64,000 nucleotides of DNA from Hymenobacter mellowenesis (GTDB taxonomy: Bacteria; Bacteroidota; Bacteroidia; Cytophagales; Hymenobacteraceae), in contig NZ_JAUQSX010000009.1 of the NCBI RefSeq assembly GCF_030581005.1, positions 124,001 to 188,000 of the forward strand, written 5' to 3'. The notes under the pieces were generated by a model that saw only the letters and a program-made list of their open reading frames with translations, was not told the DNA's origin and searched no databases. Below are positions 1 through 64,000 of this stretch, in pieces (position 1 is the stretch's first letter; every line of letters starts with the position of its first letter). Both the position numbers and the translations under genes were made by a program.

Positions 1-916
1 GGCGCTCGTCGGGCTGCCCGGCTACGAAGCAGCGGCGCGACTGCCCGATTTCGGCCAGCGCCACGTCCAGCACCAGCTCCACTTTCTCGGCGGGCACCTT
101 CACGCCGCCGGTGTTTATCACAAAATCGGCCCGGCCCAGCCACTCAAATGTGTGGGCATCAAGCAAATTCACTTGGTCGTTGGTCACGATGAGCTGGTCG
201 TCGGTCACGTCGCCGCGCAGCGTGAGGCAGCCGCGCTCGTCCTGCCCCGCCGCAATGCCCTGGAACACCCGGAAGCGCGCGCTGGCCTCGGGCCCGTTGA
301 GGCGGCGCAGGGCCACGTGCGAGCAGGTTTCAGTCATGCCGTACGTCAGGTACACCGGCACGCTCAGCGGCTGCAACTCCTGCGTTAGCGAGGCATCGGC
401 GGGGGCGCCGCCTATCAATATGGCCTTCATTCGGTTGAGGCGCGGGGCCAGGCCGGCCGCCAGCACGGCCTTGATTTGCAGGGGCACGAAGGCCGAAAAA
501 TCAAATTCCGCATCGGCCGTCACGTAGTCGAACGGGTTGGCGTGCGGCTCCACAATGGTCAGGTGCACGTTGCGCTCCAGCCCGCGCACCAGCATCATCA
601 TGCCCCCAATGTACTCGCAGTTGAGGCAGACCAGCGCCCGGTCGCCGGGACCCAGGTCAAAATAATCGGCCGTGCGCCGGGCTGAGGCCTCAAGCTGCCG
701 ACGACGCAACGTGATGGCCGACGGCGTGCCCGTGCTTCCCGAGGTGTGCAGCACAAATTCCTGGGTGCCCGTCAGCCACTGCCGTACAAAATCCAGCACC
801 TTGGCTTCGTAGCCATTCACGGGCGCGTCGAGCTGCGCGGGGTATTGCTGGATGGCCGCGTAAGTGAATTCGCGGCCGTTGAGCAGGAGGCAGGTGGGCA
901 GGGCTGAAGAGGTCAT
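1..916 (-). CDS. menE: o-succinylbenzoate-CoA ligase MenE, 3' end cut by window edge
   Basis: Acyl-adenylating enzyme that activates o-succinylbenzoate to its CoA thioester in menaquinone synthesis. My own translation from the ATG at 916 shows the AMP-binding P-loop HTSGSTGTPS at residues 57-66, the adenylation motif YGMTET at 192-197 and a C-terminal INTGGVKVPAEKVE stretch near 280. About 305 residues are visible of an expected 350 or so; the stop lies beyond the window edge. The neighbouring menB, menD and menF support the assignment. A consensus -7 box ends only 4 nt before the ATG, so the transcript may be leaderless. Confidence 0.93.
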   Translation of the reverse strand, partial: MTSSALPTCLLLNGREFTYAAIQQYPAQLDAPVNGYEAKVLDFVRQWLTGTQEFVLHTSGSTGTPSAITLRRRQLEASARRTADYFDLGPGDRALVCLNCEYIGGMMMLVRGLERNVHLTIVEPHANPFDYVTADAEFDFSAFVPLQIKAVLAAGLAPRLNRMKAILIGGAPADASLTQELQPLSVPVYLTYGMTETCSHVALRRLNGPEASARFRVFQGIAAGQDERGCLTLRGDVTDDQLIVTNDQVNLLDAHTFEWLGRADFVINTGGVKVPAEKVELVLDVALAEIGQSRRCFVAGQPDER

Positions 917-920
917 GGGG

Positions 921-928
921 CAAAACTA
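921..928 (-). promoter_or_regulatory. -7 promoter box TAGTTTTG for menE
   Basis: Read on the minus strand the box is TAGTTTTG, a full match to the Bacteroidetes TAnnTTTG consensus. It ends 4 nt (CCCC) before the menE ATG, placing the expected transcription start at or next to the start codon. No clear -33 TTG was seen. Confidence 0.6.
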
Positions 929-980
929 CGCGGCGCATCCCGCCAGCGTTCGGCGGCCCGCCCGACGATGCGGCGCCGGC

Positions 981-1628
981 CTACTCCGGCCGCTCCGCAA
1001 TTAGCAGGGTATTGGTGCCCTCCACGGCCGCAAACTCCCGCACCTCGAACCCCATTTGCAGCAGTTCGCTTTTCACCAGCTCAGCGCCCGCAGTCTGGCC
1101 GATGGTATTGAAAATCAAATGCCCGCCGGGCCGTGCGCGCTGCCGGACATACTTCCAGAAGGCCGGGGCCATAAACTTGTCCGGAACCTGGTCGTCGATG
1201 GATAAATCAATGATAACCAGCTCGTACTGCTCCGGTTGGGTTTTGACAAAGGTGAAAGCATCGGCGCATACAATCTGCAATTGCTCCGACTCGATTATCC
1301 CAAATTCCTCCCGCGCAATGCGTATCACCACCGGGTCGATGTCCACCGCGGTGATGCGGCCTTTGAAGTCGAAATCGAGCCGCAGCGTGGCCACCGCCGA
1401 CCCGCCGCCCAGGCCCAGCAGCAACACGTGGCGCACGCCCGCCAGGTCCAGCTGGCTGAGCGCAAATTTCAGAATGCGCTGCAGCGAGCCGTAGGAATAA
1501 TTGGCGTTGAGGCTGTCGAGCACCTTGCGCCCGTTCGCCACCGTCACCTCCAAATCGCCGTTGAATTCCGACCTGATTTTGCGCGTTTGCGGAAAGAAAT
1601 AGCTCAGGAGTTTCTGCGTTGAATTCAT
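981..1628 (-). CDS. spermidine synthase-like SAM-dependent methyltransferase-fold protein
   Basis: 215 residues from the ATG at 1628. The Rossmann SAM-site motif GLGGGS is at residues 72-77 and an acidic ribose-binding VDIDP loop at 95-99, an arrangement shared by spermidine synthases and class I methyltransferases. The N-terminal beta domain of true spermidine synthases is reduced to about 45 residues, so polyamine synthesis is not assured. An upstream extension to 1733 is open but lacks family-like sequence. It lies between menE and a small divergent gene; substrate unknown. Confidence 0.78.
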   Translation of the reverse strand: MNSTQKLLSYFFPQTRKIRSEFNGDLEVTVANGRKVLDSLNANYSYGSLQRILKFALSQLDLAGVRHVLLLGLGGGSAVATLRLDFDFKGRITAVDIDPVVIRIAREEFGIIESEQLQIVCADAFTFVKTQPEQYELVIIDLSIDDQVPDKFMAPAFWKYVRQRARPGGHLIFNTIGQTAGAELVKSELLQMGFEVREFAAVEGTNTLLIAERPE

Positions 1629-1747
1629 GGCCGGCTTTAAGGCTTTTTCGGGAATCAGAAGCAAAGAGCGGCCCCAGGCCAGCAAAGTTGCAAGCCTCAC
1701 TTCCTGCGTACAAGGGTTGAGCCCGTCCGCCATCCCGAAAAAAGTGC

Positions 1748-1776
1748 TTGACTTTTAAGTGAGTAATCACTAATAT
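1748..1776 (+). promoter_or_regulatory. sigma70-like promoter with an operator-like dyad
   Basis: TTGACT (1748-1753), 17 nt spacer, TAATAT (1771-1776): close to the E. coli-type consensus and unlike the TAnnTTTG boxes elsewhere in the window. The spacer holds an inverted repeat AGTGA-GTAA-TCACT at 1758-1771 that could be a repressor site. It faces the small gene at 1803. Confidence 0.5.
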
Positions 1777-1802
1777 AGGACTTATATCAACGCCTTTCCG
1801 CC

Positions 1803-1994
1803 ATGAATGCCCAACCGCAACCCGCCGCTGGTGTGGCTTCCGCAGTCGTTAGCCCGCTTCCCAAAGTCCGTCGCTTCGAGCTGTCGGAAATTAAAGCCCG
1901 CGCCAAAGCCATCAAAAAGGCCCGCAAGCAGGAAGACCGGCGGTTCTTTTTCAGCTGGTGCGCGTGCCTGCACGCCATCGGGTTCAGCTACTAG
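1803..1994 (+). CDS. small protein of unknown function, 63 aa
   Basis: Not recognised. The codons are strongly GC-biased at the third position, as in the neighbouring real genes. It begins 27 nt after a sigma70-like -10 box and ends 30 nt before a strong intrinsic terminator, so it forms a self-contained transcription unit. The protein has a Pro/Ala-rich start, a central very basic segment (KARAKAIKKARK, about residues 31-42) and an aromatic/Cys tail ending WCACLHAIGFSY. It could be a small nucleic-acid- or membrane-associated protein, or a peptide precursor; nothing decides between these. A start at the nearby second ATG in another frame gives an implausible protein. Confidence 0.6.
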   Translation: MNAQPQPAAGVASAVVSPLPKVRRFELSEIKARAKAIKKARKQEDRRFFFSWCACLHAIGFSY

Positions 1995-2024
1995 CGGTTT
2001 TTAATCGTTCTCCTACTCAAATAG

Positions 2025-2073
2025 AAAAGCGCGTCTGTTCTCTGCCGTGAGGTAGAAAACAGACGCGCTTTTT
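2025..2073. terminator. bidirectional intrinsic terminator
   Basis: Perfect 15-bp stem (2025-2039 with 2058-2072) flanked by A and T runs on both sides. It sits between the convergent small gene and menB and can stop transcription from both directions. Confidence 0.85.
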
Positions 2074-2093
2074 AGCTAAGCTCCGGGGTGAGC

Positions 2094-2918
2094 TTACGGG
2101 AATTTTGGAAATTTCGAGAAGTCAGGCTGGCGCTTTTCCATGTAGGCGTTGCGGCCTTCCTTGGCCTCGTCGCTCAGGTAGTAGAGCAGTGTGGCGTTGC
2201 CGGCTAGCTCCTGAATGCCGGCCTGTCCGTCCAGCTCCGCGTTGAAGCTCGATTTGAGCATGCGCAGTGACAAAGGGCTCTTCTGCAGAATCTTGTGGCA
2301 CCAGGCCACGGTGGTTTCTTCCAGCTTGTCGAGGGGCACCACTTTGTTCACCAGGCCCATGTCGAGGGCTTCCTGGGCGTCGTACTGGTCGCACAGGAAC
2401 CAGATTTCGCGCGCCTTCTTCTGGCCCACGATGCGCGCCAGATAGGAGGCGCCGAAGCCGCCGTCGAACGAGCCCACGTTGGGGCCGGTCTGGCCGAAGC
2501 GGGCGTTGTCGGCCGCCACGGTCAGGTCGCACACCACGTGCAGCACGTGGCCGCCGCCGATGGCCCAGCCCGCCACCATGGCCACCACCGGCTTCGGGAT
2601 GGAGCGGATGATTTTTTGTAGCTCCAACACGTTGAGGCGGGGCACGGTGTCCTCGCCCACGTAGCCGCCGTGGCCGCGCACGCTCTGGTCGCCGCCCGAG
2701 CAGAAGGCCCGGCCGCCCTCGCCGGTGAGGATGATGACGCCGATGTCGGTGCGGTCCTGGCAGATGCGCATGGCATCAATCATCTCCTGCACCGTAAGCG
2801 GCGTGAAGGCGTTGTGCACCTGCGGCCGGTTGATGCTGATTTTGGCGATGCCGCCAAACTGCGTGAAGAGAATTTCTTTGAACTCCTTAATCGGGGTCCA
2901 GCTGATGGGTTCGGTCAT
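2094..2918 (-). CDS. menB: 1,4-dihydroxy-2-naphthoyl-CoA synthase MenB
   Basis: Crotonase-fold ring-closing enzyme that converts o-succinylbenzoyl-CoA to 1,4-dihydroxy-2-naphthoyl-CoA. The 274 residues match the family length. CSGGDQ at residues 73-78 and GGGH at 121-124 form the oxyanion-hole loops, followed by [14 protein letters not shown], which is diagnostic of MenB within crotonases. It is downstream of menD on the same strand, separated by a palindromic element, and is followed by a bidirectional terminator. Confidence 0.97.
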
Positions 2919-2941
2919 AGAGAAGAGAATGAGTGAAGTTG

Positions 2942-3044
2942 AGCGTCATGCTGAGCGCAGCCGAAGCATCTCTACCGCTTCGTTGCAATTGGTATTGATT
3001 AGTTACGCAGTAGAGATGCTTCGGCTGCGCTCAGCATGACCGTT
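2942..3044. repeat. AACGTCATG-family palindromic element, copy 1
   Basis: Perfect 31-bp arms (2945-2975 and 3010-3040) around a 34-nt loop, in the menB-menD gap. Arm subtype CTGAGCGCAGCCGAAGCATCTC. Confidence 0.9.
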
Positions 3045-3054
3045 CGGTTAATGT

Positions 3055-4890
3055 TCAAGCAAAAGCAGCCTTCACCGCCGCCCGGTATTCCTCAAAAAAC
3101 GCCGCGTTGGTCTTCGAGTCGGTGAAGACTTCCAGAATGGCCGCGCCGGTTTCGGCTGCAAAGAAAACCGGCAGCGCGGCTTCAAGTTCGGCAAAGCTCA
3201 AAACCGGGAAGTAGCGCAGATTGAAATCGCGCGCCGTGTTCTCGGCCGTGAGCAACTGGCGCGTCTCAAAAAACTCGTCCAGCTCCGGCTGTTGGCGCGG
3301 CCCGTCGATGATGCGGAAAATGCCGCCGCCGTGGTTGTTGAACAGCACCACGCGCAGGTTGGGCAGCGGGTAGTTGTGCCAGAAGGCGTTGCGGTCGTAG
3401 AAAAACGCCACGTCGCCGGTGAGCAGCACCACCGGCCGCCCGGGCTGGGCCAGCGCCGCACCCACGGCCGTACTGGTGCAGCCATCGATGCCGCTGGTGC
3501 CGCGGTTGGCGAAGACTTCAATTTGCCGGCCTTGCGGCAGGCCAAGAATGTTGGCGTAGCGCACGGCCATGCTGTTGGCTAAGTGTAGAGCGGTGCTTTC
3601 CAACAGCGCCGCCAGGGCGTGGCGGAAGGCGGAGAATTCGTTGAACGGCTGGCTTTCGTCCGTGAAAAATTGCCTTAGAAACTTAGCGGCAGCAGCATCG
3701 GCATGTTGCCAGGTGACGGGCTGAATCACATTTCGCACTTCTGAATTCGCGCTGGTGACCACCGGATTATCAGTGGCCCCGTTTGGATTCGAACCAAAGT
3801 CCGAATGCTTAGAAAGTATCTGGGGCGCTGAGAGGATGGGATTCGAACCTTTAAAGACAACACCCTCACTGATTTTCAAGACCGACAGTTGCTGAAAGAA
3901 AACCGCCGGTTGCACCCGCACGACCCGCGTCAGCGAACGAAAAGTATCGGCTGCTTCGCCAGCGGCTTGCAGATGCCAGTGCTGCGCCGGGGCCGCATCG
4001 CGCAGAAACAGCTTCAGGCTTTTCGAAATCAGCGACTGGCCAAAGGTGATAAGCAAATCGGGCTTTAGCGCGACTTTGTCATCCTTGCTCAGGCCTGCCA
4101 GGAAAATGTCCTGCCGCTGCACGGCCGACACCTCGCCCACATTGGCAATAATATCGCCCACCACGGGCACCTGCCGGGCCTGCGCAAACTCATAGAGCGC
4201 CGCCAACAGCCCGGGGTTGCTGGGCTGCTGGCCGGCTACCACCACCACGCGGCCCGCCGCCCGCAACTGCTGGCGCAGGTCCAGAATTTCGGCCGGCGAA
4301 AGTGTCGGTTTGGAATCGTGGTTATGCGTAATCTGCACATCCCGCTCATAGACAATTTCCTCCCCCGCCTTCGGATAAAACGGCTCCCGTAGCGGCACAT
4401 TCACCTGCACCGGCCCGGCGGGCGCCGCCTGCGCCAGGTTGATGGCCTCGTTCACGATGCGTGCCGAGTGCCACTTAGCATCGGCGTGCGAGGTATCAAC
4501 CGGAAACTCAAACGCGCCCTTGGCGTGCGCGCCGTAGAGGTTGCGCTGCCGGATAGTCTGCCCGTCGAGTTGGTCTATCCACTCCGGCGGCCGGTCGGCC
4601 GTGAAAATTACCAGCGGAATGTGTTGAAAAAATGCCTCCGCCACTGCCGGCGCGTAGTTCAACCCCGCTGTGCCCGAGGTGCAGACCAGCGCCACCGCCC
4701 GCCGCTGCGCCTGCGCAATCCCCAGGCCGATGAATGCCGCCGCCCGCTCATCGGGCACCACGCGCACCGTCAAATCGGGGTGGCGGGCGAAGGCCAGCGT
4801 GAGCGGCGCCGAGCGCGAGCCCGGCGAAAGCACCACGTCGGTGATGCCGTGCCGGGCGCAGATTTCGGCGATGTTATGAATGGCCTGCAT
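3055..4890 (-). CDS. menD: MenD, SEPHCHC synthase (2-succinyl-5-enolpyruvyl-6-hydroxy-3-cyclohexene-1-carboxylate synthase)
   Basis: ThDP-dependent enzyme joining isochorismate and 2-oxoglutarate. The start chosen is the ATG at 4890, which begins MQAIHNIAEICARHG and leads into the family motif SPGSRSAP (residues 22-29); an upstream extension to 4920 lies in repeat DNA. The ThDP/Mg motif GDVAFFYDRN is near 490-499 and NNHGGGIFRIID near 516-527. At 611 residues it is longer than the usual 550-580. The excess is a segment at about residues 335-385 that does not resemble MenD and is encoded by tRNA-like DNA (see the feature at 3774-3828). The frame stays open through it. Confidence 0.95.
   Translation of the reverse strand: MQAIHNIAEICARHGITDVVLSPGSRSAPLTLAFARHPDLTVRVVPDERAAAFIGLGIAQAQRRAVALVCTSGTAGLNYAPAVAEAFFQHIPLVIFTADRPPEWIDQLDGQTIRQRNLYGAHAKGAFEFPVDTSHADAKWHSARIVNEAINLAQAAPAGPVQVNVPLREPFYPKAGEEIVYERDVQITHNHDSKPTLSPAEILDLRQQLRAAGRVVVVAGQQPSNPGLLAALYEFAQARQVPVVGDIIANVGEVSAVQRQDIFLAGLSKDDKVALKPDLLITFGQSLISKSLKLFLRDAAPAQHWHLQAAGEAADTFRSLTRVVRVQPAVFFQQLSVLKISEGVVFKGSNPILSAPQILSKHSDFGSNPNGATDNPVVTSANSEVRNVIQPVTWQHADAAAAKFLRQFFTDESQPFNEFSAFRHALAALLESTALHLANSMAVRYANILGLPQGRQIEVFANRGTSGIDGCTSTAVGAALAQPGRPVVLLTGDVAFFYDRNAFWHNYPLPNLRVVLFNNHGGGIFRIIDGPRQQPELDEFFETRQLLTAENTARDFNLRYFPVLSFAELEAALPVFFAAETGAAILEVFTDSKTNAAFFEEYRAAVKAAFA
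3774..3828 (-). other. tRNA-Arg(UCU)-like sequence, D arm missing, embedded in frame in menD
   Basis: On the minus strand the order is: GCCCC (3822-3826), anticodon-type arm GATAC-TTTCTAA-GCATT with anticodon TCT, a 5-nt variable loop CGGAC, a perfect T arm TTTGG-TTCGAAT-CCAAA, acceptor 3' strand CGGGGCC and discriminator A. Every spacing from position 27 to 73 is that of a class I tRNA. The GCCCC pairs with GGGGC of the 3' strand; no D arm lies between. A second GGTTCGAATCC T-loop is found 54 nt away (3839-3849). The whole stretch is translated as part of MenD. I infer a tRNA-derived insertion, not a working tRNA gene. Confidence 0.55.
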
Positions 4891-4898
4891 GGTTTTCA

Positions 4899-4975
4899 AT
4901 GAGGAATGAAGAATGAGCAATGAAGAATTGTGACTGGTGAATCAGGAGAAGCAATTCTTCAATCCTCATTCCTCA
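4899..4975. repeat. inverted array of AATGAGGAATGA-like short units
   Basis: The arms read AATGAGGAATGA...AAGAATTG and CAATTCTTCAATCCTCATTCCTCATT around a 20-nt loop; the left arm carries a 7-nt insertion. The array lies between menD and menF, and the last codons and stop of menF fall inside its right arm. Confidence 0.75.
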
Positions 4976-6203
4976 TTAAAACGGCGCTTACGGTTTGCAA
5001 TTTCATTTGGGTTTCCTGCCACTCGCGCTCGGGGTCGGAATCGACGGTGAGGCCGGTGCCGGCGTAGAGGACGGCCTCATCGGCGCGTAGCTGCAGGCAG
5101 CGCAGGTTCACGTAGAGGCGGGCCACGCCGGGCGCGGCCACGTTCACCGGGCCCAGGAAGCCGCTGTAGTAGGCCCGGTCGTAGCCCTCGTGCTGCTGAA
5201 TAAACTCCATGGCCGCCTGCTTCGGCATGCCGCCTACGGCTGAGGTGGGGTGCAGTAGGCGGAGCATATCGGTGCCCAGGTTGGGGAAGGGCACGTGCTT
5301 GAGGTTCACCTCAAAATCGGTGCGCAGGTGTAGCAGCTGGCCGGCAATGACGGTGCGCGGGCCGGTTTCATGGTATTCGCGCAGCCGCAGCTGCTTGAAG
5401 CAACTCACGATGTAGCGCGCCACCAGCGCCTGCTCCTCAATCTCCTTCTGCCGCCAGATGGCCGTGCGGGGCGTCACCTCGGCCGTGAGGGGCTGCGTGG
5501 CGGCCAGCGCCATGGTGTGGAAAGTGCCGTCGGCCGTGACTTCGGCCAGCACCTCGGGCGTGGCGCCCAGCCAGGTGCCCACGCTCGGTACGCTCACCAG
5601 CGACACAAACGCCCGCGGGTACTTCTCCATCAATTCCACAAAGGCCCCAAACGCATCAAAACCCGGCGGCAACGGCCGGCGCGCCGCCCGCGACGTCACC
5701 ACCTTCACCACCTCCTTGTTCTCGATGGCCGCCACGCCCTCGCTCACCAAAGCGGTGTATTCGGCCTCGGTGGCGGCGTGCGGCGCGGGCTGCTGGCTGC
5801 GGTGCCAGGCCAATGTTTCTACCGTAGGAGCGGCCATCCACGCCGCGAGCCCGGGCACGATGTCATTGGCCGCAGCCGAAACCGCCACTGTTTCCGGTTC
5901 AGCCACATCGTAAGTCACGTCGGCGGGCAGAAACAGGGCCGGGTTGTGGTCGGAATCGCGGAACGGGAAAAAGGCGAAGCCGGCCGGCGCTTGGGCATCC
6001 AGCGCAGGCGGCAGGCCGGTGAAGGCCGCTTCCAGCGAGCGCGCCACCAGCAGGCGCGGGTGGTCGGCGCCGGGCTCGCGCCATAGCGCCAGCGGGCGGC
6101 CCGTGCGCAGGGCGCCGGCCGCGAGGTGGCGCAGGCGGCCCAGCACATCGAGGCCGACGGCGGTGGCCGGCCAGCGTAGTTTGCGAAGTTCGGGCACGGG
6201 CAT
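4959..6203 (-). CDS. menF: isochorismate synthase MenF
   Basis: Chorismate-binding enzyme that converts chorismate to isochorismate, the entry step of menaquinone synthesis. The 414 residues include the catalytic-lysine region NKEVVKVV, the substrate loop GTWLGATPEVL and the C-terminal block HPTSAVGGMPK followed by YYSGFLGPV, all typical of MenF/EntC. The ATG at 6203 overlaps the upstream thioesterase stop (TGATG), so translation is probably coupled. The last residues (RNED) come from a short-unit repeat array and are probably not ancestral. Confidence 0.95.
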   Translation of the reverse strand: MPVPELRKLRWPATAVGLDVLGRLRHLAAGALRTGRPLALWREPGADHPRLLVARSLEAAFTGLPPALDAQAPAGFAFFPFRDSDHNPALFLPADVTYDVAEPETVAVSAAANDIVPGLAAWMAAPTVETLAWHRSQQPAPHAATEAEYTALVSEGVAAIENKEVVKVVTSRAARRPLPPGFDAFGAFVELMEKYPRAFVSLVSVPSVGTWLGATPEVLAEVTADGTFHTMALAATQPLTAEVTPRTAIWRQKEIEEQALVARYIVSCFKQLRLREYHETGPRTVIAGQLLHLRTDFEVNLKHVPFPNLGTDMLRLLHPTSAVGGMPKQAAMEFIQQHEGYDRAYYSGFLGPVNVAAPGVARLYVNLRCLQLRADEAVLYAGTGLTVDSDPEREWQETQMKLQTVSAVLMRNED

Positions 6204-6637
6204 CAGGCGGCGTTGAGGGCGGCGCCCGGCAGGTCAATCACGGCCATGGTGATGCGGCTGAGGCACACCAGCGCGCCGGTTTCTTCGTGCGTAATACGGA
6301 TTTCCCACACCTGCGTGCTCCGGCCGATGTGCACTGGTGTGGCCCGGCCCCGCACCCAGCCGTCGCGCACGCCTTTGATGTGGTTGGCGTTGATTTCCAG
6401 TCCCACGCAGGCCTGCTTCGTGCGGTCGACGCGCAGGGTGGCGGCGATGCTGCCCAGGGTTTCGGCCAGGGCCACGGAAGCACCGCCGTGCAGCAGGCCC
6501 ATGGGCTGATGGGTGCGGCCGTCCACGGGCATGCGGCCTTCGAGGTGGTCATCGGCCACGACCGTGATTTCAATGCCGAGGGCATGGGCCAGGTTCGGGC
6601 GCGAATTGGTCCACTGCTGTACGTCTTCCAGGGTCAT
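6203..6637 (-). CDS. menI: hotdog-fold thioesterase, probable 1,4-dihydroxy-2-naphthoyl-CoA hydrolase (MenI-like)
   Basis: A 144-residue PaaI/MenI-type hotdog protein. The core HQPMGLLHGGASVALAET holds the HGG turn and the glutamate expected to act in catalysis. As the first gene of the menF-menD-menB group, overlapping menF by one nucleotide, it is the best candidate to release 1,4-dihydroxy-2-naphthoate from CoA. Another acyl-CoA substrate cannot be excluded from sequence. A second, unlinked hotdog protein is encoded at 41308. Confidence 0.85.
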   Translation of the reverse strand: MTLEDVQQWTNSRPNLAHALGIEITVVADDHLEGRMPVDGRTHQPMGLLHGGASVALAETLGSIAATLRVDRTKQACVGLEINANHIKGVRDGWVRGRATPVHIGRSTQVWEIRITHEETGALVCLSRITMAVIDLPGAALNAA

Positions 6638-6641
6638 ATGC

Positions 6642-6739
6642 TAGTTGTCAGTTGTTGGTTGTCAGTTGTTCGTCGTTGGAAAGTAGGAAACCAGCAGGCT
6701 TCACCGGGCTAACCACTGACAACGAACAACGAACAACTA
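6642..6739. repeat. inverted array of TTGTCAGTTGT / ACAACGAACAAC short units
   Basis: The left arm (6642-6668) is built from TAGTTGTCAGTTGTTGG-like units and the right arm (6713-6739) from their complement CACTGACAACGAACAACG. The array fills the divergent gap between the thioesterase and the phosphatase gene. Confidence 0.7.
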
Positions 6740-6800
6740 AAAATCAAACCTCGTACTTTGAGGGATTGTTGACGGATTGTTACGCAAAACTACACGCAAC

Positions 6801-7421
6801 GTGAGGCCCCGGACCATCTTCCTCCTGCGCCACGGCCAGACCGATTTCAACGTGCGCGGCATCGTGCAGGGCAGCGGCGTCGATTCTAGCCTCAACGACG
6901 TTGGCCGGCGCCAGGCCGCGCAGTTTTTCGCGGCCTACGGGCACGTGCCCTTCGATAAAGTCTATACCTCGGCCCTGCGCCGCACCCACGAGTCGGTGCA
7001 GCAGTTCCTCGACCTCGGCCTGCCCCACGAAGCCCACACCGCCCTCAACGAAATCAGTTGGGGCGTGCGCGAGGGCACCCGCATCACCATGGACGAGGAC
7101 GCCGAATACCGCCAAGTGCTGGCCGGCTGGGTGGCCGGCGATGATAACGCCCGCCTCACCGGCGGCGAAAGCCCAGCCGAAGTAGCTGCTCGCCAGCGCC
7201 CGTTCATCGAACTATTGAAATCCCGCGACGACGAAGAAACCGTTCTCGTCTGCATGCACGGCCGGGCCCTGCGTGTCATGCTCTGCCAGCTCCTCAACTA
7301 CCCGCTCAGCTGCATGGAAGGCTTCGAGCACAGCAATTTATGCCTGTATAAGCTGGAGTACACTGGGTCGGTGTTCACCATTAAGAACTTTCTGGATGTG
7401 GCGCATTTGCAGGTGGGTTAA
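6801..7421 (+). CDS. histidine phosphatase superfamily protein (phosphoglycerate mutase-like)
   Basis: The RHGQTDFN motif near the N terminus carries the phosphohistidine, and a second histidine lies in VCMHGRALRVM. About 206 residues, a normal length for a small phosphatase of this family. The start is uncertain: GTG at 6801 gives the usual short N terminus before RHG, TTG at 6777 adds eight residues, and there is no ATG. A near-consensus -7 box (TACTTTGA) lies just upstream. Substrate unknown; small phosphorylated metabolites are typical. Confidence 0.88.
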   Translation: MRPRTIFLLRHGQTDFNVRGIVQGSGVDSSLNDVGRRQAAQFFAAYGHVPFDKVYTSALRRTHESVQQFLDLGLPHEAHTALNEISWGVREGTRITMDEDAEYRQVLAGWVAGDDNARLTGGESPAEVAARQRPFIELLKSRDDEETVLVCMHGRALRVMLCQLLNYPLSCMEGFEHSNLCLYKLEYTGSVFTIKNFLDVAHLQVG

Positions 7422-7570
7422 GCTAATGGATTATGTTTCCCACAATCTTGTATCACTGGTTTCGATACGTAGTACAATGTCGGACTTGTCCCCTGCATTG
7501 CTGTAACAACCTGTCCTCTGCATTCTGCATTGCTGTAACAATTGTTGTGACATGAGGTCAAAGCCAAACA

Positions 7571-7600
7571 TTGTACGGCCAACTTTTCGGGCTAATTTTG
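7571..7600 (+). promoter_or_regulatory. Bacteroidetes-type promoter for pdhC
   Basis: TTG at 7571-7573, 19-nt spacer, TAATTTTG at 7593-7600, which is a full -33/-7 match. It lies 30 nt before the ATG at 7631 and so argues against a longer reading from 7571. Confidence 0.75.
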
Positions 7601-7630
7601 GCCTCCTCAACTCTAGCGCTTCCATATCCG

Positions 7631-9394
7631 ATGGCCGAAATCATAAAAATGCCCAAAATGAGCGACACGATGACCGAAGGGACCATCGCGGCCTGGCTCA
7701 AGAAAGTGGGTGATAAAGTTAAATCCGGGGACATCCTGGCCGAAGTCGAAACCGACAAAGCCACCATGGAGCTGGAAAATTACGAAGACGGCACCCTGCT
7801 CTACATCGGGCCGAAAGAGAAGGATTCTGTGCCGGTTGACGGCATTCTAGCCATCGTGGGCAAAGAAGGCGAAGACATTTCGGGCCTGCTGAACGGCCAG
7901 AGCGGCGGCGCGGCCCCGGCTCCGGCCGCTGCTGCTGCGCCCGCTCCGGCCCCCGCCGCCGAAGCTCCCAAAGCTCCGGAAGCTGCTCCCACACCGGCTC
8001 CTGCGCCAGTTGCAGCGGCCCCCGCACCAGCCCCATCCGCCCCGGCCGCACCTGCCAATGGCAAGAAGGCCACCGTGGTGCGCATGCCCAAGATGAGCGA
8101 CACGATGACCGAAGGCACCATTGCCGCTTGGTTGAAAAACGTGGGCGACAAAGTGAAATCGGGCGACGTGCTGGCCGAGGTCGAGACCGACAAGGCCACC
8201 ATGGAGCTGGAAAACTACGAAGACGGCACCCTGCTCTACACCGGCCCCAAAGCCGGCGAAGCCGTAGCCGTTGACGGCATCCTGGCCATCATTGGCGAAG
8301 AAGGCGCCGACATCCAAGCCCTGCTCGGTGGAGGTTCGGCCCCGGCTGCTGCGCCTGCTGCCGCTCCGGTCGAAGCTGCGCCCGCGCCCGCTGCTGCACC
8401 TGCCGCCGAAGCCGCTCCGGCTGCTGCTCCGGCCCCGGCCCCGGCCGAAACGCCGGCCGCCCCGGCCAGCAACGGCCGTATTCTGGCTTCGCCGTTGGCC
8501 AAAAGCATTGCCAAGGAAAAAGGCATCAACCTCTCGCAGGTAGTGGGCAGCGGCGACAACGGCCGTATTGTGCAGCGCGACGTGGAGAACTTCCAGCCCG
8601 GTGCTGCGGCGCCGGCTGCCGCTCCGGCTCCGCAAGCTGCTCCAACTGCTGCGGCGCCAGCCCCGGCTGCTCCCGCGGCCCCGGCCGCCGCACCGGCCGC
8701 CAGCGCCTCGACCGATACCTACACCGACACGCCGGTGTCGCAGATGCGCAAGGTGATTGCCAAGCGCCTGTCCGAGAGCTTGTTCACGGCCCCGCATTTC
8801 TATCTCACGATGGAAATCAACATGGACAAGGCCATGGAAGCTCGCGTGAAGCTCAACGAGCTGTCGCCGGTGAAGCTGAGCTTCAACGACTTGGTGCTGA
8901 AGTCGGCGGCCATTGCCTTGCGCTCGCACCCGGCCGTGAACTCCTCGTGGCTCGGCGACCGGATTCGCCAGAACAAGGTCATCAACATCGGCGTGGCCGT
9001 GGCAGTCGACGAAGGTCTGCTAGTGCCCGTGATTCGCAACGCCGACCAGAAAGGCCTCGCCACCATTGCCAACGAGGTGAAGGAGCTGGCCGGCAAAGCC
9101 AAATCCAAGAAGCTGCAGCCGGCCGAGTGGGAGGGCAGCACCTTCACCATCTCGAACCTGGGCATGTTCGGCATCGACGAATTCACGGCCATCATCAACC
9201 CGCCGGATGCCTGCATCCTGGCCGTGGGCGGCATCAAGCAGACCGCCATTGTGAAAGACGGCGCGCTGGCTATCGGCAACATCATGAAAGTGACGCTGAG
9301 CTGCGACCATCGGGTGGTGGACGGCGCCACCGGCGCGGCCTTCCTCCAGACGCTGAAAAGCCTGCTGGAAGACCCCATGCGTTTGATGATTTGA
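7631..9394 (+). CDS. pdhC: pyruvate dehydrogenase E2, dihydrolipoamide acetyltransferase
   Basis: The 587-residue core subunit of the pyruvate dehydrogenase complex transfers acetyl groups to CoA. Two lipoyl domains (about 1-75 and 150-225) each carry the ETDKATMELE lipoyl-lysine motif (K43 and K188). They are joined by Ala/Pro-rich swinging linkers to a peripheral-subunit-binding domain (about 284-318) and a catalytic domain ending in DHRVVDGATG (near 558-567). The start is MAEIIKMPKM at 7631; upstream codons overlap the promoter. The two lipoyl domains are nearly identical, suggesting recent duplication. E1 genes are not in the window. Confidence 0.96.
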   Translation: MAEIIKMPKMSDTMTEGTIAAWLKKVGDKVKSGDILAEVETDKATMELENYEDGTLLYIGPKEKDSVPVDGILAIVGKEGEDISGLLNGQSGGAAPAPAAAAAPAPAPAAEAPKAPEAAPTPAPAPVAAAPAPAPSAPAAPANGKKATVVRMPKMSDTMTEGTIAAWLKNVGDKVKSGDVLAEVETDKATMELENYEDGTLLYTGPKAGEAVAVDGILAIIGEEGADIQALLGGGSAPAAAPAAAPVEAAPAPAAAPAAEAAPAAAPAPAPAETPAAPASNGRILASPLAKSIAKEKGINLSQVVGSGDNGRIVQRDVENFQPGAAAPAAAPAPQAAPTAAAPAPAAPAAPAAAPAASASTDTYTDTPVSQMRKVIAKRLSESLFTAPHFYLTMEINMDKAMEARVKLNELSPVKLSFNDLVLKSAAIALRSHPAVNSSWLGDRIRQNKVINIGVAVAVDEGLLVPVIRNADQKGLATIANEVKELAGKAKSKKLQPAEWEGSTFTISNLGMFGIDEFTAIINPPDACILAVGGIKQTAIVKDGALAIGNIMKVTLSCDHRVVDGATGAAFLQTLKSLLEDPMRLMI

Positions 9395-9412
9395 GGTAAT
9401 TGATAAATCGTT

Positions 9413-9509
9413 GTCATCCTGAGCGGAGCGAAGGACCTTATCACGATTGAACGGAATCGTTCAAGAAGCTTGCTGCCGTGATAAGGTCCTTCGCTCTTCT
9501 CAGGATGAC
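9413..9509. repeat. GTCATCCTGAGC-type palindromic element, copy 2
   Basis: 32-bp arms (9413-9444, 9478-9509) with two mismatches. The loop holds its own TTGAACG/CGTTCAA hairpin. A T run follows, so it may also terminate pdhC transcription. The arm sequence (CTGAGCGGAGCGAAGGACC) is a distinct subtype. Confidence 0.85.
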
Positions 9510-9529
9510 CGTTTTTTAACCAGACTATA

Positions 9530-10069
9530 ATGACCAGAATTCGCTCTACTACCGTCCTTGGCATCCGCCACAACGGCGAAATTGCCGTGGGGGCCGACGG
9601 CCAGGCTACCATGGACAAGCACGTGGCCAAGAACAACGTGCGCAAAATCCGCAAGCTGCTTGATGGTAAGGTGGTGACCGGTTTTGCCGGCTCCACGGCC
9701 GACGCCTTTATGCTGCTCGACCGTTTCGAGGAGAAGCTGACCAGCTACGGCGGCAACCTCAAGCGCGCCGCCATCGAGCTGGCAAAAGACTGGCGCAAAG
9801 ACCAGTACCTGCGCAAGCTCGAAGCCATGATGGTGGTGGCTGACAAGGACGAACTGCTCATCCTCAGCGGCACCGGCGACGTACTGGAACCGGACTCCGA
9901 CGTGGCCGCCATTGGCTCCGGCGCGATGTACGCCCAAGCCGCCGCGCTGGCCCTGAAGAAGCACGCACCGCACCTCACGGCCCGCCAGATGGTAGAGGAA
10001 GGCCTGCACATTGCGGCCGACATCTGCATCTACACCAATCATAATTTGATGATTGAGTCGCCGTCGTAG
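9530..10069 (+). CDS. hslV: ATP-dependent protease proteolytic subunit HslV
   Basis: The 179-residue threonine peptidase forms the proteolytic chamber that works with the HslU ATPase in the cytoplasm. A short leader MTRIRS precedes the predicted catalytic threonine (T7), as in Bacillus-type HslV with a removable propeptide. Family blocks GADGQAT, KVVTGFAGSTADAF and IGSGAMYAQAAA are present. hslU is not adjacent, so the pair is split or hslU lies elsewhere. Confidence 0.96.
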   Translation: MTRIRSTTVLGIRHNGEIAVGADGQATMDKHVAKNNVRKIRKLLDGKVVTGFAGSTADAFMLLDRFEEKLTSYGGNLKRAAIELAKDWRKDQYLRKLEAMMVVADKDELLILSGTGDVLEPDSDVAAIGSGAMYAQAAALALKKHAPHLTARQMVEEGLHIAADICIYTNHNLMIESPS

Positions 10070-10092
10070 GCAGCTCAAAGAACAGTCAACCC

Positions 10093-10198
10093 GAACGTCA
10101 TGCTGAGCGTAGCCGAAGCATCTCGCGTGTGGTAGTAGTCCAATCGTTAGAATTACTTCGGCACGCGAGATGCCTCGGCTGCGCTCGACATGACGTTC
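10093..10198. repeat. AACGTCATG-family palindromic element, copy 3
   Basis: GAACGTCATG...CATGACGTTC ends. The left arm is of the CTGAGCGTAGCCGAAGC subtype and the right arm of the TCGAGCGCAGCCGAGGC subtype, so the copy looks chimeric. It lies between hslV and the deoxyhypusine-synthase-like gene. Confidence 0.9.
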
Positions 10199-10230
10199 AA
10201 ATACTGAAAACAACCCAATCCCCCCAACCC

Positions 10231-11202
10231 ATGCACATCACCAACTTCATCCGCCACCATTTCCGCCATTTCAACGCTGCTGCCCTCGTGGACGCGGCCG
10301 ATGGCTACAACAAGCACCTCGCCGATGGCGGCAAGATGATGATAACCCTAGCCGGCGCTATGAGCACCGCCGAAATGGGTATCCAGTTGGCCGAGCTGAT
10401 TCGGCAGGACAAAGTGCAGATTATCAGCTGCACCGGCGCCAACCTGGAAGAAGACATCTTCAACCTCGTGGCCCACGATTTCTACGAGCGGGTGCCGCAC
10501 TACCGCGACCTCACCGCCGCCGACGAGCAGGCCCTGCTGGCCCGCCACATGAACCGCGTGACCGATACTTGCATCCCCGAAGAGGAGGCTATGCGCCGGC
10601 TGGAGCACTCGGTATTGAAATTCTGGGAAAAGGCCGACAAGGCCGGCGAAAGCTATTTCCCGCATGAATTCTTCTACCAGATTCTGCTGAGCGGCGAGCT
10701 GGAGCAGTACTACCAGATTGACCCCAAAAACTCCTGGATGCTGGCCGCGGCCGAGAAAAACCTGCCCATCATCTGTCCGGGCTGGGAAGATTCCACGCTC
10801 GGCAACATCTACGCCGGCCACGTGATGACCGGCGACGTGAAGAACGTGCACACCATGCGCACCGGCATTCAGTACATGATGTACCTGGCCGATTGGTACA
10901 CCAACAACGCCACCGAGGAAAGCAAAGTGGGCTTCTTCCAGATTGGCGGCGGCATTGCCGGCGACTTCCCCATTTGCGTGGTGCCCATGCTTCACCAGGA
11001 TTTGCAGCGCCACGAGGTGCCGCTGTGGGGCTACTTCTGCCAGATTTCGGACTCCACCACCAGCTACGGCAGCTACTCCGGCGCCGTGCCCAACGAGAAA
11101 ATTACCTGGGGCAAGCTGGGCGAGAAAACCCCCAAATACATCATCGAGTCGGACGCCACCATCGTGGCCCCGCTGGTGTTTGCCATCGTGCTGGGACAAT
11201 AG
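10231..11202 (+). CDS. deoxyhypusine synthase family protein
   Basis: 323 residues resembling eukaryotic deoxyhypusine synthase, which uses NAD and spermidine. The catalytic-lysine motif TWGKLGEK is present (K near 295), as in the WGK active site of the human enzyme, and GGGIAGD and STTSYGSYSGAVPNEK match cofactor- and substrate-binding blocks. Bacteria lack eIF5A, so the substrate is probably a small amine (homospermidine-type chemistry) or another protein; this is inference. The start is the ATG at 10231; the upstream open frame is translated repeat DNA. Confidence 0.88.
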   Translation: MHITNFIRHHFRHFNAAALVDAADGYNKHLADGGKMMITLAGAMSTAEMGIQLAELIRQDKVQIISCTGANLEEDIFNLVAHDFYERVPHYRDLTAADEQALLARHMNRVTDTCIPEEEAMRRLEHSVLKFWEKADKAGESYFPHEFFYQILLSGELEQYYQIDPKNSWMLAAAEKNLPIICPGWEDSTLGNIYAGHVMTGDVKNVHTMRTGIQYMMYLADWYTNNATEESKVGFFQIGGGIAGDFPICVVPMLHQDLQRHEVPLWGYFCQISDSTTSYGSYSGAVPNEKITWGKLGEKTPKYIIESDATIVAPLVFAIVLGQ

Positions 11203-11222
11203 TTGCTGTTTGAATTACAACA

Positions 11223-11259
11223 AAAAGAGCCTGCCGCTAATGAAGCGGCAGGCTCTTTT
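11223..11259. terminator. bidirectional intrinsic terminator
   Basis: Perfect 16-bp stem (11223-11238 with 11244-11259), 5-nt loop, A and T runs at the ends, between convergent genes. Confidence 0.88.
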
Positions 11260-11282
11260 CGTTTCTGTGGGAATGGCATGGC

Positions 11283-11639
11283 CTACATATCAGCCAATAC
11301 TTCGACCAGTATGCCGCCCGGGGCCCGCAGGTAAAACGTCCAGGAACCGTGGAATTTGCGGGGCGGGTCGATGGTGAAGCCGTCGGCGGTGAGGCGCTGG
11401 TACAGCGCATTCACCTGGTCTGGGCTTTGCTGAATGAAGCCGAGGTGGAAATGCTCGGGGTAGTGGACTTCCGGGGCGCGGTCAAAATTGCTGAGCGTGA
11501 GTACCATTCCGGCCGCATCGCGCAGCACAACAAGGGCGGAATTCGACTTCGTAACGGCTTGCAAACCGAAATACTTCTCGAAAAAAACCTGGGTTTGGGG
11601 CACGTCGCTGACAGCCAGGTTGAGATGGTTAAGAATCAT
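11283..11639 (-). CDS. VOC family (glyoxalase/dioxygenase fold) protein
   Basis: A single vicinal-oxygen-chelate domain of 118 residues from MILNHLNLAV, with a metal-ligand histidine at the start (LNHLNL) and a C-terminal GGILVEVLAD strand with the usual glutamate ligand. The reaction is not predictable from sequence. An alternative ATG at 11657 adds six residues. It follows the PLP enzyme at 11667 closely on the same strand and is probably co-transcribed. Confidence 0.85.
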   Translation of the reverse strand: MILNHLNLAVSDVPQTQVFFEKYFGLQAVTKSNSALVVLRDAAGMVLTLSNFDRAPEVHYPEHFHLGFIQQSPDQVNALYQRLTADGFTIDPPRKFHGSWTFYLRAPGGILVEVLADM

Positions 11640-11666
11640 GGCCGGTTGGCTTGCCACAGTTCGGAT

Positions 11667-12974
11667 TTACGCCAGTTCCAATTCCCGGGCCTTTACCATT
11701 CCGACCGCTTCAAAGGCCTGCTCCAAGTCCAGCATCAAATCCCGCGGGTCTTCTACGCCGATGCTGAGGCGAATCATTTGGGCGGTGATGCCCATTTCGG
11801 CCTGCTCGGGCACCGAGATGTCGGAGTGCGTCATGGTGGCGGGGTGCTCGGCCAGGCTTTCGGTACCGCCCAGACTCACGGCCAGCTTGATGAGGCGCAG
11901 GGCATTGAGGAAGCGGAAAGCTTCGGGCTCACCGCCTTTGATGTCGAACGAAATCATGGAGCCCGGCGAGAGGCAATGGCGGCGGTAGATGTCCTGCTGG
12001 GCGGGACAGTGCTCCAGGTGCGTGAGGTAGTAGGTGCGCTGCACCAGCGGGTGGGCGCGGAGCCAGTCGGCGATGATTTGGGCACTCTGGGCGGCGCGCT
12101 CCATGCGCAGCTTCAGCGTTTCGAGCGAGCGCATGAGCATCCAGCCAGTGTTGGGGTCGCACATGGTGCCCATGAAGGTGCGCATGGCTTTTATCTCCTT
12201 CATGAGGGGCTTGCTGGCCAGGGCCGCGCCCGCGATGAGGTCGGAATGCCCGCCCAGAAACTTGGTGGCCGAGTACAGCACCACGTCGGCCCCGTGCTTG
12301 AGCGGGTGCTGAAACACCGGCCCGAGGAAGGTGTTATCCACCACCAGCCGGATGGGGTGCTCGGACGTGCCGTGCTGGCGGGCCAGGGCGGCGCAGGCTT
12401 CCAGGTCGACGAGGTGGTTGGTGGGATTGGCGGGCGTTTCCACGAAAATCATGGCCAGGCGGCCCTGCTCGATGCCAGCCACCTGGGCCGTGAGTTCCTC
12501 CGGGGTGGCGGTGGGGCGGAAGCCCACGGCCGTGATGCCGAACTTAGGCAGCACGTTTTTGAGGAAGAAATCGGAGCCGCCGTACACGGGCTCGGAGTGC
12601 AACACCACGTCGCCGGGCTTGAGCAGGGCCAGCAGTGTGGTGCTGATGGCGGCCATGCCGCTGGCGAAGCTGGCCGCGTCCTCGGCCCCGTCCCAGAGGG
12701 TGAGGCGGTGCTCCAGAATCTCCAGGCTGGGGTTGTTGAGGCGGGAGTAGATGAGGCCCATTTCCTCGTCGGGGCCTTGCTGGCGCAGGCCGTAGGCCAG
12801 CTCAAAGTAGGCTTTGCCCTGTTCGGCGCTGTCGAAAACGAAGGTGGAGGTTTGGAAAATGGGGGGCTTGATGGCGCCCTCGCTCCAGGCGGGGGTATAG
12901 CCGTAGCTCATCATCAAACTTTCGGGGCGCAACTGTTGGCCGCCGATGTGGGCGTGGTCGTGTAGGGTGGGCAT
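11667..12974 (-). CDS. Cys/Met metabolism PLP-dependent enzyme (cystathionine gamma-synthase / methionine gamma-lyase type)
   Basis: 435-residue fold-type I PLP enzyme. The Schiff-base lysine is K238 in SATKFLGGHSD, and PIFQTSTFVFDSAEQG, YSRLNNPSLE, ETPANPT and SLGGTESLAEHPATMTHS are family blocks. Whether it makes cystathionine or cleaves methionine/cystathionine cannot be settled here; the SLGGTESL...THS block is shared by all three. A -7 box lies upstream and a VOC gene downstream. Confidence 0.9.
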   Translation of the reverse strand: MPTLHDHAHIGGQQLRPESLMMSYGYTPAWSEGAIKPPIFQTSTFVFDSAEQGKAYFELAYGLRQQGPDEEMGLIYSRLNNPSLEILEHRLTLWDGAEDAASFASGMAAISTTLLALLKPGDVVLHSEPVYGGSDFFLKNVLPKFGITAVGFRPTATPEELTAQVAGIEQGRLAMIFVETPANPTNHLVDLEACAALARQHGTSEHPIRLVVDNTFLGPVFQHPLKHGADVVLYSATKFLGGHSDLIAGAALASKPLMKEIKAMRTFMGTMCDPNTGWMLMRSLETLKLRMERAAQSAQIIADWLRAHPLVQRTYYLTHLEHCPAQQDIYRRHCLSPGSMISFDIKGGEPEAFRFLNALRLIKLAVSLGGTESLAEHPATMTHSDISVPEQAEMGITAQMIRLSIGVEDPRDLMLDLEQAFEAVGMVKARELELA

Positions 12975-13010
12975 GAAGTGGGGGTTGGGTGGGAGGGGAG
13001 ATTAGTGGGA

Positions 13011-13018
13011 CGAAGGTA
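13011..13018 (-). promoter_or_regulatory. -7-like box TACCTTCG upstream of the Cys/Met PLP enzyme
   Basis: One mismatch from TAnnTTTG, 36 nt upstream of the ATG at 12974. No clear -33 element. Confidence 0.4.
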
Positions 13019-13040
13019 GGATTTTGTTTCGAGAGGCATC

Positions 13041-13081
13041 AAAAAAGCCCCGCCGCGGGGGAGCGGCGGAGGCGCGGGGTT
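13041..13081 (-). terminator. intrinsic terminator
   Basis: GC-rich stem-loop (arms 13045-13056 and 13063-13081, bulged) followed on the minus strand by six T residues; suited to end the gene at 13101-13496. Confidence 0.65.
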
Positions 13082-13100
13082 GACCCTTGCAGTATGCTTA

Positions 13101-13496
13101 CTAGCGAATGGGATAAACCTTCTGGCTTTTCAACCGATTCACGTCAACGTAATCGACGAAATAAGCACGCTGCAATAGCTCGGCCTGCCCAAGTTGGTTT
13201 ATCCAGTTGTTGACCCGCTCATTCATCTCCCAATAATCAAGCGTCGCCAATGCTGCCAACGACTTCTCATCCGGACAATACACGCCAAAAACGGGGTAGG
13301 TGGGCTCCGAATCTTCGGCCGTATACGGGCCCTGAACGAGAAACAAGTCGTACTCAACCGTTGAAGGAAGCTCCAACAGAATGTTTGGCAACGCAAGCCG
13401 CACTGCTTCCATGCAACGGACATTCAGGTCCATGCTCGGAAACAAGTAGGGGTTGTCGGGTATTATGATGTTATCTATAGTGTACCTTCTGGGCAT
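13101..13496 (-). CDS. hypothetical protein, 131 aa
   Basis: Not recognised. A soluble, acidic protein without a signal peptide; residues 1-60 contain an amphipathic stretch (RCMEAVRLALPNILLELP) and the C terminus is aromatic and basic. Base composition is less GC-rich than the neighbours, which suggests a later arrival. It ends at its own terminator and stands alone between the PLP enzyme and an AraC gene. Confidence 0.6.
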   Translation of the reverse strand: MPRRYTIDNIIIPDNPYLFPSMDLNVRCMEAVRLALPNILLELPSTVEYDLFLVQGPYTAEDSEPTYPVFGVYCPDEKSLAALATLDYWEMNERVNNWINQLGQAELLQRAYFVDYVDVNRLKSQKVYPIR

Positions 13497-13553
13497 AGCG
13501 TTTAGCTTATGAGGGGCCTCGAATAGTCAGGATAACCGAAATCTAGTAGTTTA

Positions 13554-13988
13554 ATGATGAGTGCTACTTTCATGAGTAAACCCACCGCCCTCCCCGCCGC
13601 CCTTTTAGCCCGTCAGCACGAAATCACCGCCGATTTCCTGCGCGAAATCGACCGGCACCTAGCCGACATTGTGGCCGGCCGCGCCACCGAGATGTTCGAA
13701 ATCCGCGACTTCGCGGGTATTCTCTGCATCCATCCCACGCACCTGAGCAACACCATCAAACTGGCCACCGGCCATGCGCCGTGCTACTTTTTTGAGGCGC
13801 GCATTATGGATGTTTCGCGGGAACTGCTCCGCGACCCCCGCCGCTCGGTGGCCGACATCGCCGCCAACCTCACCTACGACCCATCCAACTTCACCAAGTT
13901 CTTCAAGCGCTTCCAGGGCTGCACGCCCAAGCAGTACCGCGAGCAGGTGTGGGCCACCCAGCGCACGGCGCTGGCGGAAGCTGGGTAG
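13554..13988 (+). CDS. AraC-family helix-turn-helix regulator, short form
   Basis: 144 residues with two helix-turn-helix segments at the C terminus; the second is SVADIAANLTYDPSNFTKFFKRFQGCTPKQYR, which fits the AraC signature. The first (FAGILCIHPTHLSNTIKLATG) is also clear. There is no room for a full ligand domain. It sits 113 nt before the SDR gene on the same strand and is a plausible regulator of it. The start may be ATG 13554 or a later Met at MSKPT. Confidence 0.85.
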   Translation: MMSATFMSKPTALPAALLARQHEITADFLREIDRHLADIVAGRATEMFEIRDFAGILCIHPTHLSNTIKLATGHAPCYFFEARIMDVSRELLRDPRRSVADIAANLTYDPSNFTKFFKRFQGCTPKQYREQVWATQRTALAEAG

Positions 13989-14005
13989 GCGTTGCATTAA
14001 GAACT

Positions 14006-14019
14006 GTCATCCTGAGCGG
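14006..14019. repeat. solitary end fragment of the GTCATCCTGAGC element
   Basis: GTCATCCTGAGCGG without a partner arm, between the AraC and SDR genes. The same arm start occurs in the complete copy at 9413. Confidence 0.55.
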
Positions 14020-14101
14020 ATAATACTGAACTACTCACCATAAACCCGGCCGCTTCGGCCCGGACCTTTGCCTCATCATTCACCCCAACCAATTTCCTCA
14101 G

Positions 14102-14863
14102 ATGAGCAACTCCAAAATAGCCCTCGTGACCGGCGGCAGCCGCGGCCTGGGCAAAGACATGGCCCTGAACCTGGCCCAAAAGGGCCTCGACGTCATTCTC
14201 ACCTACCACACCCAGCAGGCCGAAGCCGAAGGCGTGGTGGCCCAGATTGTGGCGGCGGGCCAGCGGGCCGTGGCCCTGCAGCTCGATGCGTCGGACGTGG
14301 GCAGCTTTGCCGGCTTTTTTGAGCAGGTGCAGGCCGCTTTGCGCGACACTTTTGCCGCCGATAAGTTCGATTTCCTCATCAACAACGCCGGCACGGGCCT
14401 CTACCAGCCGTTTGCCAGCACCTCGGTGCAGCAGTTCGACGAGATGCTGAACATTCACTATAAAGGGCCTTATTTCCTGACGCAGCAGGCCCTGCCGCTG
14501 CTCAACGACGGCGGCGGCATCGTCAATATCTCGTCGGGCCTCACCAAAATGACCAACGACCTGTCGTCGGCCTACGCCAGCATGAAGGGCGCCGTAGAAG
14601 TCCTGACCCGCTATCTGGCCAAGGCCTTGGGCCCGCGCCGTATCCGCGTCAACGTGGTGGCCCCCGGCGCGGTCGAAACCGATTTCGGCGGCGGCCGCAC
14701 CCGCGACAACAAGGACGTGAATGCTCACATCGCCAGCCTCACCGCCCTAGGGCGCGTGGGCCTGCCTACCGACATCGGCCCGGTGGTGGCCTTTCTCTGC
14801 ACCCCGGAGGCCGGCTGGATTAACGCCCAGCGCATCGAGGTATCGGGCGGGCAGGGTATCTAA
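14102..14863 (+). CDS. short-chain dehydrogenase/reductase (SDR)
   Basis: 253 residues of the classical SDR family. The NAD(P)-binding motif TGGSRGLG is at 10-17, NNAG near 97, the catalytic serine in NISSG, and the YxxxK pair is Y158/K162. The C terminus GGQGI is typical. Substrate unknown. Preceded by an AraC regulator and by a GACCTTTG box at 14063-14070, followed by a strong terminator. Confidence 0.93.
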   Translation: MSNSKIALVTGGSRGLGKDMALNLAQKGLDVILTYHTQQAEAEGVVAQIVAAGQRAVALQLDASDVGSFAGFFEQVQAALRDTFAADKFDFLINNAGTGLYQPFASTSVQQFDEMLNIHYKGPYFLTQQALPLLNDGGGIVNISSGLTKMTNDLSSAYASMKGAVEVLTRYLAKALGPRRIRVNVVAPGAVETDFGGGRTRDNKDVNAHIASLTALGRVGLPTDIGPVVAFLCTPEAGWINAQRIEVSGGQGI

Positions 14864-14881
14864 GGCCGGTCGGTCCATGAA

Positions 14882-14923
14882 AGCAAAAAGCCTTCCCGCG
14901 TTGATGCGGGAAGGCTTTTTGCT
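14882..14923. terminator. bidirectional intrinsic terminator
   Basis: Perfect 18-bp stem (14882-14899 with 14906-14923) containing A5 and T5 runs; lies between the SDR gene and a convergent small gene. Confidence 0.88.
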
Positions 14924-14944
14924 GTTGAATCGCAAGGGAAACGG

Positions 14945-15118
14945 CTATTTGCCCGGTCCCCGGTGCTGCCGATAGGAGTCAATTTGCTGGCGCAGCACGG
15001 CCAGCAGGCTGCCGTAGCGCTTCTGGGCTTCGCGTTTGCCTTCCAACTTTTGCAGACGAGAATTTATCAGGTCAGAAAAGTCCTCAACGGAGTAGGAACG
15101 TTTGGATGCAGCAGACAC
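14945..15118 (-). CDS. small protein, 57 aa, GTG start
   Basis: Read directly from the sequence: it starts GTG at 15118 and ends TAG at 14945. The translation begins VSAASKRSYSVEDFSD and has a charged helical middle (SRLQKLEGKREAQKR) and a tail QQIDSYRQHRGPGK. An in-frame TAG lies five codons upstream, so no ATG start is available. It ends just before the bidirectional terminator. No family recognised; a small soluble helical protein is likely. Confidence 0.55.
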   Translation of the reverse strand: MSAASKRSYSVEDFSDLINSRLQKLEGKREAQKRYGSLLAVLRQQIDSYRQHRGPGK

Positions 15119-15201
15119 TGGCGATGGATACTAGGTGCTCAGGCGAAATAGCAAAGGGGCTACGTCTGATACGTAGGGAAGCCAAACTTAGGCCTTAAAA
15201 C

Positions 15202-15660
15202 TTAGAAATGAAACAACGGCCGGCCCGGGTTCCAGATGCCCCACGGAATCATGAGCAGCACGAGCAGCAGCGCAATACCGAAATAGGTGAAGGCTTTCTT
15301 GTGCTTGAGGGTGCTGTCGACCGTCTTTTTCACGGCAATGCGGCCCACCTGCGCCAGCGCGGCGGCAATAAGCATCACCACGGCGTGCTCCATGCCGAAG
15401 AAGCGCACCACCGGGTCGTGGGTCTGGCCGTAGGTTTTCATTCCGTTCAGGCCGTAGGGGCTCAGGCCGAAATACAGGCCCAGGCCGATGAGCACCTGCA
15501 GCCACATAAAGCCCGAAAAGGCGGCACTCATCCCGTTGTCGGCGCTCACGAAGGGGCGGCGGCCCGACCAGCCAACGTAGGCCCGGTACACGGCAATGAG
15601 GCCGAAGATGAGCACGAACCAGCGGGACCAGGAGTGCAGAATGAGAAGCGTTTGGTACAT
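15202..15660 (-). CDS. four-helix integral membrane protein (annotated in relatives as cytochrome b-like)
   Basis: 152 residues from the ATG at 15660, with about four hydrophobic helices. An HSWSRW stretch lies in the first helix and a GMEHAVVMLIAA stretch in the third; these histidines could bind haem, as proteins of this type are often labelled cytochrome B in Bacteroidetes. That function is inferred, not shown. Lys-rich loops (KKTVDSTLKHKKAF) probably face the cytoplasm. It is followed upstream by two related small membrane genes. Confidence 0.75.
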   Translation of the reverse strand: MYQTLLILHSWSRWFVLIFGLIAVYRAYVGWSGRRPFVSADNGMSAAFSGFMWLQVLIGLGLYFGLSPYGLNGMKTYGQTHDPVVRFFGMEHAVVMLIAAALAQVGRIAVKKTVDSTLKHKKAFTYFGIALLLVLLMIPWGIWNPGRPLFHF

Positions 15661-15713
15661 AAAAAAGGGAATGGGTAAGCAAATGGAATTCAGCCGCAGG
15701 CGGCCGCTGCTGC

Positions 15714-15911
15714 CTAAGCAGCCAGCGCGCCGGCCAGCTTTTTCTTGTCGCGGTGCACCACGAACATAATCACGAACAGCGACACGTAGGGCAGCCCGCA
15801 CCCGATGCCAAACCAGCGCCAGAACGAGCGGCCGTGGTTGTAGGCCATAAACGCCGTCATCAACGGCATGAAAAACAGCGGGGTTAAAATAACAACGAGT
15901 GCTTCGAGCAT
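15714..15911 (-). CDS. small two-helix membrane protein, tandem paralogue A
   Basis: 65 residues with two hydrophobic segments. The loop motif AYNHGRSFWRWFGIG is shared almost exactly with the next gene (AYNYGRSFWRWFGFG), showing tandem duplication. The C terminus is basic (HRDKKKLAG). Function unknown. Confidence 0.65.
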   Translation of the reverse strand: MLEALVVILTPLFFMPLMTAFMAYNHGRSFWRWFGIGCGLPYVSLFVIMFVVHRDKKKLAGALAA

Positions 15912-15962
15912 AAAGAAATACAGCCGTAATACAACGTCCGCAAAGATACGGCGCCGGGCAGG

Positions 15963-16193
15963 CTAGGCCCCGTGCGGTGGCTGGCGTCGCTGGGCTTCTT
16001 CGGCTTTTTCCTCGGCCCGGCGGTCGCGCATGGCCATGAACAATGCGATAAATACGGAGAAAAACGGCACCACCAACCCAAACCCAAACCACCGCCAGAA
16101 CGAGCGTCCGTAGTTGTAGGCGATGTAGCCGGTGATGGGCGCGAATACCAGAAAGGACACCGCAAAAATGAGCAACAGGCGGAAAAGGAACAC
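15963..16193 (-). CDS. small two-helix membrane protein, tandem paralogue B
   Basis: 76 residues, GTG start at 16193 (no suitable ATG). It shares the AYNxGRSFWRWFGxG loop with the gene at 15714 and has a longer charged tail (RDRRAEEKAEEAQRR). The two genes are 51 nt apart on the same strand and are probably co-transcribed. Function unknown. Confidence 0.62.
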   Translation of the reverse strand: MFLFRLLLIFAVSFLVFAPITGYIAYNYGRSFWRWFGFGLVVPFFSVFIALFMAMRDRRAEEKAEEAQRRQPPHGA

Positions 16194-16224
16194 GGGGATG
16201 GAAGAGGGTAAATTATACTTTGTT

Positions 16225-16318
16225 GAACGTCATGTCGAGCTTGCCGAGACATCTCGCTCGGGGCAGTAAGGATTGGTGGCGGCACGCGAGAGGTCTCGGC
16301 AAGCTCGACATGACCGTT
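16225..16318. repeat. AACGTCATG-family palindromic element, copy 4
   Basis: Arms of the TCGAGCTTGCCGAGACATCTCGC subtype. Between the tandem small membrane gene and the DUF58 gene. Confidence 0.9.
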
Positions 16319-16338
16319 TTACCGCTTCGACCCGGGCC

Positions 16339-17256
16339 CTACCGCACCTTGCCGCGCTTCACCAAGTAGGCGTACAGTACTTTCTCGAACGGCTCGCGCA
16401 CGTCCACGGGCACGAAATCGATGCGGAGCTGGCCGCAGCGCTGGGCCAGCTCCTGCTCGTAGGCCGTCATGGCCGCGCGGTACTGGTCCTTTATCTGAGA
16501 CGGCTGGAGCTTGATTTCGAGGCCGGTTTCCACATCTTCAAAAATGTAGGGCCGCTCGGCGAAGTCGAAGTTGGCTTCGGTGGCGCGGTCGAGGATGTGG
16601 AAAAGCAGCACTTCGTGGTGCTGGTGCTTGAGGTGCTGCAGGGCCGCCAGGGCGGCTTCCTGCTCGGCCGCGCCGCGCCCCAGCATGTCGCTGAAGATGA
16701 TGACGAGGGAGCGTTTGGGAATCTGCTGGGCAATGGCGTGCACGGTGCCGGCCACGTCGGTGCCGCGCCGGGTGGCGGGCGTGGGCGGGCGCTCCAGCAA
16801 CTGCTGCAGGGCCAGCAGCAGCGTGTGGCGGTGGGTGCTGGTGGAGCGCACCGGCGTTTGCAACTCAATGGTATCGGCGAAGGTGACGAGGCCCACGGCG
16901 TCGCGCTGCCGGGTGAGCAGCGTGGTGAGCGCGGCGGCGGCCAGGATGCTGAACTTGAGCTTGTCGTGGCCCGGCGCGGGGTAGTACATGCTGGGGCTCA
17001 CGTCGAGCAGCAGGTGGGCGCGCAGGTTGGTTTCCTCCTCGTAGCGCTTCACAAACAGCTTGTCGGTGCGGGCAAACACCTTCCAGTCAATGTGGCGCGT
17101 GCTCTCGCCGGGATTATAGAGGCGGTGCTCCGAAAACTCCACCGAAAAGCCGTGGTAGGGCGACTGGTGCAGGCCGGTGATAAACCCATCGACCAACTGG
17201 CGGGCCAGGAATTCGAGGTTTTCGAAGGAGCGGATGGCGGCGAGGTCGAGGGGCAT
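16339..17256 (-). CDS. DUF58 domain protein with von Willebrand A-like fold
   Basis: 305 residues from MPLDLAAIRSF at 17256. The DUF58 signature YNPGESTRHIDWKVFARTD precedes a VWA-like core (LLLDVSPSMYY with a DxSxS metal site; LVIIFSDMLG). Such proteins usually partner with MoxR AAA ATPases in membrane-linked maturation complexes; no MoxR gene is nearby. The open frame continues upstream to 17424 only because a palindromic element is translated. A second DUF58 gene is at 54617. Confidence 0.9.
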   Translation of the reverse strand: MPLDLAAIRSFENLEFLARQLVDGFITGLHQSPYHGFSVEFSEHRLYNPGESTRHIDWKVFARTDKLFVKRYEEETNLRAHLLLDVSPSMYYPAPGHDKLKFSILAAAALTTLLTRQRDAVGLVTFADTIELQTPVRSTSTHRHTLLLALQQLLERPPTPATRRGTDVAGTVHAIAQQIPKRSLVIIFSDMLGRGAAEQEAALAALQHLKHQHHEVLLFHILDRATEANFDFAERPYIFEDVETGLEIKLQPSQIKDQYRAAMTAYEQELAQRCGQLRIDFVPVDVREPFEKVLYAYLVKRGKVR

Positions 17257-17290
17257 GGGGCGGGGGAGGAAAGCGTCACGAGCGGAGATG

Positions 17291-17405
17291 TAAAGAACGT
17301 CATGTCGAGCGCAGCCGAGACATCTCGCGTGCCGAAGTAATCCAATCAACGGAATTAGTGACAGCACGCGAGATGTCTCGGCTGCGCTCGACATGACGTT
17401 CTTTA
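17291..17405. repeat. AACGTCATG-family palindromic element, copy 5 (42-bp perfect arms)
   Basis: Arms 17291-17332 and 17364-17405 are perfectly complementary over 42 bp. It lies between the divergent DUF58 and PUR genes, where a terminator role makes no sense for either. Confidence 0.93.
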
Positions 17406-17446
17406 ATACGATACTATCCTCCAACTCCGCCCCCCTCCCCGGCGTT

Positions 17447-17454
17447 TATCTTTA
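17447..17454 (+). promoter_or_regulatory. -7-like box TATCTTTA upstream of the PUR gene
   Basis: One mismatch from TAnnTTTG, about 75 nt before the GTG start at 17529. Confidence 0.4.
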
Positions 17455-17528
17455 CCGCACAATTCGTAAGTTAGTCCCCTCATTCAACGACCGACTCTAT
17501 TTCCCACCCATACCCCCAACCCAACGCC

Positions 17529-17897
17529 GTGGACGACCGTCACGACCAGGAAGAGATTTATTCCCAACGCATTAAAGCCGGAAAGCGCACGTACTTCTTC
17601 GACGTGAAAGCTACCCGCGGTCAGGATTACTACCTGACCATCACCGAAAGCAAGCGCCGCCAGAACGGCGACGATTCCGTTTCGTACGAAAAGCACAAGA
17701 TTTTCCTCTACAAGGAGGATTTCATGAAGTTCGTGGATGCCCTGCAGGACGCCGTGGACTACGTGCGGGAAGAGCTGCTTAGCCCCGAAGAAGTGGCCGA
17801 ACTTGACCGCCCGCGCGAGTACGACGACCGTGACCAGCCCCGCCGCGAGGCCGAGCGTCCCGCCTTCGACCCCAATCGTAGCGACGACAGCTACTAA
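17529..17897 (+). CDS. PUR-alpha-like DNA/RNA-binding protein (DUF3276)
   Basis: 122 residues, GTG start. The central strand-rich block KRTYFFDVKATRGQDYYLTI and the helix KEDFMKFVDALQDAVDYV match the bacterial PUR-domain family that binds single-stranded nucleic acid. The tail is highly charged and probably disordered (REYDDRDQPRREAERP). It is a common single gene in Bacteroidetes. Confidence 0.9.
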   Translation: MDDRHDQEEIYSQRIKAGKRTYFFDVKATRGQDYYLTITESKRRQNGDDSVSYEKHKIFLYKEDFMKFVDALQDAVDYVREELLSPEEVAELDRPREYDDRDQPRREAERPAFDPNRSDDSY

Positions 17898-17919
17898 CCG
17901 GTTCGGCCCGACGGTCCGG

Positions 17920-18020
17920 AAGAACGTCATGCTGAGCGCAGCCGAAGCATCTCTACCGCCATAGTAATTTAGTTACTCTCGCGGTAGAGATGCTTCGGCT
18001 GCGCTCAGCATGACGTTCTT
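17920..18020. repeat. AACGTCATG-family palindromic element, copy 6 (40-bp perfect arms)
   Basis: Arms 17920-17959 and 17981-18020 are complementary without mismatch; subtype CTGAGCGCAGCCGAAGCATCTCTACCGC. A T run follows on the plus strand. Confidence 0.93.
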
Positions 18021-18047
18021 TTTTCCGAAAGCCATGGCCGCAAGCCG

Positions 18048-18055
18048 TACCTTTG
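18048..18055 (+). promoter_or_regulatory. -7 promoter box TACCTTTG for ychF
   Basis: Full consensus, 54 nt before the ATG. The T run that ends the preceding palindromic element lies at about the -33 position. Confidence 0.6.
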
Positions 18056-18109
18056 CGGCCGAATTGCCCGCAATTCAACACTCAACATTCAACACTCAAC
18101 CCTAAGTAA

Positions 18110-19210
18110 ATGGGCCTCCGCTGCGGTATCGTCGGCTTGCCGAACGTCGGTAAATCCACCCTTTTCAACGCACTCTCGAACGCCAAGGCCGAATCGGCCA
18201 ACTACCCGTTCTGCACCATCGAGCCCAACGTGGGCGTCATCACCGTGCCCGACGAGCGCCTCCAGATTCTGGAAGCGCTGGTGAACCCCAAGCGCGTGTT
18301 GCCCACCATCATCGAGTTTGTCGACATCGCCGGCCTCGTGAAAGGCGCCAGCAAGGGCGAAGGCCTGGGCAATAAATTCCTGGCTAACATCCGCGAGGTG
18401 GACGCCATCATCCACGTGGTGCGCTGCTTCGACGACCCCAACATCGTGCACGTAGCCGGCGGCGTGGACCCCGTGTTCGACAAAGACGTTATCGACACCG
18501 AGCTGCAGCTCAAGGATTTGGAAAGCGTCGAGAAGAAGCTGCAGAAGTCGGAGCGCAGCGCCAAGGCCGGCGATGCCGTGGCCAAGAAGGAAGTGGTGTC
18601 GCTGCAGAAATTCAAAGCCGCTCTCGAAGCCGGCCAGAATGCCCGCGCCGTGGCCGCTTCCGAAGACGACCTGGCCGCCATTGCCGACCTGCAGCTGCTC
18701 ACCGTGAAGCCCGTGATTTACGTGGCCAACGTGGACGAGGCCAGCATTGCCAGCAACGGCAATAACCACGTGACGGCCCTGCGCGAGCACGTCAAAGCCG
18801 AAGGCGCCCAGGTGGTGCTGGTGTCGGCCGCCATCGAAGCCCAGATTGCCGACATGGAAGACCCCGAGGAAAAAGAAATGTTTCTGGGCGAGTACGGCCT
18901 CACCGAGTCGGGCCTGAACAAGCTCATCCGGGCCAGCTACGAGCTGCTGAACCTGATTACCTACTTCACCGCCGGTGTGCAGGAAGTACGCGCCTGGACC
19001 ATTCACCGCGGCGACAAAGCCCCCGCCGCGGCCGGCGTCATCCACTCCGATTTCGAGAAAGGCTTCATCCGCGCTGAGGTCATCAAGCTCCCCGATTACC
19101 AGGAGTACAAGACCGAAGTCAAAATCAAAGAAGCCGGCAAAATGGCCGTGGAAGGAAAAGAATACGTGGTGCAGGATGGCGACATCATGCACTTCCGGTT
19201 CAACGTCTAA
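18110..19210 (+). CDS. ychF: redox-regulated ATPase/GTPase YchF (OLA1 family)
   Basis: The 366-residue Obg-like P-loop NTPase binds ribosomes and prefers ATP in studied members. G1 motif GLPNVGKST (near 9-17) and the YPFCTIEPNVG switch block are present, with a C-terminal TGS-like domain containing TAGVQEVRAWTI and DIMHFRFNV. Length is normal. A tandem of CAACACTCAACATT-like units sits between its promoter box and ATG. Confidence 0.97.
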   Translation: MGLRCGIVGLPNVGKSTLFNALSNAKAESANYPFCTIEPNVGVITVPDERLQILEALVNPKRVLPTIIEFVDIAGLVKGASKGEGLGNKFLANIREVDAIIHVVRCFDDPNIVHVAGGVDPVFDKDVIDTELQLKDLESVEKKLQKSERSAKAGDAVAKKEVVSLQKFKAALEAGQNARAVAASEDDLAAIADLQLLTVKPVIYVANVDEASIASNGNNHVTALREHVKAEGAQVVLVSAAIEAQIADMEDPEEKEMFLGEYGLTESGLNKLIRASYELLNLITYFTAGVQEVRAWTIHRGDKAPAAAGVIHSDFEKGFIRAEVIKLPDYQEYKTEVKIKEAGKMAVEGKEYVVQDGDIMHFRFNV

Positions 19211-19253
19211 TTGCTGGCTCAAACAGCTTCGTCTGGCGTTTTGAGCTTAATTT

Positions 19254-19283
19254 ATAGCCCCGGCCATCACTGGCCGGGGCTAT
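19254..19283 (+). terminator. intrinsic terminator of ychF
   Basis: Perfect 13-bp stem (19254-19266 with 19271-19283), 4-nt loop, T-rich tail. Confidence 0.88.
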
Positions 19284-19308
19284 TTTATTTGTAGTGAAGC
19301 TCGTTTGG

Positions 19309-19824
19309 ATGAAAATCGTAGGAATAGTCCCGTTCATGGCGGCTTGTGCATTGCCGGCACTTAGCCAGTATTCCCAGCCTGTTGCTAGAAGGCCTTTTCC
19401 ACCACAATACACCGTTACAATCGGCTACTGTGCTTGCACCGGCGGTGGTGACTTTTCAGTAGACAGCGGCGAAGTAATTGTGCCTGAGCAACTACGCCAA
19501 TCATACATTGATGCGCTCAGCAAATGGCAGAAGCTGTATGGAACACGAGAAAAAATTGTTGAAAGGGTAGCATCGAATGGCTACCGAGTGTCATCATTAC
19601 GCGCCGTAACTCCAGCCGCTTGGGATTCATTGTTCACGCCGTCCGCACGCAATGGCAATGTCGCCTTTTTAAATGGCAAAGACAGCGAGGAGAGAGCGAG
19701 TCAGGGTAGCTATTGGCGTAGAAGATACAGAATCACGGGTACCGTAATAGGAATAGCAGGCCCTTACCCAATATTTAAAATTCAGCGGGCCGTTCGAATT
19801 TCTGATAAGGCACAAGGTGATTAA
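19309..19824 (+). CDS. secreted hypothetical protein, 171 aa
   Basis: A signal peptide (MKIVGIVPFMAACALPALSQ) fixes the start at 19309 instead of the GTG at 19294. The mature part has CACTGGGD, possibly a disulphide or metal turn, and no recognised domain. Base composition is clearly more AT-rich than the flanking ychF and protease genes, so recent acquisition is likely. Bounded on both sides by terminators. Confidence 0.6.
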   Translation: MKIVGIVPFMAACALPALSQYSQPVARRPFPPQYTVTIGYCACTGGGDFSVDSGEVIVPEQLRQSYIDALSKWQKLYGTREKIVERVASNGYRVSSLRAVTPAAWDSLFTPSARNGNVAFLNGKDSEERASQGSYWRRRYRITGTVIGIAGPYPIFKIQRAVRISDKAQGD

Positions 19825-19873
19825 TCACCGCAGCTCGTATTCGGAAAATATTTGAGACTGTACCGAAAAATTA

Positions 19874-19925
19874 AATGGCCCAAAGAAAAAGCTGCTCGTA
19901 CGAGCAGCTTTTTCTTTGGGCCATT
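19874..19925. terminator. 25-bp near-loopless palindrome, bidirectional terminator
   Basis: Arms 19874-19898 and 19901-19925 are perfectly complementary with a loop of only 2 nt. A- and T-rich stretches inside the arms could serve as terminator tracts for the convergent genes on both sides. Confidence 0.8.
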
Positions 19926-19963
19926 GCTCACAAAGTCCTTGAAATCTGAGCGAATTCGTGGTC

Positions 19964-21424
19964 TTACTTCCCTACCACTTTATACAGCATCCCCTTCGGC
20001 AGCTTGTCGGTGGTTTTCATGCCGTTGAGAATGGCCATTTCCTCGTAGCGCTTGCTCGGGATGCCAGCTGAGGCGAGGGCCGAGGCCAGCGTTTGGGTGC
20101 CGGTGGCGGTGCGGATGTGGATGTGCTCGGGCTGGCGGTTGAGCTTGTCGGCTTCGGTGAGGCGGGCGTAGCCCTGGGCGGCTTGCTGGAACTGCGGCAC
20201 GTAGGTGCCAAAAGTGGTGGGGGAGGCCAGGCCCACGAAGGCATATATGCTGTTGCCGTCCTGAATGAGCTGGGCCAGCACGTGGGCCGGCGTGCTTTGC
20301 TGGTCCTGCGCCTGCTGGTCGCCCTCAAACACGAGGGCGGGGAAGCCGTTGATGGTCGTTTTCTGGGCCTGCGCGTTGGCTACGCCAATGGACTTGGCCA
20401 GGCTCTGGGCGGCGGCATCGAGCGAATTGCCGCTGGCGCCCAGGAACACCAATAGGGCCTTGCCGTTGGGCTCCTGCATCTGGAACTGCTCGGGCGAGTT
20501 GTTCGACTTCCAGCCCGAGGGAATGGGGAAGCGGAACTTCAAATCGGGGTGGTAAAAGGTGCTGTTTTCCACGAAGCCCTGGCGCGGGTCTTCGCCGAAG
20601 GTCAGGCCTTCGATGGAGCGCAGGTACTGGTCGCGGTTCACCAGGAAGGTTTTGCGGCCGGCGCTTTGCTTGGCCTGGGCGGCCAGCTGCTTCACGCGGG
20701 TGTAGCGGTCGGCCGAGTTGGGGTGGCTACTGAGGAAGGTGGGGATGCTGCTGCCGCTCTGGGCCTCGGTGCGCTCCAGCGTTTGGAAGAAATCGGCCAT
20801 GTAGCTGGCGTCGTAGCCGATTTTGGTGGAGTATTTCACGCCCAACCCGTCGGCCTCGTTCTCGTCGCCGCGGCTGTATTTCAGCATCCACAACCCCACG
20901 CCCTGCTGCACAATGCCGCCCACCGACTGCATCACGCGCGGCGCCAGCACCGAACCGAGTATCATGCCGATGCCGGCGATGGTGTTGTTGCGGCTCTGCT
21001 TTTTGCCGTGCTGCGCGGTGATGTGGCCCAGCTCGTGGCCAAGCACGCCCGAAAACTGCGCTTCGTTGTTGAAATACGCCATAATGCCGCGCGTGAAATA
21101 CACGTGGCCGTCGGGGGTGGCAAAGGCGTTGATGATGGGCGAGTCGACGACAGTGAAGCCGTAGTCGCCGGGGCGGTCCGAAATGGCCGTCATCTGCTTG
21201 CCGCGGGCGGTGATGAGCTGCTGAAGCTTGGTGTTGTTGTAGAGGCCGAATTGGGCAATCACGGCCGGGTCGGGCTTGGCACCTTGCAGGGGCCGGGCGG
21301 CCGGGGCAGCCGGTGCGGTGGGGCGCCGGGCGGCCCAATCGGTTACGCTCGACGAGCCGGCCAGGGGTAGCAGCAGGGCCAGAACGGCGCCAGCGCGCAC
21401 ACTACGGAAAAGAGGAGTATTCAT
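19964..21424 (-). CDS. M48 family zinc metalloprotease
   Basis: 486 residues. Zinc-binding HELGH is at 130-134, with the downstream glutamate ligand in NEADGLG. An N-terminal hydrophobic segment acts as a signal or anchor; the expected lipobox position reads LAGSSS with serine instead of cysteine, so it is probably not a lipoprotein. The C-terminal 200 residues carry a domain of unknown role, ending in a LysM-like segment (SAGIPSKRYEEMAILNG). Likely periplasmic, in BepA-type envelope quality control (inference). Confidence 0.92.
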   Translation of the reverse strand: MNTPLFRSVRAGAVLALLLPLAGSSSVTDWAARRPTAPAAPAARPLQGAKPDPAVIAQFGLYNNTKLQQLITARGKQMTAISDRPGDYGFTVVDSPIINAFATPDGHVYFTRGIMAYFNNEAQFSGVLGHELGHITAQHGKKQSRNNTIAGIGMILGSVLAPRVMQSVGGIVQQGVGLWMLKYSRGDENEADGLGVKYSTKIGYDASYMADFFQTLERTEAQSGSSIPTFLSSHPNSADRYTRVKQLAAQAKQSAGRKTFLVNRDQYLRSIEGLTFGEDPRQGFVENSTFYHPDLKFRFPIPSGWKSNNSPEQFQMQEPNGKALLVFLGASGNSLDAAAQSLAKSIGVANAQAQKTTINGFPALVFEGDQQAQDQQSTPAHVLAQLIQDGNSIYAFVGLASPTTFGTYVPQFQQAAQGYARLTEADKLNRQPEHIHIRTATGTQTLASALASAGIPSKRYEEMAILNGMKTTDKLPKGMLYKVVGK

Positions 21425-21665
21425 GAGAGTAAATAAAGCGGACTATGCCGGTGAAGGGCCACAGATGGGCATGCAACGGAAGGGGTGGGGGCTAGGGTTG
21501 CGCTTAGCCACCGTAGCGGGCAGCGCGGCCAGGGCCCGGTTGGCCGGCAGACTGGCAATAGCCATTTCCCTGCCAGATTGAGCGGTGGAAGGCCATTTCA
21601 CGCAATACACACCCGTGGGCCGGGATTATTGCGGCGGTTTTGCCTGTCCCTTTGCCCGTTTCGCT

Positions 21666-22547
21666 ATGAAAATAATTCGTTCGGCCGCCGCTTGCCTGCC
21701 CCTGGCCTTTTTGCTGCTGGCGTGCAGCCGCCACCCCACGGCCAGCCGCGCCAGCCGCTTTGTGCCCACGCCGCCCACCATCGACGGGCAGGCTACCGAC
21801 TGGACCGACTCGCTCCGCTACGACCCCGTCAGCAAGCTGCAATACCAGGTGCTGAACGACGGCCGGCAGGTGTATCTGCGCCTGAAAGCGGCCGACCCGG
21901 CCACCCAGGCCAAAATCGTGCGTCTCGGCCTCACGGTGTGGCTCGACACCACGGGCCGCAACCAGCACCAGTTTGGGGTGCATTTTCCGCTTGGTGGTCC
22001 GCTGGGCGCCCGCCCCGGCACCGACGACGGCAGCCCGCGCCCCGGCGCCAACCCTCCCGCCTCCGACCGCCAAGAGGCCCGCCGCGAGCGCATGACCCAG
22101 GCCCTGACCGGCCTGCGCGAAATGGAGCTGCTCAACTATAAAGGCAACCCCGAGCCGACCCTGACGGACGCGCAGTCGCAGCTGGGCGTGAAAGCCGCCC
22201 TGGCGCTTGACGACCAGGAAAACCTGATTTATGAGCTGGCCGTGCCCATGCGGCTGCTCTACCGCAAGCTGCCCGCGCTCACGGGCCGGCCGGCCGTGGT
22301 GGGCGTAACGCTCGCCGGGGGCAAATTCAGCATGCCCGCGCCGGGTAGCGGCGGCATCCAGGGCGGCATGGGCGGCGGGGGTATGGGCGGCATGCGCGGC
22401 GGGGGCATGGGAGGCGGGGGCATGCGCGGCGGCAGCATGGGTGGGGGCGGTATGCGTGGCGGCGGCGGCCGGGGCGGCTACAGCGGCGGCGGACAGCAGT
22501 CGGCTCCCATTGCACTGAAAACTAGTGTGACGCTAACCTCGCATTAA
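21666..22547 (+). CDS. lipoprotein with CBM9-like domain and Gly/Met-rich tail
   Basis: 293 residues from the ATG at 21666. The signal peptide ends in the lipobox LLAC. The N-terminal part (TIDGQATDWTDSLRYD then VYLRLKAAD) resembles the family 9-like carbohydrate-binding fold often seen in Bacteroidetes surface proteins. From about residue 218 to 278 the chain becomes almost pure Gly and Met/Arg, with units such as GGMGGGGMGG and MRGG. The tail could be a flexible stalk or bind metal through methionines; no function is established. The preceding 240 nt hold no recognisable gene. Confidence 0.78.
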   Translation: MKIIRSAAACLPLAFLLLACSRHPTASRASRFVPTPPTIDGQATDWTDSLRYDPVSKLQYQVLNDGRQVYLRLKAADPATQAKIVRLGLTVWLDTTGRNQHQFGVHFPLGGPLGARPGTDDGSPRPGANPPASDRQEARRERMTQALTGLREMELLNYKGNPEPTLTDAQSQLGVKAALALDDQENLIYELAVPMRLLYRKLPALTGRPAVVGVTLAGGKFSMPAPGSGGIQGGMGGGGMGGMRGGGMGGGGMRGGSMGGGGMRGGGGRGGYSGGGQQSAPIALKTSVTLTSH

Positions 22548-22562
22548 TTGGGAATAAGCAAA

Positions 22563-22673
22563 AACGTCATGTCGAGCTTGCCGAGGCATTTCGCGTGTGG
22601 TAGTAACTCCATCGTTGAATCGATTTTGATTACTTCGGCACGCGAGATGTCTCGGCAAGCTCGACATGACGTT
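22563..22673. repeat. AACGTCATG-family palindromic element, copy 7
   Basis: TCGAGCTTGCCGAGGCAT subtype, between convergent genes. The loop contains the GTGTGGTAGTAACTCCATCG core seen in several copies. Confidence 0.9.
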
Positions 22674-22695
22674 CCTTTTGTTCGCGGTTCACCGT

Positions 22696-24027
22696 TCACT
22701 GTCGGCTGTTCATGTCTACCATCTGGTAACCGATGAGCAGGTCGGCGCGGGTGCCGGGCGGGCGGTAATACACGAGCAGGTCGTACTGGTTTTCGGTTTC
22801 GTAGTGGCTGCCTTCAAAGTAGGTTTCGTTGGCGCCGCGCGCGCCGGCCACGGCAAAATCGTAGTTGTAGTAGCCTTGCTTGAGCAGGGCGTGGCCGGTG
22901 TAGAGCTGGTTGGTTTCGTCGTAGGTCAGCTTGAATTCGTCCTTGAGCTGCCATTCGCTGAAGGCCCCGAAGGCATACACCGGGCCGGGCGCCGGCTGGG
23001 CGGCCTTTAGCTGGAACGTGACGTCGAAGTAGTCGGCGTTGGTGGCGCCGTTGCCGTACTCGCGGCTCTCGAACACGCGTTGGCCGTTGGCATCTACGTA
23101 TTGGTTGTAGGCGGTGAGGGCGCGCGAGGTTTCGGGCTGCAGCTCCACGGTGGTCACGGGCCGGGCCTGTGGGTTGATGTGCAGCACGCCGATGCCCACG
23201 CTCTGCACCGAGCGGGTGTCGAAAAAGCGGTACTCGCTCAGGCCCGGGAAGGCGTTTTCGAAGTTGAAGTACTGGTATTCGAGGCGGCGGTCGAGGTCGC
23301 GCACGAAGGTGGGGCGCAGGTTGTACTTGGCGTTGTCCCAGCGAAAATTCTGGCGCAGCACCACCTTCACTTCCACGGCCGGGTTCACCAGTTCCACGGC
23401 GCCGTAGCCCACCGAGAAATCGAGCTGCTGCATGGTAAATCGCTCTTTGCCGCCTATCACAATGCCCGGTTTCAGGCCCACGTTCACCTGGTTCTCATAC
23501 ACCAGCAGCCGGCGCGACACCACCGGCACACCGCCCGGGCTTTGCACCACCAGCAGGTAGTTGCCACTGATTTTTACCTGCGGCGCCCGCAGCCGGTAGT
23601 GGAAATACGGCGTTTTGGTGCCCGTGCCCACGCGGTAGTCCGTCACCAGAAACTCGTTTATCTCGTTCAGGAACTGCATGTCCGTGAGGATGGACGGCTG
23701 CCAGTCCACGTCGCAGTGAATGAGTTTGGCGGTGAAGCGCTGGCTCTGCTCGCCCAGCACGTCAAACTCCAGCATGATGGCCGACGACTGCCCCAGCGGC
23801 ACCACGGCCGGCTGAAACACCTCGTTGGGCTGGCCCGTGGCCACGTAGCACTGCACGCTGCGCACATCGGGCGAGTAGGCGTAGTCCTGGTATTTCAGGG
23901 TTTTGTCGGCGTAGTATTCGGGCGGCTTCTGAGTGCCGGCGCGGCTGGCGTTGGGGTCGGTGATGGGCGTGCCCAGCGGCACGCAGGCCGTGGCGAAAAG
24001 GAGGGAAGCGAGGGCAAGAAAACGCAT
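22696..24027 (-). CDS. type IX secretion system plug protein (DUF5103)
   Basis: 443 residues from the ATG at 24027, with a lipoprotein-type signal (LLFATAC). The sequence follows the DUF5103 pattern: YYADKTLKYQDYAYS, the CDVDWQPS block, a central KERFTMQQLDFSVGYGA and a C-terminal Ig/CBM-like VYAFGAFSEWQLKDEFKL. In Flavobacterium the related Plug protein blocks the SprA outer-membrane translocon of the T9SS. A secreted cargo with a T9SS-type tail is encoded at 27684. A TACCTTTC box ends five nucleotides before the ATG. Confidence 0.88.
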   Translation of the reverse strand: MRFLALASLLFATACVPLGTPITDPNASRAGTQKPPEYYADKTLKYQDYAYSPDVRSVQCYVATGQPNEVFQPAVVPLGQSSAIMLEFDVLGEQSQRFTAKLIHCDVDWQPSILTDMQFLNEINEFLVTDYRVGTGTKTPYFHYRLRAPQVKISGNYLLVVQSPGGVPVVSRRLLVYENQVNVGLKPGIVIGGKERFTMQQLDFSVGYGAVELVNPAVEVKVVLRQNFRWDNAKYNLRPTFVRDLDRRLEYQYFNFENAFPGLSEYRFFDTRSVQSVGIGVLHINPQARPVTTVELQPETSRALTAYNQYVDANGQRVFESREYGNGATNADYFDVTFQLKAAQPAPGPVYAFGAFSEWQLKDEFKLTYDETNQLYTGHALLKQGYYNYDFAVAGARGANETYFEGSHYETENQYDLLVYYRPPGTRADLLIGYQMVDMNSRQ

Positions 24028-24032
24028 AGGCC

Positions 24033-24040
24033 GAAAGGTA
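24033..24040 (-). promoter_or_regulatory. -7-like box TACCTTTC for the DUF5103 gene
   Basis: One mismatch from TAnnTTTG. It ends 5 nt before the ATG, so a leaderless transcript is possible. Confidence 0.45.
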
Positions 24041-24113
24041 CGGGCGGGGCGCGTTGTTGGTCGGCTCGGGGCCCGGCAACAGCACCGCCGTGCGCCGGTT
24101 ATGGGGCGGCTTT

Positions 24114-24671
24114 TCACCGGCTGGCGGGGCAAAGCAGGGAGAAGTAAGCTGTGTCCAGAAAACGACCTTCCCAAAATTCATTTTCCCGAAAAAGCCCTTC
24201 CTGCACAAATCCCGCACGTTTCAGCACCCGCGCCGAAGCCTCGTTCAACGGGTCGATAACGCCTTCCACCGAATGCAGGCGCAGCGTCTCGAAGCCATAA
24301 GCAAGCACGGCCGCCACGGCTTCCTGCATAAAACCCTGGCCCTGATGGGCCGGGTGCAACAGGTAGCCAATTTCGGCCCGGTGGTGTTCGGGCTGCAGGC
24401 GGTAATAGCCAATGGTGCCGATAATTTCGGCCGACGCCTGCGGCGCAATGCCCCAGTTGAGCAGTTCGTTTCGGCCCGTTGCGTCGTTTCCCGTGGCAAT
24501 AAGGGCTTCGGCGTCGGCCACCGACGTGGCCAGGGGCCGGGGAATATACTGCATCACCCGCGGGTCGGAGCGCAGGGCGAAGAGGGCCGGGGCGTCGGCG
24601 CTGGTTAGTTGGCGCAGCAGCAGGCGCTCGGTGCGCAAGGTGGGAAAGGGGGCAAAATTGAAGGTGAGCAT
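24114..24671 (-). CDS. GNAT-family N-acetyltransferase (RimJ/RimL-like)
   Basis: 185 residues. The LRTERLLLRQL opening, EIGYLLHPAHQGQGFMQEA (the Q/RxxGxG/A acetyl-CoA loop) and NEASARVLKRAGFVQEG are hallmarks of the RimJ/RimL branch, which acetylates protein N termini or small amines. The start is the ATG at 24671; the longer open frame has no support. Substrate unknown. Confidence 0.9.
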   Translation of the reverse strand: MLTFNFAPFPTLRTERLLLRQLTSADAPALFALRSDPRVMQYIPRPLATSVADAEALIATGNDATGRNELLNWGIAPQASAEIIGTIGYYRLQPEHHRAEIGYLLHPAHQGQGFMQEAVAAVLAYGFETLRLHSVEGVIDPLNEASARVLKRAGFVQEGLFRENEFWEGRFLDTAYFSLLCPASR

Positions 24672-24846
24672 AAGCGGGGCACTGCGTCGGGACAAGCGCC
24701 GGGGCGGCTGGCGCGGCAGCTGCCGCAAATGTAGCCGCCACCTCCGCCCCGAAAACTGCTCCGGTACTTCGTACAATTGTTGTACCTTACCTGCCAAGCT
24801 TCCCGCTCATGCTTGGGCGGTTGCACCTCTCCAGCCCCAGCACGCC

Positions 24847-25452
<606 letters not shown>

Positions 25453-25460
25453 GTCGTATC

Positions 25461-25513
25461 AAAGAAAGCAAAAGCCCCGTTAGATACTATCTAACGGGGC
25501 TTTTGCTTTCTTT
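25461..25513. terminator. 26-bp near-loopless palindrome, bidirectional terminator
   Basis: Arms 25461-25486 and 25488-25513 are perfectly complementary around one nucleotide. It lies between the DUF4157 gene and the convergent ABC-F gene and contains terminator-like A and T runs. Confidence 0.82.
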
Positions 25514-25528
25514 AATCTGTGAGGTTGG

Positions 25529-27439
25529 CTACACCTCGGCCAGCATTTCCCACCGGTCATTCAGTTGCACCAGTTCCTTTTTCACCTGTTCGAATTTCAT
25601 CGTCGCGTCTTTCAGCTGCGCTGAGTTCTCGTAGATTTTGGGGTCGGCGAGCTGCTTTTCGTAGCCGGCCAGTTCCTTTTCCAGTGTGTCGATTTTGGCT
25701 TCCACTTCGGCCAGTTCCTTGAGAGCTTTCTTCTGGTCGGGCGACGACGTTTTGGCGGGCGCGGCGTCGGCTTTTTTCTCTTCCTTGGGCTGGGGCTTGG
25801 GGGCCGAGGGGCTGGGCAGGCCGGCCTTCTTGGCGGCCTTCTCGCGGTCCTCCATCCACTGCTCGTACTCGTTGTAGGTGCCGGGGTATTCCTTCAGCTG
25901 GAAATCCTCGATGTACCAGATTTTAGTGGCCACGTTTTCCACGAAAAACCGGTCGTGACTAATCACGATGAACGTGCCCTGGTACTGCTCCAGCGCCTGA
26001 ATCAGGATGTTTACCGACACCATGTCCAGGTGGTTGGTCGGTTCATCGAGCAGCAGGAAGTTGGCTTCCGAAATCAGGGTTTTGGCCAGGGCCACGCGGC
26101 TTTTCTCGCCGCCCGAGAGGACTTTGATTTTCTTGAAAACCTCCTCGCCCGTGAACAGGAACGAGCCCAGCACCGAGCGTAATTCCATGTCGTTGCGCTT
26201 CGAGCCGGCCTCGCTCATCTCCTGCAAAATCTCGTTTTCCAGCGTTAAACTCTCCAGCTGGTGCTGGGCGTAGAACGACATGATGACGTTGTGGCCCAGC
26301 TGGTGCTTGCCGTTGGTGGGCGCTTCGGTGCCCGCCACGAGGCGCATGAGCGTCGATTTGCCCTTGCCGTTGGCACCGATGAGGGCGATTTTATCGCCGC
26401 GCTCGATGTGCACGTTGGTGTCGCGAAAAATCAGCTTCTGGTCGTATTTCTTCGTCACGTGCTCCATGCGGAGGATGTGGCGGCCGGGCTCGACTTTGAA
26501 GGTGAACTTCATGTTGATTTTGGCCGCGTCCTGCGCCACGTCCTCGATGCGCTCCAGTTTGTCCAGGGCTTTCACGCGGCTCTGGGCCTGCTTAGCCTTG
26601 CTGGCCTTGGCCTTGAAGCGCTCAATGAACCGCTCGGCCTGCCGAATCTGGGCCTGCTGGTTCTCGAAAGCGCCTTTCTGAATGAGGTTGCGCTCTTCTT
26701 TTTCTTCCAAGTAGTAGCTGTAGTTGCCGGCGTAGGGCACCAGCTTGCCACCAATCACCTCCACGGTGGTGTTGGTGGTGCGGTCGAGGAAAGCGCGGTC
26801 GTGGCTCACGATGATGACGGCGCCCTCGTAGTCGGCCAGGTAGTTCTCAATCCACTTGATGGAGGGCAAGTCCAGGTGGTTGGTCGGTTCGTCAAGCAGC
26901 AGCAGGGAAGGCTGCTGGAGCAGAATTTTGGCCAGCATCACGCGCATGCGCCAGCCGCCCGAGAAACTTTTTAGCGGCTTCTGCAGCTCTTCGGTATTGA
27001 AACCCAGGCCTTCGAGTATTTCCTCGGCGCGGGCCTGCATGGTGTAGCCGCCCAGCGCCTCAAACCGCTCCTGCATAGCGGCCAGCTTGTCGATGAGGTC
27101 ATCCGAATAGTCGGTTTCGAACAGCACCAGCAGGTCGTCAATCTTTTTCTGCAGCTCCAGCGCCTCCTCAAAGGCCTGCATGGCCACGTGCAGAATGCTC
27201 TCGTGCGTGTCGTAGCTCAGCAAATCCTGGTTGAGAAAGCCCAGGCTCACGTCCTTGGCCATCGAAATCGAGCCGCCGTCGGCCTTGTACTCGCCCACCA
27301 GCAGGCGCAGCAGCGTCGATTTGCCGGTGCCGTTGAGGCCGATGAGGCCAATTTTGTCCTTGGGCTTGATGTGCAGGCTGGCGTTGTCGTACAGCGTGCG
27401 GGAGCCGAAGTGGAAGTCGAGGTCGGAAATGGAAATCAT
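25529..27439 (-). CDS. ABC-F family ATP-binding protein
   Basis: 636 residues with two ABC cassettes and no membrane segment. Walker A GLNGTGKST and GANGKGKST, signatures FSGGWRMR and LSGGEKSR, and two LLLDEPTNHLD Walker B motifs are present. The C terminus has an Ala/Lys/Pro-rich linker and a coiled coil (KKALKELAEVEAKIDTLEK), as in Uup/EttA-type ribosome-associated proteins. The start is the ATG at 27439, 20 nt after a consensus -7 box; a longer reading to 27526 crosses the promoter. Confidence 0.95.
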   Translation of the reverse strand: MISISDLDFHFGSRTLYDNASLHIKPKDKIGLIGLNGTGKSTLLRLLVGEYKADGGSISMAKDVSLGFLNQDLLSYDTHESILHVAMQAFEEALELQKKIDDLLVLFETDYSDDLIDKLAAMQERFEALGGYTMQARAEEILEGLGFNTEELQKPLKSFSGGWRMRVMLAKILLQQPSLLLLDEPTNHLDLPSIKWIENYLADYEGAVIIVSHDRAFLDRTTNTTVEVIGGKLVPYAGNYSYYLEEKEERNLIQKGAFENQQAQIRQAERFIERFKAKASKAKQAQSRVKALDKLERIEDVAQDAAKINMKFTFKVEPGRHILRMEHVTKKYDQKLIFRDTNVHIERGDKIALIGANGKGKSTLMRLVAGTEAPTNGKHQLGHNVIMSFYAQHQLESLTLENEILQEMSEAGSKRNDMELRSVLGSFLFTGEEVFKKIKVLSGGEKSRVALAKTLISEANFLLLDEPTNHLDMVSVNILIQALEQYQGTFIVISHDRFFVENVATKIWYIEDFQLKEYPGTYNEYEQWMEDREKAAKKAGLPSPSAPKPQPKEEKKADAAPAKTSSPDQKKALKELAEVEAKIDTLEKELAGYEKQLADPKIYENSAQLKDATMKFEQVKKELVQLNDRWEMLAEV

Positions 27440-27459
27440 AGAATCGGGGTATTCGAGGG

Positions 27460-27467
27460 CAAAGGTA
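27460..27467 (-). promoter_or_regulatory. -7 promoter box TACCTTTG for the ABC-F gene
   Basis: Full TAnnTTTG match on the minus strand, 20 nt before the ATG at 27439. Confidence 0.65.
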
Positions 27468-27530
27468 CGGCCCGGGGCGTGGTAAACGCCGCCGAACCCA
27501 ACCGATTTGAACGACGGTCGCCCCACAAAA

Positions 27531-27558
27531 AATCCCCGCAGCCGGGGCTGCGGGGATT
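27531..27558 (-). terminator. intrinsic terminator
   Basis: 13-bp perfect stem (27531-27543 with 27546-27558), followed on the minus strand by a T run. Suits the T9SS cargo gene at 27684. Confidence 0.8.
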
Positions 27559-27564
27559 GCCACG

Positions 27565-27658
27565 AGGCCAGACGGAACGTACCCCAAAGCGGTGCTTCGG
27601 TTCGTTAAACGATTCGGCCGCGAGCCGAAGCACCGCTTTGGGGTATTCGTTCCGGCCT
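27565..27658. repeat. GTACCCCAAAGC-family long hairpin, intact copy
   Basis: Arms 27565-27600 and 27625-27658 share AACGtACCCCAAAGCGGTGCTTCGG with a two-nucleotide length difference. Same family as the decayed copy at 57757. Confidence 0.8.
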
Positions 27659-27683
27659 GTTTCGGCTGGCGCAAACGGCTTCC

Positions 27684-28664
27684 TTATTGCTTCACCACCT
27701 TGAGGGTGCGGGTGCGGGCGCCGTCCTGGTAGCGGGCCAGGTAGAGGCCGGCGGCCAGGTTTTCGAGGTCGAAGCGGGCTTCGCGGTTGCGCACGGGCAC
27801 CGTTTGCACGGCCCGGCCCGACAGGTCGAGCAGCTGCACGGTGGCGCTGGGGCTGGCTTCGGCCGGTGCCTGCACGGTGAGGCGGTTGGCCGCCGGGTTG
27901 GGGAAGGCATTCACGGCCAAGGCTTCCTGACCGGGCTGCGTGGCTGCCATGCTGGCGTTGACGGTAACACCCATTACATTGAGCGTGCCTGTGGCGGCAG
28001 GCTTATTAATCGCCACACTCTGAATCGCCTTCGTGGCGTTGGCGCTGGACAGCGTGAGGCGGAACTCATAGAGGCGCGGGTCGGTAGTACTGTTTTGGAT
28101 GACGTTGTTGTCGCGGCCTACGCGGCCGAAGCCCCGCAAGGCAATGTTGGAAGTGCCCGAAAACCAGTCGGCCGCCGACAGCCCGGTGAAGGCCTGCGTG
28201 GTGCCATCGGTGAAGGTGACCGTGGCCGTGAAACCGCTGATGCCGTTTCCGGAAGTCGCCAGCAAATACACATCAGAGGCGGCCAGCGGCGTAGGAAAAC
28301 CCAAAGTGCCCGAGCCGATACCATTGATGCGCAGCGAGTTGTTGGCCGAGTATGAGGCGAATCGGAACGTAAGGCCGCTGGTGACTGCACTGGTGAAAGT
28401 GCCGTTTGCCGGCAGGAACGAGGTGGGCGCAACGCCAGTCGAGCCGATGAATGTGGGCGCCATGAAGTTGAAGCGGTTGCCCACGGCGCCGCCGTCCACG
28501 TCGTCGGTGGTGGAAGAAATGACGGTGCCGGCGCCGTCGGCCACCACATCAGCATTGTAACCAGTCACGGCTACGGGCACCAGCGCGGCGTGGGCCGCCG
28601 GCATGGCGCCCAGGCCCAGCGTGAGCAGCGCCAAAGCGCGGAAAGAAGTAAAGGTATTGCGCAT
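27684..28664 (-). CDS. secreted protein with C-terminal T9SS type A sorting domain
   Basis: 326 residues from the ATG at 28664. It has a signal peptide ending AHA, a Thr/Gly/Asn-rich beta-sandwich middle and a C-terminal sorting domain: AVNAFPNPAANRLTV, then VQLLDLSGRAV, then LAAGLYLARYQDG and KVVKQ. Such tails direct export through the T9SS and are usually removed. The middle domain (about 25-240) is not assigned. It has a full -33/-7 promoter and a downstream terminator. Confidence 0.87.
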   Translation of the reverse strand: MRNTFTSFRALALLTLGLGAMPAAHAALVPVAVTGYNADVVADGAGTVISSTTDDVDGGAVGNRFNFMAPTFIGSTGVAPTSFLPANGTFTSAVTSGLTFRFASYSANNSLRINGIGSGTLGFPTPLAASDVYLLATSGNGISGFTATVTFTDGTTQAFTGLSAADWFSGTSNIALRGFGRVGRDNNVIQNSTTDPRLYEFRLTLSSANATKAIQSVAINKPAATGTLNVMGVTVNASMAATQPGQEALAVNAFPNPAANRLTVQAPAEASPSATVQLLDLSGRAVQTVPVRNREARFDLENLAAGLYLARYQDGARTRTLKVVKQ

Positions 28665-28714
28665 AAAAAAACGAAGAAGAAGGTGAATGAAAAATGGGTG
28701 AAAAGGGAAACTGC

Positions 28715-28745
28715 CAAATATAGGCCAGGTAGCGTTGCGGGTCAA
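28715..28745 (-). promoter_or_regulatory. full Bacteroidetes-type promoter for the T9SS cargo gene
   Basis: On the minus strand: TTG (28743-28745), 20-nt spacer, TATATTTG (28715-28722). The leader to the ATG at 28664 is about 45 nt. Confidence 0.78.
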
Positions 28746-28797
28746 TTAATCGTTTAAGCTTTTTATAAATGAGGCCTATCGGTGCGTTTCAAAACAA

Positions 28798-28896
28798 TTA
28801 TGCAGCGCGCAGCGAAGCATCTCGCGTGTGGTAGTAACTCAACCGTCAATGATTAGTGGTGGCATGCGAGATGCTTCGCTGCGCGCTGCATGACGT
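28798..28896. repeat. AACGTCATG-family palindromic element, copy 8
   Basis: GCAGCGCGCAGCGAAGCATCTCGC arm subtype; the outer AACGTC of the left end has decayed. Between the cargo promoter and the AsmA-like gene. Confidence 0.85.
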
Positions 28897-28936
28897 CGGG
28901 GGCAATTGCCACCCAGCTGCGGCAGGCCGCCCGGTC

Positions 28937-31624
28937 CTACTTCGGCAGCGGGGCTTCGTCTTTGCTCTCGCTCAGTTTCTGGGCCAGCTTCTGGGGCACG
29001 CCCACGTTGTCGAACAAGCCGCTTACCACGCCCTGGCGCCAGAGTGTGAACACCGAAAAGCGCGGCTCCCGCGTCGAAATCATCTGGCCACTCACCAGCT
29101 TGCCGCGCTTGCGCGGGTTCTGGTCGCGGATGACGATGACGTTCACCGCCTTCGAGATGATGCGCTTGATGAGCGTCTTTTTAATTTCCTCCTGTTTGTA
29201 GCCCAGCAGCTCCAGCTGCAGGCCCGAGTACTGGGCCCACATGGTGCCGGTAGTGCCCTGGCGGTTGGCCTGCATGTCGAAGCGAATGCGCTGCACGTCG
29301 CCTTTTTTAAACTCCACCAGGCGGGTGGGCACCGTCATCGAATTCAGAATATTGAACGGGCCGGACCCGAACGTGCCCCATACCCGGTGCTGACCGTTGG
29401 GGTCGAGCAGGTACATCGACACCTGGGCATCGAGCCGGACGCGGTTTTGCAGGTAGGTGGTGGCCCGGCCGGTGAGTGGCGTAGCGCGGGTCTGGCGGCG
29501 GCGGTCGTTGCTCAGGTTGCGGAAGGTGCCGGTGAAGCGGGTGATGCCCAGCGTGCCCGGAATGGGCGTGCGCGGGCTGCGGTAGCGAGAAGAGAGGTTG
29601 CCGTTCACGATGTCGAGCCGGCGCACATCCACCGTCACGGGCAGCTTGCGCATTTCCTCAGGCGAAATTTTGGAGCGGTGCGGGTTGATGGGGCCGCGCC
29701 CGTCGGACGAGATGCGCACCGTGGGCCGCGTAAGCACCACCCGGGCGGCGCGCACGTCGGCCCGGCGCACCAGCCCGGCGAAGTCGAGCCCGCTGAAATC
29801 TAGGGCCGGTACCTGGATGGCCAGGGCTGACACTTGGTAGCCCTTGCGCAGGTTGAGCTGGACGGGCGTGAAGCGGGGCCGCAGCTCCATCTGCCCGAAA
29901 TGAAAAGTGCGGGCGTCGGTGTCGAGGCGGGCGCGCTGGCTGTAGGCGCGGTAGTAAGGCGGGTCGAACGGGGCCGAGATGCGCCCCGACGAGCCCTTCC
30001 AGCCCCGGGCGTAGATAATGCGGCTGGGCGTGAGGGCGGCCAGCGAATCGATGCGGATGCCCCGGGCGGTCAGGTTGATGTCGTTGATTTCGGGCGAATG
30101 GCGCAGGCCGCCAATCTTGAAAAAGCTGCGTTCCACGCGCAGCTCAGCCACGTCGGTGCGGCGCACGGCTTTGGCTAGCAGCTTCCATACCGGCGGGGGC
30201 GGCGTCTTGGGCGGCGAAAAAATGAGCCGCCCGCCCGCCAGCACCACCGAAGAAGCCCGCAGCTGCCGCTGGCGCTGCAGCGCCGCCGCGTCGAGCCCGC
30301 GTACGGCCAGACTTGGCAGGGTCAGGTCGACGCGTACGCCGCCGGGCTGGCCCTGGCCCGGCGCCGGGGGCCGCACGCGCACCCCGCGCAAGTCGAAGCT
30401 GCCCGCCGTGGTCGATAAGTTCAGGTTGGTGAGGCTGATGGCGTGGGCGGCCCCCGTGGCCTGACTGCGGCCCGCGGCCACCTCCCAGGCTTTGGCAAAA
30501 AATAGCCGCCGCCCGCCGCCCGCACCCGTCGAATCAACGTGCAGGCCCGTGCCTTTCACCGCAATGCCGCGCACGGTAGCATTAAGCTGGTCATCGGCCA
30601 GGTGGAAATAGCCGCGCTGCACCACCACATGCGCCAGGTCGAGGCTGCGCACGTAGCGGCCCAAATCCGACGCGCCGCCGGACTTACCGGCGGGTGGCAC
30701 CAGAGTTAGACGGGCGTCTTGGAGCAGCAGCGAATCGGCCCGCAGCTGGTGGCGGTGCTGCAAGATGGCCGGCTGAAGCCCGGTTAGCCGCAGGCGCGGT
30801 AGGCTCAGGTTGACGCGCGCGGCCTTGCCTGTCGCAGGGCCATCGGGCCGGATTTGCAGCGAGTCGAGCTGGATTTCCTTGTCTTCGGTGGAAAGCGTAA
30901 GGCTTTTTGCACCTAGGTGGTGGCCCTGCGCTTGCGCCTGGGCCCGCAGCAGCTTTAGGTTCCAGGCGGCGGCGTAGGCAATGCGCTGGGTGTCGGCGGC
31001 GCCGGCCGAGCTGAGGTGCAGGTCGTGAGCGCTCAGGTCAGCGCGTTGAAACCGGGCCGTGGACTGGCCGCCGGGGGCGTAGTTGACCTGCGTGTGCTGC
31101 AGGCCGAAGTAGCCGATTTCCAGCCCTTTCATTTTCAGCGGCAGCCGTTCGTGCAAGGGCTGGCCGGCGTTGCGGGTAGATTTTTGGGCCAAAGCCAGCA
31201 CCTCAATACGCGCCGAATCGAGCACCACGCTGTCGATGGGTACCACGCTTTTGCGCAGCAGTGCCAGCAGGCCGATGCCCGTCAGGTGCAGCCGGGCGGC
31301 GTCGAGGCGCACGCGGGGCAGGGTGTCGGCCACCTGGGCGGCCGGGCGCAGGCGCACCCCGCGCAGCCGGATGGCGCGCTGCCACAGGCTGGTTTCCAGC
31401 GCGTCGATGTGCAGGCGGTACTGGCCGTGCGTTTGGGTGGCTACCTGCTTTTCCAGCTTCCGGCGCAACCAGGGGTCCAGAAAGTGCTGCACCACCAGGC
31501 CCAGCCCGAGCAGCAGCCCGCAAATTCCCAGCAGCCACCACACCCAGCGGTGAGACGGTCCCGGCGCGGCGGGCGTGGGCAAGGCGGGCGACGAAGCGCT
31601 AACGGGCGGAAAAATTTCGGGCAC
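28937..31624 (-). CDS. AsmA-like membrane-anchored protein with four internal repeats
   Basis: 895 residues, GTG start. One transmembrane helix (about 27-47) is followed by a long predicted periplasmic beta-rich region, as in AsmA/TamB/DUF748-type proteins that are thought to bridge envelope membranes and carry lipids. A module of the form LSLPxLxLxGL..QLRADSLLLxxxRL recurs near residues 108, 265, 426 and 603, a spacing of 157-177. The C-terminal 250 residues resemble the AsmA-2 region. Assignment to a named subfamily is uncertain. Confidence 0.75.
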   Translation of the reverse strand: MPEIFPPVSASSPALPTPAAPGPSHRWVWWLLGICGLLLGLGLVVQHFLDPWLRRKLEKQVATQTHGQYRLHIDALETSLWQRAIRLRGVRLRPAAQVADTLPRVRLDAARLHLTGIGLLALLRKSVVPIDSVVLDSARIEVLALAQKSTRNAGQPLHERLPLKMKGLEIGYFGLQHTQVNYAPGGQSTARFQRADLSAHDLHLSSAGAADTQRIAYAAAWNLKLLRAQAQAQGHHLGAKSLTLSTEDKEIQLDSLQIRPDGPATGKAARVNLSLPRLRLTGLQPAILQHRHQLRADSLLLQDARLTLVPPAGKSGGASDLGRYVRSLDLAHVVVQRGYFHLADDQLNATVRGIAVKGTGLHVDSTGAGGGRRLFFAKAWEVAAGRSQATGAAHAISLTNLNLSTTAGSFDLRGVRVRPPAPGQGQPGGVRVDLTLPSLAVRGLDAAALQRQRQLRASSVVLAGGRLIFSPPKTPPPPVWKLLAKAVRRTDVAELRVERSFFKIGGLRHSPEINDINLTARGIRIDSLAALTPSRIIYARGWKGSSGRISAPFDPPYYRAYSQRARLDTDARTFHFGQMELRPRFTPVQLNLRKGYQVSALAIQVPALDFSGLDFAGLVRRADVRAARVVLTRPTVRISSDGRGPINPHRSKISPEEMRKLPVTVDVRRLDIVNGNLSSRYRSPRTPIPGTLGITRFTGTFRNLSNDRRRQTRATPLTGRATTYLQNRVRLDAQVSMYLLDPNGQHRVWGTFGSGPFNILNSMTVPTRLVEFKKGDVQRIRFDMQANRQGTTGTMWAQYSGLQLELLGYKQEEIKKTLIKRIISKAVNVIVIRDQNPRKRGKLVSGQMISTREPRFSVFTLWRQGVVSGLFDNVGVPQKLAQKLSESKDEAPLPK

Positions 31625-31773
31625 GGAGTAGGGTCAAGTCTAGCGTAACGCTAAAACAACCGGCCAGGGTTGGGCGGCGGGGCGGGTTCTCGATGGAGAA
31701 TGCGGTTTTACCGACCAGCAGGTTTGGCGATATAGATAAGTTTCAACGCGCGCGGGTGTTTGGCGGCAGCCCG

Positions 31774-31781
31774 TACATTTG
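31774..31781 (+). promoter_or_regulatory. -7 promoter box TACATTTG for the DinB-like gene
   Basis: Full consensus, ending 4 nt before the ATG at 31786. A leaderless transcript is predicted; the -33 element is unclear. Confidence 0.55.
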
Positions 31782-31785
31782 GGTT

Positions 31786-32349
31786 ATGCCTACCACTTCC
31801 GCTCCCGACGCCCTGGGCGTTGCGCTGCTGGCCTCGTTTCGGCACAGCTTCCAGCAATACAAAAGCCTGGCCGACCGCGCCCTGGCCCAGCTCAGCGACG
31901 CCGAATGGCTGCACCAGCCGGCGCCGGGCAGCAACTCAGCCGCCGTCATCGTGCAGCACATGGCCGGCAACCTGCGCTCCCGCTTCACCCATTTTCTGAC
32001 TTCGGACGGCGAAAAGCCCACCCGCCGGCGCGACCAGGAGTTCGAGGAGCCCGCCACCGTCGCGGCCATCGAGCCGCTGCGGGCAGAGTGGAAAGCCGCC
32101 TGGCGCGTGCTGTTCGAGCTGCTGGACGAGCTGCAGCCCAACGACTTGCTGGCCACCGTCACCATTCGCGGCGAGGCCCACACGGTGCTGGCCGCCGTGC
32201 AGCGCCAGGTGGCGCATTACGCCTATCACAGCGGCCAGCTCGTACAGCTGGCCAAAAACCTTCGGGGCGACGCCTTCCCGTCGCTCAGCATTCCACGGGG
32301 CCAGAGCGTACAGTTTAACCAGCAAATGGCCCAAAAAACCGCTTCATGA
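31786..32349 (+). CDS. DinB-like/DUF1572 family protein
   Basis: 187 residues of helical DinB-type fold. The metal-ligand histidines fit VIVQHMAGNLRSRF and QVAHYAYHSGQL. Members include thiol-dependent transferases and many proteins of unknown function. The start at 31786 gives the normal length; 31693 would extend it through the promoter. The stop overlaps the next gene (ATGA). Confidence 0.83.
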   Translation: MPTTSAPDALGVALLASFRHSFQQYKSLADRALAQLSDAEWLHQPAPGSNSAAVIVQHMAGNLRSRFTHFLTSDGEKPTRRRDQEFEEPATVAAIEPLRAEWKAAWRVLFELLDELQPNDLLATVTIRGEAHTVLAAVQRQVAHYAYHSGQLVQLAKNLRGDAFPSLSIPRGQSVQFNQQMAQKTAS

Positions 32350-33023
32350 GTATAAACCCCAACGGCAAGTTGCGCGCCGAGCACGCGCACCCGGCGCCCG
32401 TCTACCCCGCGCTGCTCCGCCACAAAGTTGCCGACACGCCTCACCCCGACGCCGAAAACGAACGTACCAGCCCCATGCTCGCCATTACTTCCCTGCTCAG
32501 CCCGCCGCACACGCTGCGCATCAACAACATCATCAAAAGCCTGGAAGAAAAATTCGGCCTCGACGACGTGCAGGCCACCCTCGACCCGCACCTGACCTAC
32601 CAGCTGGCGGGGGTGAAGAAATTGGAGTCGTTGAAAGAAGTGCTGGCCGACGTAGCGGCCCGCACCGCGCCGTTTCCAGCCTTCACCACCGGTCTGGGCG
32701 TGTTTCCGGGCGAGCGCCCGGTCATCTACATCCCCGTGCTGCGCTCCGATGCGCTCAATGCCCTGCACCGGCGCATTCAGGCGGCCACCGCGCCGCTGTG
32801 CCTGCGTACCGATAAGTTCAGCGGGCCCGACTGCTGGCTGCCGCACATCTCGCTGGCCCTGCACGACACCACCGCCGACCTGCTCGGCCCCGTCCTCGCC
32901 TACCTCAACCAGGAAACCTACAACCTCAAGCTCATCATCGACAACCTCGCCATTCTGCGCCAGGAAGGCGAGTTGTTTGTGCGGGAAGAAGTGTTCAAAA
33001 TGGGCGAGAAGGTGCTGGGGTGA
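32346..33023 (+). CDS. 2'-5' RNA ligase-like (2H phosphoesterase) protein
   Basis: The two H-x-T/S motifs of the 2H superfamily are visible as HLTYQL and HISLAL. Members hydrolyse or form 2',5'/cyclic phosphodiester bonds. The ATG at 32346 overlaps the DinB-like stop by four bases, suggesting coupling, but the first 43 residues look unlike the family. The ATG at 32475 (MLAITSLL) gives the usual length of about 180 and may be the true start. Confidence 0.82.
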   Translation: MSINPNGKLRAEHAHPAPVYPALLRHKVADTPHPDAENERTSPMLAITSLLSPPHTLRINNIIKSLEEKFGLDDVQATLDPHLTYQLAGVKKLESLKEVLADVAARTAPFPAFTTGLGVFPGERPVIYIPVLRSDALNALHRRIQAATAPLCLRTDKFSGPDCWLPHISLALHDTTADLLGPVLAYLNQETYNLKLIIDNLAILRQEGELFVREEVFKMGEKVLG

Positions 33024-33178
33024 GTGGTTGGTGGAGTAAGGAGTTAATCAAAAAACATCATGCCGAGCGCAGCGAAGCATCTTTACCGCAGCAGTAAATC
33101 AAATTACTATTGCGGTAAAGATGCTTCGCTGCGCTCGGCATGACGTTCTTTTTTTATCCACCAACCCACTACTCCACC
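33021..33178. repeat. outer inverted repeat GAGTGGTTGGTGGAGTAAG / CCACCAACCCACTACTCCACC
   Basis: Short-unit arms lie just outside palindromic element copy 9, so one repeat type is nested within another between convergent genes. Confidence 0.55.
33054..33147. repeat. AACGTCATG-family palindromic element, copy 9
   Basis: CCGAGCGCAGCGAAGCATCTTTACCGC arm subtype, both arms matching, followed by a T run. Between convergent genes. Confidence 0.9.
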
Positions 33179-33207
33179 GCCTACACCGTCGGCGGAACCT
33201 GCGTGCC

Positions 33208-33813
33208 CTAGTCCAGGCTCTGCCATAGGTATTTGCAGGCCAGGGTGCGGTAGGGTCGCCAGGCCTCCGCAATCACAAGCATGCGCTTTTGAAGGGCGCG
33301 GCCGGTTTCTTCGAGGCCGTAGAGGCGGCGCATAGCATTTTGCACGCCCAGGTCGCCTTCCGAAAACACGTCGGGCTGGTCAAGGGCGAACATTTGCAGC
33401 ATCTGGGCCGTCCAGCGGCCTACGCCTTTGATGGCGGTGAGGTGCTGCGTAAAAGCTTCTTCCGAGAGGCTGGTGAGGTGCTCGTAATCGAGCAGGCCCC
33501 GCTCGTTGTATTCGGCAATGGCCTTGAGGTAGCCAGCCTTCTGGCGCGAAAGGCCCACGGCCCGCAGCTCGTCTTCGGTCAGGGCCAGTACCTCGCGCGG
33601 CTCGGGGTAGCCCTCGGGCGGGAACAGCGACTGGAACCGTTTCCAGATGGCAGCGGCCGCTTTGGTCGAAATCTGCTGGCTCACGATGGCGCGCAGCAGC
33701 GCCAGGTACAGGTCTTCGTGGGGCCGGGGCGGGATTTCGCGGCCCTTGGCAATGACGCCCCCGAGCAGCGGGTCGGCGGTGCTCAGGTGTTCGATGGCGG
33801 CTTGGTTGAGCAT
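33208..33813 (-). CDS. DNA-3-methyladenine glycosylase II-like (AlkA/HhH-GPD)
   Basis: 201 residues. The helix-hairpin-helix IKGVGRWTAQMLQMFAL is followed by the catalytic aspartate region FSEGDLGVQNAM, as in AlkA-type base-excision glycosylases that remove alkylated purines. The iron-sulphur cluster of the EndoIII branch is absent. It begins three nucleotides after the stop of the phosphatase gene and is co-transcribed with it. Confidence 0.92.
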   Translation of the reverse strand: MLNQAAIEHLSTADPLLGGVIAKGREIPPRPHEDLYLALLRAIVSQQISTKAAAAIWKRFQSLFPPEGYPEPREVLALTEDELRAVGLSRQKAGYLKAIAEYNERGLLDYEHLTSLSEEAFTQHLTAIKGVGRWTAQMLQMFALDQPDVFSEGDLGVQNAMRRLYGLEETGRALQKRMLVIAEAWRPYRTLACKYLWQSLD

Positions 33814-33816
33814 TAA

Positions 33817-34503
33817 TTATTGGGGCGTTAGATAGGAGAAACGTGGCTTTTCCAGCAAGTCCTGTGGGAAAACCGGAATCAGCACAATGTCCAGCACCGC
33901 GCCGGTGGGGGAGAGGCGCAGGCCCGTGAGGTTGCCCCCAAACACCGCGCCCGTGTCGATGTACATGGTGTGGGAATCGGGGTCGAGGATGGGCTCGCCG
34001 TCGCTCATCGGCGTGTGGCCCACTACCTGCAGCTTGCCGAGGCGGCGGAGCGGCCCGCGCGCCCACAGCAGGCCGTCGGAGCTGTCGGGGTCGTAGGCCG
34101 ATTCGGAGGGACCGATGCCGGCGTGGCTCACCAGCACATGCTCGTTTTGCCAGAGCACGGGCCGCTTTTTCAGCCAGGGCAGGTGCCGGGCCAGCAGGGT
34201 GGGTTGGGCGCGATACTGCTCGGTGGTGCTGCGGCCGCCCCATTTTAGCCAGCCCGGGTAGGGGCCGTGGGGGGCGTAGTGGTGCAGCATGGCATCCTCG
34301 TGGTTGCCCATGAGGAAGGTCGTGGTGTCGGGGTATTTTTCGTTCAGCTCCCGGGCCAGCTCCACGGTGGCCGGCGTGTGGGCACCGCGGTCCACGAGGT
34401 CGCCCACCTGAATGAGGTGGTCGGTGGTCGGGTCCCAGCGTTTCAGCAGCTCCTGAAACGTGTGGAAGCAGCCATGCACGTCGCCGATGATGAAGAGGTT
34501 CAT
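33817..34503 (-). CDS. metallophosphoesterase, PPP-type serine/threonine or diadenosine phosphatase
   Basis: 228 residues with the PPP-family metal motifs GDVHG, GDLVDRG and GNHE, later SHAGIG and GHTP. ApaH-like and PrpA-type phosphatases share these. The substrate (phosphoprotein or nucleotide) is not predictable. First gene of a tight pair with the DNA glycosylase. Confidence 0.93.
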   Translation of the reverse strand: MNLFIIGDVHGCFHTFQELLKRWDPTTDHLIQVGDLVDRGAHTPATVELARELNEKYPDTTTFLMGNHEDAMLHHYAPHGPYPGWLKWGGRSTTEQYRAQPTLLARHLPWLKKRPVLWQNEHVLVSHAGIGPSESAYDPDSSDGLLWARGPLRRLGKLQVVGHTPMSDGEPILDPDSHTMYIDTGAVFGGNLTGLRLSPTGAVLDIVLIPVFPQDLLEKPRFSYLTPQ

Positions 34504-34597
34504 GGAATGAATAACGCGAACAGCCGCATGTGGTTTGCGAAGAGCCCCCGATAAGCCTCACGCCGAATAATCGGCTCAGGGTGCTCGTTCTGATGGC

Positions 34598-35644
34598 TCA
34601 AGCCGCTAGCCCCGCCAGCGCAGCTTCCACGCGCGCCAGCCCGGCATCGTCCACGTCCAGGTGCGTCACGAAGCGAATCCACTGCGGCCCGAAGCTGCTG
34701 GCCCGAATGCCGTGCCGCTCCAGCGCGGCCAGAAATTCGGCGGCTGGCTGCGTGTCATCGAGCCGGAAAATGACGAGGTTGGTTTCCGGGTTCAACACCT
34801 CGGCCACGTAGGGCTGGGCGCGCAGAGCCTCGGCCAGGCGGGCGGCGCGGCGGTGGTCGTCGGCTAGGCGCGCCACGTTGTTTTCGAGAGCGTAAATGCC
34901 CGCCGCCGCCAAGAAGCCGGCCTGCCGCCAGCCCCCGCCCATCACCTTGCGGATGCGCTTGCACTTCTTGATAAACGCCGCCGAGCCCAGCAGCACCGAG
35001 CCCACCGGCGTGCCCAGCCCCTTGCTCAAACACACCGAAATCGAGTCGAACAGCTGCCCATAGTCCTCGCTGCGCTGACCCGTCGCTACCAGCGCATTGA
35101 AAATGCGCGCCCCATCGAGGTGCCGCGCAATGCCGTGCCGCTGCGCCACCTCGCTGATGGCCCGCAAATCGTCCAGCGCGTAGCAACTGCCGCCGCCGCG
35201 GTTGTGGGTATTTTCGAGGCACACCAGGCGCGTGGTGGGGTAATGCACGTTTTCGGGCCGGATGGCGGCCTCCACCTGCGCGGCCGTGAGGCGGCCCCGC
35301 TCGCCCGGCAGCAGCGCCACGCTCGCGCCGGAATGAAACGCAATGCCGCCCACTTCCCACAGATACACGTGGGCCGTTTGCTCGCAAATCACCTCGCTCA
35401 GCGGCTCGGTGTGGGCCTTGATGGCAATCTGGTTGGTCATAGTGCCCGAGGGGCAGAACAGGCCGGCTTCGAGCCCGAAGCGGGCGGCGGCCATTTCCTC
35501 CAGGCGTCGCACGGTGGGGTCTTCCTCGTACACGTCGTCGCCTACCGGAGCGGCCATCATGGCGGCCAGCATGGCCGGCGTGGGCTTGGTCACAGTATCG
35601 GAACGCAGGTCGATGACGGGCGGCGTGGAGTTTTCAGTGGTCAT
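34598..35644 (-). CDS. low-specificity threonine aldolase
   Basis: 348 residues; cleaves L-threonine/allo-threonine to glycine and acetaldehyde. The family opening [16 protein letters not shown] and the [11 protein letters not shown] block are present, and the PLP lysine is K208 in [11 protein letters not shown]. The start is the ATG at 35644; the longer frame to 35782 spans the promoter. The -7 box is 83 nt upstream. Confidence 0.94.
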
Positions 35645-35727
35645 GGCAAACAGGTCGAAAATCAAAGGAGAAAAGCAGAAAGCGGGCCCTGCTACCGCCC
35701 TGCGGTACTGCCCTAGGCCCTTGGCAA

Positions 35728-35735
35728 CAAAAGTA
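35728..35735 (-). promoter_or_regulatory. -7 promoter box TACTTTTG for the threonine aldolase gene
   Basis: Full consensus on the minus strand, back to back with the promoter of the plus-strand gene at 35877. Confidence 0.6.
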
Positions 35736-35803
35736 GCCCCCGAAACGAGGCTTCGGCCGGCCTGCGCCAAAAGCACAGTCATTCAGCAAAATGACTCGTG
35801 GGC

Positions 35804-35834
35804 TTGCACTTTCAAAATGAAAGCCCTACTTTTG
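35804..35834 (+). promoter_or_regulatory. full Bacteroidetes-type promoter for the gene at 35877
   Basis: TTG (35804-35806), 20-nt spacer, TACTTTTG (35827-35834). Confidence 0.78.
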
Positions 35835-35876
35835 CCCTCCGTTTCGTAAGCCCTAGACTCTAATCATTCCGGCCCC

Positions 35877-36158
35877 ATGACCGTTACCCGCCTCAAGCGC
35901 AAGCACCGCAAGAACATTGCCCGTGCCAACAACAAGCAGCACATCATCAAGGAATTGCTCCGCACGCCCGTTCTCAAGAACGTGGACATCGAAGAGCTGA
36001 AGTCGCGCTTCACCGCCAACGGCGGCGCCGCTGCTCCTGCTGCTAAAACCACCACTGCTGCCAACGCTGCTGCTTTCGACGACGCCGAAGCCGTAACCAA
36101 GCCGGTGAACGAAGACGGCCAGGAAGGCGAGCACCCCAAGCCCGAAATCGCGCTGTAA
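35877..36158 (+). CDS. small basic protein with acidic tail, 93 aa
   Basis: Residues 1-25 are very basic (RLKRKHRKNIARANNKQ) and predicted helical, followed by KELLRTPVLKNVDIEELKSRF, a linker rich in Ala and Thr, and an acidic tail. The clean -33/-7 promoter and a terminator-like hairpin after the stop show a real single-gene unit. The basic N terminus suggests nucleic acid or ribosome binding. No family name recognised; similar proteins are common in the phylum as far as I recall. Confidence 0.75.
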   Translation: MTVTRLKRKHRKNIARANNKQHIIKELLRTPVLKNVDIEELKSRFTANGGAAAPAAKTTTAANAAAFDDAEAVTKPVNEDGQEGEHPKPEIAL

Positions 36159-36200
36159 TTCCTCGCTGCGGCCCCGTGCCGGCAGCTTTCGGTTTCCACG

Positions 36201-36233
36201 AGCCCCGTTACCTGTTTTGCAGGTGGCGGGGCT
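36201..36233 (+). terminator. probable intrinsic terminator
   Basis: AGCCCCG...CCTG stem with one mismatch and a TTTTG loop, T-rich tail. Confidence 0.6.
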
Positions 36234-36263
36234 TGTTGGTTTTGTCACGGGTCATGTCGAGCG

Positions 36264-36367
36264 AACGTCATGTCGAACTTGCCGAGACATCTCATGTGCC
36301 GAAGTAATCCTTTCGATTAGATTTAGTGGTGGCACGCGAGATGTCTCGGCAAGCTCGACATGACGTT
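36264..36367. repeat. AACGTCATG-family palindromic element, copy 10, with an extra left-end fragment
   Basis: Complete element of the TCGAGCTTGCCGAGACATCTCGCG subtype. A further partial left end (GTCATGTCGAGCG) precedes it at 36251-36263, so two ends lie in tandem. Between convergent genes. Confidence 0.88.
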
Positions 36368-36369
36368 TT

Positions 36370-36873
36370 TCAACCGGCCCGCTTGCCCAGCTCCACGGCC
36401 TGCAAATCCACCACCTTGCCATTATCGACGCCGAAGCGCAGCAGCGTGCGCACCTGGTGGAAGCCGTGCCGCCCGGCCGCTCCGGGGTTGAGGTGAAGCA
36501 GGCCGAGCTTCTTGTCCGGCATCACCCGCAGAATGTGCGAATGGCCGGTGATGAACAGGCCCGGCCGGGCCTCGGCTAGCAAGGGCCGGGCAGCCGGCGC
36601 GTAGTGGCCGGGGTAGCCACCGATATGCGTCATCAGCACGCGAAGACCTTCAACTTCAAAGTCTTGCACCAGCGGTTGGGTGCGGCGCACGTCCGTGCCG
36701 TCGATATTACCGTACACGCCCCGAAAGCGCGGCGCCAGGGCCTGCAATTCGTCCACCACGCGGGCATCGCCGAAATCGCCGGCGTGCCAGATTTCGTCGC
36801 AGCCGCGCAGATGATGCGCGATTCGTTCGTCGAGGTAGCCGTGGGTGTCGGAAAGTAGGCCGATGCGTGTCAT
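36370..36873 (-). CDS. YfcE/MJ0936-family metallophosphodiesterase
   Basis: 167 residues. The metal-binding motifs are LLSDTHG, AGDFGD, GNID and GHSH near residue 110. Members hydrolyse phosphodiesters with Mn or similar metals; the physiological substrate is unknown. A CATCTTTG box ends four nucleotides before the ATG. Confidence 0.92.
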   Translation of the reverse strand: MTRIGLLSDTHGYLDERIAHHLRGCDEIWHAGDFGDARVVDELQALAPRFRGVYGNIDGTDVRRTQPLVQDFEVEGLRVLMTHIGGYPGHYAPAARPLLAEARPGLFITGHSHILRVMPDKKLGLLHLNPGAAGRHGFHQVRTLLRFGVDNGKVVDLQAVELGKRAG

Positions 36874-36877
36874 GGCA

Positions 36878-36885
36878 CAAAGATG
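36878..36885 (-). promoter_or_regulatory. -7-like box CATCTTTG
   Basis: One mismatch from TAnnTTTG, ending 4 nt before the ATG at 36873; same geometry as at menC, menE and the DinB-like gene. Confidence 0.4.
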
Positions 36886-37009
36886 CGGCCGCCCGGCAAA
36901 TCGGCCCGGCCCCGTATCTTGCGCCCGCTGCCCAGAGCACCATTCTCAATTCTTTCTTGATTTCGGCGGCCCCGTTGCCCGTTATCGTTTCCCCAAGCCG
37001 CTTTTTCCG

Positions 37010-37714
37010 ATGAATATTTTCATCAACGACATCCCGCTGGTTATCAAAAAACTCAGCGAAAAAGTATACAAGCACAAGTTCGACCTCATTCTGAGCCCCG
37101 ACGACGATTTTACGTCGAAGGACCTGATTGGCGACGTGCTGGTGAAGGACGCCGGCCCGCTCTTCATCGACCGCCTGCTGCGCCTTATGGAAGTGAAAAA
37201 GCTCAAGAAGCTGAAATCGCTGACCATGCTGGTGAAAAAGAAAAAGCACCTCATCCTGCACCTCAAAGACCAGTTTAAAATCGCCAAGGCCGGCGGCGGA
37301 CTAGTGGTGAAGGGCGACCAGGTGCTCATGATTTACCGCCTCGGCAAGTGGGACCTGCCCAAGGGCAAGCTCAAGAGCGACGAGGACCAGGCCGCTGGCG
37401 CTCTGCGCGAAGTGGAGGAGGAAACCAACATCAAGCTCGAGCTGGGCGAAGCCCTGCCCAGCACCTGGCACAGCTACGCCTACAAGGGCAACAAAATGCT
37501 GAAGAAAACCAGTTGGTTCCTGATGAAGTGCCTCGACGACAGCCTGATGAAGCCACAGACCGAGGAGTACATCGAGGAAGTGCGTTGGATGTCGCCGCAG
37601 GAGGCGCTGGCCAAATTGGAAGATTCGTACGCTTCCATTGCCCTCGTGGTGCGGCACTACCTGAGTGAGATGGCCGGCAAGCCCGCCAAAGAGACGCCCG
37701 CCGCCGGCAAATAA
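37010..37714 (+). CDS. NUDIX hydrolase with N-terminal extension
   Basis: 234 residues from the ATG at 37010. A Lys-rich N-terminal region of about 85 residues precedes the NUDIX box, read as GALREVEEETNIKLELG near 125-141, within WDLPKGKLKSDEDQAAGALREV. The N-terminal region (LTMLVKKKKHLILHL) has no recognised domain but is usual for this Bacteroidetes subgroup. Nucleoside diphosphate-X substrate unknown. Divergent from the phosphodiesterase gene. Confidence 0.9.
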   Translation: MNIFINDIPLVIKKLSEKVYKHKFDLILSPDDDFTSKDLIGDVLVKDAGPLFIDRLLRLMEVKKLKKLKSLTMLVKKKKHLILHLKDQFKIAKAGGGLVVKGDQVLMIYRLGKWDLPKGKLKSDEDQAAGALREVEEETNIKLELGEALPSTWHSYAYKGNKMLKKTSWFLMKCLDDSLMKPQTEEYIEEVRWMSPQEALAKLEDSYASIALVVRHYLSEMAGKPAKETPAAGK

Positions 37715-37734
37715 ATAGCGTTATATTGCGGTCT

Positions 37735-38226
37735 ATGCGACCGATTCTGGCAGGAGTGGTAGTGACAGTGGCGGCATTGGGCCTGAGCGCGTGCTCGGGG
37801 GCGCACGAGCGCGCGCGCGAGCACGCCGGCACCCGCACTGCCCCGCCCGGCCGCCCCACGGCCGGCGTCGATGTGCCGTCGCTGCTCAACTTATCGTTCG
37901 ATGAAATGAGCCAGCGGGTAGGGCCGTCGCAGCCCCTGCCCGTGGGCTTTTCCGACCCCACGGTAGCCCCACTGCCCCAACACAACGCGCCCCTCGATTC
38001 GATGGCCCTGTTTCGGCGCAGCGGGGTGGCGCTGGTGGTGGCGTATGATTACAAAACGCGCCATGTGAACGACCTGCTGCTGCTAGGCAGCAACGAAAAC
38101 GACCTCATGAGCCGGGCCCATTTGCAACTGGGCGCCGACCGCTACCTGGTACTGCCCGTGTTTCAGGCGCACCAACCCACCCAACTCATGGGCCTGCGGG
38201 TGCTCACCACCGGCCTCAATCAGTAA
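37735..38226 (+). CDS. lipoprotein of unknown function, 163 aa
   Basis: The signal peptide ends in the lipobox GLSAC. The mature protein is soluble, with a Pro-rich first part and the pattern LLNLSFDEMSQRVGPSQPLP, resembling a small outer-membrane-assembly-type repeat. No family assigned. The start is the ATG at 37735; a TTG three codons earlier is less likely. It ends 11 nt before the convergent coaD gene. Confidence 0.65.
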   Translation: MRPILAGVVVTVAALGLSACSGAHERAREHAGTRTAPPGRPTAGVDVPSLLNLSFDEMSQRVGPSQPLPVGFSDPTVAPLPQHNAPLDSMALFRRSGVALVVAYDYKTRHVNDLLLLGSNENDLMSRAHLQLGADRYLVLPVFQAHQPTQLMGLRVLTTGLNQ

Positions 38227-38237
38227 GCAACTGCCGC

Positions 38238-38705
38238 TTACGATGCCAATGGCGGCAACGGATAGGGCAGAAACGCATCCACATTGCCGCCGTAGCGGTG
38301 AATGTCCCGGATGATGGTGCTGCTGACGGCCCCCAACGCCGGCGAAGTGAGCAAAAACACTGTTTCCAGGCCGGGGTTGACGTGCTCGTTGCCGAAGGCA
38401 ATGGGCTTCTCGTACTCAAAATCGGGGCTGTTGCGCAGGCCGCGCAGCAAAAAACGGGCGCCCACCTCGCGGGCAAACTCCGCCGTGAGCCCCTTGAAGG
38501 TACGCACCGACACCCGCGGCTCATCCCGAAACACTTCGGCCAGCAGGGCTACCATCTGCTCGATGGGCAGGTAGCGCTGCTTGCTGCTGTTGGTGCCAAT
38601 GGCCACGACTACCTCATCAAACAGCACCGCTCCACGCCGCACAATATCAAGGTGCCCATTGGTGAAAGGGTCGAATGAACCGGGAAAAAGCGCAATGCGG
38701 GGCAT
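38238..38705 (-). CDS. coaD: phosphopantetheine adenylyltransferase CoaD
   Basis: 155 residues; adds AMP to 4'-phosphopantetheine in coenzyme A synthesis. The nucleotidyltransferase motif GSFDPFTNGHLDI is at 9-21, KGLTAEFAREVGA and LRGLRNSPDFEYE form the substrate site, and the C-terminal SSTIIRDI motif is present. It follows the DUF3822 gene, a gene order often seen in Bacteroidetes. Confidence 0.97.
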   Translation of the reverse strand: MPRIALFPGSFDPFTNGHLDIVRRGAVLFDEVVVAIGTNSSKQRYLPIEQMVALLAEVFRDEPRVSVRTFKGLTAEFAREVGARFLLRGLRNSPDFEYEKPIAFGNEHVNPGLETVFLLTSPALGAVSSTIIRDIHRYGGNVDAFLPYPLPPLAS

Positions 38706-38712
38706 AGGCGTT

Positions 38713-38784
38713 TTATAAATTATGAGTTATTAATTATCAGCTATTGAGCGTTTGAGCGGTACTATTAATTCATAATTAACAAAA
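38713..38784. repeat. AT-rich inverted array of AATTATGAATTA-like units
   Basis: Left arm AATTATGAGTTATTAATTAT, right arm ATTAATTCATAATTAAC, loosely complementary, between coaD and DUF3822. The DUF3822 stop codon lies within it. Confidence 0.6.
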
Positions 38785-39645
38785 GTGCAGGCTGAACAGG
38801 TCGAAGTAGCGGTACTCGAAGACGTCGTTGAGGCGGTAGCTGTATTGCACGTTGCCGGGCCGAACGCCGAAGCGCACGTTGCGCACGTAGGTGCGGAGTA
38901 AACTGAAAATGGCGGAGTCGGGCATTAGCTCGCCCCACACAGTCACTTCGTCTTCGTCAGGGTTGAGCCCGAGTTCCTGCATCACCAGAATGGTGTAGTA
39001 CACCACGTCCTCGGCCGTGGAGCAGGGGAACACGTTGCAATACTCCAGGTGCTGGCCCAGCACCACCAGCGTCAGCTCCTGCGGGCCAGGGTTGAGGTAG
39101 AGTCGGCGGGGCGGGGCCGCCCCGCGCTGGTGCACCAGCCCGGCCAGCAGGGCGCTGGTGTGGTGCAGCAGGCGGCCGCTGGCGCCGTGCGTGGCGCTCA
39201 GCCAGCCGGCCAGGGCCGCGTCGGCGGCAAACACGTTCACCAGCTCCAGGCCCGGGTGGGTGGTGTGGCGCACGGTTTCCCAGGGGGTGGGGGTATGGTG
39301 CAGGCGTAGTGTGGCTTCCTCATCGCCGGCCCGGAACAGGGGTGCCGGCAGCAGCGTGAAGGCGCGGCCCGTGACGGCGAGGCGCACGGCGTTCCAGCTC
39401 CGTTGGCTCAGAAAATCGTGCTGGGCGGCCAATGCGGGCAGGCCGCCCGGGGGCAGCGGATGCTCTTCCAGTACCACAAATTTGTTGCGCTCAACATCGG
39501 CGGCCGCTAGTTGCAGGCGGGTGGGGCTGGCTAGCAGGTAAAGGTTGTAAGCCCCCGGATTGGTTGGGTCGAAGGTTTCGTCCCGCAGGCGCAACTGCGC
39601 GTTGGCGGCTGGAACAGAAGAAGCAGAGGCAGTGGAAGCGGACAC
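38776..39645 (-). CDS. DUF3822 family protein
   Basis: 289 residues. The sequence shows an actin-like ATPase-fold pattern: an N-terminal VERNKFVVLEE strand, LYLNPGPQELTLVVLG, and a C-terminal repeat of the fold, ending YRYFDLFSLHFC. DUF3822 genes usually sit beside coaD and an rRNA methyltransferase gene in Bacteroidetes; here coaD follows. Function unknown. Confidence 0.82.
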   Translation of the reverse strand: MSASTASASSVPAANAQLRLRDETFDPTNPGAYNLYLLASPTRLQLAAADVERNKFVVLEEHPLPPGGLPALAAQHDFLSQRSWNAVRLAVTGRAFTLLPAPLFRAGDEEATLRLHHTPTPWETVRHTTHPGLELVNVFAADAALAGWLSATHGASGRLLHHTSALLAGLVHQRGAAPPRRLYLNPGPQELTLVVLGQHLEYCNVFPCSTAEDVVYYTILVMQELGLNPDEDEVTVWGELMPDSAIFSLLRTYVRNVRFGVRPGNVQYSYRLNDVFEYRYFDLFSLHFC

Positions 39646-39705
39646 GAATTCGAGGCGGATGGGCCCGAAGATAACGCTTCGCTGAATTTAATGGGAAGCC
39701 ATGGA

Positions 39706-39808
39706 AACGTTATGTTGAGCTTGCCGAGACATCTCGCGTGCCGGAGTAATCCAAGCGAAAGGTCTACTTCAGCACGCGAGATGCTTCGACTACGCTCAGC
39801 ATGACGTT
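39706..39808. repeat. AACGTCATG-family palindromic element, copy 11 (chimeric arms)
   Basis: Left arm TTGAGCTTGCCGAGACAT, right arm complement of CTGAGCGTAGTCGAAGCAT: two subtypes joined in one element, so the inner stem is mismatched. Confidence 0.85.
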
Positions 39809-39830
39809 CTTCCGGCGCACGCCTCACTGC

Positions 39831-40337
39831 TCACTTCACAAAATGAACCTGCGGCACAAACACGTCGTCGGGGCTGAGCAAATGCTGTAGTACCGGATGC
39901 ACCCGAGCGGGGGGAATTTGCTGGAGCTGGCGCGGGGTAAGCCAGGCCAGTTCCGTGAGCAATTGCTGGTCGGGGGTGTGTTCGGGGTCGTGGCCGAGCT
40001 GGGGCTGGCTGGCGTCTTCGGCAATGACTTCAAAGAACAGCTCCAGCGCCTGCAGCTGGTTGGTGCTGAACTCGTGCAGGTGCAGAAAACGGCCAACCTG
40101 CACCGTCAACCCGGTTTCCTCGCGAAACTCCCGAACCAGGGCGGCCCGAATGCTTTCGCCAAACTGCCATCCGCCCCCCGGCGGCGACCAGAACGGGGCT
40201 TCCGCCGGCAGCAGGCCGCGGTGGGCCGCCAGCAGTAGCGCGCCATCGCGCAGGAGCACTCCGCCGACGCGCACCCGCACCTTGCCCGAATACGCGGCCA
40301 GCAGGGCCTCAGAATCAGGAGTATTGAAATCGGTCAT
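39831..40337 (-). CDS. NUDIX hydrolase
   Basis: 168 residues from the ATG at 40337. The Nudix box is WSPPGGGWQFGESIRAALVREFREETGL, with the usual GX5EX7REUXEE spacing. No specificity can be assigned. Upstream extension of the frame to 41033 overlaps the opposite reading of the DUF4126 gene and has no support. Confidence 0.9.
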   Translation of the reverse strand: MTDFNTPDSEALLAAYSGKVRVRVGGVLLRDGALLLAAHRGLLPAEAPFWSPPGGGWQFGESIRAALVREFREETGLTVQVGRFLHLHEFSTNQLQALELFFEVIAEDASQPQLGHDPEHTPDQQLLTELAWLTPRQLQQIPPARVHPVLQHLLSPDDVFVPQVHFVK

Positions 40338-40498
40338 GTAAGCGGGAAAGTAAAATAACGTTTGTTTTCGAGGCGCGGCAGTGGTTTCAGGGGCGGCGGG
40401 CGAGCCAGAGAAGTCGGGCACACCGCCCGGGTCGCAGAGCGTGCAAGGCAAACGTGGAGCAGCGGGCTTTGTTTTAGGCGGGAGCGGGAAAATGAAAC

Positions 40499-41095
40499 TC
40501 AGCCGTTGGCCTTGGTGGTGCGCCGCCGGACTTGCCAGCGGCGCAGGCGGCGCACCACAAACCCCAGCAGCAGGAGCACCAGCCCCGCCGCTAGCAGCGG
40601 CAGCAGCAGCGTAAGGGCCACGCCGCCAATGGCCAGCGTGTTTTCGGCCGTGGCCAGCACGGGGTTGGCCAGGCCGGCGGTGGAGGCGGTGGAGGCCCCC
40701 CGTAGCAGGGCCGTGGCCGTTTGCACCAGGCCGGCCGTGCCGCCACCCACTAGGATGCCCAGCGTCCAGCGCAGTGTAGGGTCGAGGTGGGGGAGGGCCG
40801 ACGTCATGAGAATGGTGCCGGCCACGAACGAGGCCGGCGTGGTGAGCGTGTCGAGCACATGGTCGACCACCGGAATGTAATAGCCCGCGATTTCGACCAG
40901 CGTGGCCGTAGCCAGCGTGAGCAGCGCCGCCCAGCTGCCCAGCCACACGAAGCTCGCCGCCGGCGTCAGGTAGCCAAAGTGGTAGCTCAGGCTGGCCGCC
41001 AGCAGCGGCACAAACACTCGAAACCCGCTGCACGCCGCCAGGCCCAGGCCCAGCGCGGCTGCTACCAGAAATTGCATTGCCGGAATGTGTTCCAT
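40499..41095 (-). CDS. DUF4126 membrane protein
   Basis: 198 residues with about five hydrophobic helices and a basic C terminus (RRLRRWQVRRRTTKANG). The pattern GLGLAACSGFRVFVPLLAAS near the start and DHVLDTLTTPASFVAG is typical of DUF4126. Function unknown; probably inner membrane. The start is the ATG at 41095. Confidence 0.83.
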   Translation of the reverse strand: MEHIPAMQFLVAAALGLGLAACSGFRVFVPLLAASLSYHFGYLTPAASFVWLGSWAALLTLATATLVEIAGYYIPVVDHVLDTLTTPASFVAGTILMTSALPHLDPTLRWTLGILVGGGTAGLVQTATALLRGASTASTAGLANPVLATAENTLAIGGVALTLLLPLLAAGLVLLLLGFVVRRLRRWQVRRRTTKANG

Positions 41096-41149
41096 GGGTT
41101 TGGGATGGGAAAAAGCGAGGATTAAAACGCCGGGCCCGCCCTCAACCAG

Positions 41150-41157
41150 TACCTTTG
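41150..41157 (+). promoter_or_regulatory. -7 promoter box TACCTTTG
   Basis: Full consensus on the plus strand, about 150 nt before the hotdog gene at 41308. Likely start of the 41308-43533 unit. Confidence 0.5.
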
Positions 41158-41307
41158 ACTGAAAGGACAGCAAAGTGACTCTATGTCCTGCAAATGCAGG
41201 TTTTGGGTACTCAGAAGTTCTAAGGCCTCTCGAAAAGTACAACGGGGTACAAAGCTCATTGGGTGATGTTACCGTCCGCCATTTGCAAGCAAACATAACC
41301 GATTTCC

Positions 41308-41757
41308 GTGTCCACCAATTCTTCCGTAACCTCCGCCGCTACTGCCGCCCACCCCGACCTTGAAGCCCGCATCCGCCGCAAGCTCACCGGGCAGCGCTTC
41401 ATGCACCTCATCGGGGCCGACCTGACCACCATTCTGCCCGGCCGCGTGGAGGCCGAGCTGGCCCTGGCCGAGCAGCATTTGCAGCAGCGCGGCTTCGCCC
41501 ACGGCGGCCTCATTGCCACGCTGGCCGACTTAGTGGCGGGCTTCGCGGCCGTCACGCTCGTGCCCGACAACTTCGGCGTGGTGACTTCCGACCTGAAAAT
41601 ATCGTACCTGCACCCCGGCGTGGGGAAGCAATTAAAAGCCATCGGCTGGGTGTTGAAAGCCGGGCGCCGCCTGCACTTCTGCGAAGCCGAAGTGTGGTGC
41701 GATGAGCTGCTCATTGCCAAAGCCAGCGCTACCATGGCGGTGATTGAGCCAACTTAA
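41308..41757 (+). CDS. hotdog-fold thioesterase (PaaI-like)
   Basis: 149 residues, GTG start. QRGFAHGGLIATLADLVAG holds the HGG turn and catalytic acidic residue (D) of PaaI-type thioesterases. Unlike the MenI-like protein at 6203, the acidic residue here is Asp. The substrate is an unknown acyl-CoA. It is followed closely by two plus-strand genes. Confidence 0.85.
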   Translation: MSTNSSVTSAATAAHPDLEARIRRKLTGQRFMHLIGADLTTILPGRVEAELALAEQHLQQRGFAHGGLIATLADLVAGFAAVTLVPDNFGVVTSDLKISYLHPGVGKQLKAIGWVLKAGRRLHFCEAEVWCDELLIAKASATMAVIEPT

Positions 41758-41768
41758 ACGTTTGTCCG

Positions 41769-42086
41769 ATGAGTATTTCCAAGGTTGCTGCCACGATGGC
41801 TTGGGCATGTATTGGCATTCTCCTGTTTCTAATCTTGTATGCGAATTACGATTCTTATTTTAGTGTTAATGCCAGGTTAGCAAAGAAAAACGCTAAGAAT
41901 ATCAGGGAGATAGAAGTTGGGATGGATTCTGTGCGGGTTAATCAAATTATGGGATTGCCTGTCGGTCGGTATTCAATTAAGCAAGACCATATTTTTCACT
42001 ACATCCATCAGCCGGGCACCTCGAACAGTTACCAGATTGTATTTAATGCTGCCTACCAAGTGAAAGAAGTGGGCATTATTGACTGA
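41769..42086 (+). CDS. small membrane-anchored protein with BamE/SmpA-like motif, 105 aa
   Basis: One N-terminal hydrophobic helix, then IREIEVGMDSVRVNQIMGLPVGR, which resembles the first helix-turn of SmpA/OmlA (BamE) domains. The rest of the domain is short, so the family call is tentative. The gene is markedly AT-rich beside its GC-rich neighbours and may be imported. It lies 12 nt after the hotdog gene. Confidence 0.6.
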   Translation: MSISKVAATMAWACIGILLFLILYANYDSYFSVNARLAKKNAKNIREIEVGMDSVRVNQIMGLPVGRYSIKQDHIFHYIHQPGTSNSYQIVFNAAYQVKEVGIID

Positions 42087-42102
42087 GTTCAAAAATTAAT
42101 AA

Positions 42103-43533
42103 ATGCTCACCCTCCGCACCCCCTCCGTCCGCGACTATTTCCCTTACGAACCCACCGAGGACCAAGCCCTGCTGTTCACGCAGCTCGACGCTTTTCTGAA
42201 GGACCAGCTGCCGGGGCGCAAGATTTTCGTGCTGCGCGGCTATGCCGGCACCGGCAAAACCACCGTGGTGAGCGCCCTGGTGCAGTGGCTGCACAAGCTG
42301 CAACGCAAATACACGCTGATGGCGCCCACCGGCCGCGCCGCCAAAGTGATGGCGGGCTACGCCGGCGTGCCGGCCAGCACCATCCACAAGAAAATATATC
42401 GCCAAACGTCCGGCGCGCCCTCCGAACGGCTCAACTTCCAGCGCCAGCCCAACCGGGTGGAGCAAACCCTGTACATCGTGGACGAAGCCTCTATGATTTC
42501 GGACGAGAAGGCCTTCGGTGAAAACGGTTTGCTCGATGATTTGATGGGCTTCGTATTCGAGAAAACTAGCAACAAGCTGCTGCTCATCGGCGATACGGCC
42601 CAGCTGCCGCCGGTAGGCCAGCTCCTAAGCCCGGCCTTGGACCCGGAACTGCTGGCCCACCGCTTCCGGGCCACGGTGGGCAGCGTGGAACTGCGCCAGG
42701 TGATGCGCCAGGCCCAGCAGTCGGGCATCTTGGTGAATGCCACCGAATTGCGCGAGGAGCTACGCGAGGAGGCGCCCAATATCCAGCTGCACACCAAGGG
42801 CTTCCGCGACATTTTCAAGATGGGCGGCGACAAGCTGGAGGACGGCCTGCGCTGGGCCTACCGCCAGTTCGGGCACGAAAACACCACCATCATCTGCCGC
42901 TCCAACCGCAACGCCAACCAGTACAACCAGCTCATCCGTAGAGCGTTGTTCGATGCCGAGGAGGAGATTGAGGGCGGCGACTACCTGATGGTGGTGCGCA
43001 ACAACTACTATTGGCTGCCCAAAGATTCCGAAATCGGCTTCCTGGCCAACGGCGACTTTTTGGAAATCCGCAAGGTCATCCGGCGCGAGGAGATGTACGG
43101 CTTCCACTTTGCCCGCGCCCAGGTGCGGCTGGTAGACTACCCCGACGAGCCCGAAATTGAGGTAATGCTGCTGCTCGACACGCTGCACACCGAAAGCCCG
43201 GCCCTGCCTTCGGACCGTAACAACGCGCTGTATATGGCGGTGAGCGAGGATTACGCCCACCTCAAAACCAAAGCCGAGCGCTACAAGGAAATGCGCAAAG
43301 ACCCCTACCTCAACGCCCTGCAAATCAAGTTTGCCTACGCTCTCACCTGCCACAAGGCGCAGGGCGGGCAATGGCAAGCGGTGTTTGTCGACCACGGCTT
43401 TCTGAAACCCGATGAGCCGCTGGCCGGTGAGTTTGCGCGCTGGCTCTACACGGCCATCACGCGGGCTTCGGAGCGGCTATTTTTGCTGAACTTCCAGCAG
43501 AAGCTGATTAGCGACCTCGTGGAGGAGGATTAA
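42103..43533 (+). CDS. ATP-dependent RecD-like DNA helicase
   Basis: 476 residues, superfamily 1B. Walker A GYAGTGKTT, motif Ia APTGRAAKV, Walker B IVDEASMI, motif III GDTAQLPPVG and the C-terminal LTCHKAQGGQW and YTAITRASERLFLL motifs are all present. It is shorter than RecD2 and lacks the long N-terminal domain, like other stand-alone Bacteroidetes members. Probably a 5'-3' helicase in repair. Confidence 0.93.
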   Translation: MLTLRTPSVRDYFPYEPTEDQALLFTQLDAFLKDQLPGRKIFVLRGYAGTGKTTVVSALVQWLHKLQRKYTLMAPTGRAAKVMAGYAGVPASTIHKKIYRQTSGAPSERLNFQRQPNRVEQTLYIVDEASMISDEKAFGENGLLDDLMGFVFEKTSNKLLLIGDTAQLPPVGQLLSPALDPELLAHRFRATVGSVELRQVMRQAQQSGILVNATELREELREEAPNIQLHTKGFRDIFKMGGDKLEDGLRWAYRQFGHENTTIICRSNRNANQYNQLIRRALFDAEEEIEGGDYLMVVRNNYYWLPKDSEIGFLANGDFLEIRKVIRREEMYGFHFARAQVRLVDYPDEPEIEVMLLLDTLHTESPALPSDRNNALYMAVSEDYAHLKTKAERYKEMRKDPYLNALQIKFAYALTCHKAQGGQWQAVFVDHGFLKPDEPLAGEFARWLYTAITRASERLFLLNFQQKLISDLVEED

Positions 43534-43626
43534 AATGGATTCGGCGGGTGGAATTTTAAGGCCGACGGCTTCGTTTAGCAGGCTTCACCGTTTATTCAGG
43601 TTCGGCTGGCTAGTTTGGTCGGAAAT

Positions 43627-43656
43627 TTGTGAGTGCGTCCGAAAGCACTAAATTTG
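43627..43656 (+). promoter_or_regulatory. full Bacteroidetes-type promoter for the DUF1573 gene
   Basis: TTG (43627-43629), 19-nt spacer, TAAATTTG (43649-43656). Confidence 0.78.
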
Positions 43657-43698
43657 TTAAAACCCAACGCTCATCAACGTTTCCCCTCTTTGAATTTT

Positions 43699-44232
43699 AT
43701 GAAAAAAACCTTGCTCCTCGCCCTGAGCCTGACCGCCGCTGCTTACACCGCACAAGCGCAGGCCACGACCACGAAAGCCGCCGTGACGGCTGGCCCCGCC
43801 ATCACGTTTGAAGAGTCGAAATACGACTTCGGTTCCGTGGTGCAGGGCGGCACGGTCGACCACACCTTCAAGTTCCGCAACACCGGCACCGCGCCCCTCG
43901 TCATCTCGAACATCGGTGTGAGTTGCGGCTGCACCACCCCCGAGTGGACGAAAGAGCCCGTGATGCCCGGCAAAACCGGTACCATCGCCGCTCACTTCAA
44001 CTCGGCTGGCAAAATGGGCATGCAGAATAAAGTGCTGACCATTGAGTCGAACGCCACTGCTGGCAGCACCACCGTGTCGCTAGTAGGCGAAGTGAAAGAG
44101 GCTTCGGCCACCGCCAATGCCACCCCCGCCATGACCGCAACCACCACCGCCGGCTCGGCCACCGTGAAAACGGACGGCAAGAAGACCAAAGAGAAAGTTG
44201 GCGACGCCAAAATGAAAACCAAAATGAAGTAA
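43699..44232 (+). CDS. secreted DUF1573 domain protein
   Basis: 177 residues. Signal peptide ending AQAQA, then a DUF1573 (ASH-like) beta domain: ITFEESKYDFGSVVQGG, HTFKFRNTGTAPLVISNIGVSCGCT. The C-terminal 45 residues are a low-complexity Ala/Thr run with a Lys-rich end (KMKTKMK). Common periplasmic or surface protein in Bacteroidetes; role unknown. The start is the ATG at 43699, behind a strong promoter. Confidence 0.9.
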   Translation: MKKTLLLALSLTAAAYTAQAQATTTKAAVTAGPAITFEESKYDFGSVVQGGTVDHTFKFRNTGTAPLVISNIGVSCGCTTPEWTKEPVMPGKTGTIAAHFNSAGKMGMQNKVLTIESNATAGSTTVSLVGEVKEASATANATPAMTATTTAGSATVKTDGKKTKEKVGDAKMKTKMK

Positions 44233-44261
44233 GTTTTTGGGCTTTGGCCCTTGAACATATG

Positions 44262-44297
44262 AAAAGGGCAGCCTGCGCAAGCGGGCTGCCCTTTTTT
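44262..44297 (+). terminator. intrinsic terminator
   Basis: 12-bp stem (44262-44273 with 44284-44295) and T6 tail after the DUF1573 gene. Confidence 0.88.
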
Positions 44298-44318
44298 CGT
44301 TCTAAAGCTTAGGAAAAG

Positions 44319-44351
44319 AACGTCATGTCTCGGCAAGCTCGACATGACGTT
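44319..44351. repeat. collapsed AACGTCATG element, 33 bp (copy 12)
   Basis: AACGTCATG joined directly to TCTCGGCAAGCTCGACATGACGTT: the loop and one inner arm are gone, with the junction at an ATGTC repeat. Confidence 0.85.
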
Positions 44352-44359
44352 CTATAGGC

Positions 44360-44737
44360 CTACAACTCGCGCACGGCCAGTATCAGGCTCACCCAGCCGG
44401 CCAGAAACAGCAGGCCGCCCAGCGGCGCCACCGCGCCCAGCTTGGTGATGCCCGTGAAACAGATGCCGTAGAGCGAGCCGCTGAATACCACAATGCCGCC
44501 CAGCCATAGCCAGCCGGTGGTGCCCAGGCCGCGCAGCTCGGGGCGGGCGGCCCAGAGCGCGCCCACGGCCAGCAGCGCCAATACGTGAAAAAACTGGTAG
44601 CGCACGGCGGTTTCGAAGGTGTCGAGGCGGCCGGCTTTCACCAGCGTGTCGTGCAGGGCGTGGGCGCCAAAGGCCCCGATGGCCACGCCCAGGCCGCCAA
44701 ACACGGCGGCGAGTTGAAGCAGAAGTCGAGCAGTCAT
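44360..44737 (-). CDS. DUF423 membrane protein
   Basis: 125 residues, four hydrophobic helices. GGLGVAIGAFGAHAL and the RYQFFHVLALLAVG block are the DUF423 signature. Function unknown; inner membrane. The start is the ATG at 44737. Confidence 0.9.
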   Translation of the reverse strand: MTARLLLQLAAVFGGLGVAIGAFGAHALHDTLVKAGRLDTFETAVRYQFFHVLALLAVGALWAARPELRGLGTTGWLWLGGIVVFSGSLYGICFTGITKLGAVAPLGGLLFLAGWVSLILAVREL

Positions 44738-44800
44738 AAGCAGCAAAAATGGAGAAGCGGGAACGGCCGCGAAGGTACGGCCGCAGGCGCCGCCCACCGC

Positions 44801-46066
44801 TCAGATTTGGCGCTTCAGGTGTATCGACACGGTGTGCAGGTCGCCGTTGGGCCGGCGCAACACCATGAACACCAAGCGTCCGTCGTCGGTGCGCAGCATG
44901 CGGCTGAGCTGGGTGAGAGTGAGGTAATTGACCGGCAGGAAGTTGACGCTGACGATTTCTTCGTCGCGCTCCACGCCCGCGCGGTAGGCTGGCGAGTCGG
45001 GCATCACGCTCAGCACCAGGTAGCGGCGGTAGTCGGGGCCGGTAGCCAGCAGGTCGAGGCCGCACATGTCATGTTCGAAAGGCTCCTGGAGGCGCAGGTT
45101 GGGGCGCAGCAGCAGGCGCTGGTGCGGGTAGTCCACTATCAGCGAAAAGCGCTTGAGCAGCTCATAGCCCACGTTGCCGTTGCGGGGCACGTCCACGCGG
45201 CGGTACACGTCGGCCGCATCGGGGAAGGAGGTGAGCACCGAGCGGAGGCGGTAGCGGCCCAGGTGCAGTGACGTGACCCGGCCCAGGTAGCCGCGCACCG
45301 TGCCCGTGAGGCCCTGGCCCAGCTCGGCGGGCAGCCGGCGGGCGGGGCCCACGAGGCGCGGGTCCGAGTCGGTTTCGAGGGAAAGGGCGTGGCTGGCGCC
45401 GGTGTCCAGCACCAGCTTCAGGGTGAGGGTGAGCGAGTCGTTGAGCTGCACCGGAGCGTGGAAGTAGGCCTTGCCTTTTTCCAGCGAAATGGGCAGGCTC
45501 GACCACTGCCGCCCCCGCGGCGCCCGGAAAGCGGCCGGTTCGCTGAGCACCATAAACGACTCCTCGGGGCGCAGCGCCACCACGAAGCTGCGGAACAATT
45601 CCGACCCCAGAATGCCGTAGATGGGCACGCCCACGTAGCCCGACAGGTTGAGCGCATCGCTCTCCAGCACCAGCGGGCTGAGGTTTTTCGCTTCCACGCC
45701 GCCCAGTGCAAAGCGCACGCCGTCGGTTTGGTAGGCCAGTAGGCCGGTGTCGGTGCCGCCCGCGCCCACCACCCGAAACCGCTCGCCGTGGCGCAGCTGC
45801 AGCGAGTCGGCCAGGGCCGTGGAGGTGATGATGGTGGTGCTGACGCCGGTATCGAGCAAAAAATTGAAGGGGCCGAAGCCGTTCAGCATGCAGCTGACCA
45901 CCACCAGGTTGCGCTGCATCTGTATCGGCACCCGGGCGCGGTGGCGCTTGGCGTTGCTGAACCCGAACGGCGCCTCGGCTGCCTGCGTCTGGGCGCGCGC
46001 GGCCTGTTGTATTTCCCCGCCCCAGGCCAGGAAAATCACCAACCAGACAAAGCGCGGAAGAAACAT
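44801..46066 (-). CDS. double retropepsin-like aspartyl protease with PDZ domain
   Basis: 421 residues from the ATG at 46066, with an N-terminal signal or anchor. Two retropepsin-type halves each carry the active-site triad: LDTGVST at 71-77 and LDTGASH near 219-225, so a two-lobed enzyme could form within one chain. A PDZ-like domain at about 330-421 (VMPDSPAYRAGVERDEEIVSVN) is probably for substrate binding. Likely periplasmic. The longer frame to 46432 runs into menC sequence in the wrong frame. Confidence 0.87.
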   Translation of the reverse strand: MFLPRFVWLVIFLAWGGEIQQAARAQTQAAEAPFGFSNAKRHRARVPIQMQRNLVVVSCMLNGFGPFNFLLDTGVSTTIITSTALADSLQLRHGERFRVVGAGGTDTGLLAYQTDGVRFALGGVEAKNLSPLVLESDALNLSGYVGVPIYGILGSELFRSFVVALRPEESFMVLSEPAAFRAPRGRQWSSLPISLEKGKAYFHAPVQLNDSLTLTLKLVLDTGASHALSLETDSDPRLVGPARRLPAELGQGLTGTVRGYLGRVTSLHLGRYRLRSVLTSFPDAADVYRRVDVPRNGNVGYELLKRFSLIVDYPHQRLLLRPNLRLQEPFEHDMCGLDLLATGPDYRRYLVLSVMPDSPAYRAGVERDEEIVSVNFLPVNYLTLTQLSRMLRTDDGRLVFMVLRRPNGDLHTVSIHLKRQI

Positions 46067-46133
46067 GGCAAAGAAAAAGGCTACCGGGGCATTAAAGTAA
46101 GGGCAAAGACGCGCCTTTTCCGCCGGCGCCGCT

Positions 46134-47204
46134 TCAGGCCGGTAGTTCCCAGGTTCCCAGCGGGTCGTAGCGCAGGGCGCCGCCGTCGATGCGCAGCGGC
46201 GCGGCCACATTATTGTGGTAGAGCTGGCCCGTGCCAAGGCCCTGCGCGAAACCCTGCACGTCGTACTCGCCCGTGAGCTGGGCCACGGCGTTGAGGCCCA
46301 CGTTCGATTCCAGGGCCGAGGTAATCCACCAGCCGATGCCGCGCGCTTCGGCGAGCGCAATCCAGCGGCGCGTGGCGGCGTGCCCGCCCAGCAGCGTGGG
46401 CTTGAGCACGATGTAGGCGGGGCGGATTGCATCGAGCAAGGCCGCTTGCCGGGCCGGCTCGCTCACCCCAATCAGCTCCTCATCCAGGGCAATGGGCAGG
46501 GGCGAGGTGCGGCACAGCGCTGCCAGCGCGGCCGTTTGCCCGGCGGCAATGGGCTGCTCGATGGAATGAATGGCAAACTCGGCCAGCTGCGCCAGCCGGG
46601 CCGGCGCGTCGGCCGGGGCGAAGGCGCCGTTGGCGTCCACGCGCAGCGTGAGGCGCTCGGGGCCGGCCACAGCGCGGATTTCGGCCAGCAGCTCCAGCTC
46701 CGTGGCAAAGTCAAGGCTGCCGATTTTCAGCTTGAGGCACGAATACCCGGCCGCCAGCTTTTGCCGAATCTGCTCGCGCATGAAGGGGGCGTCGCCCATC
46801 CACACCAGCCCGTTGATGGGGAGCGCGGCCGAGCCCTCACTGAAGGCATTGGCGTAGAGCTGGCGCCGGCCGCCGTGGGCCAGGTCCAGGGCCGCGGTTT
46901 CGAGGGCAAAGGTGAGCGCCGGCAGGCCCGGACCCACGAATGCCGGCGCATCGGCCGCCGCGAAGGTGGCCCGTGCGCCGGCATTGAACCGCTCGCAGAG
47001 CTGGGCTACTGCGGCCGGGAAATCAGGGCCGTAATCGGGGCTGAGGCCGGCCAGGGGCGCGGCCTCGCCCAAGCCCACGAGGTGGGGCGCGGCCGTGTCG
47101 GTGAGGTGCAGGTACCAGGCCACGTGTTCGGCCAGGGCCCCGCGCGAGGTGCGGGCCGGAAAGTTGAAGCGCAGCGCGCGTTGCGAAAAGCGGAGACGAA
47201 GCAT
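46134..47204 (-). CDS. menC: o-succinylbenzoate synthase MenC
   Basis: 356 residues, enolase superfamily. It dehydrates SHCHC to o-succinylbenzoate, between MenD and MenE. Acid-base lysines are in LKLKIGS and VLKPTLLGG, metal ligands in DANGAF, HSIEQP and ALDEEL. It stands alone, about 40 kb from the other men genes. A CATCTTTG box ends four nucleotides before the ATG. Confidence 0.94.
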   Translation of the reverse strand: MLRLRFSQRALRFNFPARTSRGALAEHVAWYLHLTDTAAPHLVGLGEAAPLAGLSPDYGPDFPAAVAQLCERFNAGARATFAAADAPAFVGPGLPALTFALETAALDLAHGGRRQLYANAFSEGSAALPINGLVWMGDAPFMREQIRQKLAAGYSCLKLKIGSLDFATELELLAEIRAVAGPERLTLRVDANGAFAPADAPARLAQLAEFAIHSIEQPIAAGQTAALAALCRTSPLPIALDEELIGVSEPARQAALLDAIRPAYIVLKPTLLGGHAATRRWIALAEARGIGWWITSALESNVGLNAVAQLTGEYDVQGFAQGLGTGQLYHNNVAAPLRIDGGALRYDPLGTWELPA

Positions 47205-47208
47205 GCCG

Positions 47209-47216
47209 CAAAGATG
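47209..47216 (-). promoter_or_regulatory. -7-like box CATCTTTG for menC
   Basis: One mismatch from TAnnTTTG, ending 4 nt before the menC ATG; identical to the box at 36878. Confidence 0.42.
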
Positions 47217-47258
47217 CGCGGCAGGCCTCGTCTCCGCTTCGCGGGCAGCCGGCAGACG

Positions 47259-47522
47259 TTACTTGCTGCTGTTGTTGGTCTTGCCGCGCCGGCTCACGAG
47301 GCCGCCTTTGCGCCCGGCGTCGCGGGCCTCTTCGGCCGAGAAGCGGTGGCCCCGGCCGCTAGCGTGCGAGGCTTTGCCGCCTTCACTGGCTATACGGCGC
47401 TGGGTCTCCGGGCTCATGGCGGCGAAGCCGCGGCGGCTCTTGGTGCCCACGCGGTTGGCGGGGCGGGTAGCAGCTTTGGCGGCGGTAGTGGCTGCAGTGG
47501 AAACGGTGGATGAAGTTGCCAT
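47259..47522 (-). CDS. KGG-repeat stress protein (YciG/Con-10-like)
   Basis: 87 residues. An Ala/Thr-rich start is followed by KGG-type repeats: MSPETQRRIASEGGKASH and FSAEEARDAGRKGGL. Such small, glycine- and lysine-rich proteins are linked to general stress responses. Precise role unknown. Confidence 0.85.
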   Translation of the reverse strand: MATSSTVSTAATTAAKAATRPANRVGTKSRRGFAAMSPETQRRIASEGGKASHASGRGHRFSAEEARDAGRKGGLVSRRGKTNNSSK

Positions 47523-47817
47523 GGTACTATTGGAAAGGGGTTAAATGATATGCAATGGTAAGGGTTGCAGGCAGTAGTCGTACCCGAATTTGGCCGTTAT
47601 GTTGTGATTAATAAGGTTTTTAGCCATAAATACCACTTTGTACTGAGGAGCTTCTACGTACTTATTGTCGGACTCTGCGTGTTTATGGGATTTCTGAGTG
47701 AAATCTGTAGCTCGTCGGTGGCTATTGCGGGATATTTGGGCGGGGCCGTAACCTCGGGCGTGCTAATCCGGTTAGTGCGGTGTACGGCCGTGGTGGCCAT
47801 TGCCCTTGCTACTGCAT
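47523..47817. other. intergenic region without a confident gene
   Basis: AT-richer 295-nt divergent gap between the KGG gene and egtB. A plus-strand frame here is strongly hydrophobic (FVLRSFYVLIVGLCVFMGF...) but runs out of frame into egtB and lacks a stop before it; it may be a membrane-protein relic. Promoters of both flanking genes must lie here. Confidence 0.4.
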
Positions 47818-49152
47818 ATGTCCCAAGCTTCTGCTTCCCTGGCCGCGCCCCGTGCGGCCGTTTCGCCCTGGCCGGCCCGCTACCGGGCCGTGCGCGCCCA
47901 AAGCCAGGCCCTGTGCGCCCCGCTACTGCCCGAAGACACTGTGGTGCAGCCCGTCATCGACGTGAGCCCGCCCAAGTGGCACCTGGCCCACACCACCTGG
48001 TTCTGGGAAACCTTCCTGCTGAAAGAGTACGCGCCCGGCTACCAGCTTTTTCACCCGGAATATGCCTTTCTGTTCAATTCCTACTACAACTCGCTGGGCT
48101 CGCGCGTGAACCGGGCCGACCGCGGCACGCTCTCGCGGCCGCCTCTGGCCGACGTGGTGGCCTACCGCGCCCACGTGGACGCGGCCATGGCTGCCCTGCT
48201 CGCCCGCACCGACCTGCCGCCCGCCGTCTACGAGTTGGTGGAACTGGGCCTGCAGCACGAGCAGCAGCACCAGGAACTGCTGGCCACCGACATCAAATAC
48301 ATCCTCAGCACCAGCCCGTTGGCGCCGGCTTATCTGAAAAGTGCGTCGAGCGCTGACTCGGATGATGCTATTGTTTCACCTCTTCACGCCAAAGAAGCGG
48401 CCTGGCTACCTGTGCCGGGCGGCATCTACCGCATTGGTTTTCAAGAAGAAGGATTTTGCTTTGATAATGAGCTGGCGGCGCACGACGTGCTGGTGGCGCC
48501 CTTCGAGCTGCAGAACCGGCTGGTGACCAACGCCGACTACTTGGCCTTCATTGAGACCGGCGGCTACCGCGACTTCCGCTACTGGATGGGCGAGGGCTGG
48601 GACCTGGCCCAGGCCGAGGGCTGGGAAGCGCCGCTGTACTGGACGCGGCGCGACGGCGCCTGGTACCGCTTCACACACCACGGCCTGCAGCCGGTGGCGC
48701 CGGCCGCGCCCGTCACGCACATCAGTTTCTATGAGGCCGATGCCTACGCCAACTGGGCCGGCGCCCGCCTGCCCACCGAGGCCGAATGGGAGACGGCCGC
48801 CCGCCACTTCGGCGCCACGCCCGCCGGCGGCACCTGGCTGGAAAGCCAGCGGTTCGACCCCCAGCCACTGCCCGCCGACGCCGACCCCGCCCAGTGCCAC
48901 CAGCTGCTGGGCGACTGTTGGGAGTGGACCTACTCGGCCTACCACGCCTACCCCGGCTACTCCCGTGCCGCCGGGGCGCTGGGCGAGTACAACGGCAAGT
49001 TCATGGTGAACCAGCTGGTGCTGCGCGGCGGCTCCTGCGCCACGCCCGAAAGCCACATCCGCGTCAGCTACCGCAACTTCTTCCACGCCGACAAGCGCTG
49101 GCAGTTCACCGGCATCCGGCTGGCGCGGTCGGTCGATTCAGTTAACATTTAA
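47818..49152 (+). CDS. egtB: ergothioneine biosynthesis protein EgtB (sulfoxide synthase)
   Basis: 444 residues from MSQASAS at 47818. The N-terminal DinB-type domain supplies the iron-binding HEQQHQE (HxxxHxE, about 146-152) plus a histidine in KWHLAHTTW. The C-terminal FGE-sulfatase domain has RLPTEAEWETAA and VLRGGSCATP. EgtB couples hercynine to a thiol, cysteine or gamma-glutamylcysteine depending on type. egtD follows 127 nt downstream; the last codons lie in a repeat array. Confidence 0.94.
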   Translation: MSQASASLAAPRAAVSPWPARYRAVRAQSQALCAPLLPEDTVVQPVIDVSPPKWHLAHTTWFWETFLLKEYAPGYQLFHPEYAFLFNSYYNSLGSRVNRADRGTLSRPPLADVVAYRAHVDAAMAALLARTDLPPAVYELVELGLQHEQQHQELLATDIKYILSTSPLAPAYLKSASSADSDDAIVSPLHAKEAAWLPVPGGIYRIGFQEEGFCFDNELAAHDVLVAPFELQNRLVTNADYLAFIETGGYRDFRYWMGEGWDLAQAEGWEAPLYWTRRDGAWYRFTHHGLQPVAPAAPVTHISFYEADAYANWAGARLPTEAEWETAARHFGATPAGGTWLESQRFDPQPLPADADPAQCHQLLGDCWEWTYSAYHAYPGYSRAAGALGEYNGKFMVNQLVLRGGSCATPESHIRVSYRNFFHADKRWQFTGIRLARSVDSVNI

Positions 49153-49290
49153 CAAACCGCCGCTCGCCTGGAGGTGCCCCAGGCCTCCGTTCTTTCCAAT
49201 CCCACCCTTTCGCTCAACTCCTTTCGTCTGATGCTGGCCCAGTGGCCAAGTCGATGGAGTGTTAAATGTTTATTGCTAAATGTTAAATGT
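49146..49290. repeat. inverted TTAACATTTAAC / GTTAAATGTTTATTGCTAAATG array spanning the egtB-egtD gap
   Basis: The left unit contains the last three codons and stop of egtB, and the right units contain the start codon of egtD (ATGTTAAATG). Confidence 0.6.
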
Positions 49291-50242
49291 CACAACCGAG
49301 CTGGCGCAGCACGTGGCCGAGGGCCTGGGCAAAATGCCCAAAACGCTGTCGTCGATGTATTTCTACGACGACGCGGGCAGCCGGCTGTTCCAGCAAATCA
49401 TGGACTTGCCGGAATATTACCCCACGCGGGCCGAGTTTGCCATCTTCCGGGAACACGGCCCGGCCCTGGCGGCGGCCCTGAGCCCGGCGGGCAGCGACGG
49501 TTTTTCGCTGGTGGAGCTGGGCGCGGGCGACGGTGCCAAAACCAAGCTGCTGCTAAGCGAGCTGCTGCGCACCGCCACGGCCTTCACTTATGCGCCGGTG
49601 GATATTTCGGCGGGCGCCATGACGGGGCTGGTGGACACGCTGCGCCGGGAGCTGCCCGCCCTGCGCGTGGCGCCGGTGGTAGAAGATTATGCCACGGCCC
49701 TCACCCAACTGCGTACTTGGCCCGGCAGTAAGGCCGTGCTGTTTCTGGGGTCGAACATCGGCAATTTTGGCCCGGCCGAGCGGCTGGATTTCCTGCGCCA
49801 GCTGGCCGCCCCGCTGGGCCCGGCCGACCGCCTGCTCATCGGCTTTGACCTGCAGAAAGACCCGCGCCGCATCCGGGCCGCCTACGATGACGCGCAGGGC
49901 GTGACGGCCGCCTTCAACCTCAACCTGCTCACCCGCCTCAACCGCGAGCTGGACGCCGATTTCGACCTAGCCCACTGGCAGCACTACACCGACTACAGCC
50001 CCCTGACCGGCGCCGTGCGCTCGTTTCTGGTGAGTACCTGCGCCCAGCAGGTCCGCATCGCGGCGCTGGACGAAACCGTTGATTTCGCCGCCTGGGAGAT
50101 TATTCACACCGAGAATTCTTTCAAATTCACCCTGCCTCAGATTGAAGCTCTCGCAGCCGAAGTCGGCCTGCGGGTGGTAGAAGTCTTCACAGACGCGTCC
50201 GGCGATTTTGCCGATGTGGTGCTGGCGGCCCGGCAAGCATAG
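49280..50242 (+). CDS. egtD: L-histidine N(alpha)-methyltransferase EgtD
   Basis: 320 residues. Methylates histidine three times to hercynine. The N-terminal block MYFYDDAGSRLFQQI with PEYYPTRAE, the SAM motif ELGAGDGAKT and the FLGSNIGNF loop are diagnostic. The pair egtB-egtD is the core of the pathway; egtA, egtC and an egtE were not seen nearby. Confidence 0.94.
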   Translation: MLNVTTELAQHVAEGLGKMPKTLSSMYFYDDAGSRLFQQIMDLPEYYPTRAEFAIFREHGPALAAALSPAGSDGFSLVELGAGDGAKTKLLLSELLRTATAFTYAPVDISAGAMTGLVDTLRRELPALRVAPVVEDYATALTQLRTWPGSKAVLFLGSNIGNFGPAERLDFLRQLAAPLGPADRLLIGFDLQKDPRRIRAAYDDAQGVTAAFNLNLLTRLNRELDADFDLAHWQHYTDYSPLTGAVRSFLVSTCAQQVRIAALDETVDFAAWEIIHTENSFKFTLPQIEALAAEVGLRVVEVFTDASGDFADVVLAARQA

Positions 50243-50253
50243 GGGCTTGTGAG

Positions 50254-50350
50254 AACGTCATGCAGCGCGCAGCGAAGCATCTCGCATGCTTCGTTGCGCC
50301 GCTTAGATTACTACTGCACGCGAGATGCTTCGCTGCGCTCTGCATGACGG
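50254..50350. repeat. AACGTCATG-family palindromic element, copy 13
   Basis: GCAGCGCGCAGCGAAGCATCTCGC arm subtype, right end decayed to CATGACGG. Between egtD and the aminotransferase gene. Confidence 0.88.
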
Positions 50351-50383
50351 CACTTCACTTCATTCGAGAACTTCTATAAAAAA

Positions 50384-51502
50384 ATGCAACCTATCACCCT
50401 GGCCTCCGGCTACGGAAACTTCGCGGTGCCCGAAGTGGCTTTGGCAGCGGCCTCGCAGGCGCTGGAAGCTGCCCGGCAGACCGGTGAGCCGCTGGCCGTG
50501 AGCCCGGCCGCTGGCTTACCTGAACTGCGCGAGGCGCTGGCCCGGCGCTACTGCCAGCGCGGGGCGACCGGCGTGGTAGCGGAGCAGGTGGTGGTGACCA
50601 GCGGGGCCAAAACCGGTCTCTTCGCCCTGCTAAGCGAGCTACTGCGGCCCGGCGACGACGTGCTGCTGCCCACGCCCAACTGGTTCGGATTTTTTGAACT
50701 GGTGCGGCGGACCGGCGGCGTGTTGCGCACTCGGCCGCTGGCGGCGGCCGACAACTATACTCTCACGCCCGAAACGCTGCGCGCGGCCCTGACGCCGGCT
50801 ACCCGGTTGCTCATCCTCAGCAACCCTAACAACCCCACCGGCCGGGTATACTCGCGGGCCGAATGGGCGGCGCTGCTGGCCGTGACGACCGATTTCCCGC
50901 AGCTTTGGGTGCTCAGCGATGAGATTTACGAAGGCATTTGCTTCGGGGCTGTGCCAGTGCCCACGCTGCTGGCCCTGCCCGACCCCGGGCAGCGGCACGT
51001 GGTGGTGAGCGGTTTTTCGAAGTCGCTGGCCCTGGCTGGGTGGGGCGTGGGCTGCTTGGTGGCCCCGCTGGCCCTGGCCCGAGCGGTGGTGGCCCGGCTG
51101 TTTGCCACCGGCGTGGCCGTGCCAGTGCCAGCCCAGCTGGCGGCGCTGGCTGCCACCCGCCACGCCGAGGAAATTGGGGCCGGGCTGTGCGCGCAGCTAA
51201 CGCCTAATCGGGAGCTGCTGCTGGCGGCGCTGGCTGCCCTGCCGGGCGCACCAGCCACTGTGGCACCGGAAGGCACTTACTACATATTTGCCGATTTCAC
51301 CCGCTTTCTCACGGCAGGGGTGCCAGTGGTGGAAGCCTCGGCGCAACTGGTGCAGCGGCTGGCGGCGGCCGGCGTAGAGGTGGTAGATGGTGCTACCTGC
51401 GGCGCGCCCGGCTTCGTGCGCATGTCGTATGCCGTGGCCGAAGCGGAGTTGCGCGAGGCGCTGGTGCGGCTGCGGAAGCTGCTGGCGGCGGTATGGACAT
51501 AG
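50384..51502 (+). CDS. class I/II PLP-dependent aminotransferase
   Basis: 372 residues, fold type I. The PLP lysine is K213 in SGFSKSLALAGW, with SNPNNPTGRVYS and SDEIYEG as the cofactor-binding blocks and FVRMSYA as the substrate-arginine region. Aspartate/aromatic-type branch; the exact amino acid is not predictable. Downstream of egtD but separated by an element; it is not a typical EgtE. Confidence 0.88.
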   Translation: MQPITLASGYGNFAVPEVALAAASQALEAARQTGEPLAVSPAAGLPELREALARRYCQRGATGVVAEQVVVTSGAKTGLFALLSELLRPGDDVLLPTPNWFGFFELVRRTGGVLRTRPLAAADNYTLTPETLRAALTPATRLLILSNPNNPTGRVYSRAEWAALLAVTTDFPQLWVLSDEIYEGICFGAVPVPTLLALPDPGQRHVVVSGFSKSLALAGWGVGCLVAPLALARAVVARLFATGVAVPVPAQLAALAATRHAEEIGAGLCAQLTPNRELLLAALAALPGAPATVAPEGTYYIFADFTRFLTAGVPVVEASAQLVQRLAAAGVEVVDGATCGAPGFVRMSYAVAEAELREALVRLRKLLAAVWT

Positions 51503-51554
51503 TTTTCGCCTGTCATCCTGGCAAACTCTACGACCGGTCCCAAACCCCGAGCTG

Positions 51555-51562
51555 TACCTTTG
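51555..51562 (+). promoter_or_regulatory. -7 promoter box TACCTTTG for the MATE gene
   Basis: Full consensus, 14 nt before the ATG at 51577. Confidence 0.6.
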
Positions 51563-51576
51563 CCGGGCAATATTTT

Positions 51577-52959
51577 ATGGGAAAGACTTTAGATAATATC
51601 CGCCCGCATGTGCGGCCCACGCTGCTGCTGGCCTACCCGGTGGTGCTTTCGCAGCTGGGCCACATCTCGGTTAGCTTCGTCGATTCGGTGCTGGTGGGGC
51701 GCACGGGCACGGTGCCGCTGGCGGCCGTGAGCCTGGGCGTGAGCAGCACCACGGTGCTCATGATACTCGGCATTGGCCTGAGCATGGGCAGCGTGCCGCT
51801 GGTGGCCGCCGCCCACGGCCGGCGCGATATTCCTGCCCTGGGCCGCCTGCTGGCGTCGTCGGTGTGGCTGTGTGCGCTGGCCGGGCTGGCGCTGGTGGGA
51901 GTGGGGCAGCAGCTGCCCTTTTTGATGCACTTTCTGGGCCAGCCGCCCGAGGTGGTGACGATGGCCGCGCCCTGGGTGCGGGTCATTAGCTGGTCGCTGC
52001 TGCCGCTGATGGTGTTTCAGGGTTTTCGGGAGTTTGCCGAAGGGCTGGGGCTCACGCGCCAGGCCATGTGGCTGTCGGTGCTGGCCAACGTGGTGAACGC
52101 CGCCCTGTGCTACGCCCTCGTTTTCGGGCACTGGGGCGCTCCGGCCATGGGCCTGATGGGCTCGGCCTGGGCCACGCTCATCGCGCGCATCCTCATGGCG
52201 GGGCTTATGGCGGGTTACGTGCTGCTGGCGCCGCGCCTGCACGCCTACCGCGCCGCCGTGGGGCGCTGGCTGCCCGATGCCGCCACGCTGCGCCGCCTCT
52301 TCGATTTGGGCGCCCCCATCGGGGTGCAAATGGCCTTTGAGGTGGGCGCCTTTGCCGCTTCGGCCATCATGATAGGCTGGCTGGGGGCCACCACGCTGGC
52401 CGCGCACCAGGTGGCCATCAACTTGGCGTCTTTCACCTACATGGCGGCCAGCGGCATTGCGGCGGCGGCCACCATTCGGGTGGGCAACCTGCACGGCAGC
52501 GGCCACCGGGCCGAAGCGCGACAGGCAGGTTTTGCGGCCTACGCGCTGGGGTTTGCATTTATGGGCACCATGGGCCTGCTGTTTGTGGCCACGCGGCATG
52601 TGGCGCCGCTGCTCTACAGCCACGACCCGGCCGTGGTGGCCCAGGCGGCCACGCTCTTGCTCATCGCAGCCCTGTTTCAGGTATCCGATGGCTTGCAGGT
52701 GATGGGGCTAGGCGCGCTGCGCGGGCTCGAAGACGTGAAAGTGCCCTCGGTGGTGGCGCTGCTGGCGTACTGGGCGGTGGCTTTGCCGCTGGGCTACTTT
52801 CTGGGCTTCCGGCTGCACCTGGGGGCGCCCGGCGTCTGGATTGGCCTGCTCGCGGGGCTGAGCATCGTGGCCGTGGTGCTGCTGTTGCGCTTCCGGCGCG
52901 AAACGGCACCGGGGGCGGTGGTGCCCGTTTCGGCTGAGGCCTCGGAGCGGGTGTTCTAG
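51577..52959 (+). CDS. MATE family efflux transporter
   Basis: 460 residues and about 12 membrane helices in two MATE halves. Family blocks QLGHISVSFVDSVLVGRTG and GAPIGVQMAFEVGAFAASAIMIGWLG are present. Exports cationic drugs or metabolites with Na+ or H+. The start is the ATG at 51577, 14 nt after a consensus -7 box; a longer frame from 51493 overlaps the aminotransferase end. Confidence 0.93.
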   Translation: MGKTLDNIRPHVRPTLLLAYPVVLSQLGHISVSFVDSVLVGRTGTVPLAAVSLGVSSTTVLMILGIGLSMGSVPLVAAAHGRRDIPALGRLLASSVWLCALAGLALVGVGQQLPFLMHFLGQPPEVVTMAAPWVRVISWSLLPLMVFQGFREFAEGLGLTRQAMWLSVLANVVNAALCYALVFGHWGAPAMGLMGSAWATLIARILMAGLMAGYVLLAPRLHAYRAAVGRWLPDAATLRRLFDLGAPIGVQMAFEVGAFAASAIMIGWLGATTLAAHQVAINLASFTYMAASGIAAAATIRVGNLHGSGHRAEARQAGFAAYALGFAFMGTMGLLFVATRHVAPLLYSHDPAVVAQAATLLLIAALFQVSDGLQVMGLGALRGLEDVKVPSVVALLAYWAVALPLGYFLGFRLHLGAPGVWIGLLAGLSIVAVVLLLRFRRETAPGAVVPVSAEASERVF

Positions 52960-53055
52960 CGCCGCAACGGGCGGTATTTAACGGCGAAAGCAATTTTTGT
53001 TGGGACGGCCGTGTTTGGCACGTCAAATTAACGATGACTTTCGACCTCTTCGCTT

Positions 53056-53634
53056 ATGCTTTCTTTTTTGAATTCGATACTGCTGCTGGCTGGTTTGCTG
53101 CAAGGGCCGGCGGTTAAACCTGCTGCAACGCCCTCGGCCAAACCTGCACCGGCGGCACCCATTGCATGGTCGGCCACACGGCCCCTCACGGTGGCCGATT
53201 TCCTGGGCCGGCCCGGGCCTTCCGACCAGCTGGCCGCCCTCACCACGTCCGACCTCAAGGCCGATGCCGCCTGCCGCGACTTCGTGTTTACCGGCACCGT
53301 CCGCGCCACCTTCAACCCTAATACTTCCTGGATACGGAACCCTGCCACTATTTCGGCCGCGCTGCTGCGCCACGAGCAGATTCATTTCGACATCACCGAA
53401 GTGTACGCCCGCCTCATGCGCCAGAAGCTGCTGGTGTTCCAGGCCCGGGCCGATTGCAACAAGCTCCAGCCGGCCTTCAATAACCTCACCAAGGGCGTGT
53501 ACGACCAGTGGGACCGGGAGCAAAACCGCTACGACGCCGAAACCAACCACGGCCTGAACGCCGCCAAACAAGCCTATTGGGAAAAGCAAACCCAGGTGAA
53601 ACTGGAGCAGCTCAAGGCATTTGCGGTGGAGTAG
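53056..53634 (+). CDS. DUF922-like secreted zinc protease
   Basis: 192 residues with a signal peptide (LNSILLLAGLLQGPA) and an Ala/Pro linker. The HExxH motif is at 106-110 (LLRHEQIHFDITEVYARLM), with the downstream pattern ITEVYAR of DUF922-type predicted metalloproteases. Probably periplasmic; substrate unknown. Confidence 0.82.
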   Translation: MLSFLNSILLLAGLLQGPAVKPAATPSAKPAPAAPIAWSATRPLTVADFLGRPGPSDQLAALTTSDLKADAACRDFVFTGTVRATFNPNTSWIRNPATISAALLRHEQIHFDITEVYARLMRQKLLVFQARADCNKLQPAFNNLTKGVYDQWDREQNRYDAETNHGLNAAKQAYWEKQTQVKLEQLKAFAVE

Positions 53635-53673
53635 GGTGCTTAGTTTATTTTGACAATAGCCCGCTCAAACCAG

Positions 53674-53707
53674 AACGTCATGTCGAGCGTAGCCGAGACA
53701 TGACGTT
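53674..53707. repeat. collapsed AACGTCATG element, 34 bp (copy 14)
   Basis: AACGTCATGTCGAGCGTAGCCGAGACATGACGTT: left arm fused to the right end, junction at a GACAT repeat. Confidence 0.85.
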
Positions 53708-53724
53708 TTTTTATTCTCCATCTC

Positions 53725-54078
53725 ATGAATTCTCCTTCCCCGGCCCCGCTTATCTGGGCCGAATTCGAGCGCGTCGAACTGCGCGTGGGCACCATTCTGG
53801 AAGCGCGGCCATTGCCGGAGGCGCGCCGTCCGGCGTTCCAGCTGCTGATTGATTTTGGCCCCGAAATCGGATTGAAGAAGTCCAGCGCTCAAATCACGCA
53901 CCACTACACACCCGAAACGCTGGTGGGCCGCCAGGTGCAGGCCGTGGTGAATTTCCCGCCCAAGCAAATCGGGAAATTCCGCTCCGAAGTGCTGGTTACG
54001 GGCTTTGCCGATGCCGACGGGCACATTGTGCTGGCCGCCGTGGCCGGCCCGGTGCCCAACGGCAGCCGGCTTATTTAG
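53725..54078 (+). CDS. csaA: tRNA-binding domain protein CsaA
   Basis: 117 residues forming one EMAP/CsaA-type OB fold: FERVELRVGTILEARPLPEA, SSAQITHHY, VNFPPKQIGKFRSEVLV and PNGSRL at the end. CsaA is described as a tRNA-binding dimer with chaperone-like activity. It overlaps the convergent DUF4296 gene by eight nucleotides. Confidence 0.92.
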   Translation: MNSPSPAPLIWAEFERVELRVGTILEARPLPEARRPAFQLLIDFGPEIGLKKSSAQITHHYTPETLVGRQVQAVVNFPPKQIGKFRSEVLVTGFADADGHIVLAAVAGPVPNGSRLI

Positions 54079-54514
54079 CCAAGGTGCCGGCGTTGGCGGG
54101 CGGTGGCGGCGTGGCCGCAGCGGCCGGGGCGGTGGCGGACGGCGGGATAATCGGCCCCAACTTGCTCTGGCGCTGGCTGAGCGTGTCGACCACCGAATTG
54201 TAGATTTCGCTTAAGTCCTTGCCGTGGATGCCGTAGTAGCGGTAGCTGCGTTGGAAAGTGGAGTCCGTGACTTCGCGGGACCAGAGCAGGGTTTTCTTTT
54301 GCGAGAGGAAGAGGGCCCGGCCCGAATCGGGTGGCAGGCGGCTGCTTTCGACTTGCGCTTCCAGCACGTGCAGGTCGGCCAGCAGGCGGACCATTTTCTC
54401 GCGGGGCAGCAGGTCGGCGGGCGGGGGCGCGTCTTCGGGGCGGTCGCAGGCGGGCAGCGCCAGCAGGAGAGGGGCCAGCACCAGGCCCAAGCAGCAACGA
54501 CGGAAGATTTTCAC
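54071..54514 (-). CDS. DUF4296 lipoprotein
   Basis: 147 residues, GTG start at 54514 (VKIFRRCC). The signal peptide ends in the lipobox LALPAC. REKMVRLLADLHVLEAQVES and YYGIHGKDLSEIYNSVVDTL match DUF4296, a Bacteroidetes-specific family of unknown role. The tail is Pro/Ala-rich. A TAACTTTG box ends five nucleotides before the GTG, so a leaderless message is predicted. Confidence 0.8.
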   Translation of the reverse strand: MKIFRRCCLGLVLAPLLLALPACDRPEDAPPPADLLPREKMVRLLADLHVLEAQVESSRLPPDSGRALFLSQKKTLLWSREVTDSTFQRSYRYYGIHGKDLSEIYNSVVDTLSQRQSKLGPIIPPSATAPAAAATPPPPANAGTLAK

Positions 54515-54519
54515 AAGGG

Positions 54520-54527
54520 CAAAGTTA
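54520..54527 (-). promoter_or_regulatory. -7 promoter box TAACTTTG for the DUF4296 gene
   Basis: Full consensus on the minus strand, 5 nt before the GTG start. Confidence 0.55.
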
Positions 54528-54563
54528 CGCCTGCGCCGTAGCTTCGTCTTCAGTGGTGAAAAG

Positions 54564-54596
54564 AACGTTATGCAGAGCGCAGCGAAGCATGACGTT
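54564..54596. repeat. collapsed AACGTCATG element, 33 bp (copy 15)
   Basis: AACGTTATGCAGAGCGCAGCGAAGCATGACGTT: arm and loop lost, junction at an AGCAT/GCAT repeat. Between divergent genes. Confidence 0.85.
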
Positions 54597-54616
54597 TCCT
54601 CTGCTCCTTGTGCCCT

Positions 54617-55507
54617 ATGAATTCCCCCCTCACCGACTTGGTGCGCCGCCTGCGCCACCTCGAAATCCGCATCCGCAAGGCGGTGGAGGCCCAGCTGCAG
54701 GGCGATTTTCACTCCGTATTCAAAGGCACGGGCCTCGAATTCGACGACGTGCGCCTCTACCAGTACGGCGACGAGGTGCGCGCCATCGACTGGGCCGTGA
54801 GCAGCAAAGGCCACGGCACCTTCGTGAAAACCTACAAGGAGGAAAAGGAGCAGCAGGTGCTGGTGCTGCTGGATGTGAGCGCCTCGTTGGACGTGGGCGA
54901 CGGCCAGCGCCGCAAGCTCGATGTGGCCCGCGACATTGCGGGGCTTCTGGCCCTGTCGGCCGCGCGGCAGGGTTCGGGGCTGGGCCTGCTGGCGTTCAGC
55001 GACCAGAAGGAATTGTACTTGCCGCCGGCCAAGGGCGCACGGGCGGCGTATGCCCTCATCAACCGGCTGTTTTCGCTGGAGCCGGTTTCGCGGGGCACGG
55101 GCGTGGGGGCGGGCATCCGGCAGGCGCTGGGGCTGCTCAAGCGCCGCACGCTGGTGGTGCTGATTTCGGACTTCATCGATGGCCACTACGAGCGCGAGCT
55201 CACCATGCTGGCCCAGCGCCACGACCTGATTGTGGTGCAGCTGCGCGCCCCGCGCGAGCGGCAGTTTCCGGCCCTGGGCATTGTGCCGCTGCGCGACGCT
55301 GAAACCGGCCAGGTGCGCTGGGTCAACACCTCGTCGGCCGATTTCCGGGCCCGCATCGAGTCCGGCGCCGACCGCCAAGAGGCCGAGCTGGTGAACCTGT
55401 GCCGCCGCACCCGCACCGGCTTCCTGACGCTGAGCACGGAGGGCGATTTCGTGCCTCAACTCGTGAATTTATTTCGTCACCGTCAGCAATTTGGGCGTCG
55501 TGGGTAA
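54617..55507 (+). CDS. DUF58 domain protein of a Bat-type cluster
   Basis: 296 residues from the ATG at 54617. GTGLEFDDVRLYQYGDEVRAIDW is the DUF58 block, and a VWA-like core follows (LLDVSASLDVG; LVVLISDFIDG). First gene of the cluster DUF58, BatD-like, VWA. Such proteins usually act with a MoxR ATPase; none is found here. The last codons overlap a possible GTG start of the next gene. Confidence 0.9.
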   Translation: MNSPLTDLVRRLRHLEIRIRKAVEAQLQGDFHSVFKGTGLEFDDVRLYQYGDEVRAIDWAVSSKGHGTFVKTYKEEKEQQVLVLLDVSASLDVGDGQRRKLDVARDIAGLLALSAARQGSGLGLLAFSDQKELYLPPAKGARAAYALINRLFSLEPVSRGTGVGAGIRQALGLLKRRTLVVLISDFIDGHYERELTMLAQRHDLIVVQLRAPRERQFPALGIVPLRDAETGQVRWVNTSSADFRARIESGADRQEAELVNLCRRTRTGFLTLSTEGDFVPQLVNLFRHRQQFGRRG

Positions 55508-56651
55508 GGGTAATTGGATATCAAAAGGTTATTTGGCGCTTGCGCAGCAGTTTGCGTCGCCCTATGCGTCGTCTTCACCCGCGGCCTCTCTCCAAAAGAG
55601 AGGAAAGCCTGCCGATTGTAGCGTGGACTCTGCGAGTCCGCGCTTGGGCGAACGTTCTGCAACGCGCGGACTCGCAGAGTCCACGCTACAAGCCAGCGCC
55701 GCAGCTCCCTTATTTTTCGGAGAAAGGCCGGGGGGGAGGGCGACGCATAGGGCGCTTTGCCTGGTATCACTCTGCCTGACGTTCTTATTCAGCCAAAGCA
55801 GCCACGCCCAGCCGGCCCCGCTGCCCGTGCCGCAGGGCCGCTTCCTGAAACCAACCGTCCTTGTGGGCGAGCCGCTCGACTACGAGCTGCGCTACGAGCA
55901 CGCACCTGGGCTGGAAGTGGTGTTCCCGGATTCGCTGGCCCGGTTCGCGCCGTTTGAATACGCGGGCAAAACCTACTTCCCCACCCGCACCCGCCGCGGC
56001 GTCAGCCTCGACCGCGCCATCTACCACCTGCGCACCTTCCGGCTCGATTCGGTACAGACGCTGGCCCTGCCCGTGGCCGTGCTCCAGGGCGAGGATACGC
56101 TGAGCGTGCTGCCGCCGGCCAGCCGCGTGCGCCTGCGCCGCACGGCCGCGCCGCCGGTGGGGGAGGCGCTGCCCGCCCTGCGCCAAAACCTGGCCCTGGT
56201 GCCCGTGGAGCCGGTTTTCAATTATCCCTACTGGATTGCGGGCGCCATGGCCGTGCTGCTGCTGCTGGGGGGCAGTGCCCTGCTGTTTCGGCGGCCGCTC
56301 ACGCGGCGCTACCAGGCCTACAAGCTGCGCAAAAACCACGGCTACTTTCTGGCCCAGTTTGCGCGCCACGTCGAGCGGTTCGATTTGTCGCGCTCGGCCA
56401 CCAACGTGGAGCGCGCCGTGGTGCTCTGGAAAAACTACCTCGCCGGCCTCGAAAACAGCGGCCTGAATTCCTTCACGACCCGCGAAATCGTGGCATATTT
56501 CGAAAACGACACCGATGTGCGCAAAGCCCTCACCGCCACCGACAAGGTGATTTACGGCAACCTGCAAAGCGAAGACGCCAAGGAGGTGGACCGTGCCTTC
56601 CAGCGCCTGCGCGGCTTTGCCGAGCGCCGGTATGCATCGGTAACGGAGTAG
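55500..56651 (+). CDS. BatD-like membrane protein, start uncertain
   Basis: The clear protein starts with a signal-peptide-like LCLVSLCLTFLFSQSSHAQ encoded from about 55758, continues with a beta-rich periplasmic part (about 110 residues), a helix near WIAGAMAVLLLLGGSALLF, and a cytoplasmic tail. No ATG, GTG or TTG lies in frame between the repeat at 55754 and the signal peptide; CTG at 55761 is possible. The frame is open back to GTG 55500, which would translate the whole inserted repeat. Between DUF58 and VWA genes it fits a BatD/oxygen-tolerance role (inference). Confidence 0.72.
   Translation: MGKGNWISKGYLALAQQFASPYASSSPAASLQKRGKPADCSVDSASPRLGERSATRGLAESTLQASAAAPLFFGERPGGRATHRALCLVSLCLTFLFSQSSHAQPAPLPVPQGRFLKPTVLVGEPLDYELRYEHAPGLEVVFPDSLARFAPFEYAGKTYFPTRTRRGVSLDRAIYHLRTFRLDSVQTLALPVAVLQGEDTLSVLPPASRVRLRRTAAPPVGEALPALRQNLALVPVEPVFNYPYWIAGAMAVLLLLGGSALLFRRPLTRRYQAYKLRKNHGYFLAQFARHVERFDLSRSATNVERAVVLWKNYLAGLENSGLNSFTTREIVAYFENDTDVRKALTATDKVIYGNLQSEDAKEVDRAFQRLRGFAERRYASVTE
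55558..55754. repeat. nested palindrome: outer CGCCCTATGCGTCG ends, inner GTAGCGTGGACTC hairpin
   Basis: Outer ends 55558-55571 and 55741-55754 are perfect 14-bp inverted repeats, followed inward by imperfectly paired CGGCCTCTCTCC tracts. The inner hairpin has 27-bp perfect arms (55617-55643, 55664-55690), nearly identical to the element at 59133. The whole is inserted between DUF58 and the BatD-like reading frame. Confidence 0.85.
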
Positions 56652-56718
56652 CGCGGACTTTTAATCCGCGAGTCCAATCATCCTCCATTCCCGGACGCGG
56701 ACTAAAAGTCCGCGCTAC
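56648..56718. repeat. GTAGCGCGGAC-family hairpin
   Basis: 23-bp arms (56648-56670, 56696-56718) with one mismatch. The left end includes the stop codon of the BatD-like gene, and the right end CTAC supplies the first bases of the -7 box of the next gene. Confidence 0.85.
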
Positions 56719-56723
56719 TTTCG
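56716..56723 (+). promoter_or_regulatory. -7-like box TACTTTCG for the VWA gene
   Basis: One mismatch from TAnnTTTG; TAC belongs to the hairpin end. It ends 7 nt before the GTG start. Confidence 0.4.
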
Positions 56724-56730
56724 CCCCCGC

Positions 56731-57753
56731 GTGAACGACCTTTTCAACCTTCTGCGCTACGCCACGCTGGCCAACTACCAGTGGCAGCACCCCCGGCTGC
56801 TGCTGTTGCTGGGGGCCGTGCCGCTGCTGTTTCTGCTGCGGCGGTTGCTGGCGCGGCGCCGGGCGCGGGTGGGCGTGGCCTTCGGGCCGGGCGAGGGCGG
56901 GCGCGACTGGACGGCGGCCCTGCGCTTCGTGCCCGATGTGCTGCTGGGTTTCGCGCTGGCGTTTGGCGTAGTGGCGCTGGCCCGCCCCCAGCGCACGGAT
57001 GAGCGGGTGGAGCAGTCGGGCCGGGGCATCGACATTGTGCTGGCCCTCGACGTGTCGGGCTCGATGGCCATTCAGGACCTACGCCCCAGCCGCATCGAAG
57101 CCGCCAAGCGCCTGGCCACCGACTTCCTCAAAAGCCGCGTGGGCGACCGTCTGGCCCTGGTGGCCTTCGCCGGCGACGCTTACTCGCTGGCTCCCCTCAC
57201 CACCGACTACGACCTGCTGCGCGAAGACCTGGCCAGCCTGCGCATGGGCATGATTGACAACGACGGCACGGCCATTGGCTCGGCCCTGGGCGTGGCTACC
57301 AACCGCCTGCGCGAGTCCACAGCCCGCTCGCGGGTAGTCATTCTGCTCTCGGACGGCGAAAACAACGCTGGCAGCCTCGACCCGCTGCTGGCCGCGCAGC
57401 TGGCGCATGCCTTTGGCATCCGCATCTATACCATCGGGCTGGGTAAGGATGGCTTCGTGCCCTACGGCCAGGACGAAAACGGCAAGCCCCGCTACGTGCA
57501 AACCCGCCTCGACGAAACCACCATGCGTGAGCTGGCGGCGGCGGCCGACGGCCAGTTTTTCCGGGCCACCGATAATGGCGCCCTGCGCGAAGTCTTTAAC
57601 CAAATCAACCGCCTCGAAAAGTCCGAAATTAAGCAGCTGCGCTTCCGCAACACCCGGGATTTTTACCGGCCGTATCTGTGGCTGGCCATTGCCCTGTGGC
57701 TGGCCTGGCTGGCCCTGAAAAGCACGTTTATGAGCAACCCGCTGGAGGATTGA
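56731..57753 (+). CDS. VWA domain protein BatA-like
   Basis: 340 residues, GTG start. Membrane segments lie at about 22-38 and 70-84 and near the C terminus (LWLAIALWLAWLAL), flanking a von Willebrand A domain with a perfect MIDAS DVSGSM and later TDYDLL and SDGENNAG. This is the BatA/BatB architecture of the aerotolerance cluster. It follows the BatD-like and DUF58 genes on the same strand. Confidence 0.93.
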   Translation: MNDLFNLLRYATLANYQWQHPRLLLLLGAVPLLFLLRRLLARRRARVGVAFGPGEGGRDWTAALRFVPDVLLGFALAFGVVALARPQRTDERVEQSGRGIDIVLALDVSGSMAIQDLRPSRIEAAKRLATDFLKSRVGDRLALVAFAGDAYSLAPLTTDYDLLREDLASLRMGMIDNDGTAIGSALGVATNRLRESTARSRVVILLSDGENNAGSLDPLLAAQLAHAFGIRIYTIGLGKDGFVPYGQDENGKPRYVQTRLDETTMRELAAAADGQFFRATDNGALREVFNQINRLEKSEIKQLRFRNTRDFYRPYLWLAIALWLAWLALKSTFMSNPLED

Positions 57754-57756
57754 GCC

Positions 57757-57892
57757 CGTACCCCGAAGTTGCGCTTTGGCTCGCGTCGGAGCTTTTGTCG
57801 GCCGCGCCGGTTCAGGCTCCGGCGGAGCAAAGCCTCAAAATTAGCCTCGATGAAACCACCCTGCGGGGGCCGAAGCACAGCTTCGGGGTACG
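57757..57892. repeat. GTACCCCGAAGC-family long hairpin, decayed copy
   Basis: Left arm 57757-57783 (CGTACCCCGAAG..GCGCTTTGGC) and right arm 57868-57892 match with several mismatches around a long loop. Related to the intact copy at 27565. Confidence 0.65.
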
Positions 57893-57911
57893 AACCACCG
57901 GCGCGTCGCCC

Positions 57912-57919
57912 TACTTTTG
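57912..57919 (+). promoter_or_regulatory. -7 promoter box TACTTTTG
   Basis: Full consensus, 43 nt before the ATG at 57963. Confidence 0.6.
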
Positions 57920-57962
57920 CTCAGGCAGCCTGCCACGCTTTCCCTTTGGCTGTCTTGCTCTC

Positions 57963-59123
57963 ATGAATAAAAGCTTGCTGGCTCTCGGCCTGACGTTGCT
58001 GATGACCTTGGACCGCCTGCCCGCAGTTGCCCAGGGCCACATCATGCGGGTGCGCCTCACCGATGGCGCGCCCACCCTCAACGCCAACCTGCCCCGCGAC
58101 TACACCGACCGCACCTTCATCAAGGGCCTGGCCATGTACCGTAACAAGATTGAGGACCTCACCGGCTGCCTCATCCTGCTCGAAGACCGCGACAAGGCCA
58201 GCATCATCGGCCAGTACATCAAGCCCGGCGAGCCGCCCCTGCGCAACCAGACGCTGGCCGACGTGCTCTACAGCTCCAAAATCAGCACCGCTTTCAAGAT
58301 GAACGGCAGCTACATGGTGGCCTCGGTGGCCGCCAACCACGCCTCCATCGTGGAGCTCATAATTACCGACATTGGCGGCGTGCTGGTGCCCGAAACCGCT
58401 GTGCCTTACCTCGACATCTGCAAGGCGGCCAAAAACGTGGCTCCGGAGCTGAAAAAGCGCATCTACTACATCCGCTCGGCCAAGCTCAGCAGCGTGCACA
58501 GCCGCGTGTACCAAGAAGTCGGGGCCGAGTCCGGCGTGTCGGGCACGGTGTTCAGCGCCGGCGGCAAGGTGTACAGCAGCTCCGACCAGTTCAAGACCGA
58601 CTACGTGGTGAGCGTGGACCTGGTGAGTTTGAACAACCTGCTGCTCACCAAAAACTGCGACAACCTCATCAGCAGCAACGAGCTGGCCGGCCGCCTGCAG
58701 TCGGACCGCGCCCGTCAGGACGCCGACCGCGCCGAGCAGGAGCGCCGCCAGAAGGAAAGCGAGCTGAAAACCGCCAAAGCCGAGGCCGACGACCTCAAGC
58801 GCAAGGTGGCCGAAATTCAGGAAAACCTGAAAAAGCAGTCGATGACCACCGACGAATACCGCCACCAAGTAGAAGGCCTGCGCCGCGACCTCGTCGTGGC
58901 CCAGCAGCGTGTCAACCAAGTCAATATCGAGTTCAAGCAGGCCGAAAGTAACACCAAAGTGGTGCAGGCCAGCTCCGAGCAGCAACAGCAGCAGCAAACC
59001 CGTACCGCCGCCGCCACCGCCGCCCCGCTGGTGCAGAAATCCGACGTGAACGTGATTTCGGAGGTAAAAAACCTCTCGGAGGAAGAGGTGAAGAAAATGG
59101 GGTTCAAAGAAGTGAAGCAGTGA
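57963..59123 (+). CDS. secreted coiled-coil protein of unknown function
   Basis: 386 residues. Signal peptide ending AVAQ, a globular part to about 240 with no recognised domain (LEDRDKASIIGQYIKPGE, SAKLSSVHSRVYQEVG), a long coiled coil at about 245-340 (rich in Ala, Glu, Lys, Arg) and a Gln run (QQQQQQ) before the end. It follows the VWA gene after a decayed hairpin and has its own promoter box, so it is probably not part of the Bat operon. Confidence 0.75.
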   Translation: MNKSLLALGLTLLMTLDRLPAVAQGHIMRVRLTDGAPTLNANLPRDYTDRTFIKGLAMYRNKIEDLTGCLILLEDRDKASIIGQYIKPGEPPLRNQTLADVLYSSKISTAFKMNGSYMVASVAANHASIVELIITDIGGVLVPETAVPYLDICKAAKNVAPELKKRIYYIRSAKLSSVHSRVYQEVGAESGVSGTVFSAGGKVYSSSDQFKTDYVVSVDLVSLNNLLLTKNCDNLISSNELAGRLQSDRARQDADRAEQERRQKESELKTAKAEADDLKRKVAEIQENLKKQSMTTDEYRHQVEGLRRDLVVAQQRVNQVNIEFKQAESNTKVVQASSEQQQQQQTRTAAATAAPLVQKSDVNVISEVKNLSEEEVKKMGFKEVKQ

Positions 59124-59132
59124 GGCGGTTTG

Positions 59133-59209
59133 TTGTAGCGTGGACTCTGCGAGTCCGCGCTTTGCCGGGACGTTCGCTAAGGCGCGGACTCGCAGAGTCC
59201 ACGCTACAA
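59133..59209. repeat. GTAGCGTGGACTC-family hairpin, 28-bp perfect arms
   Basis: Arms 59133-59160 and 59182-59209; loop of 21 nt. Arms identical over 27 bp to the inner hairpin at 55617. Confidence 0.92.
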
Positions 59210-59273
59210 TAGGCGCCGGTTGGAAGCCGGTAAACACGACCTTTCTGATTCGTTTAAATCAACCTATTCCCTA

Positions 59274-59942
59274 ATGTCCATCGCCGATAACATCCACCGC
59301 CTCAACGCCGAGCTGGCTGGCACGCCCGCCCGGCTGTGCGTGGTGACGAAAACCCACCCCATCGAAAAGCTACAGGAGGCCTACGACGCCGGCGCCCGCT
59401 GCTTCGGCGAAAACCGGCCCCAAGAAATGGCCGCCAAGCAGCCCCAACTGCCCGCGGATGTGGAGTGGCACCTCATCGGCCAGCTCCAGACCAACAAGGT
59501 GAAGCTGCTGGCCCCGTTTGTGCACACCATCCAAAGCATCGACAGCCTGAAATTGCTGCGCGAAATCAACAAGCAAGCCGCCGCCAATGGCCGCGTTATC
59601 AACGGCCTGCTGCAATTCCACATCGCCCGGGAGGAAACTAAATCCGGTCTCACGCTGGCCGAAGCCGAGGAAATTCTCACGTCCGACGAATACCGCCAAT
59701 TCCAGAACGTGCGCCTGACCGGTGTGATGGGCGTGGCCACCTTCACCGATGACGATGCCCAACTGCGGCAGGAGTTTCAGCAGCTGCGCGGCTACTTTGC
59801 GCACCTGAAAGCCACGTATTTCGCGGCCGATGAGGCTTTTCGGGATATTTCGATGGGCATGAGCGGTGACTACCCGCTGGCCGTGGCCGAAGGCAGCACG
59901 CTGGTGCGCGTGGGCAGCGCCATTTTCGGTAGTAGGGGGTAG
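59274..59942 (+). CDS. YggS-family PLP homeostasis protein
   Basis: 222 residues, alanine-racemase-like TIM barrel. The PLP lysine is K26 in CVVTKTHP; GENRPQEM, WHLIGQLQTNKVK and SMGMSGDYPLAV are family hallmarks. It regulates PLP and amino-acid pools and has no known enzymatic activity. The start is the ATG at 59274, slightly shorter than usual at the N terminus. Confidence 0.94.
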   Translation: MSIADNIHRLNAELAGTPARLCVVTKTHPIEKLQEAYDAGARCFGENRPQEMAAKQPQLPADVEWHLIGQLQTNKVKLLAPFVHTIQSIDSLKLLREINKQAAANGRVINGLLQFHIAREETKSGLTLAEAEEILTSDEYRQFQNVRLTGVMGVATFTDDDAQLRQEFQQLRGYFAHLKATYFAADEAFRDISMGMSGDYPLAVAEGSTLVRVGSAIFGSRG

Positions 59943-60073
59943 GGGCATTTCGCGCCCTGCGCTATTCTGCGTGAACCACTGCGCCCCTGCGGGAACCGCT
60001 TTCAGCACGTCCTCAAAGCGCGACGCTGGAAATTCGCCTATCTTCCGCCCTCCGTCTGCTGCACCGCCCACCC

Positions 60074-61237
60074 ATGCCCGCCACCACCGCGTCTTCGCCT
60101 CCGCCGCCGGCCATTCAGGCCAACCAGCACATCTACGACGACTATTTCGAGGAGGAATTCACCCGCACGGTGGACGAAAACATCCTGCAGCTGCTCGACC
60201 GCGTCTGGTTCCGGTCGGAACTGGTCGGTTTTGAGGACTTCCCGCAACGCAACAACCCCGACCGGCCCCTGATTTTTGCCTCCAATCACTCGGGCATGGC
60301 CTTTCCCTGGGATGCCATCGTGGCCTTGTCGCACCTGTTCCGCTACCTGCCCAAACACGAGCGCATGAGCGACCTGCCGCGCCCGCTCTCGGCCCCGCTG
60401 CTCTCCCAAACGGCTCTGATGAACCCGTATTTGGTGAAAGACTTCTGGAAGAAATGCGGCTGCGTGGACGCCACGACGCTGAATTTCGAAACCATGATGT
60501 ACTACCAGGACCACAACCTGATGCTCTACCCGGAGGGCGTGCCCGGCATCGGCAAGGGGTTCAACCGCAAGTACGAGTTGCAGCGCCTGGCCACCAGCAT
60601 GGTGCGCCTGGGCCTGCAACACGGCACTGACATCGTGCCCTTCTACACCATCAACGCCGAATACCTCAATCCCTACGCCTACAGCGTGGATTGGATAAAC
60701 CGCCTCACCAAAAAAATCGGCATCCCGTTCCTGCCGCTCACGGTGTTGCTGCTGCTGGTGCTCATCCAGCCCTGGGCCTTCTACCTGGCCCTGCCCGCCA
60801 AGCTTACCTTCGTGATGGGCACCCGCATCCGCCCTTCCGACCTCACCAATAAAACGGTGGATGAGCTGAGCCGCGAAGAATACCTGGCCCTGAGCGAGCA
60901 AATCCGCCAGCAAATGCAAACGGAGATGGACGCCGCCGTGCGAGCCCACGGCCAGAAGCCCTACCGCTGGGGCGAGCTGTGGCAGCGCATGAAGGAAAAC
61001 CGCCGCTTCTTCCCATTTTTTCTGCCCTTCGCCTGGCCGGCCGTCTTCACCGAGTTCGAGCGCCGCTACGTGAAGGAGGGCCAACGTAACTTCCGCATGC
61101 AGCTCGACCGGCCCGGCGCCTGGCTGCGCATGCTCTGGCGCAACCCCATAACCCTGGCCTATTTCATCCCGTTGTTAGGCTGGATTCCCTTGGCTATCAA
61201 AGGCTACAAAGGCAATAAGCTGGGGCAGAAACCGTAG
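60074..61237 (+). CDS. 1-acyl-sn-glycerol-3-phosphate acyltransferase-like (PlsC family)
   Basis: 387 residues. The acyltransferase block SNHSGMAFPWDAI and the phosphate-binding-type LYPEGVPGIGKGF match the LPLAT superfamily in its diacylglycerol-acyltransferase-like branch, where the second motif is EGxPG instead of EGTRS. One or two hydrophobic helices near residues 220-255 place it at the membrane. Exact acceptor unknown. Confidence 0.87.
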   Translation: MPATTASSPPPPAIQANQHIYDDYFEEEFTRTVDENILQLLDRVWFRSELVGFEDFPQRNNPDRPLIFASNHSGMAFPWDAIVALSHLFRYLPKHERMSDLPRPLSAPLLSQTALMNPYLVKDFWKKCGCVDATTLNFETMMYYQDHNLMLYPEGVPGIGKGFNRKYELQRLATSMVRLGLQHGTDIVPFYTINAEYLNPYAYSVDWINRLTKKIGIPFLPLTVLLLLVLIQPWAFYLALPAKLTFVMGTRIRPSDLTNKTVDELSREEYLALSEQIRQQMQTEMDAAVRAHGQKPYRWGELWQRMKENRRFFPFFLPFAWPAVFTEFERRYVKEGQRNFRMQLDRPGAWLRMLWRNPITLAYFIPLLGWIPLAIKGYKGNKLGQKP

Positions 61238-61258
61238 TAGTTAGAACAGTTCTAAAAG

Positions 61259-61362
61259 AACGTCATGCAGAGCGTAGCGAAGCATCTTTACCGCCACTAC
61301 TAAGCCTGCCGATTGGTTTACTTGTTGCAGGCAAGATGCTTCGCTACGCTCTGCATGACGTT
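61259..61362. repeat. AACGTCATG-family palindromic element, copy 16
   Basis: GCAGAGCGTAGCGAAGCATCTT arm subtype with both outer arms matching; the inner part has diverged. Between two plus-strand genes. Confidence 0.9.
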
Positions 61363-61410
61363 CCCGTTTTGCCCGTTCCCGCTTTCCTCCCTTCCCCAAA
61401 ATCCCACCCA

Positions 61411-62382
61411 ATGCCCTCCTTCCAGCACCTGCTGCTCAAGCAGCTCCTCACGGCGGCGGCCGCGCCGCTGGCCCGCCGCAAGCCCAGCGTGGGCGCCATG
61501 CGCCTGGCCATGGAGGCCGGCTCGCTCTTCAATTTCATGCCTTGGAAGGTGAATCTGGAAAGTCTGAAGCTGGACAAACGCCTCGAAGCCGAGTGGCTGC
61601 GGCCCCGCGCCGCCCACCCCACGCGGGTGATGCTCTACCTGCACGGCGGCGGCTACGTGCTGGGCTCGCTCAACACGCACCGCAGCCTGGTGGGCAGCCT
61701 GGCCCAGCGCTGCGGTCTCAACGTGCTCACCATCAATTACCGCAAGGCGCCCGACCACCCCTTTCCTGCCGCGCTCGATGATGCCCGGCGCGCCTACCGC
61801 TGGCTGCTGCGCCACGGCTATCAGCCGCACGACGTTGTGGTGGCCGGCGACTCGGCTGGCGGCGGCCTGGCGCTGGCCCTACTGCTGGCTCTGCGCGACG
61901 CCGGCGAACCACTGCCCGCCGCCGGCATCGGCCTCTCGCCCTGGACCGACCTCAACCTGCCCATCACCGCCCTGCGCCGCGTGGCCCGCGAAGAAGGCCT
62001 CCTGCTCGAAGCCCTGCAAATGCGCAACTGGGGCCCCCTCTACGCTCACAAAACGGCGCTTTCGCATCCGCTGCTTTCGCCCCTGCAGGCCGATTTGCAC
62101 GGGCTGCCACCGCTGCTCATTCAGGTTTCCACCGCCGAAGTACTCTACGACGACGCCTTGCGCTTTGCCGACAAAGCCCGCGCCGCCGGCGTACCCGTCA
62201 CGCTGCAACCATTTGAAGGCCTGGTGCATTGGTGGCACCTGTTTTGGCGCATTGTGCCCGAGGCCCGTCAGGCGCTTGACCAGGTAGCGGCTTTTCTGGA
62301 GAAACGATGGCCACAGGTAGAAGCAGAGCAGCGGCGAGCGGCCGCTACGAGTCGTCAGGCTCGTGGACGAATGGCGGCTTAG
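61411..62382 (+). CDS. alpha/beta hydrolase, hormone-sensitive lipase-like
   Basis: 323 residues from the ATG at 61411. The oxyanion motif HGGGYVLGS, nucleophile elbow GDSAGGG, and late Asp and His fit the HSL (family IV) esterases. The C-terminal 20 residues (RRAAATSRQARGRMAA) look like non-native read-through and abut a hairpin that overlaps the stop codon. Substrate: a short ester (inference). Confidence 0.9.
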   Translation: MPSFQHLLLKQLLTAAAAPLARRKPSVGAMRLAMEAGSLFNFMPWKVNLESLKLDKRLEAEWLRPRAAHPTRVMLYLHGGGYVLGSLNTHRSLVGSLAQRCGLNVLTINYRKAPDHPFPAALDDARRAYRWLLRHGYQPHDVVVAGDSAGGGLALALLLALRDAGEPLPAAGIGLSPWTDLNLPITALRRVAREEGLLLEALQMRNWGPLYAHKTALSHPLLSPLQADLHGLPPLLIQVSTAEVLYDDALRFADKARAAGVPVTLQPFEGLVHWWHLFWRIVPEARQALDQVAAFLEKRWPQVEAEQRRAAATSRQARGRMAA

Positions 62383-62481
62383 AACGATGTAGAGACGCCG
62401 CACTTCGCGTCTCGGCGCCCGGATTGTTCGGGCCGAATGTTCAACCATGAGACGCGAGGTGTGGCGTCTCTACATCGTTCT
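62381..62481. repeat. AACGATGTAGAGACGCC hairpin
   Basis: 33-bp arms (62381-62413, 62449-62481) with a few mismatches and a 35-nt loop. The left arm begins inside the stop codon of the esterase. Confidence 0.82.
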
Positions 62482-62597
62482 GGACATCGCAGGCTGAGGT
62501 TTACCCTGTGAAGAAAAAATATGCCGCATTTTCATGGTTTCCAGTCACTTTAACGCCCAAACAGCGTACACAACTCAACTATATTGCAGCGTGTTCG

Positions 62598-62638
62598 TAG
62601 GTTTGCATCGAAAATAGTCGGCTTGCATACTACTTTTG
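62598..62638 (+). promoter_or_regulatory. tandem -7 boxes TAGGTTTG and TACTTTTG upstream of the phasin-like gene
   Basis: Two full TAnnTTTG matches at 62598-62605 and 62631-62638, 33 nt apart. The second is 67 nt before the ATG. They may be alternative start sites. Confidence 0.5.
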
Positions 62639-62705
62639 TGCATCAAGGGCTTTTACTTCAACCACTTCGCCTTTTTACCCTTTCACTTCAACCCGTTTCA
62701 ACCCC

Positions 62706-63185
62706 ATGGAAGATTTGTTTAAGAAGTTCGTCAATGCCGGCGTCGGCTACATTGCCCAAGGCAGCAAGACGGTGCAGAGCACCATCGAGAAGCTGGTGAA
62801 GGACAACAAGATGACCCAGGAGGAAGGCAAGAAAATTGTGGATGAGTTGCTGAAAAGCGGCGAAACCAAGCGCGCCGAGCTTGAAAAGCAGTTCCAGGGC
62901 CTAGCCGACCGCGTGAAAACCACCGTCGGTCTGGGCGATTCGAAAGCCAAAGCCAAGCCCGCCGCCAAAAAGCCCGCTCCCAAAGCCGCTGCCAAGCCTG
63001 CGACCAGCGCCACCAGCAAAGCTGCCGGCACTGTGAAAAAAGCCGCCGACAAGGTGAGCAGCGCTGCTGGCACGGCCCAGAAATCGGCTGCCGCTAAAGC
63101 CGGCGCTTCCAAGCCTGCCGCTGCCAAAAAGCCGGCCGCTAAGAAGCCCGCTGCCCCGGCTGCCAATTCCGAAGGCCAGGCATAA
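62706..63185 (+). CDS. phasin-like protein with histone H1-like tail
   Basis: 159 residues. The N-terminal 80 residues are a helical phasin-type coil (FVNAGVGYIAQGSKTVQSTI, KMTQEEGKKIVDELL). From about 80 the chain is Ala/Lys/Pro-rich with KPAAKKPA units, like bacterial H1-type DNA-binding tails. It could coat polymer granules, bind DNA or link both. Strong promoter region and a terminator mark an abundant product. Confidence 0.85.
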   Translation: MEDLFKKFVNAGVGYIAQGSKTVQSTIEKLVKDNKMTQEEGKKIVDELLKSGETKRAELEKQFQGLADRVKTTVGLGDSKAKAKPAAKKPAPKAAAKPATSATSKAAGTVKKAADKVSSAAGTAQKSAAAKAGASKPAAAKKPAAKKPAAPAANSEGQA

Positions 63186-63202
63186 GGCTTGCCTCATTGC
63201 TC

Positions 63203-63237
63203 AAAAGCCCCGTTTGCGTTTCGTGAGCGGGGCTTTT
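63203..63237 (+). terminator. intrinsic terminator
   Basis: AAAAGCCCCG/CGGGGCTTTT stem (63203-63212, 63228-63237), 15-nt loop, T tail. Confidence 0.85.
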
Positions 63238-63239
63238 TC

Positions 63240-63320
63240 GTAGCGCGAACTTTGTGGTTCGCATACCCGAACGACCTTGTTTGGTCGGCCCAGGGGCGCG
63301 AACTACAAAGTTCGCGCTAC
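63240..63320. repeat. GTAGCGCGAAC-family hairpin
   Basis: Arms 63240-63262 and 63298-63320 are nearly perfect (one mismatch, G to A). It follows the terminator directly and precedes the ABC1 kinase gene. Confidence 0.85.
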
Positions 63321-63345
63321 AGCAAAAGCCCTACATTCGCTGTTG

Positions 63346-64000
63346 ATGTTCAAAAACACGATTTCCAACCTTTCCCGCATCCGGCAGGTAGCAGAAGTGC
63401 TGCTGCGCTACGGTTTTGAGGACGTGGTGACGACCACGCCGCTGCGCCGCCTTGTGAGCCAGAGCCGCCGCCTGAGCTGGCAGCGCGAAGACCGGCAGGT
63501 ATTCGAAACCACGCGCTGGGAGCGGGTTCGCCTCATTATCGAGGAGCTGGGCCCCACCTTCATCAAGCTGGCCCAGGCCATGAGCAACCGGGCCGACCTG
63601 CTGCCCGAGGCCCTGATTGACGAGTTTGAGAAGCTGCAAAGCAACGTGCCGCCCTTCGAAACGGCCCTGGCCCGCCAGATTATCGAGGAGGAGCTGGGCC
63701 GGCCGATTTCGGAGGTTTTCAGCGAGTTTGATGACGTGACGCTGGGCTCGGCCAGCATCGGGCAGGTACACCGGGCGCGGCTGCTGAGCGGCGAAGAAGT
63801 GGTGGTGAAAGTGCAGCGCCCCGGCGTGCAGCAAAAGGTGAAATCCGACCTGGCGCTGCTGCACGAGCTGGTGCGCCTCACGGCCGGCTTCCTGCAAAAG
63901 CAGGGCCTGGCCAACCCACAGGACATCGTGGACGCCTTCGAGCGCAGCATGAGCAAGGAGCTGGATTACACGGCCGAAGCCCGTTCCATGGAGCAGTTTC
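63346..64000 (+). CDS. ABC1/UbiB family atypical kinase, cut by window edge
   Basis: 218 codons are visible from the ATG at 63346. LGPTFIKLAQAMSNRADLLP and the Ala-rich loop LGSASIGQVHRARL are ABC1-family motifs; the catalytic lysine lies in VVVKVQRPG, and the KELDYTAEARSMEQF block follows just before the edge. The family supports quinone synthesis in proteobacteria; in a menaquinone user the role is less clear. The stop lies outside. Confidence 0.93.
   Translation, partial: MFKNTISNLSRIRQVAEVLLRYGFEDVVTTTPLRRLVSQSRRLSWQREDRQVFETTRWERVRLIIEELGPTFIKLAQAMSNRADLLPEALIDEFEKLQSNVPPFETALARQIIEEELGRPISEVFSEFDDVTLGSASIGQVHRARLLSGEEVVVKVQRPGVQQKVKSDLALLHELVRLTAGFLQKQGLANPQDIVDAFERSMSKELDYTAEARSMEQF

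Follow-up and report, generated by a model that had tools for sequence, protein, structure and literature searches.

Results

The menD gene and its interdomain linker

The window, that is, the whole stretch of 64,000 nucleotides that was analysed, carries a menD gene on its minus strand (Table 1), and its product is the single MenD match in its own genome (G000). It scores 379 bits against NCBIfam TIGR00173, thus meeting the equivalog cut-off of 244, and carries all three of the Pfam TPP domains (N, M_2 and C). The nearest genes are menB and three others that are isochorismate-synthase-like, MenI-like and spermidine-synthase-like. Between the middle and the C-terminal domains lies a hypervariable linker of 71 residues, as against 28 in two of the four nearest relatives. 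On comparison with 2x7j, the matched stretches leave 76 residues unaligned in this protein and 33 in 2x7j. The AlphaFold model of MenD (mean pLDDT 74, pTM 0.77) falls below a pLDDT of 50 at residues 339-390, flanked by helices 328-336 and 394-410; other, shorter stretches of low pLDDT are found at residues 103-113, 314-316 and 521-543. While the low predicted order of the linker is a direct result of the modelling, its description as a disordered, length-tolerant loop is part of the favoured explanation, and it is only inferred, in the absence of expression or activity data, that the protein is made and is active with the long loop.

A preliminary description of this DNA held that residues around 335-385 are unlike the MenD family. 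The segment is indeed not conserved, and the matches listed for genera g2, g3, g4 and g6 have a gap at residues ~337-392. In these four genera (59 of 59 sampled genomes), MenD was matched only in two or three pieces, and in g5 (eight genomes) it was matched in one piece, among the matches listed. One of the eight g5 linkers has an Arg(ccg) piece (82% over 45 nt). The search for inverted repeats between 3300 and 4400, limited to repeats of at least 12 nt, gave one pair (71%, 759 nt apart), situated away from the insert ends.

Two tRNA pieces in the menD frame

The insert contains, on the minus strand, the sequence ATACTTTCTAAGCATTCGGACTTTGGTTCGAATCCAAACGGGGCCA, in which a TCT anticodon loop, a perfect TTTGG/CCAAA T arm, the acceptor strand CGGGGCC and the discriminator A can all be recognized, as described previously. 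Comparison with the genome's own tRNA-Arg(UCU) gave a clear similarity (92% over 48 nt, E 1.4e-12), so that the lack of any tRNA similarity, which would have refuted the preliminary description, can be set aside. Together with the menD frame, which was confirmed to stay open across the insert, this match supports the proposal that a core metabolic enzyme contains an in-frame insert derived from a tRNA. The own tRNA-Arg(tct) gene, which sits in a Ser-Pro-Arg tRNA cluster, agrees with the piece at 27/27 positions from the T stem to the 3' end and at 15/19 positions of the upstream part. The insert is not an unchanged copy of the present-day gene, because the gene has TAG in the menD-equivalent frame where the insert has CAT.

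The second T loop that had been reported nearby also exists, and it proved to be part of a Ser-type tRNA piece; the two copies of GGTTCGAATCC start 54 nt apart. Homologues of the Ser piece in G045 and G020 each gave 84% over 58 nt, and exact matches of 23-24 nt to the region of its 3' end were found in relatives.

Table 1. Features of the menD locus, with positions in the window
Feature	Position	Strand	Details	Support
menD	3055..4890	-	611 aa, frame open throughout	
Hypervariable interdomain linker	3688..3900	-	Residues 331-401, 71 aa	Alignment of 118 genus menD loci
tRNA-Arg(TCT) 3' half	3773..3818	-	tRNA positions 30-75, in menD frame	91% over 46 nt, E 6e-13
T loop of Arg piece, GGTTCGAATCC	3785..3795	-	Frame 0 (GSNP)	
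tRNA-Ser piece	3827..3884	-	Aligned to Ser(tga) positions 29-86	71% over 58 nt, E 3e-6
Ser(gga)-type 3' end (GGTTCGAATCCCATCCTCTCAGC) joined to Ser(tga)-like 5' part	3827..3849	-	Likely mosaic at T arm	
T loop of Ser piece, GGTTCGAATCC	3839..3849	-	Frame 0 (GSNP)	

The notion of a D-armless tRNA that works as such was not borne out. There is no D arm, the tRNA model RF00005 scores 22.5 bits at 3774-3883 (cut-off 29), and ARAGORN calls no tRNA anywhere in the window, so that a functional tRNA gene was rejected. The Rfam scan of 3600-4050 returned only families at chance level, with tRNA absent. The GCCCC strand suggested as the 5' partner of the acceptor can pair, and the Arg piece with this strand folds better than shuffled sequences (-18 kcal/mol, z -2.86). 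However, the T arm does not form when the Arg piece is folded at minimum energy, and a tRNA-shaped RNA was rejected as well. No gain over shuffles was seen for the Ser piece (z 0.0), the Arg piece alone (-0.18) or the whole insert (-0.85); with shuffles equal except for the Arg piece plus GCCCC, selection on RNA structure was also discarded.

tRNA pieces in menD linkers across the genus

MenD was found in 119 of 120 Hymenobacter genomes (G096 had no menD match), and 118 menD loci were read. The G051 gene lies on two contigs and was not counted, its linker being used only in the Ser(gga) comparison described below. Locus L154 (G060) yields no linker, and L150 (G074), which is cut short, was left out of the length counts and kept in the tree and in the BLAST counts. 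In G060 the menD frame breaks near residue 253, and in G074 it ends within the linker at a peptide resembling those of palindromic repeats; either case may reflect real damage or a sequencing error. The 116 usable linkers range from 26 to 123 residues, 32 of them having 26-39, and many contain GSNP or GSIP, which is the translated tRNA T arm.

The linkers were compared by BLAST with 73 tRNAs, namely those of the own genome and those on the loci fetched by then. Because this set is limited, pieces from diverged tRNAs escaped detection, and some labels, Arg(cct) and Met among them, may be only approximate. At E<=1e-2, 1e-3 and 1e-4, tRNA pieces were detected in 40, 36 and 35 of 117 linkers, as compared with 15, 2 and 0 of 234 control segments from the rest of the same genes and, with reversed tRNAs, 2, 1 and 0 of the 117 linkers. 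At 1e-3 there are 52 pieces, all except one in the tRNA sense; 23 linkers have one piece, ten have two and three have three, and different tRNAs stand in tandem at one spot. Ten sense labels were obtained, Ser(tga, gga, gct), Arg(ccg, cct, tct), Lys, Phe, Cys and Met, the antisense piece being Pro. The insert, presented earlier as a single one, is instead one case of a genus-wide, repeatedly altered site.

The tRNA identity of the pieces and their recurrence are near certain. The clearest pieces (G010, G082) reach 96% over 57 nt of tRNA-Ser(tga), with an E-value of 5e-20, and gapless matches of 40-67 nt, with E-values down to 5e-20, come from many separate assemblies, including single-contig ones. 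T-loop motifs do arise by chance, as a search of the own genome for GGTTCGANYCC (68 sites) and for a control motif (16 sites) illustrates. Yet such long gapless matches in so many assemblies leave practically no room for chance resemblance, convergence or an assembly artefact, which the E-values and the controls already refute.

On a MenD tree of 117 rows, calculated without the linker, the presence and absence of 11 labels require a minimum of 41 changes in total. This figure mixes gains, losses and the limits of detection, and the tree is a quick one, with 35 of its 114 inner branches open. The Arg(tct) piece of the own genome was not found in the four nearest relatives, which include the two with the 28-residue linker. 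One could argue that each clade received one ancient insertion, which then changed little and was kept by selection either on the mRNA, with a tRNA-like hairpin or an RNase P/Z signal, or on the GSNP peptide. Such a history would fit the Ser(tga) pieces, whose starts in the linker and in the tRNA are nearly identical in three subclades, the conservation of T loops at synonymous sites, and the better-than-shuffled folding of the Arg piece when the GCCCC strand is included. It does not sit well with the 41 changes, with the short linkers of 26-39 residues, or with the Ser piece, the Arg piece alone and the whole insert all folding like shuffles, and we consider it quite unlikely.

Several linkers hold other sequences as well. 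In one half of the genus, the tRNA pieces of many linkers are followed by a conserved peptide, DATRVA (for example, in L070 and L222). Judged by eye, dispersed palindromic repeats seem to have entered the menD linker of other species, where they read as SPSPLERG-type peptides. One stretch of the G111 linker has 24 matches in G111 (itself included) and 48 in G098.

Reading frame, codons and age

All 39 exact sense T loops in the linkers are in frame 0, reading GSNP or GSIP, and the five exact antisense T loops share one frame; no exact T loop was found in 175.5 kb of menD sequence flanking the linkers. With one mismatch allowed, the linkers contain 66 sense motifs in frame 0, 10 in frame 1 and 20 antisense motifs, the control giving 9. 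By eye, some of the frame-1 motifs are overlaps with antisense motifs or belong to the Ser anticodon region. From the T arm to the 3' end, 37, 31 and 35 of 38 tRNA types are open in frame 0 and in the other two sense frames, respectively. From the anticodon onward, frame 0 is the sole open sense frame in the Ser(tga) and Arg(ccg) variants tested, so that part of the frame-0 bias is forced, and selection alone could explain much of it. Antisense T arms read GFEP in L127, L140, L143, L222 and L224, a weak Pro(tgg) label being present in L127 only.

The GSxP motifs are encoded with GGT.TCG in 39 of 46 cases; 2.9% would be expected from menD codon use, and elsewhere in menD this pair encodes 6 of 75 GS dipeptides. 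Among five of the eight species that carry a Ser(gga) label, 21-24 of its 24 nt are the same, as compared with 57-67% agreement at menD four-fold sites. This similarity, far above that of the four-fold sites, indicates that the pieces are younger than the species splits, have been refreshed, or are held at the nucleotide level.

Source of the pieces

The gene-encoded C74 is kept in 46 of 51 sense pieces and CCA is read in only four, which suggests tRNA genes, and not mature tRNA, as the source. The same 3' ends bear on the possibility that tRNA fragments were reverse-transcribed and inserted as cDNA. It is true that tRNAs are abundant RNAs and that several isoacceptors occur at one site; still, the near-absence of CCA points the other way, as does the match of two further bases (TG) of the 3' flank of the tRNA gene in the Arg piece of the window (one in sixteen by chance). 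Insertion of cDNA thus appears improbable.

The pieces also follow the variants of their hosts. Matching of pieces to the host's own tRNA was better than with shuffled species (p 0.0008 for Ser(tga), 0.0004 for Ser(gga) and <0.0001 for Arg(ccg)), and in comparison with the nearest relative whose tRNA differs, the own tRNA won in 27 cases, lost in 7 and tied in 11. These 45 cases are all the rows scoring at least 17, some without a clear piece of that type, and G108, for which no tRNA-Ser was obtained, is absent from both comparisons. The presence of host-type variants is an observation; as evidence for a local source it is support and not proof, because species are not independent and descent confounds the comparison.

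Some pieces combine two tRNAs. In G107, the own Ser(gga) is matched with 5 mismatches by the 20 nt that precede the T loop (11 for Ser(tga)), whereas the 11 nt that follow the loop match Ser(tga) without any (3 for Ser(gga)); on sequence grounds, this is a clear mosaic that appears to switch at the T arm. The Ser piece of the window is a likely one. Its 11 nt after the T loop show no mismatch to Ser(gga) of G042 and 4 to Ser(tga), and its 20 nt before the loop fit no tRNA well (best Ser(tga), with 11/20 mismatches; a longer 5' part agrees with Ser(tga) at 22/31 positions). The 20 nt before the T loop of G018 likewise fit no tRNA well, and it is not counted as a mosaic; G070 and G090 lean towards Ser(tga) ahead of the loop and towards Ser(gct) behind it, but by one base only. 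Overall, the stretch running from the T arm to the 3' end resembles the tRNA slightly more than the upstream part does (85% versus 81%; closer in 29 of 41 and farther in 12), a weak signal with ascertainment bias, since pieces were found partly by their T arm.

tRNA-like sequences elsewhere in the genomes

Outside the tRNA genes, menD and a YrlA-like array, the T-loop sites of the own genome gave only three 15-nt tRNA matches and a 25-nt tRNA-Glu end. The latter (L200 1403-1427, G000:C20) is a 3'-end copy lying about 180 bases from the gene, the kind of trace expected of an attachment site. A separate 18-nt Arg(tct) end was found in the same genome, and such 3'-end copies of 18-28 nt occur at L244 991-1008 (G000), L240 1204-1231 (G042), L241 1207-1230 (G091) and L243 948-970 (G099), by eye at what is apparently one shared spot; the G000 copy has a small gene on one side and a gene of TonB-receptor type on the other.

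Across the 120 genomes, the Ser peptide matched, at E<0.01, either menD or frames of 31-234 residues, and those of the latter that were compared are tRNA-Ser genes; five matches with E>1 lie in frames of over 1000 residues (50-56% identity). Simple dispersal over the proteome was thus seen neither in the own genome nor, for the Ser peptide only, in the genus.

The array just mentioned is intergenic (G000:C20:23200-24640; L196 5200-6640) and comprises, by eye, about eight units with tRNA-like 3' and 5' parts. Its T-loop cluster was considered as permuted tRNA genes, a candidate that was set aside because the array gave two matches to the YrlA (Y RNA-like) model, at E 1.1e-6 and 2.5e-5, neither of them reaching the gathering score of the family. 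Its neighbours resemble Ro60 and RtcB, by eye only.

Integrative elements whose attachment sites are tRNA 3' ends bring tRNA 3' halves with them, and the pieces at menD might be scars left after the integration and loss of such elements. The fragments do start at the anticodon or at the T arm and reach the 3' end, as is usual for tRNA attachment sites, and the tRNA-Glu and Arg(tct) copies are further 3' ends outside tRNA genes. On the other hand, there is no integrase or remnant among the nearest genes (those farther away in the window were outside the search), no element interrupts any of the 118 menD loci that were read (G051, with its two contigs, cannot be judged), and different tRNAs occur in tandem at a single spot. 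Element scars are therefore unlikely, without being out of the question.

Discussion

The explanation that we favour, and that we consider probable, if only just, is that menD contains a tolerant, disordered loop which was seeded by fragments of tRNA genes and is re-fed by T-arm-guided recombination. The 3' parts of tRNA genes would have seeded the loop, Ser(tga) in one half of the genus and Arg(ccg) in the other. The T-arm sequence of the resident piece, GGTTCGANTCC, is nearly universal and would then provide short homology to the 42 tRNA genes of the cell, and recurrent short-patch recombination or template switching could swap or append other tRNA 3' ends, in sense and in frame, with the result translated as a flexible, GSNP-rich loop. 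The order of seeding, the T-arm-guided step and selective neutrality are all inferred. Only one mosaic, that of G107, is clear on both sides of the T arm, the five exact antisense T arms remain without explanation, and no piece change was caught between near-identical strains. In its stronger form, the proposal is that a protein-coding gene is in ongoing sequence exchange with the tRNA gene set of its cell, the T arm serving as a homology tag. This remains tentative, the evidence being compatible with it without establishing it.

In-frame selfish inserts in bacterial proteins are already known. Rickettsia palindromic elements (RPE) were described as a dispersed repeat with terminal inverted repeats, found in 19 protein reading frames (PMC2229807). 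The menD pieces are similar in being short, hairpin-prone DNA placed in frame at tolerated sites of conserved enzymes, RPE also being intergenic (PMC2229807). However, RPE are described there as one dispersed repeat, whereas menD receives its pieces in a single loop, from what look like many different tRNA genes. Among the properties by which menD could be likened to RPE, in-frame insertion in a conserved protein is present, the frame being open and the insert absent from many relatives; a single repeat family spread over many loci is not, either in the own genome or for the Ser peptide in the 120 genomes. Dispersed palindromic repeats of Hymenobacter itself seem to have entered the same linker, but these are not tRNA-derived.

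The menD pieces share with tRNA 3'-end attachment sites the occurrence of tRNA 3'-half copies outside tRNA genes, and differ in the lack of an integrase among the nearest genes, the several tRNA types in tandem and the reading frame. They also recall gene conversion among tRNA genes, in which tRNA-like sequences are exchanged and host-type variants follow, although here the recipient would be a protein-coding gene. We found no description in the open-access literature of a hot spot fed by tRNA genes; it is this feature, and not in-frame insertion as such, that we have not seen in print.

The menD linkers provide a natural series for studying short ectopic recombination in bacteria. They bear on how non-coding RNA genes turn into protein sequence, and on how a core enzyme tolerates a linker of such variable length. 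If the stronger form of the proposal is true, tRNA genes would act as a reservoir that generates new loop sequences in one enzyme, in frame and specific to each species.
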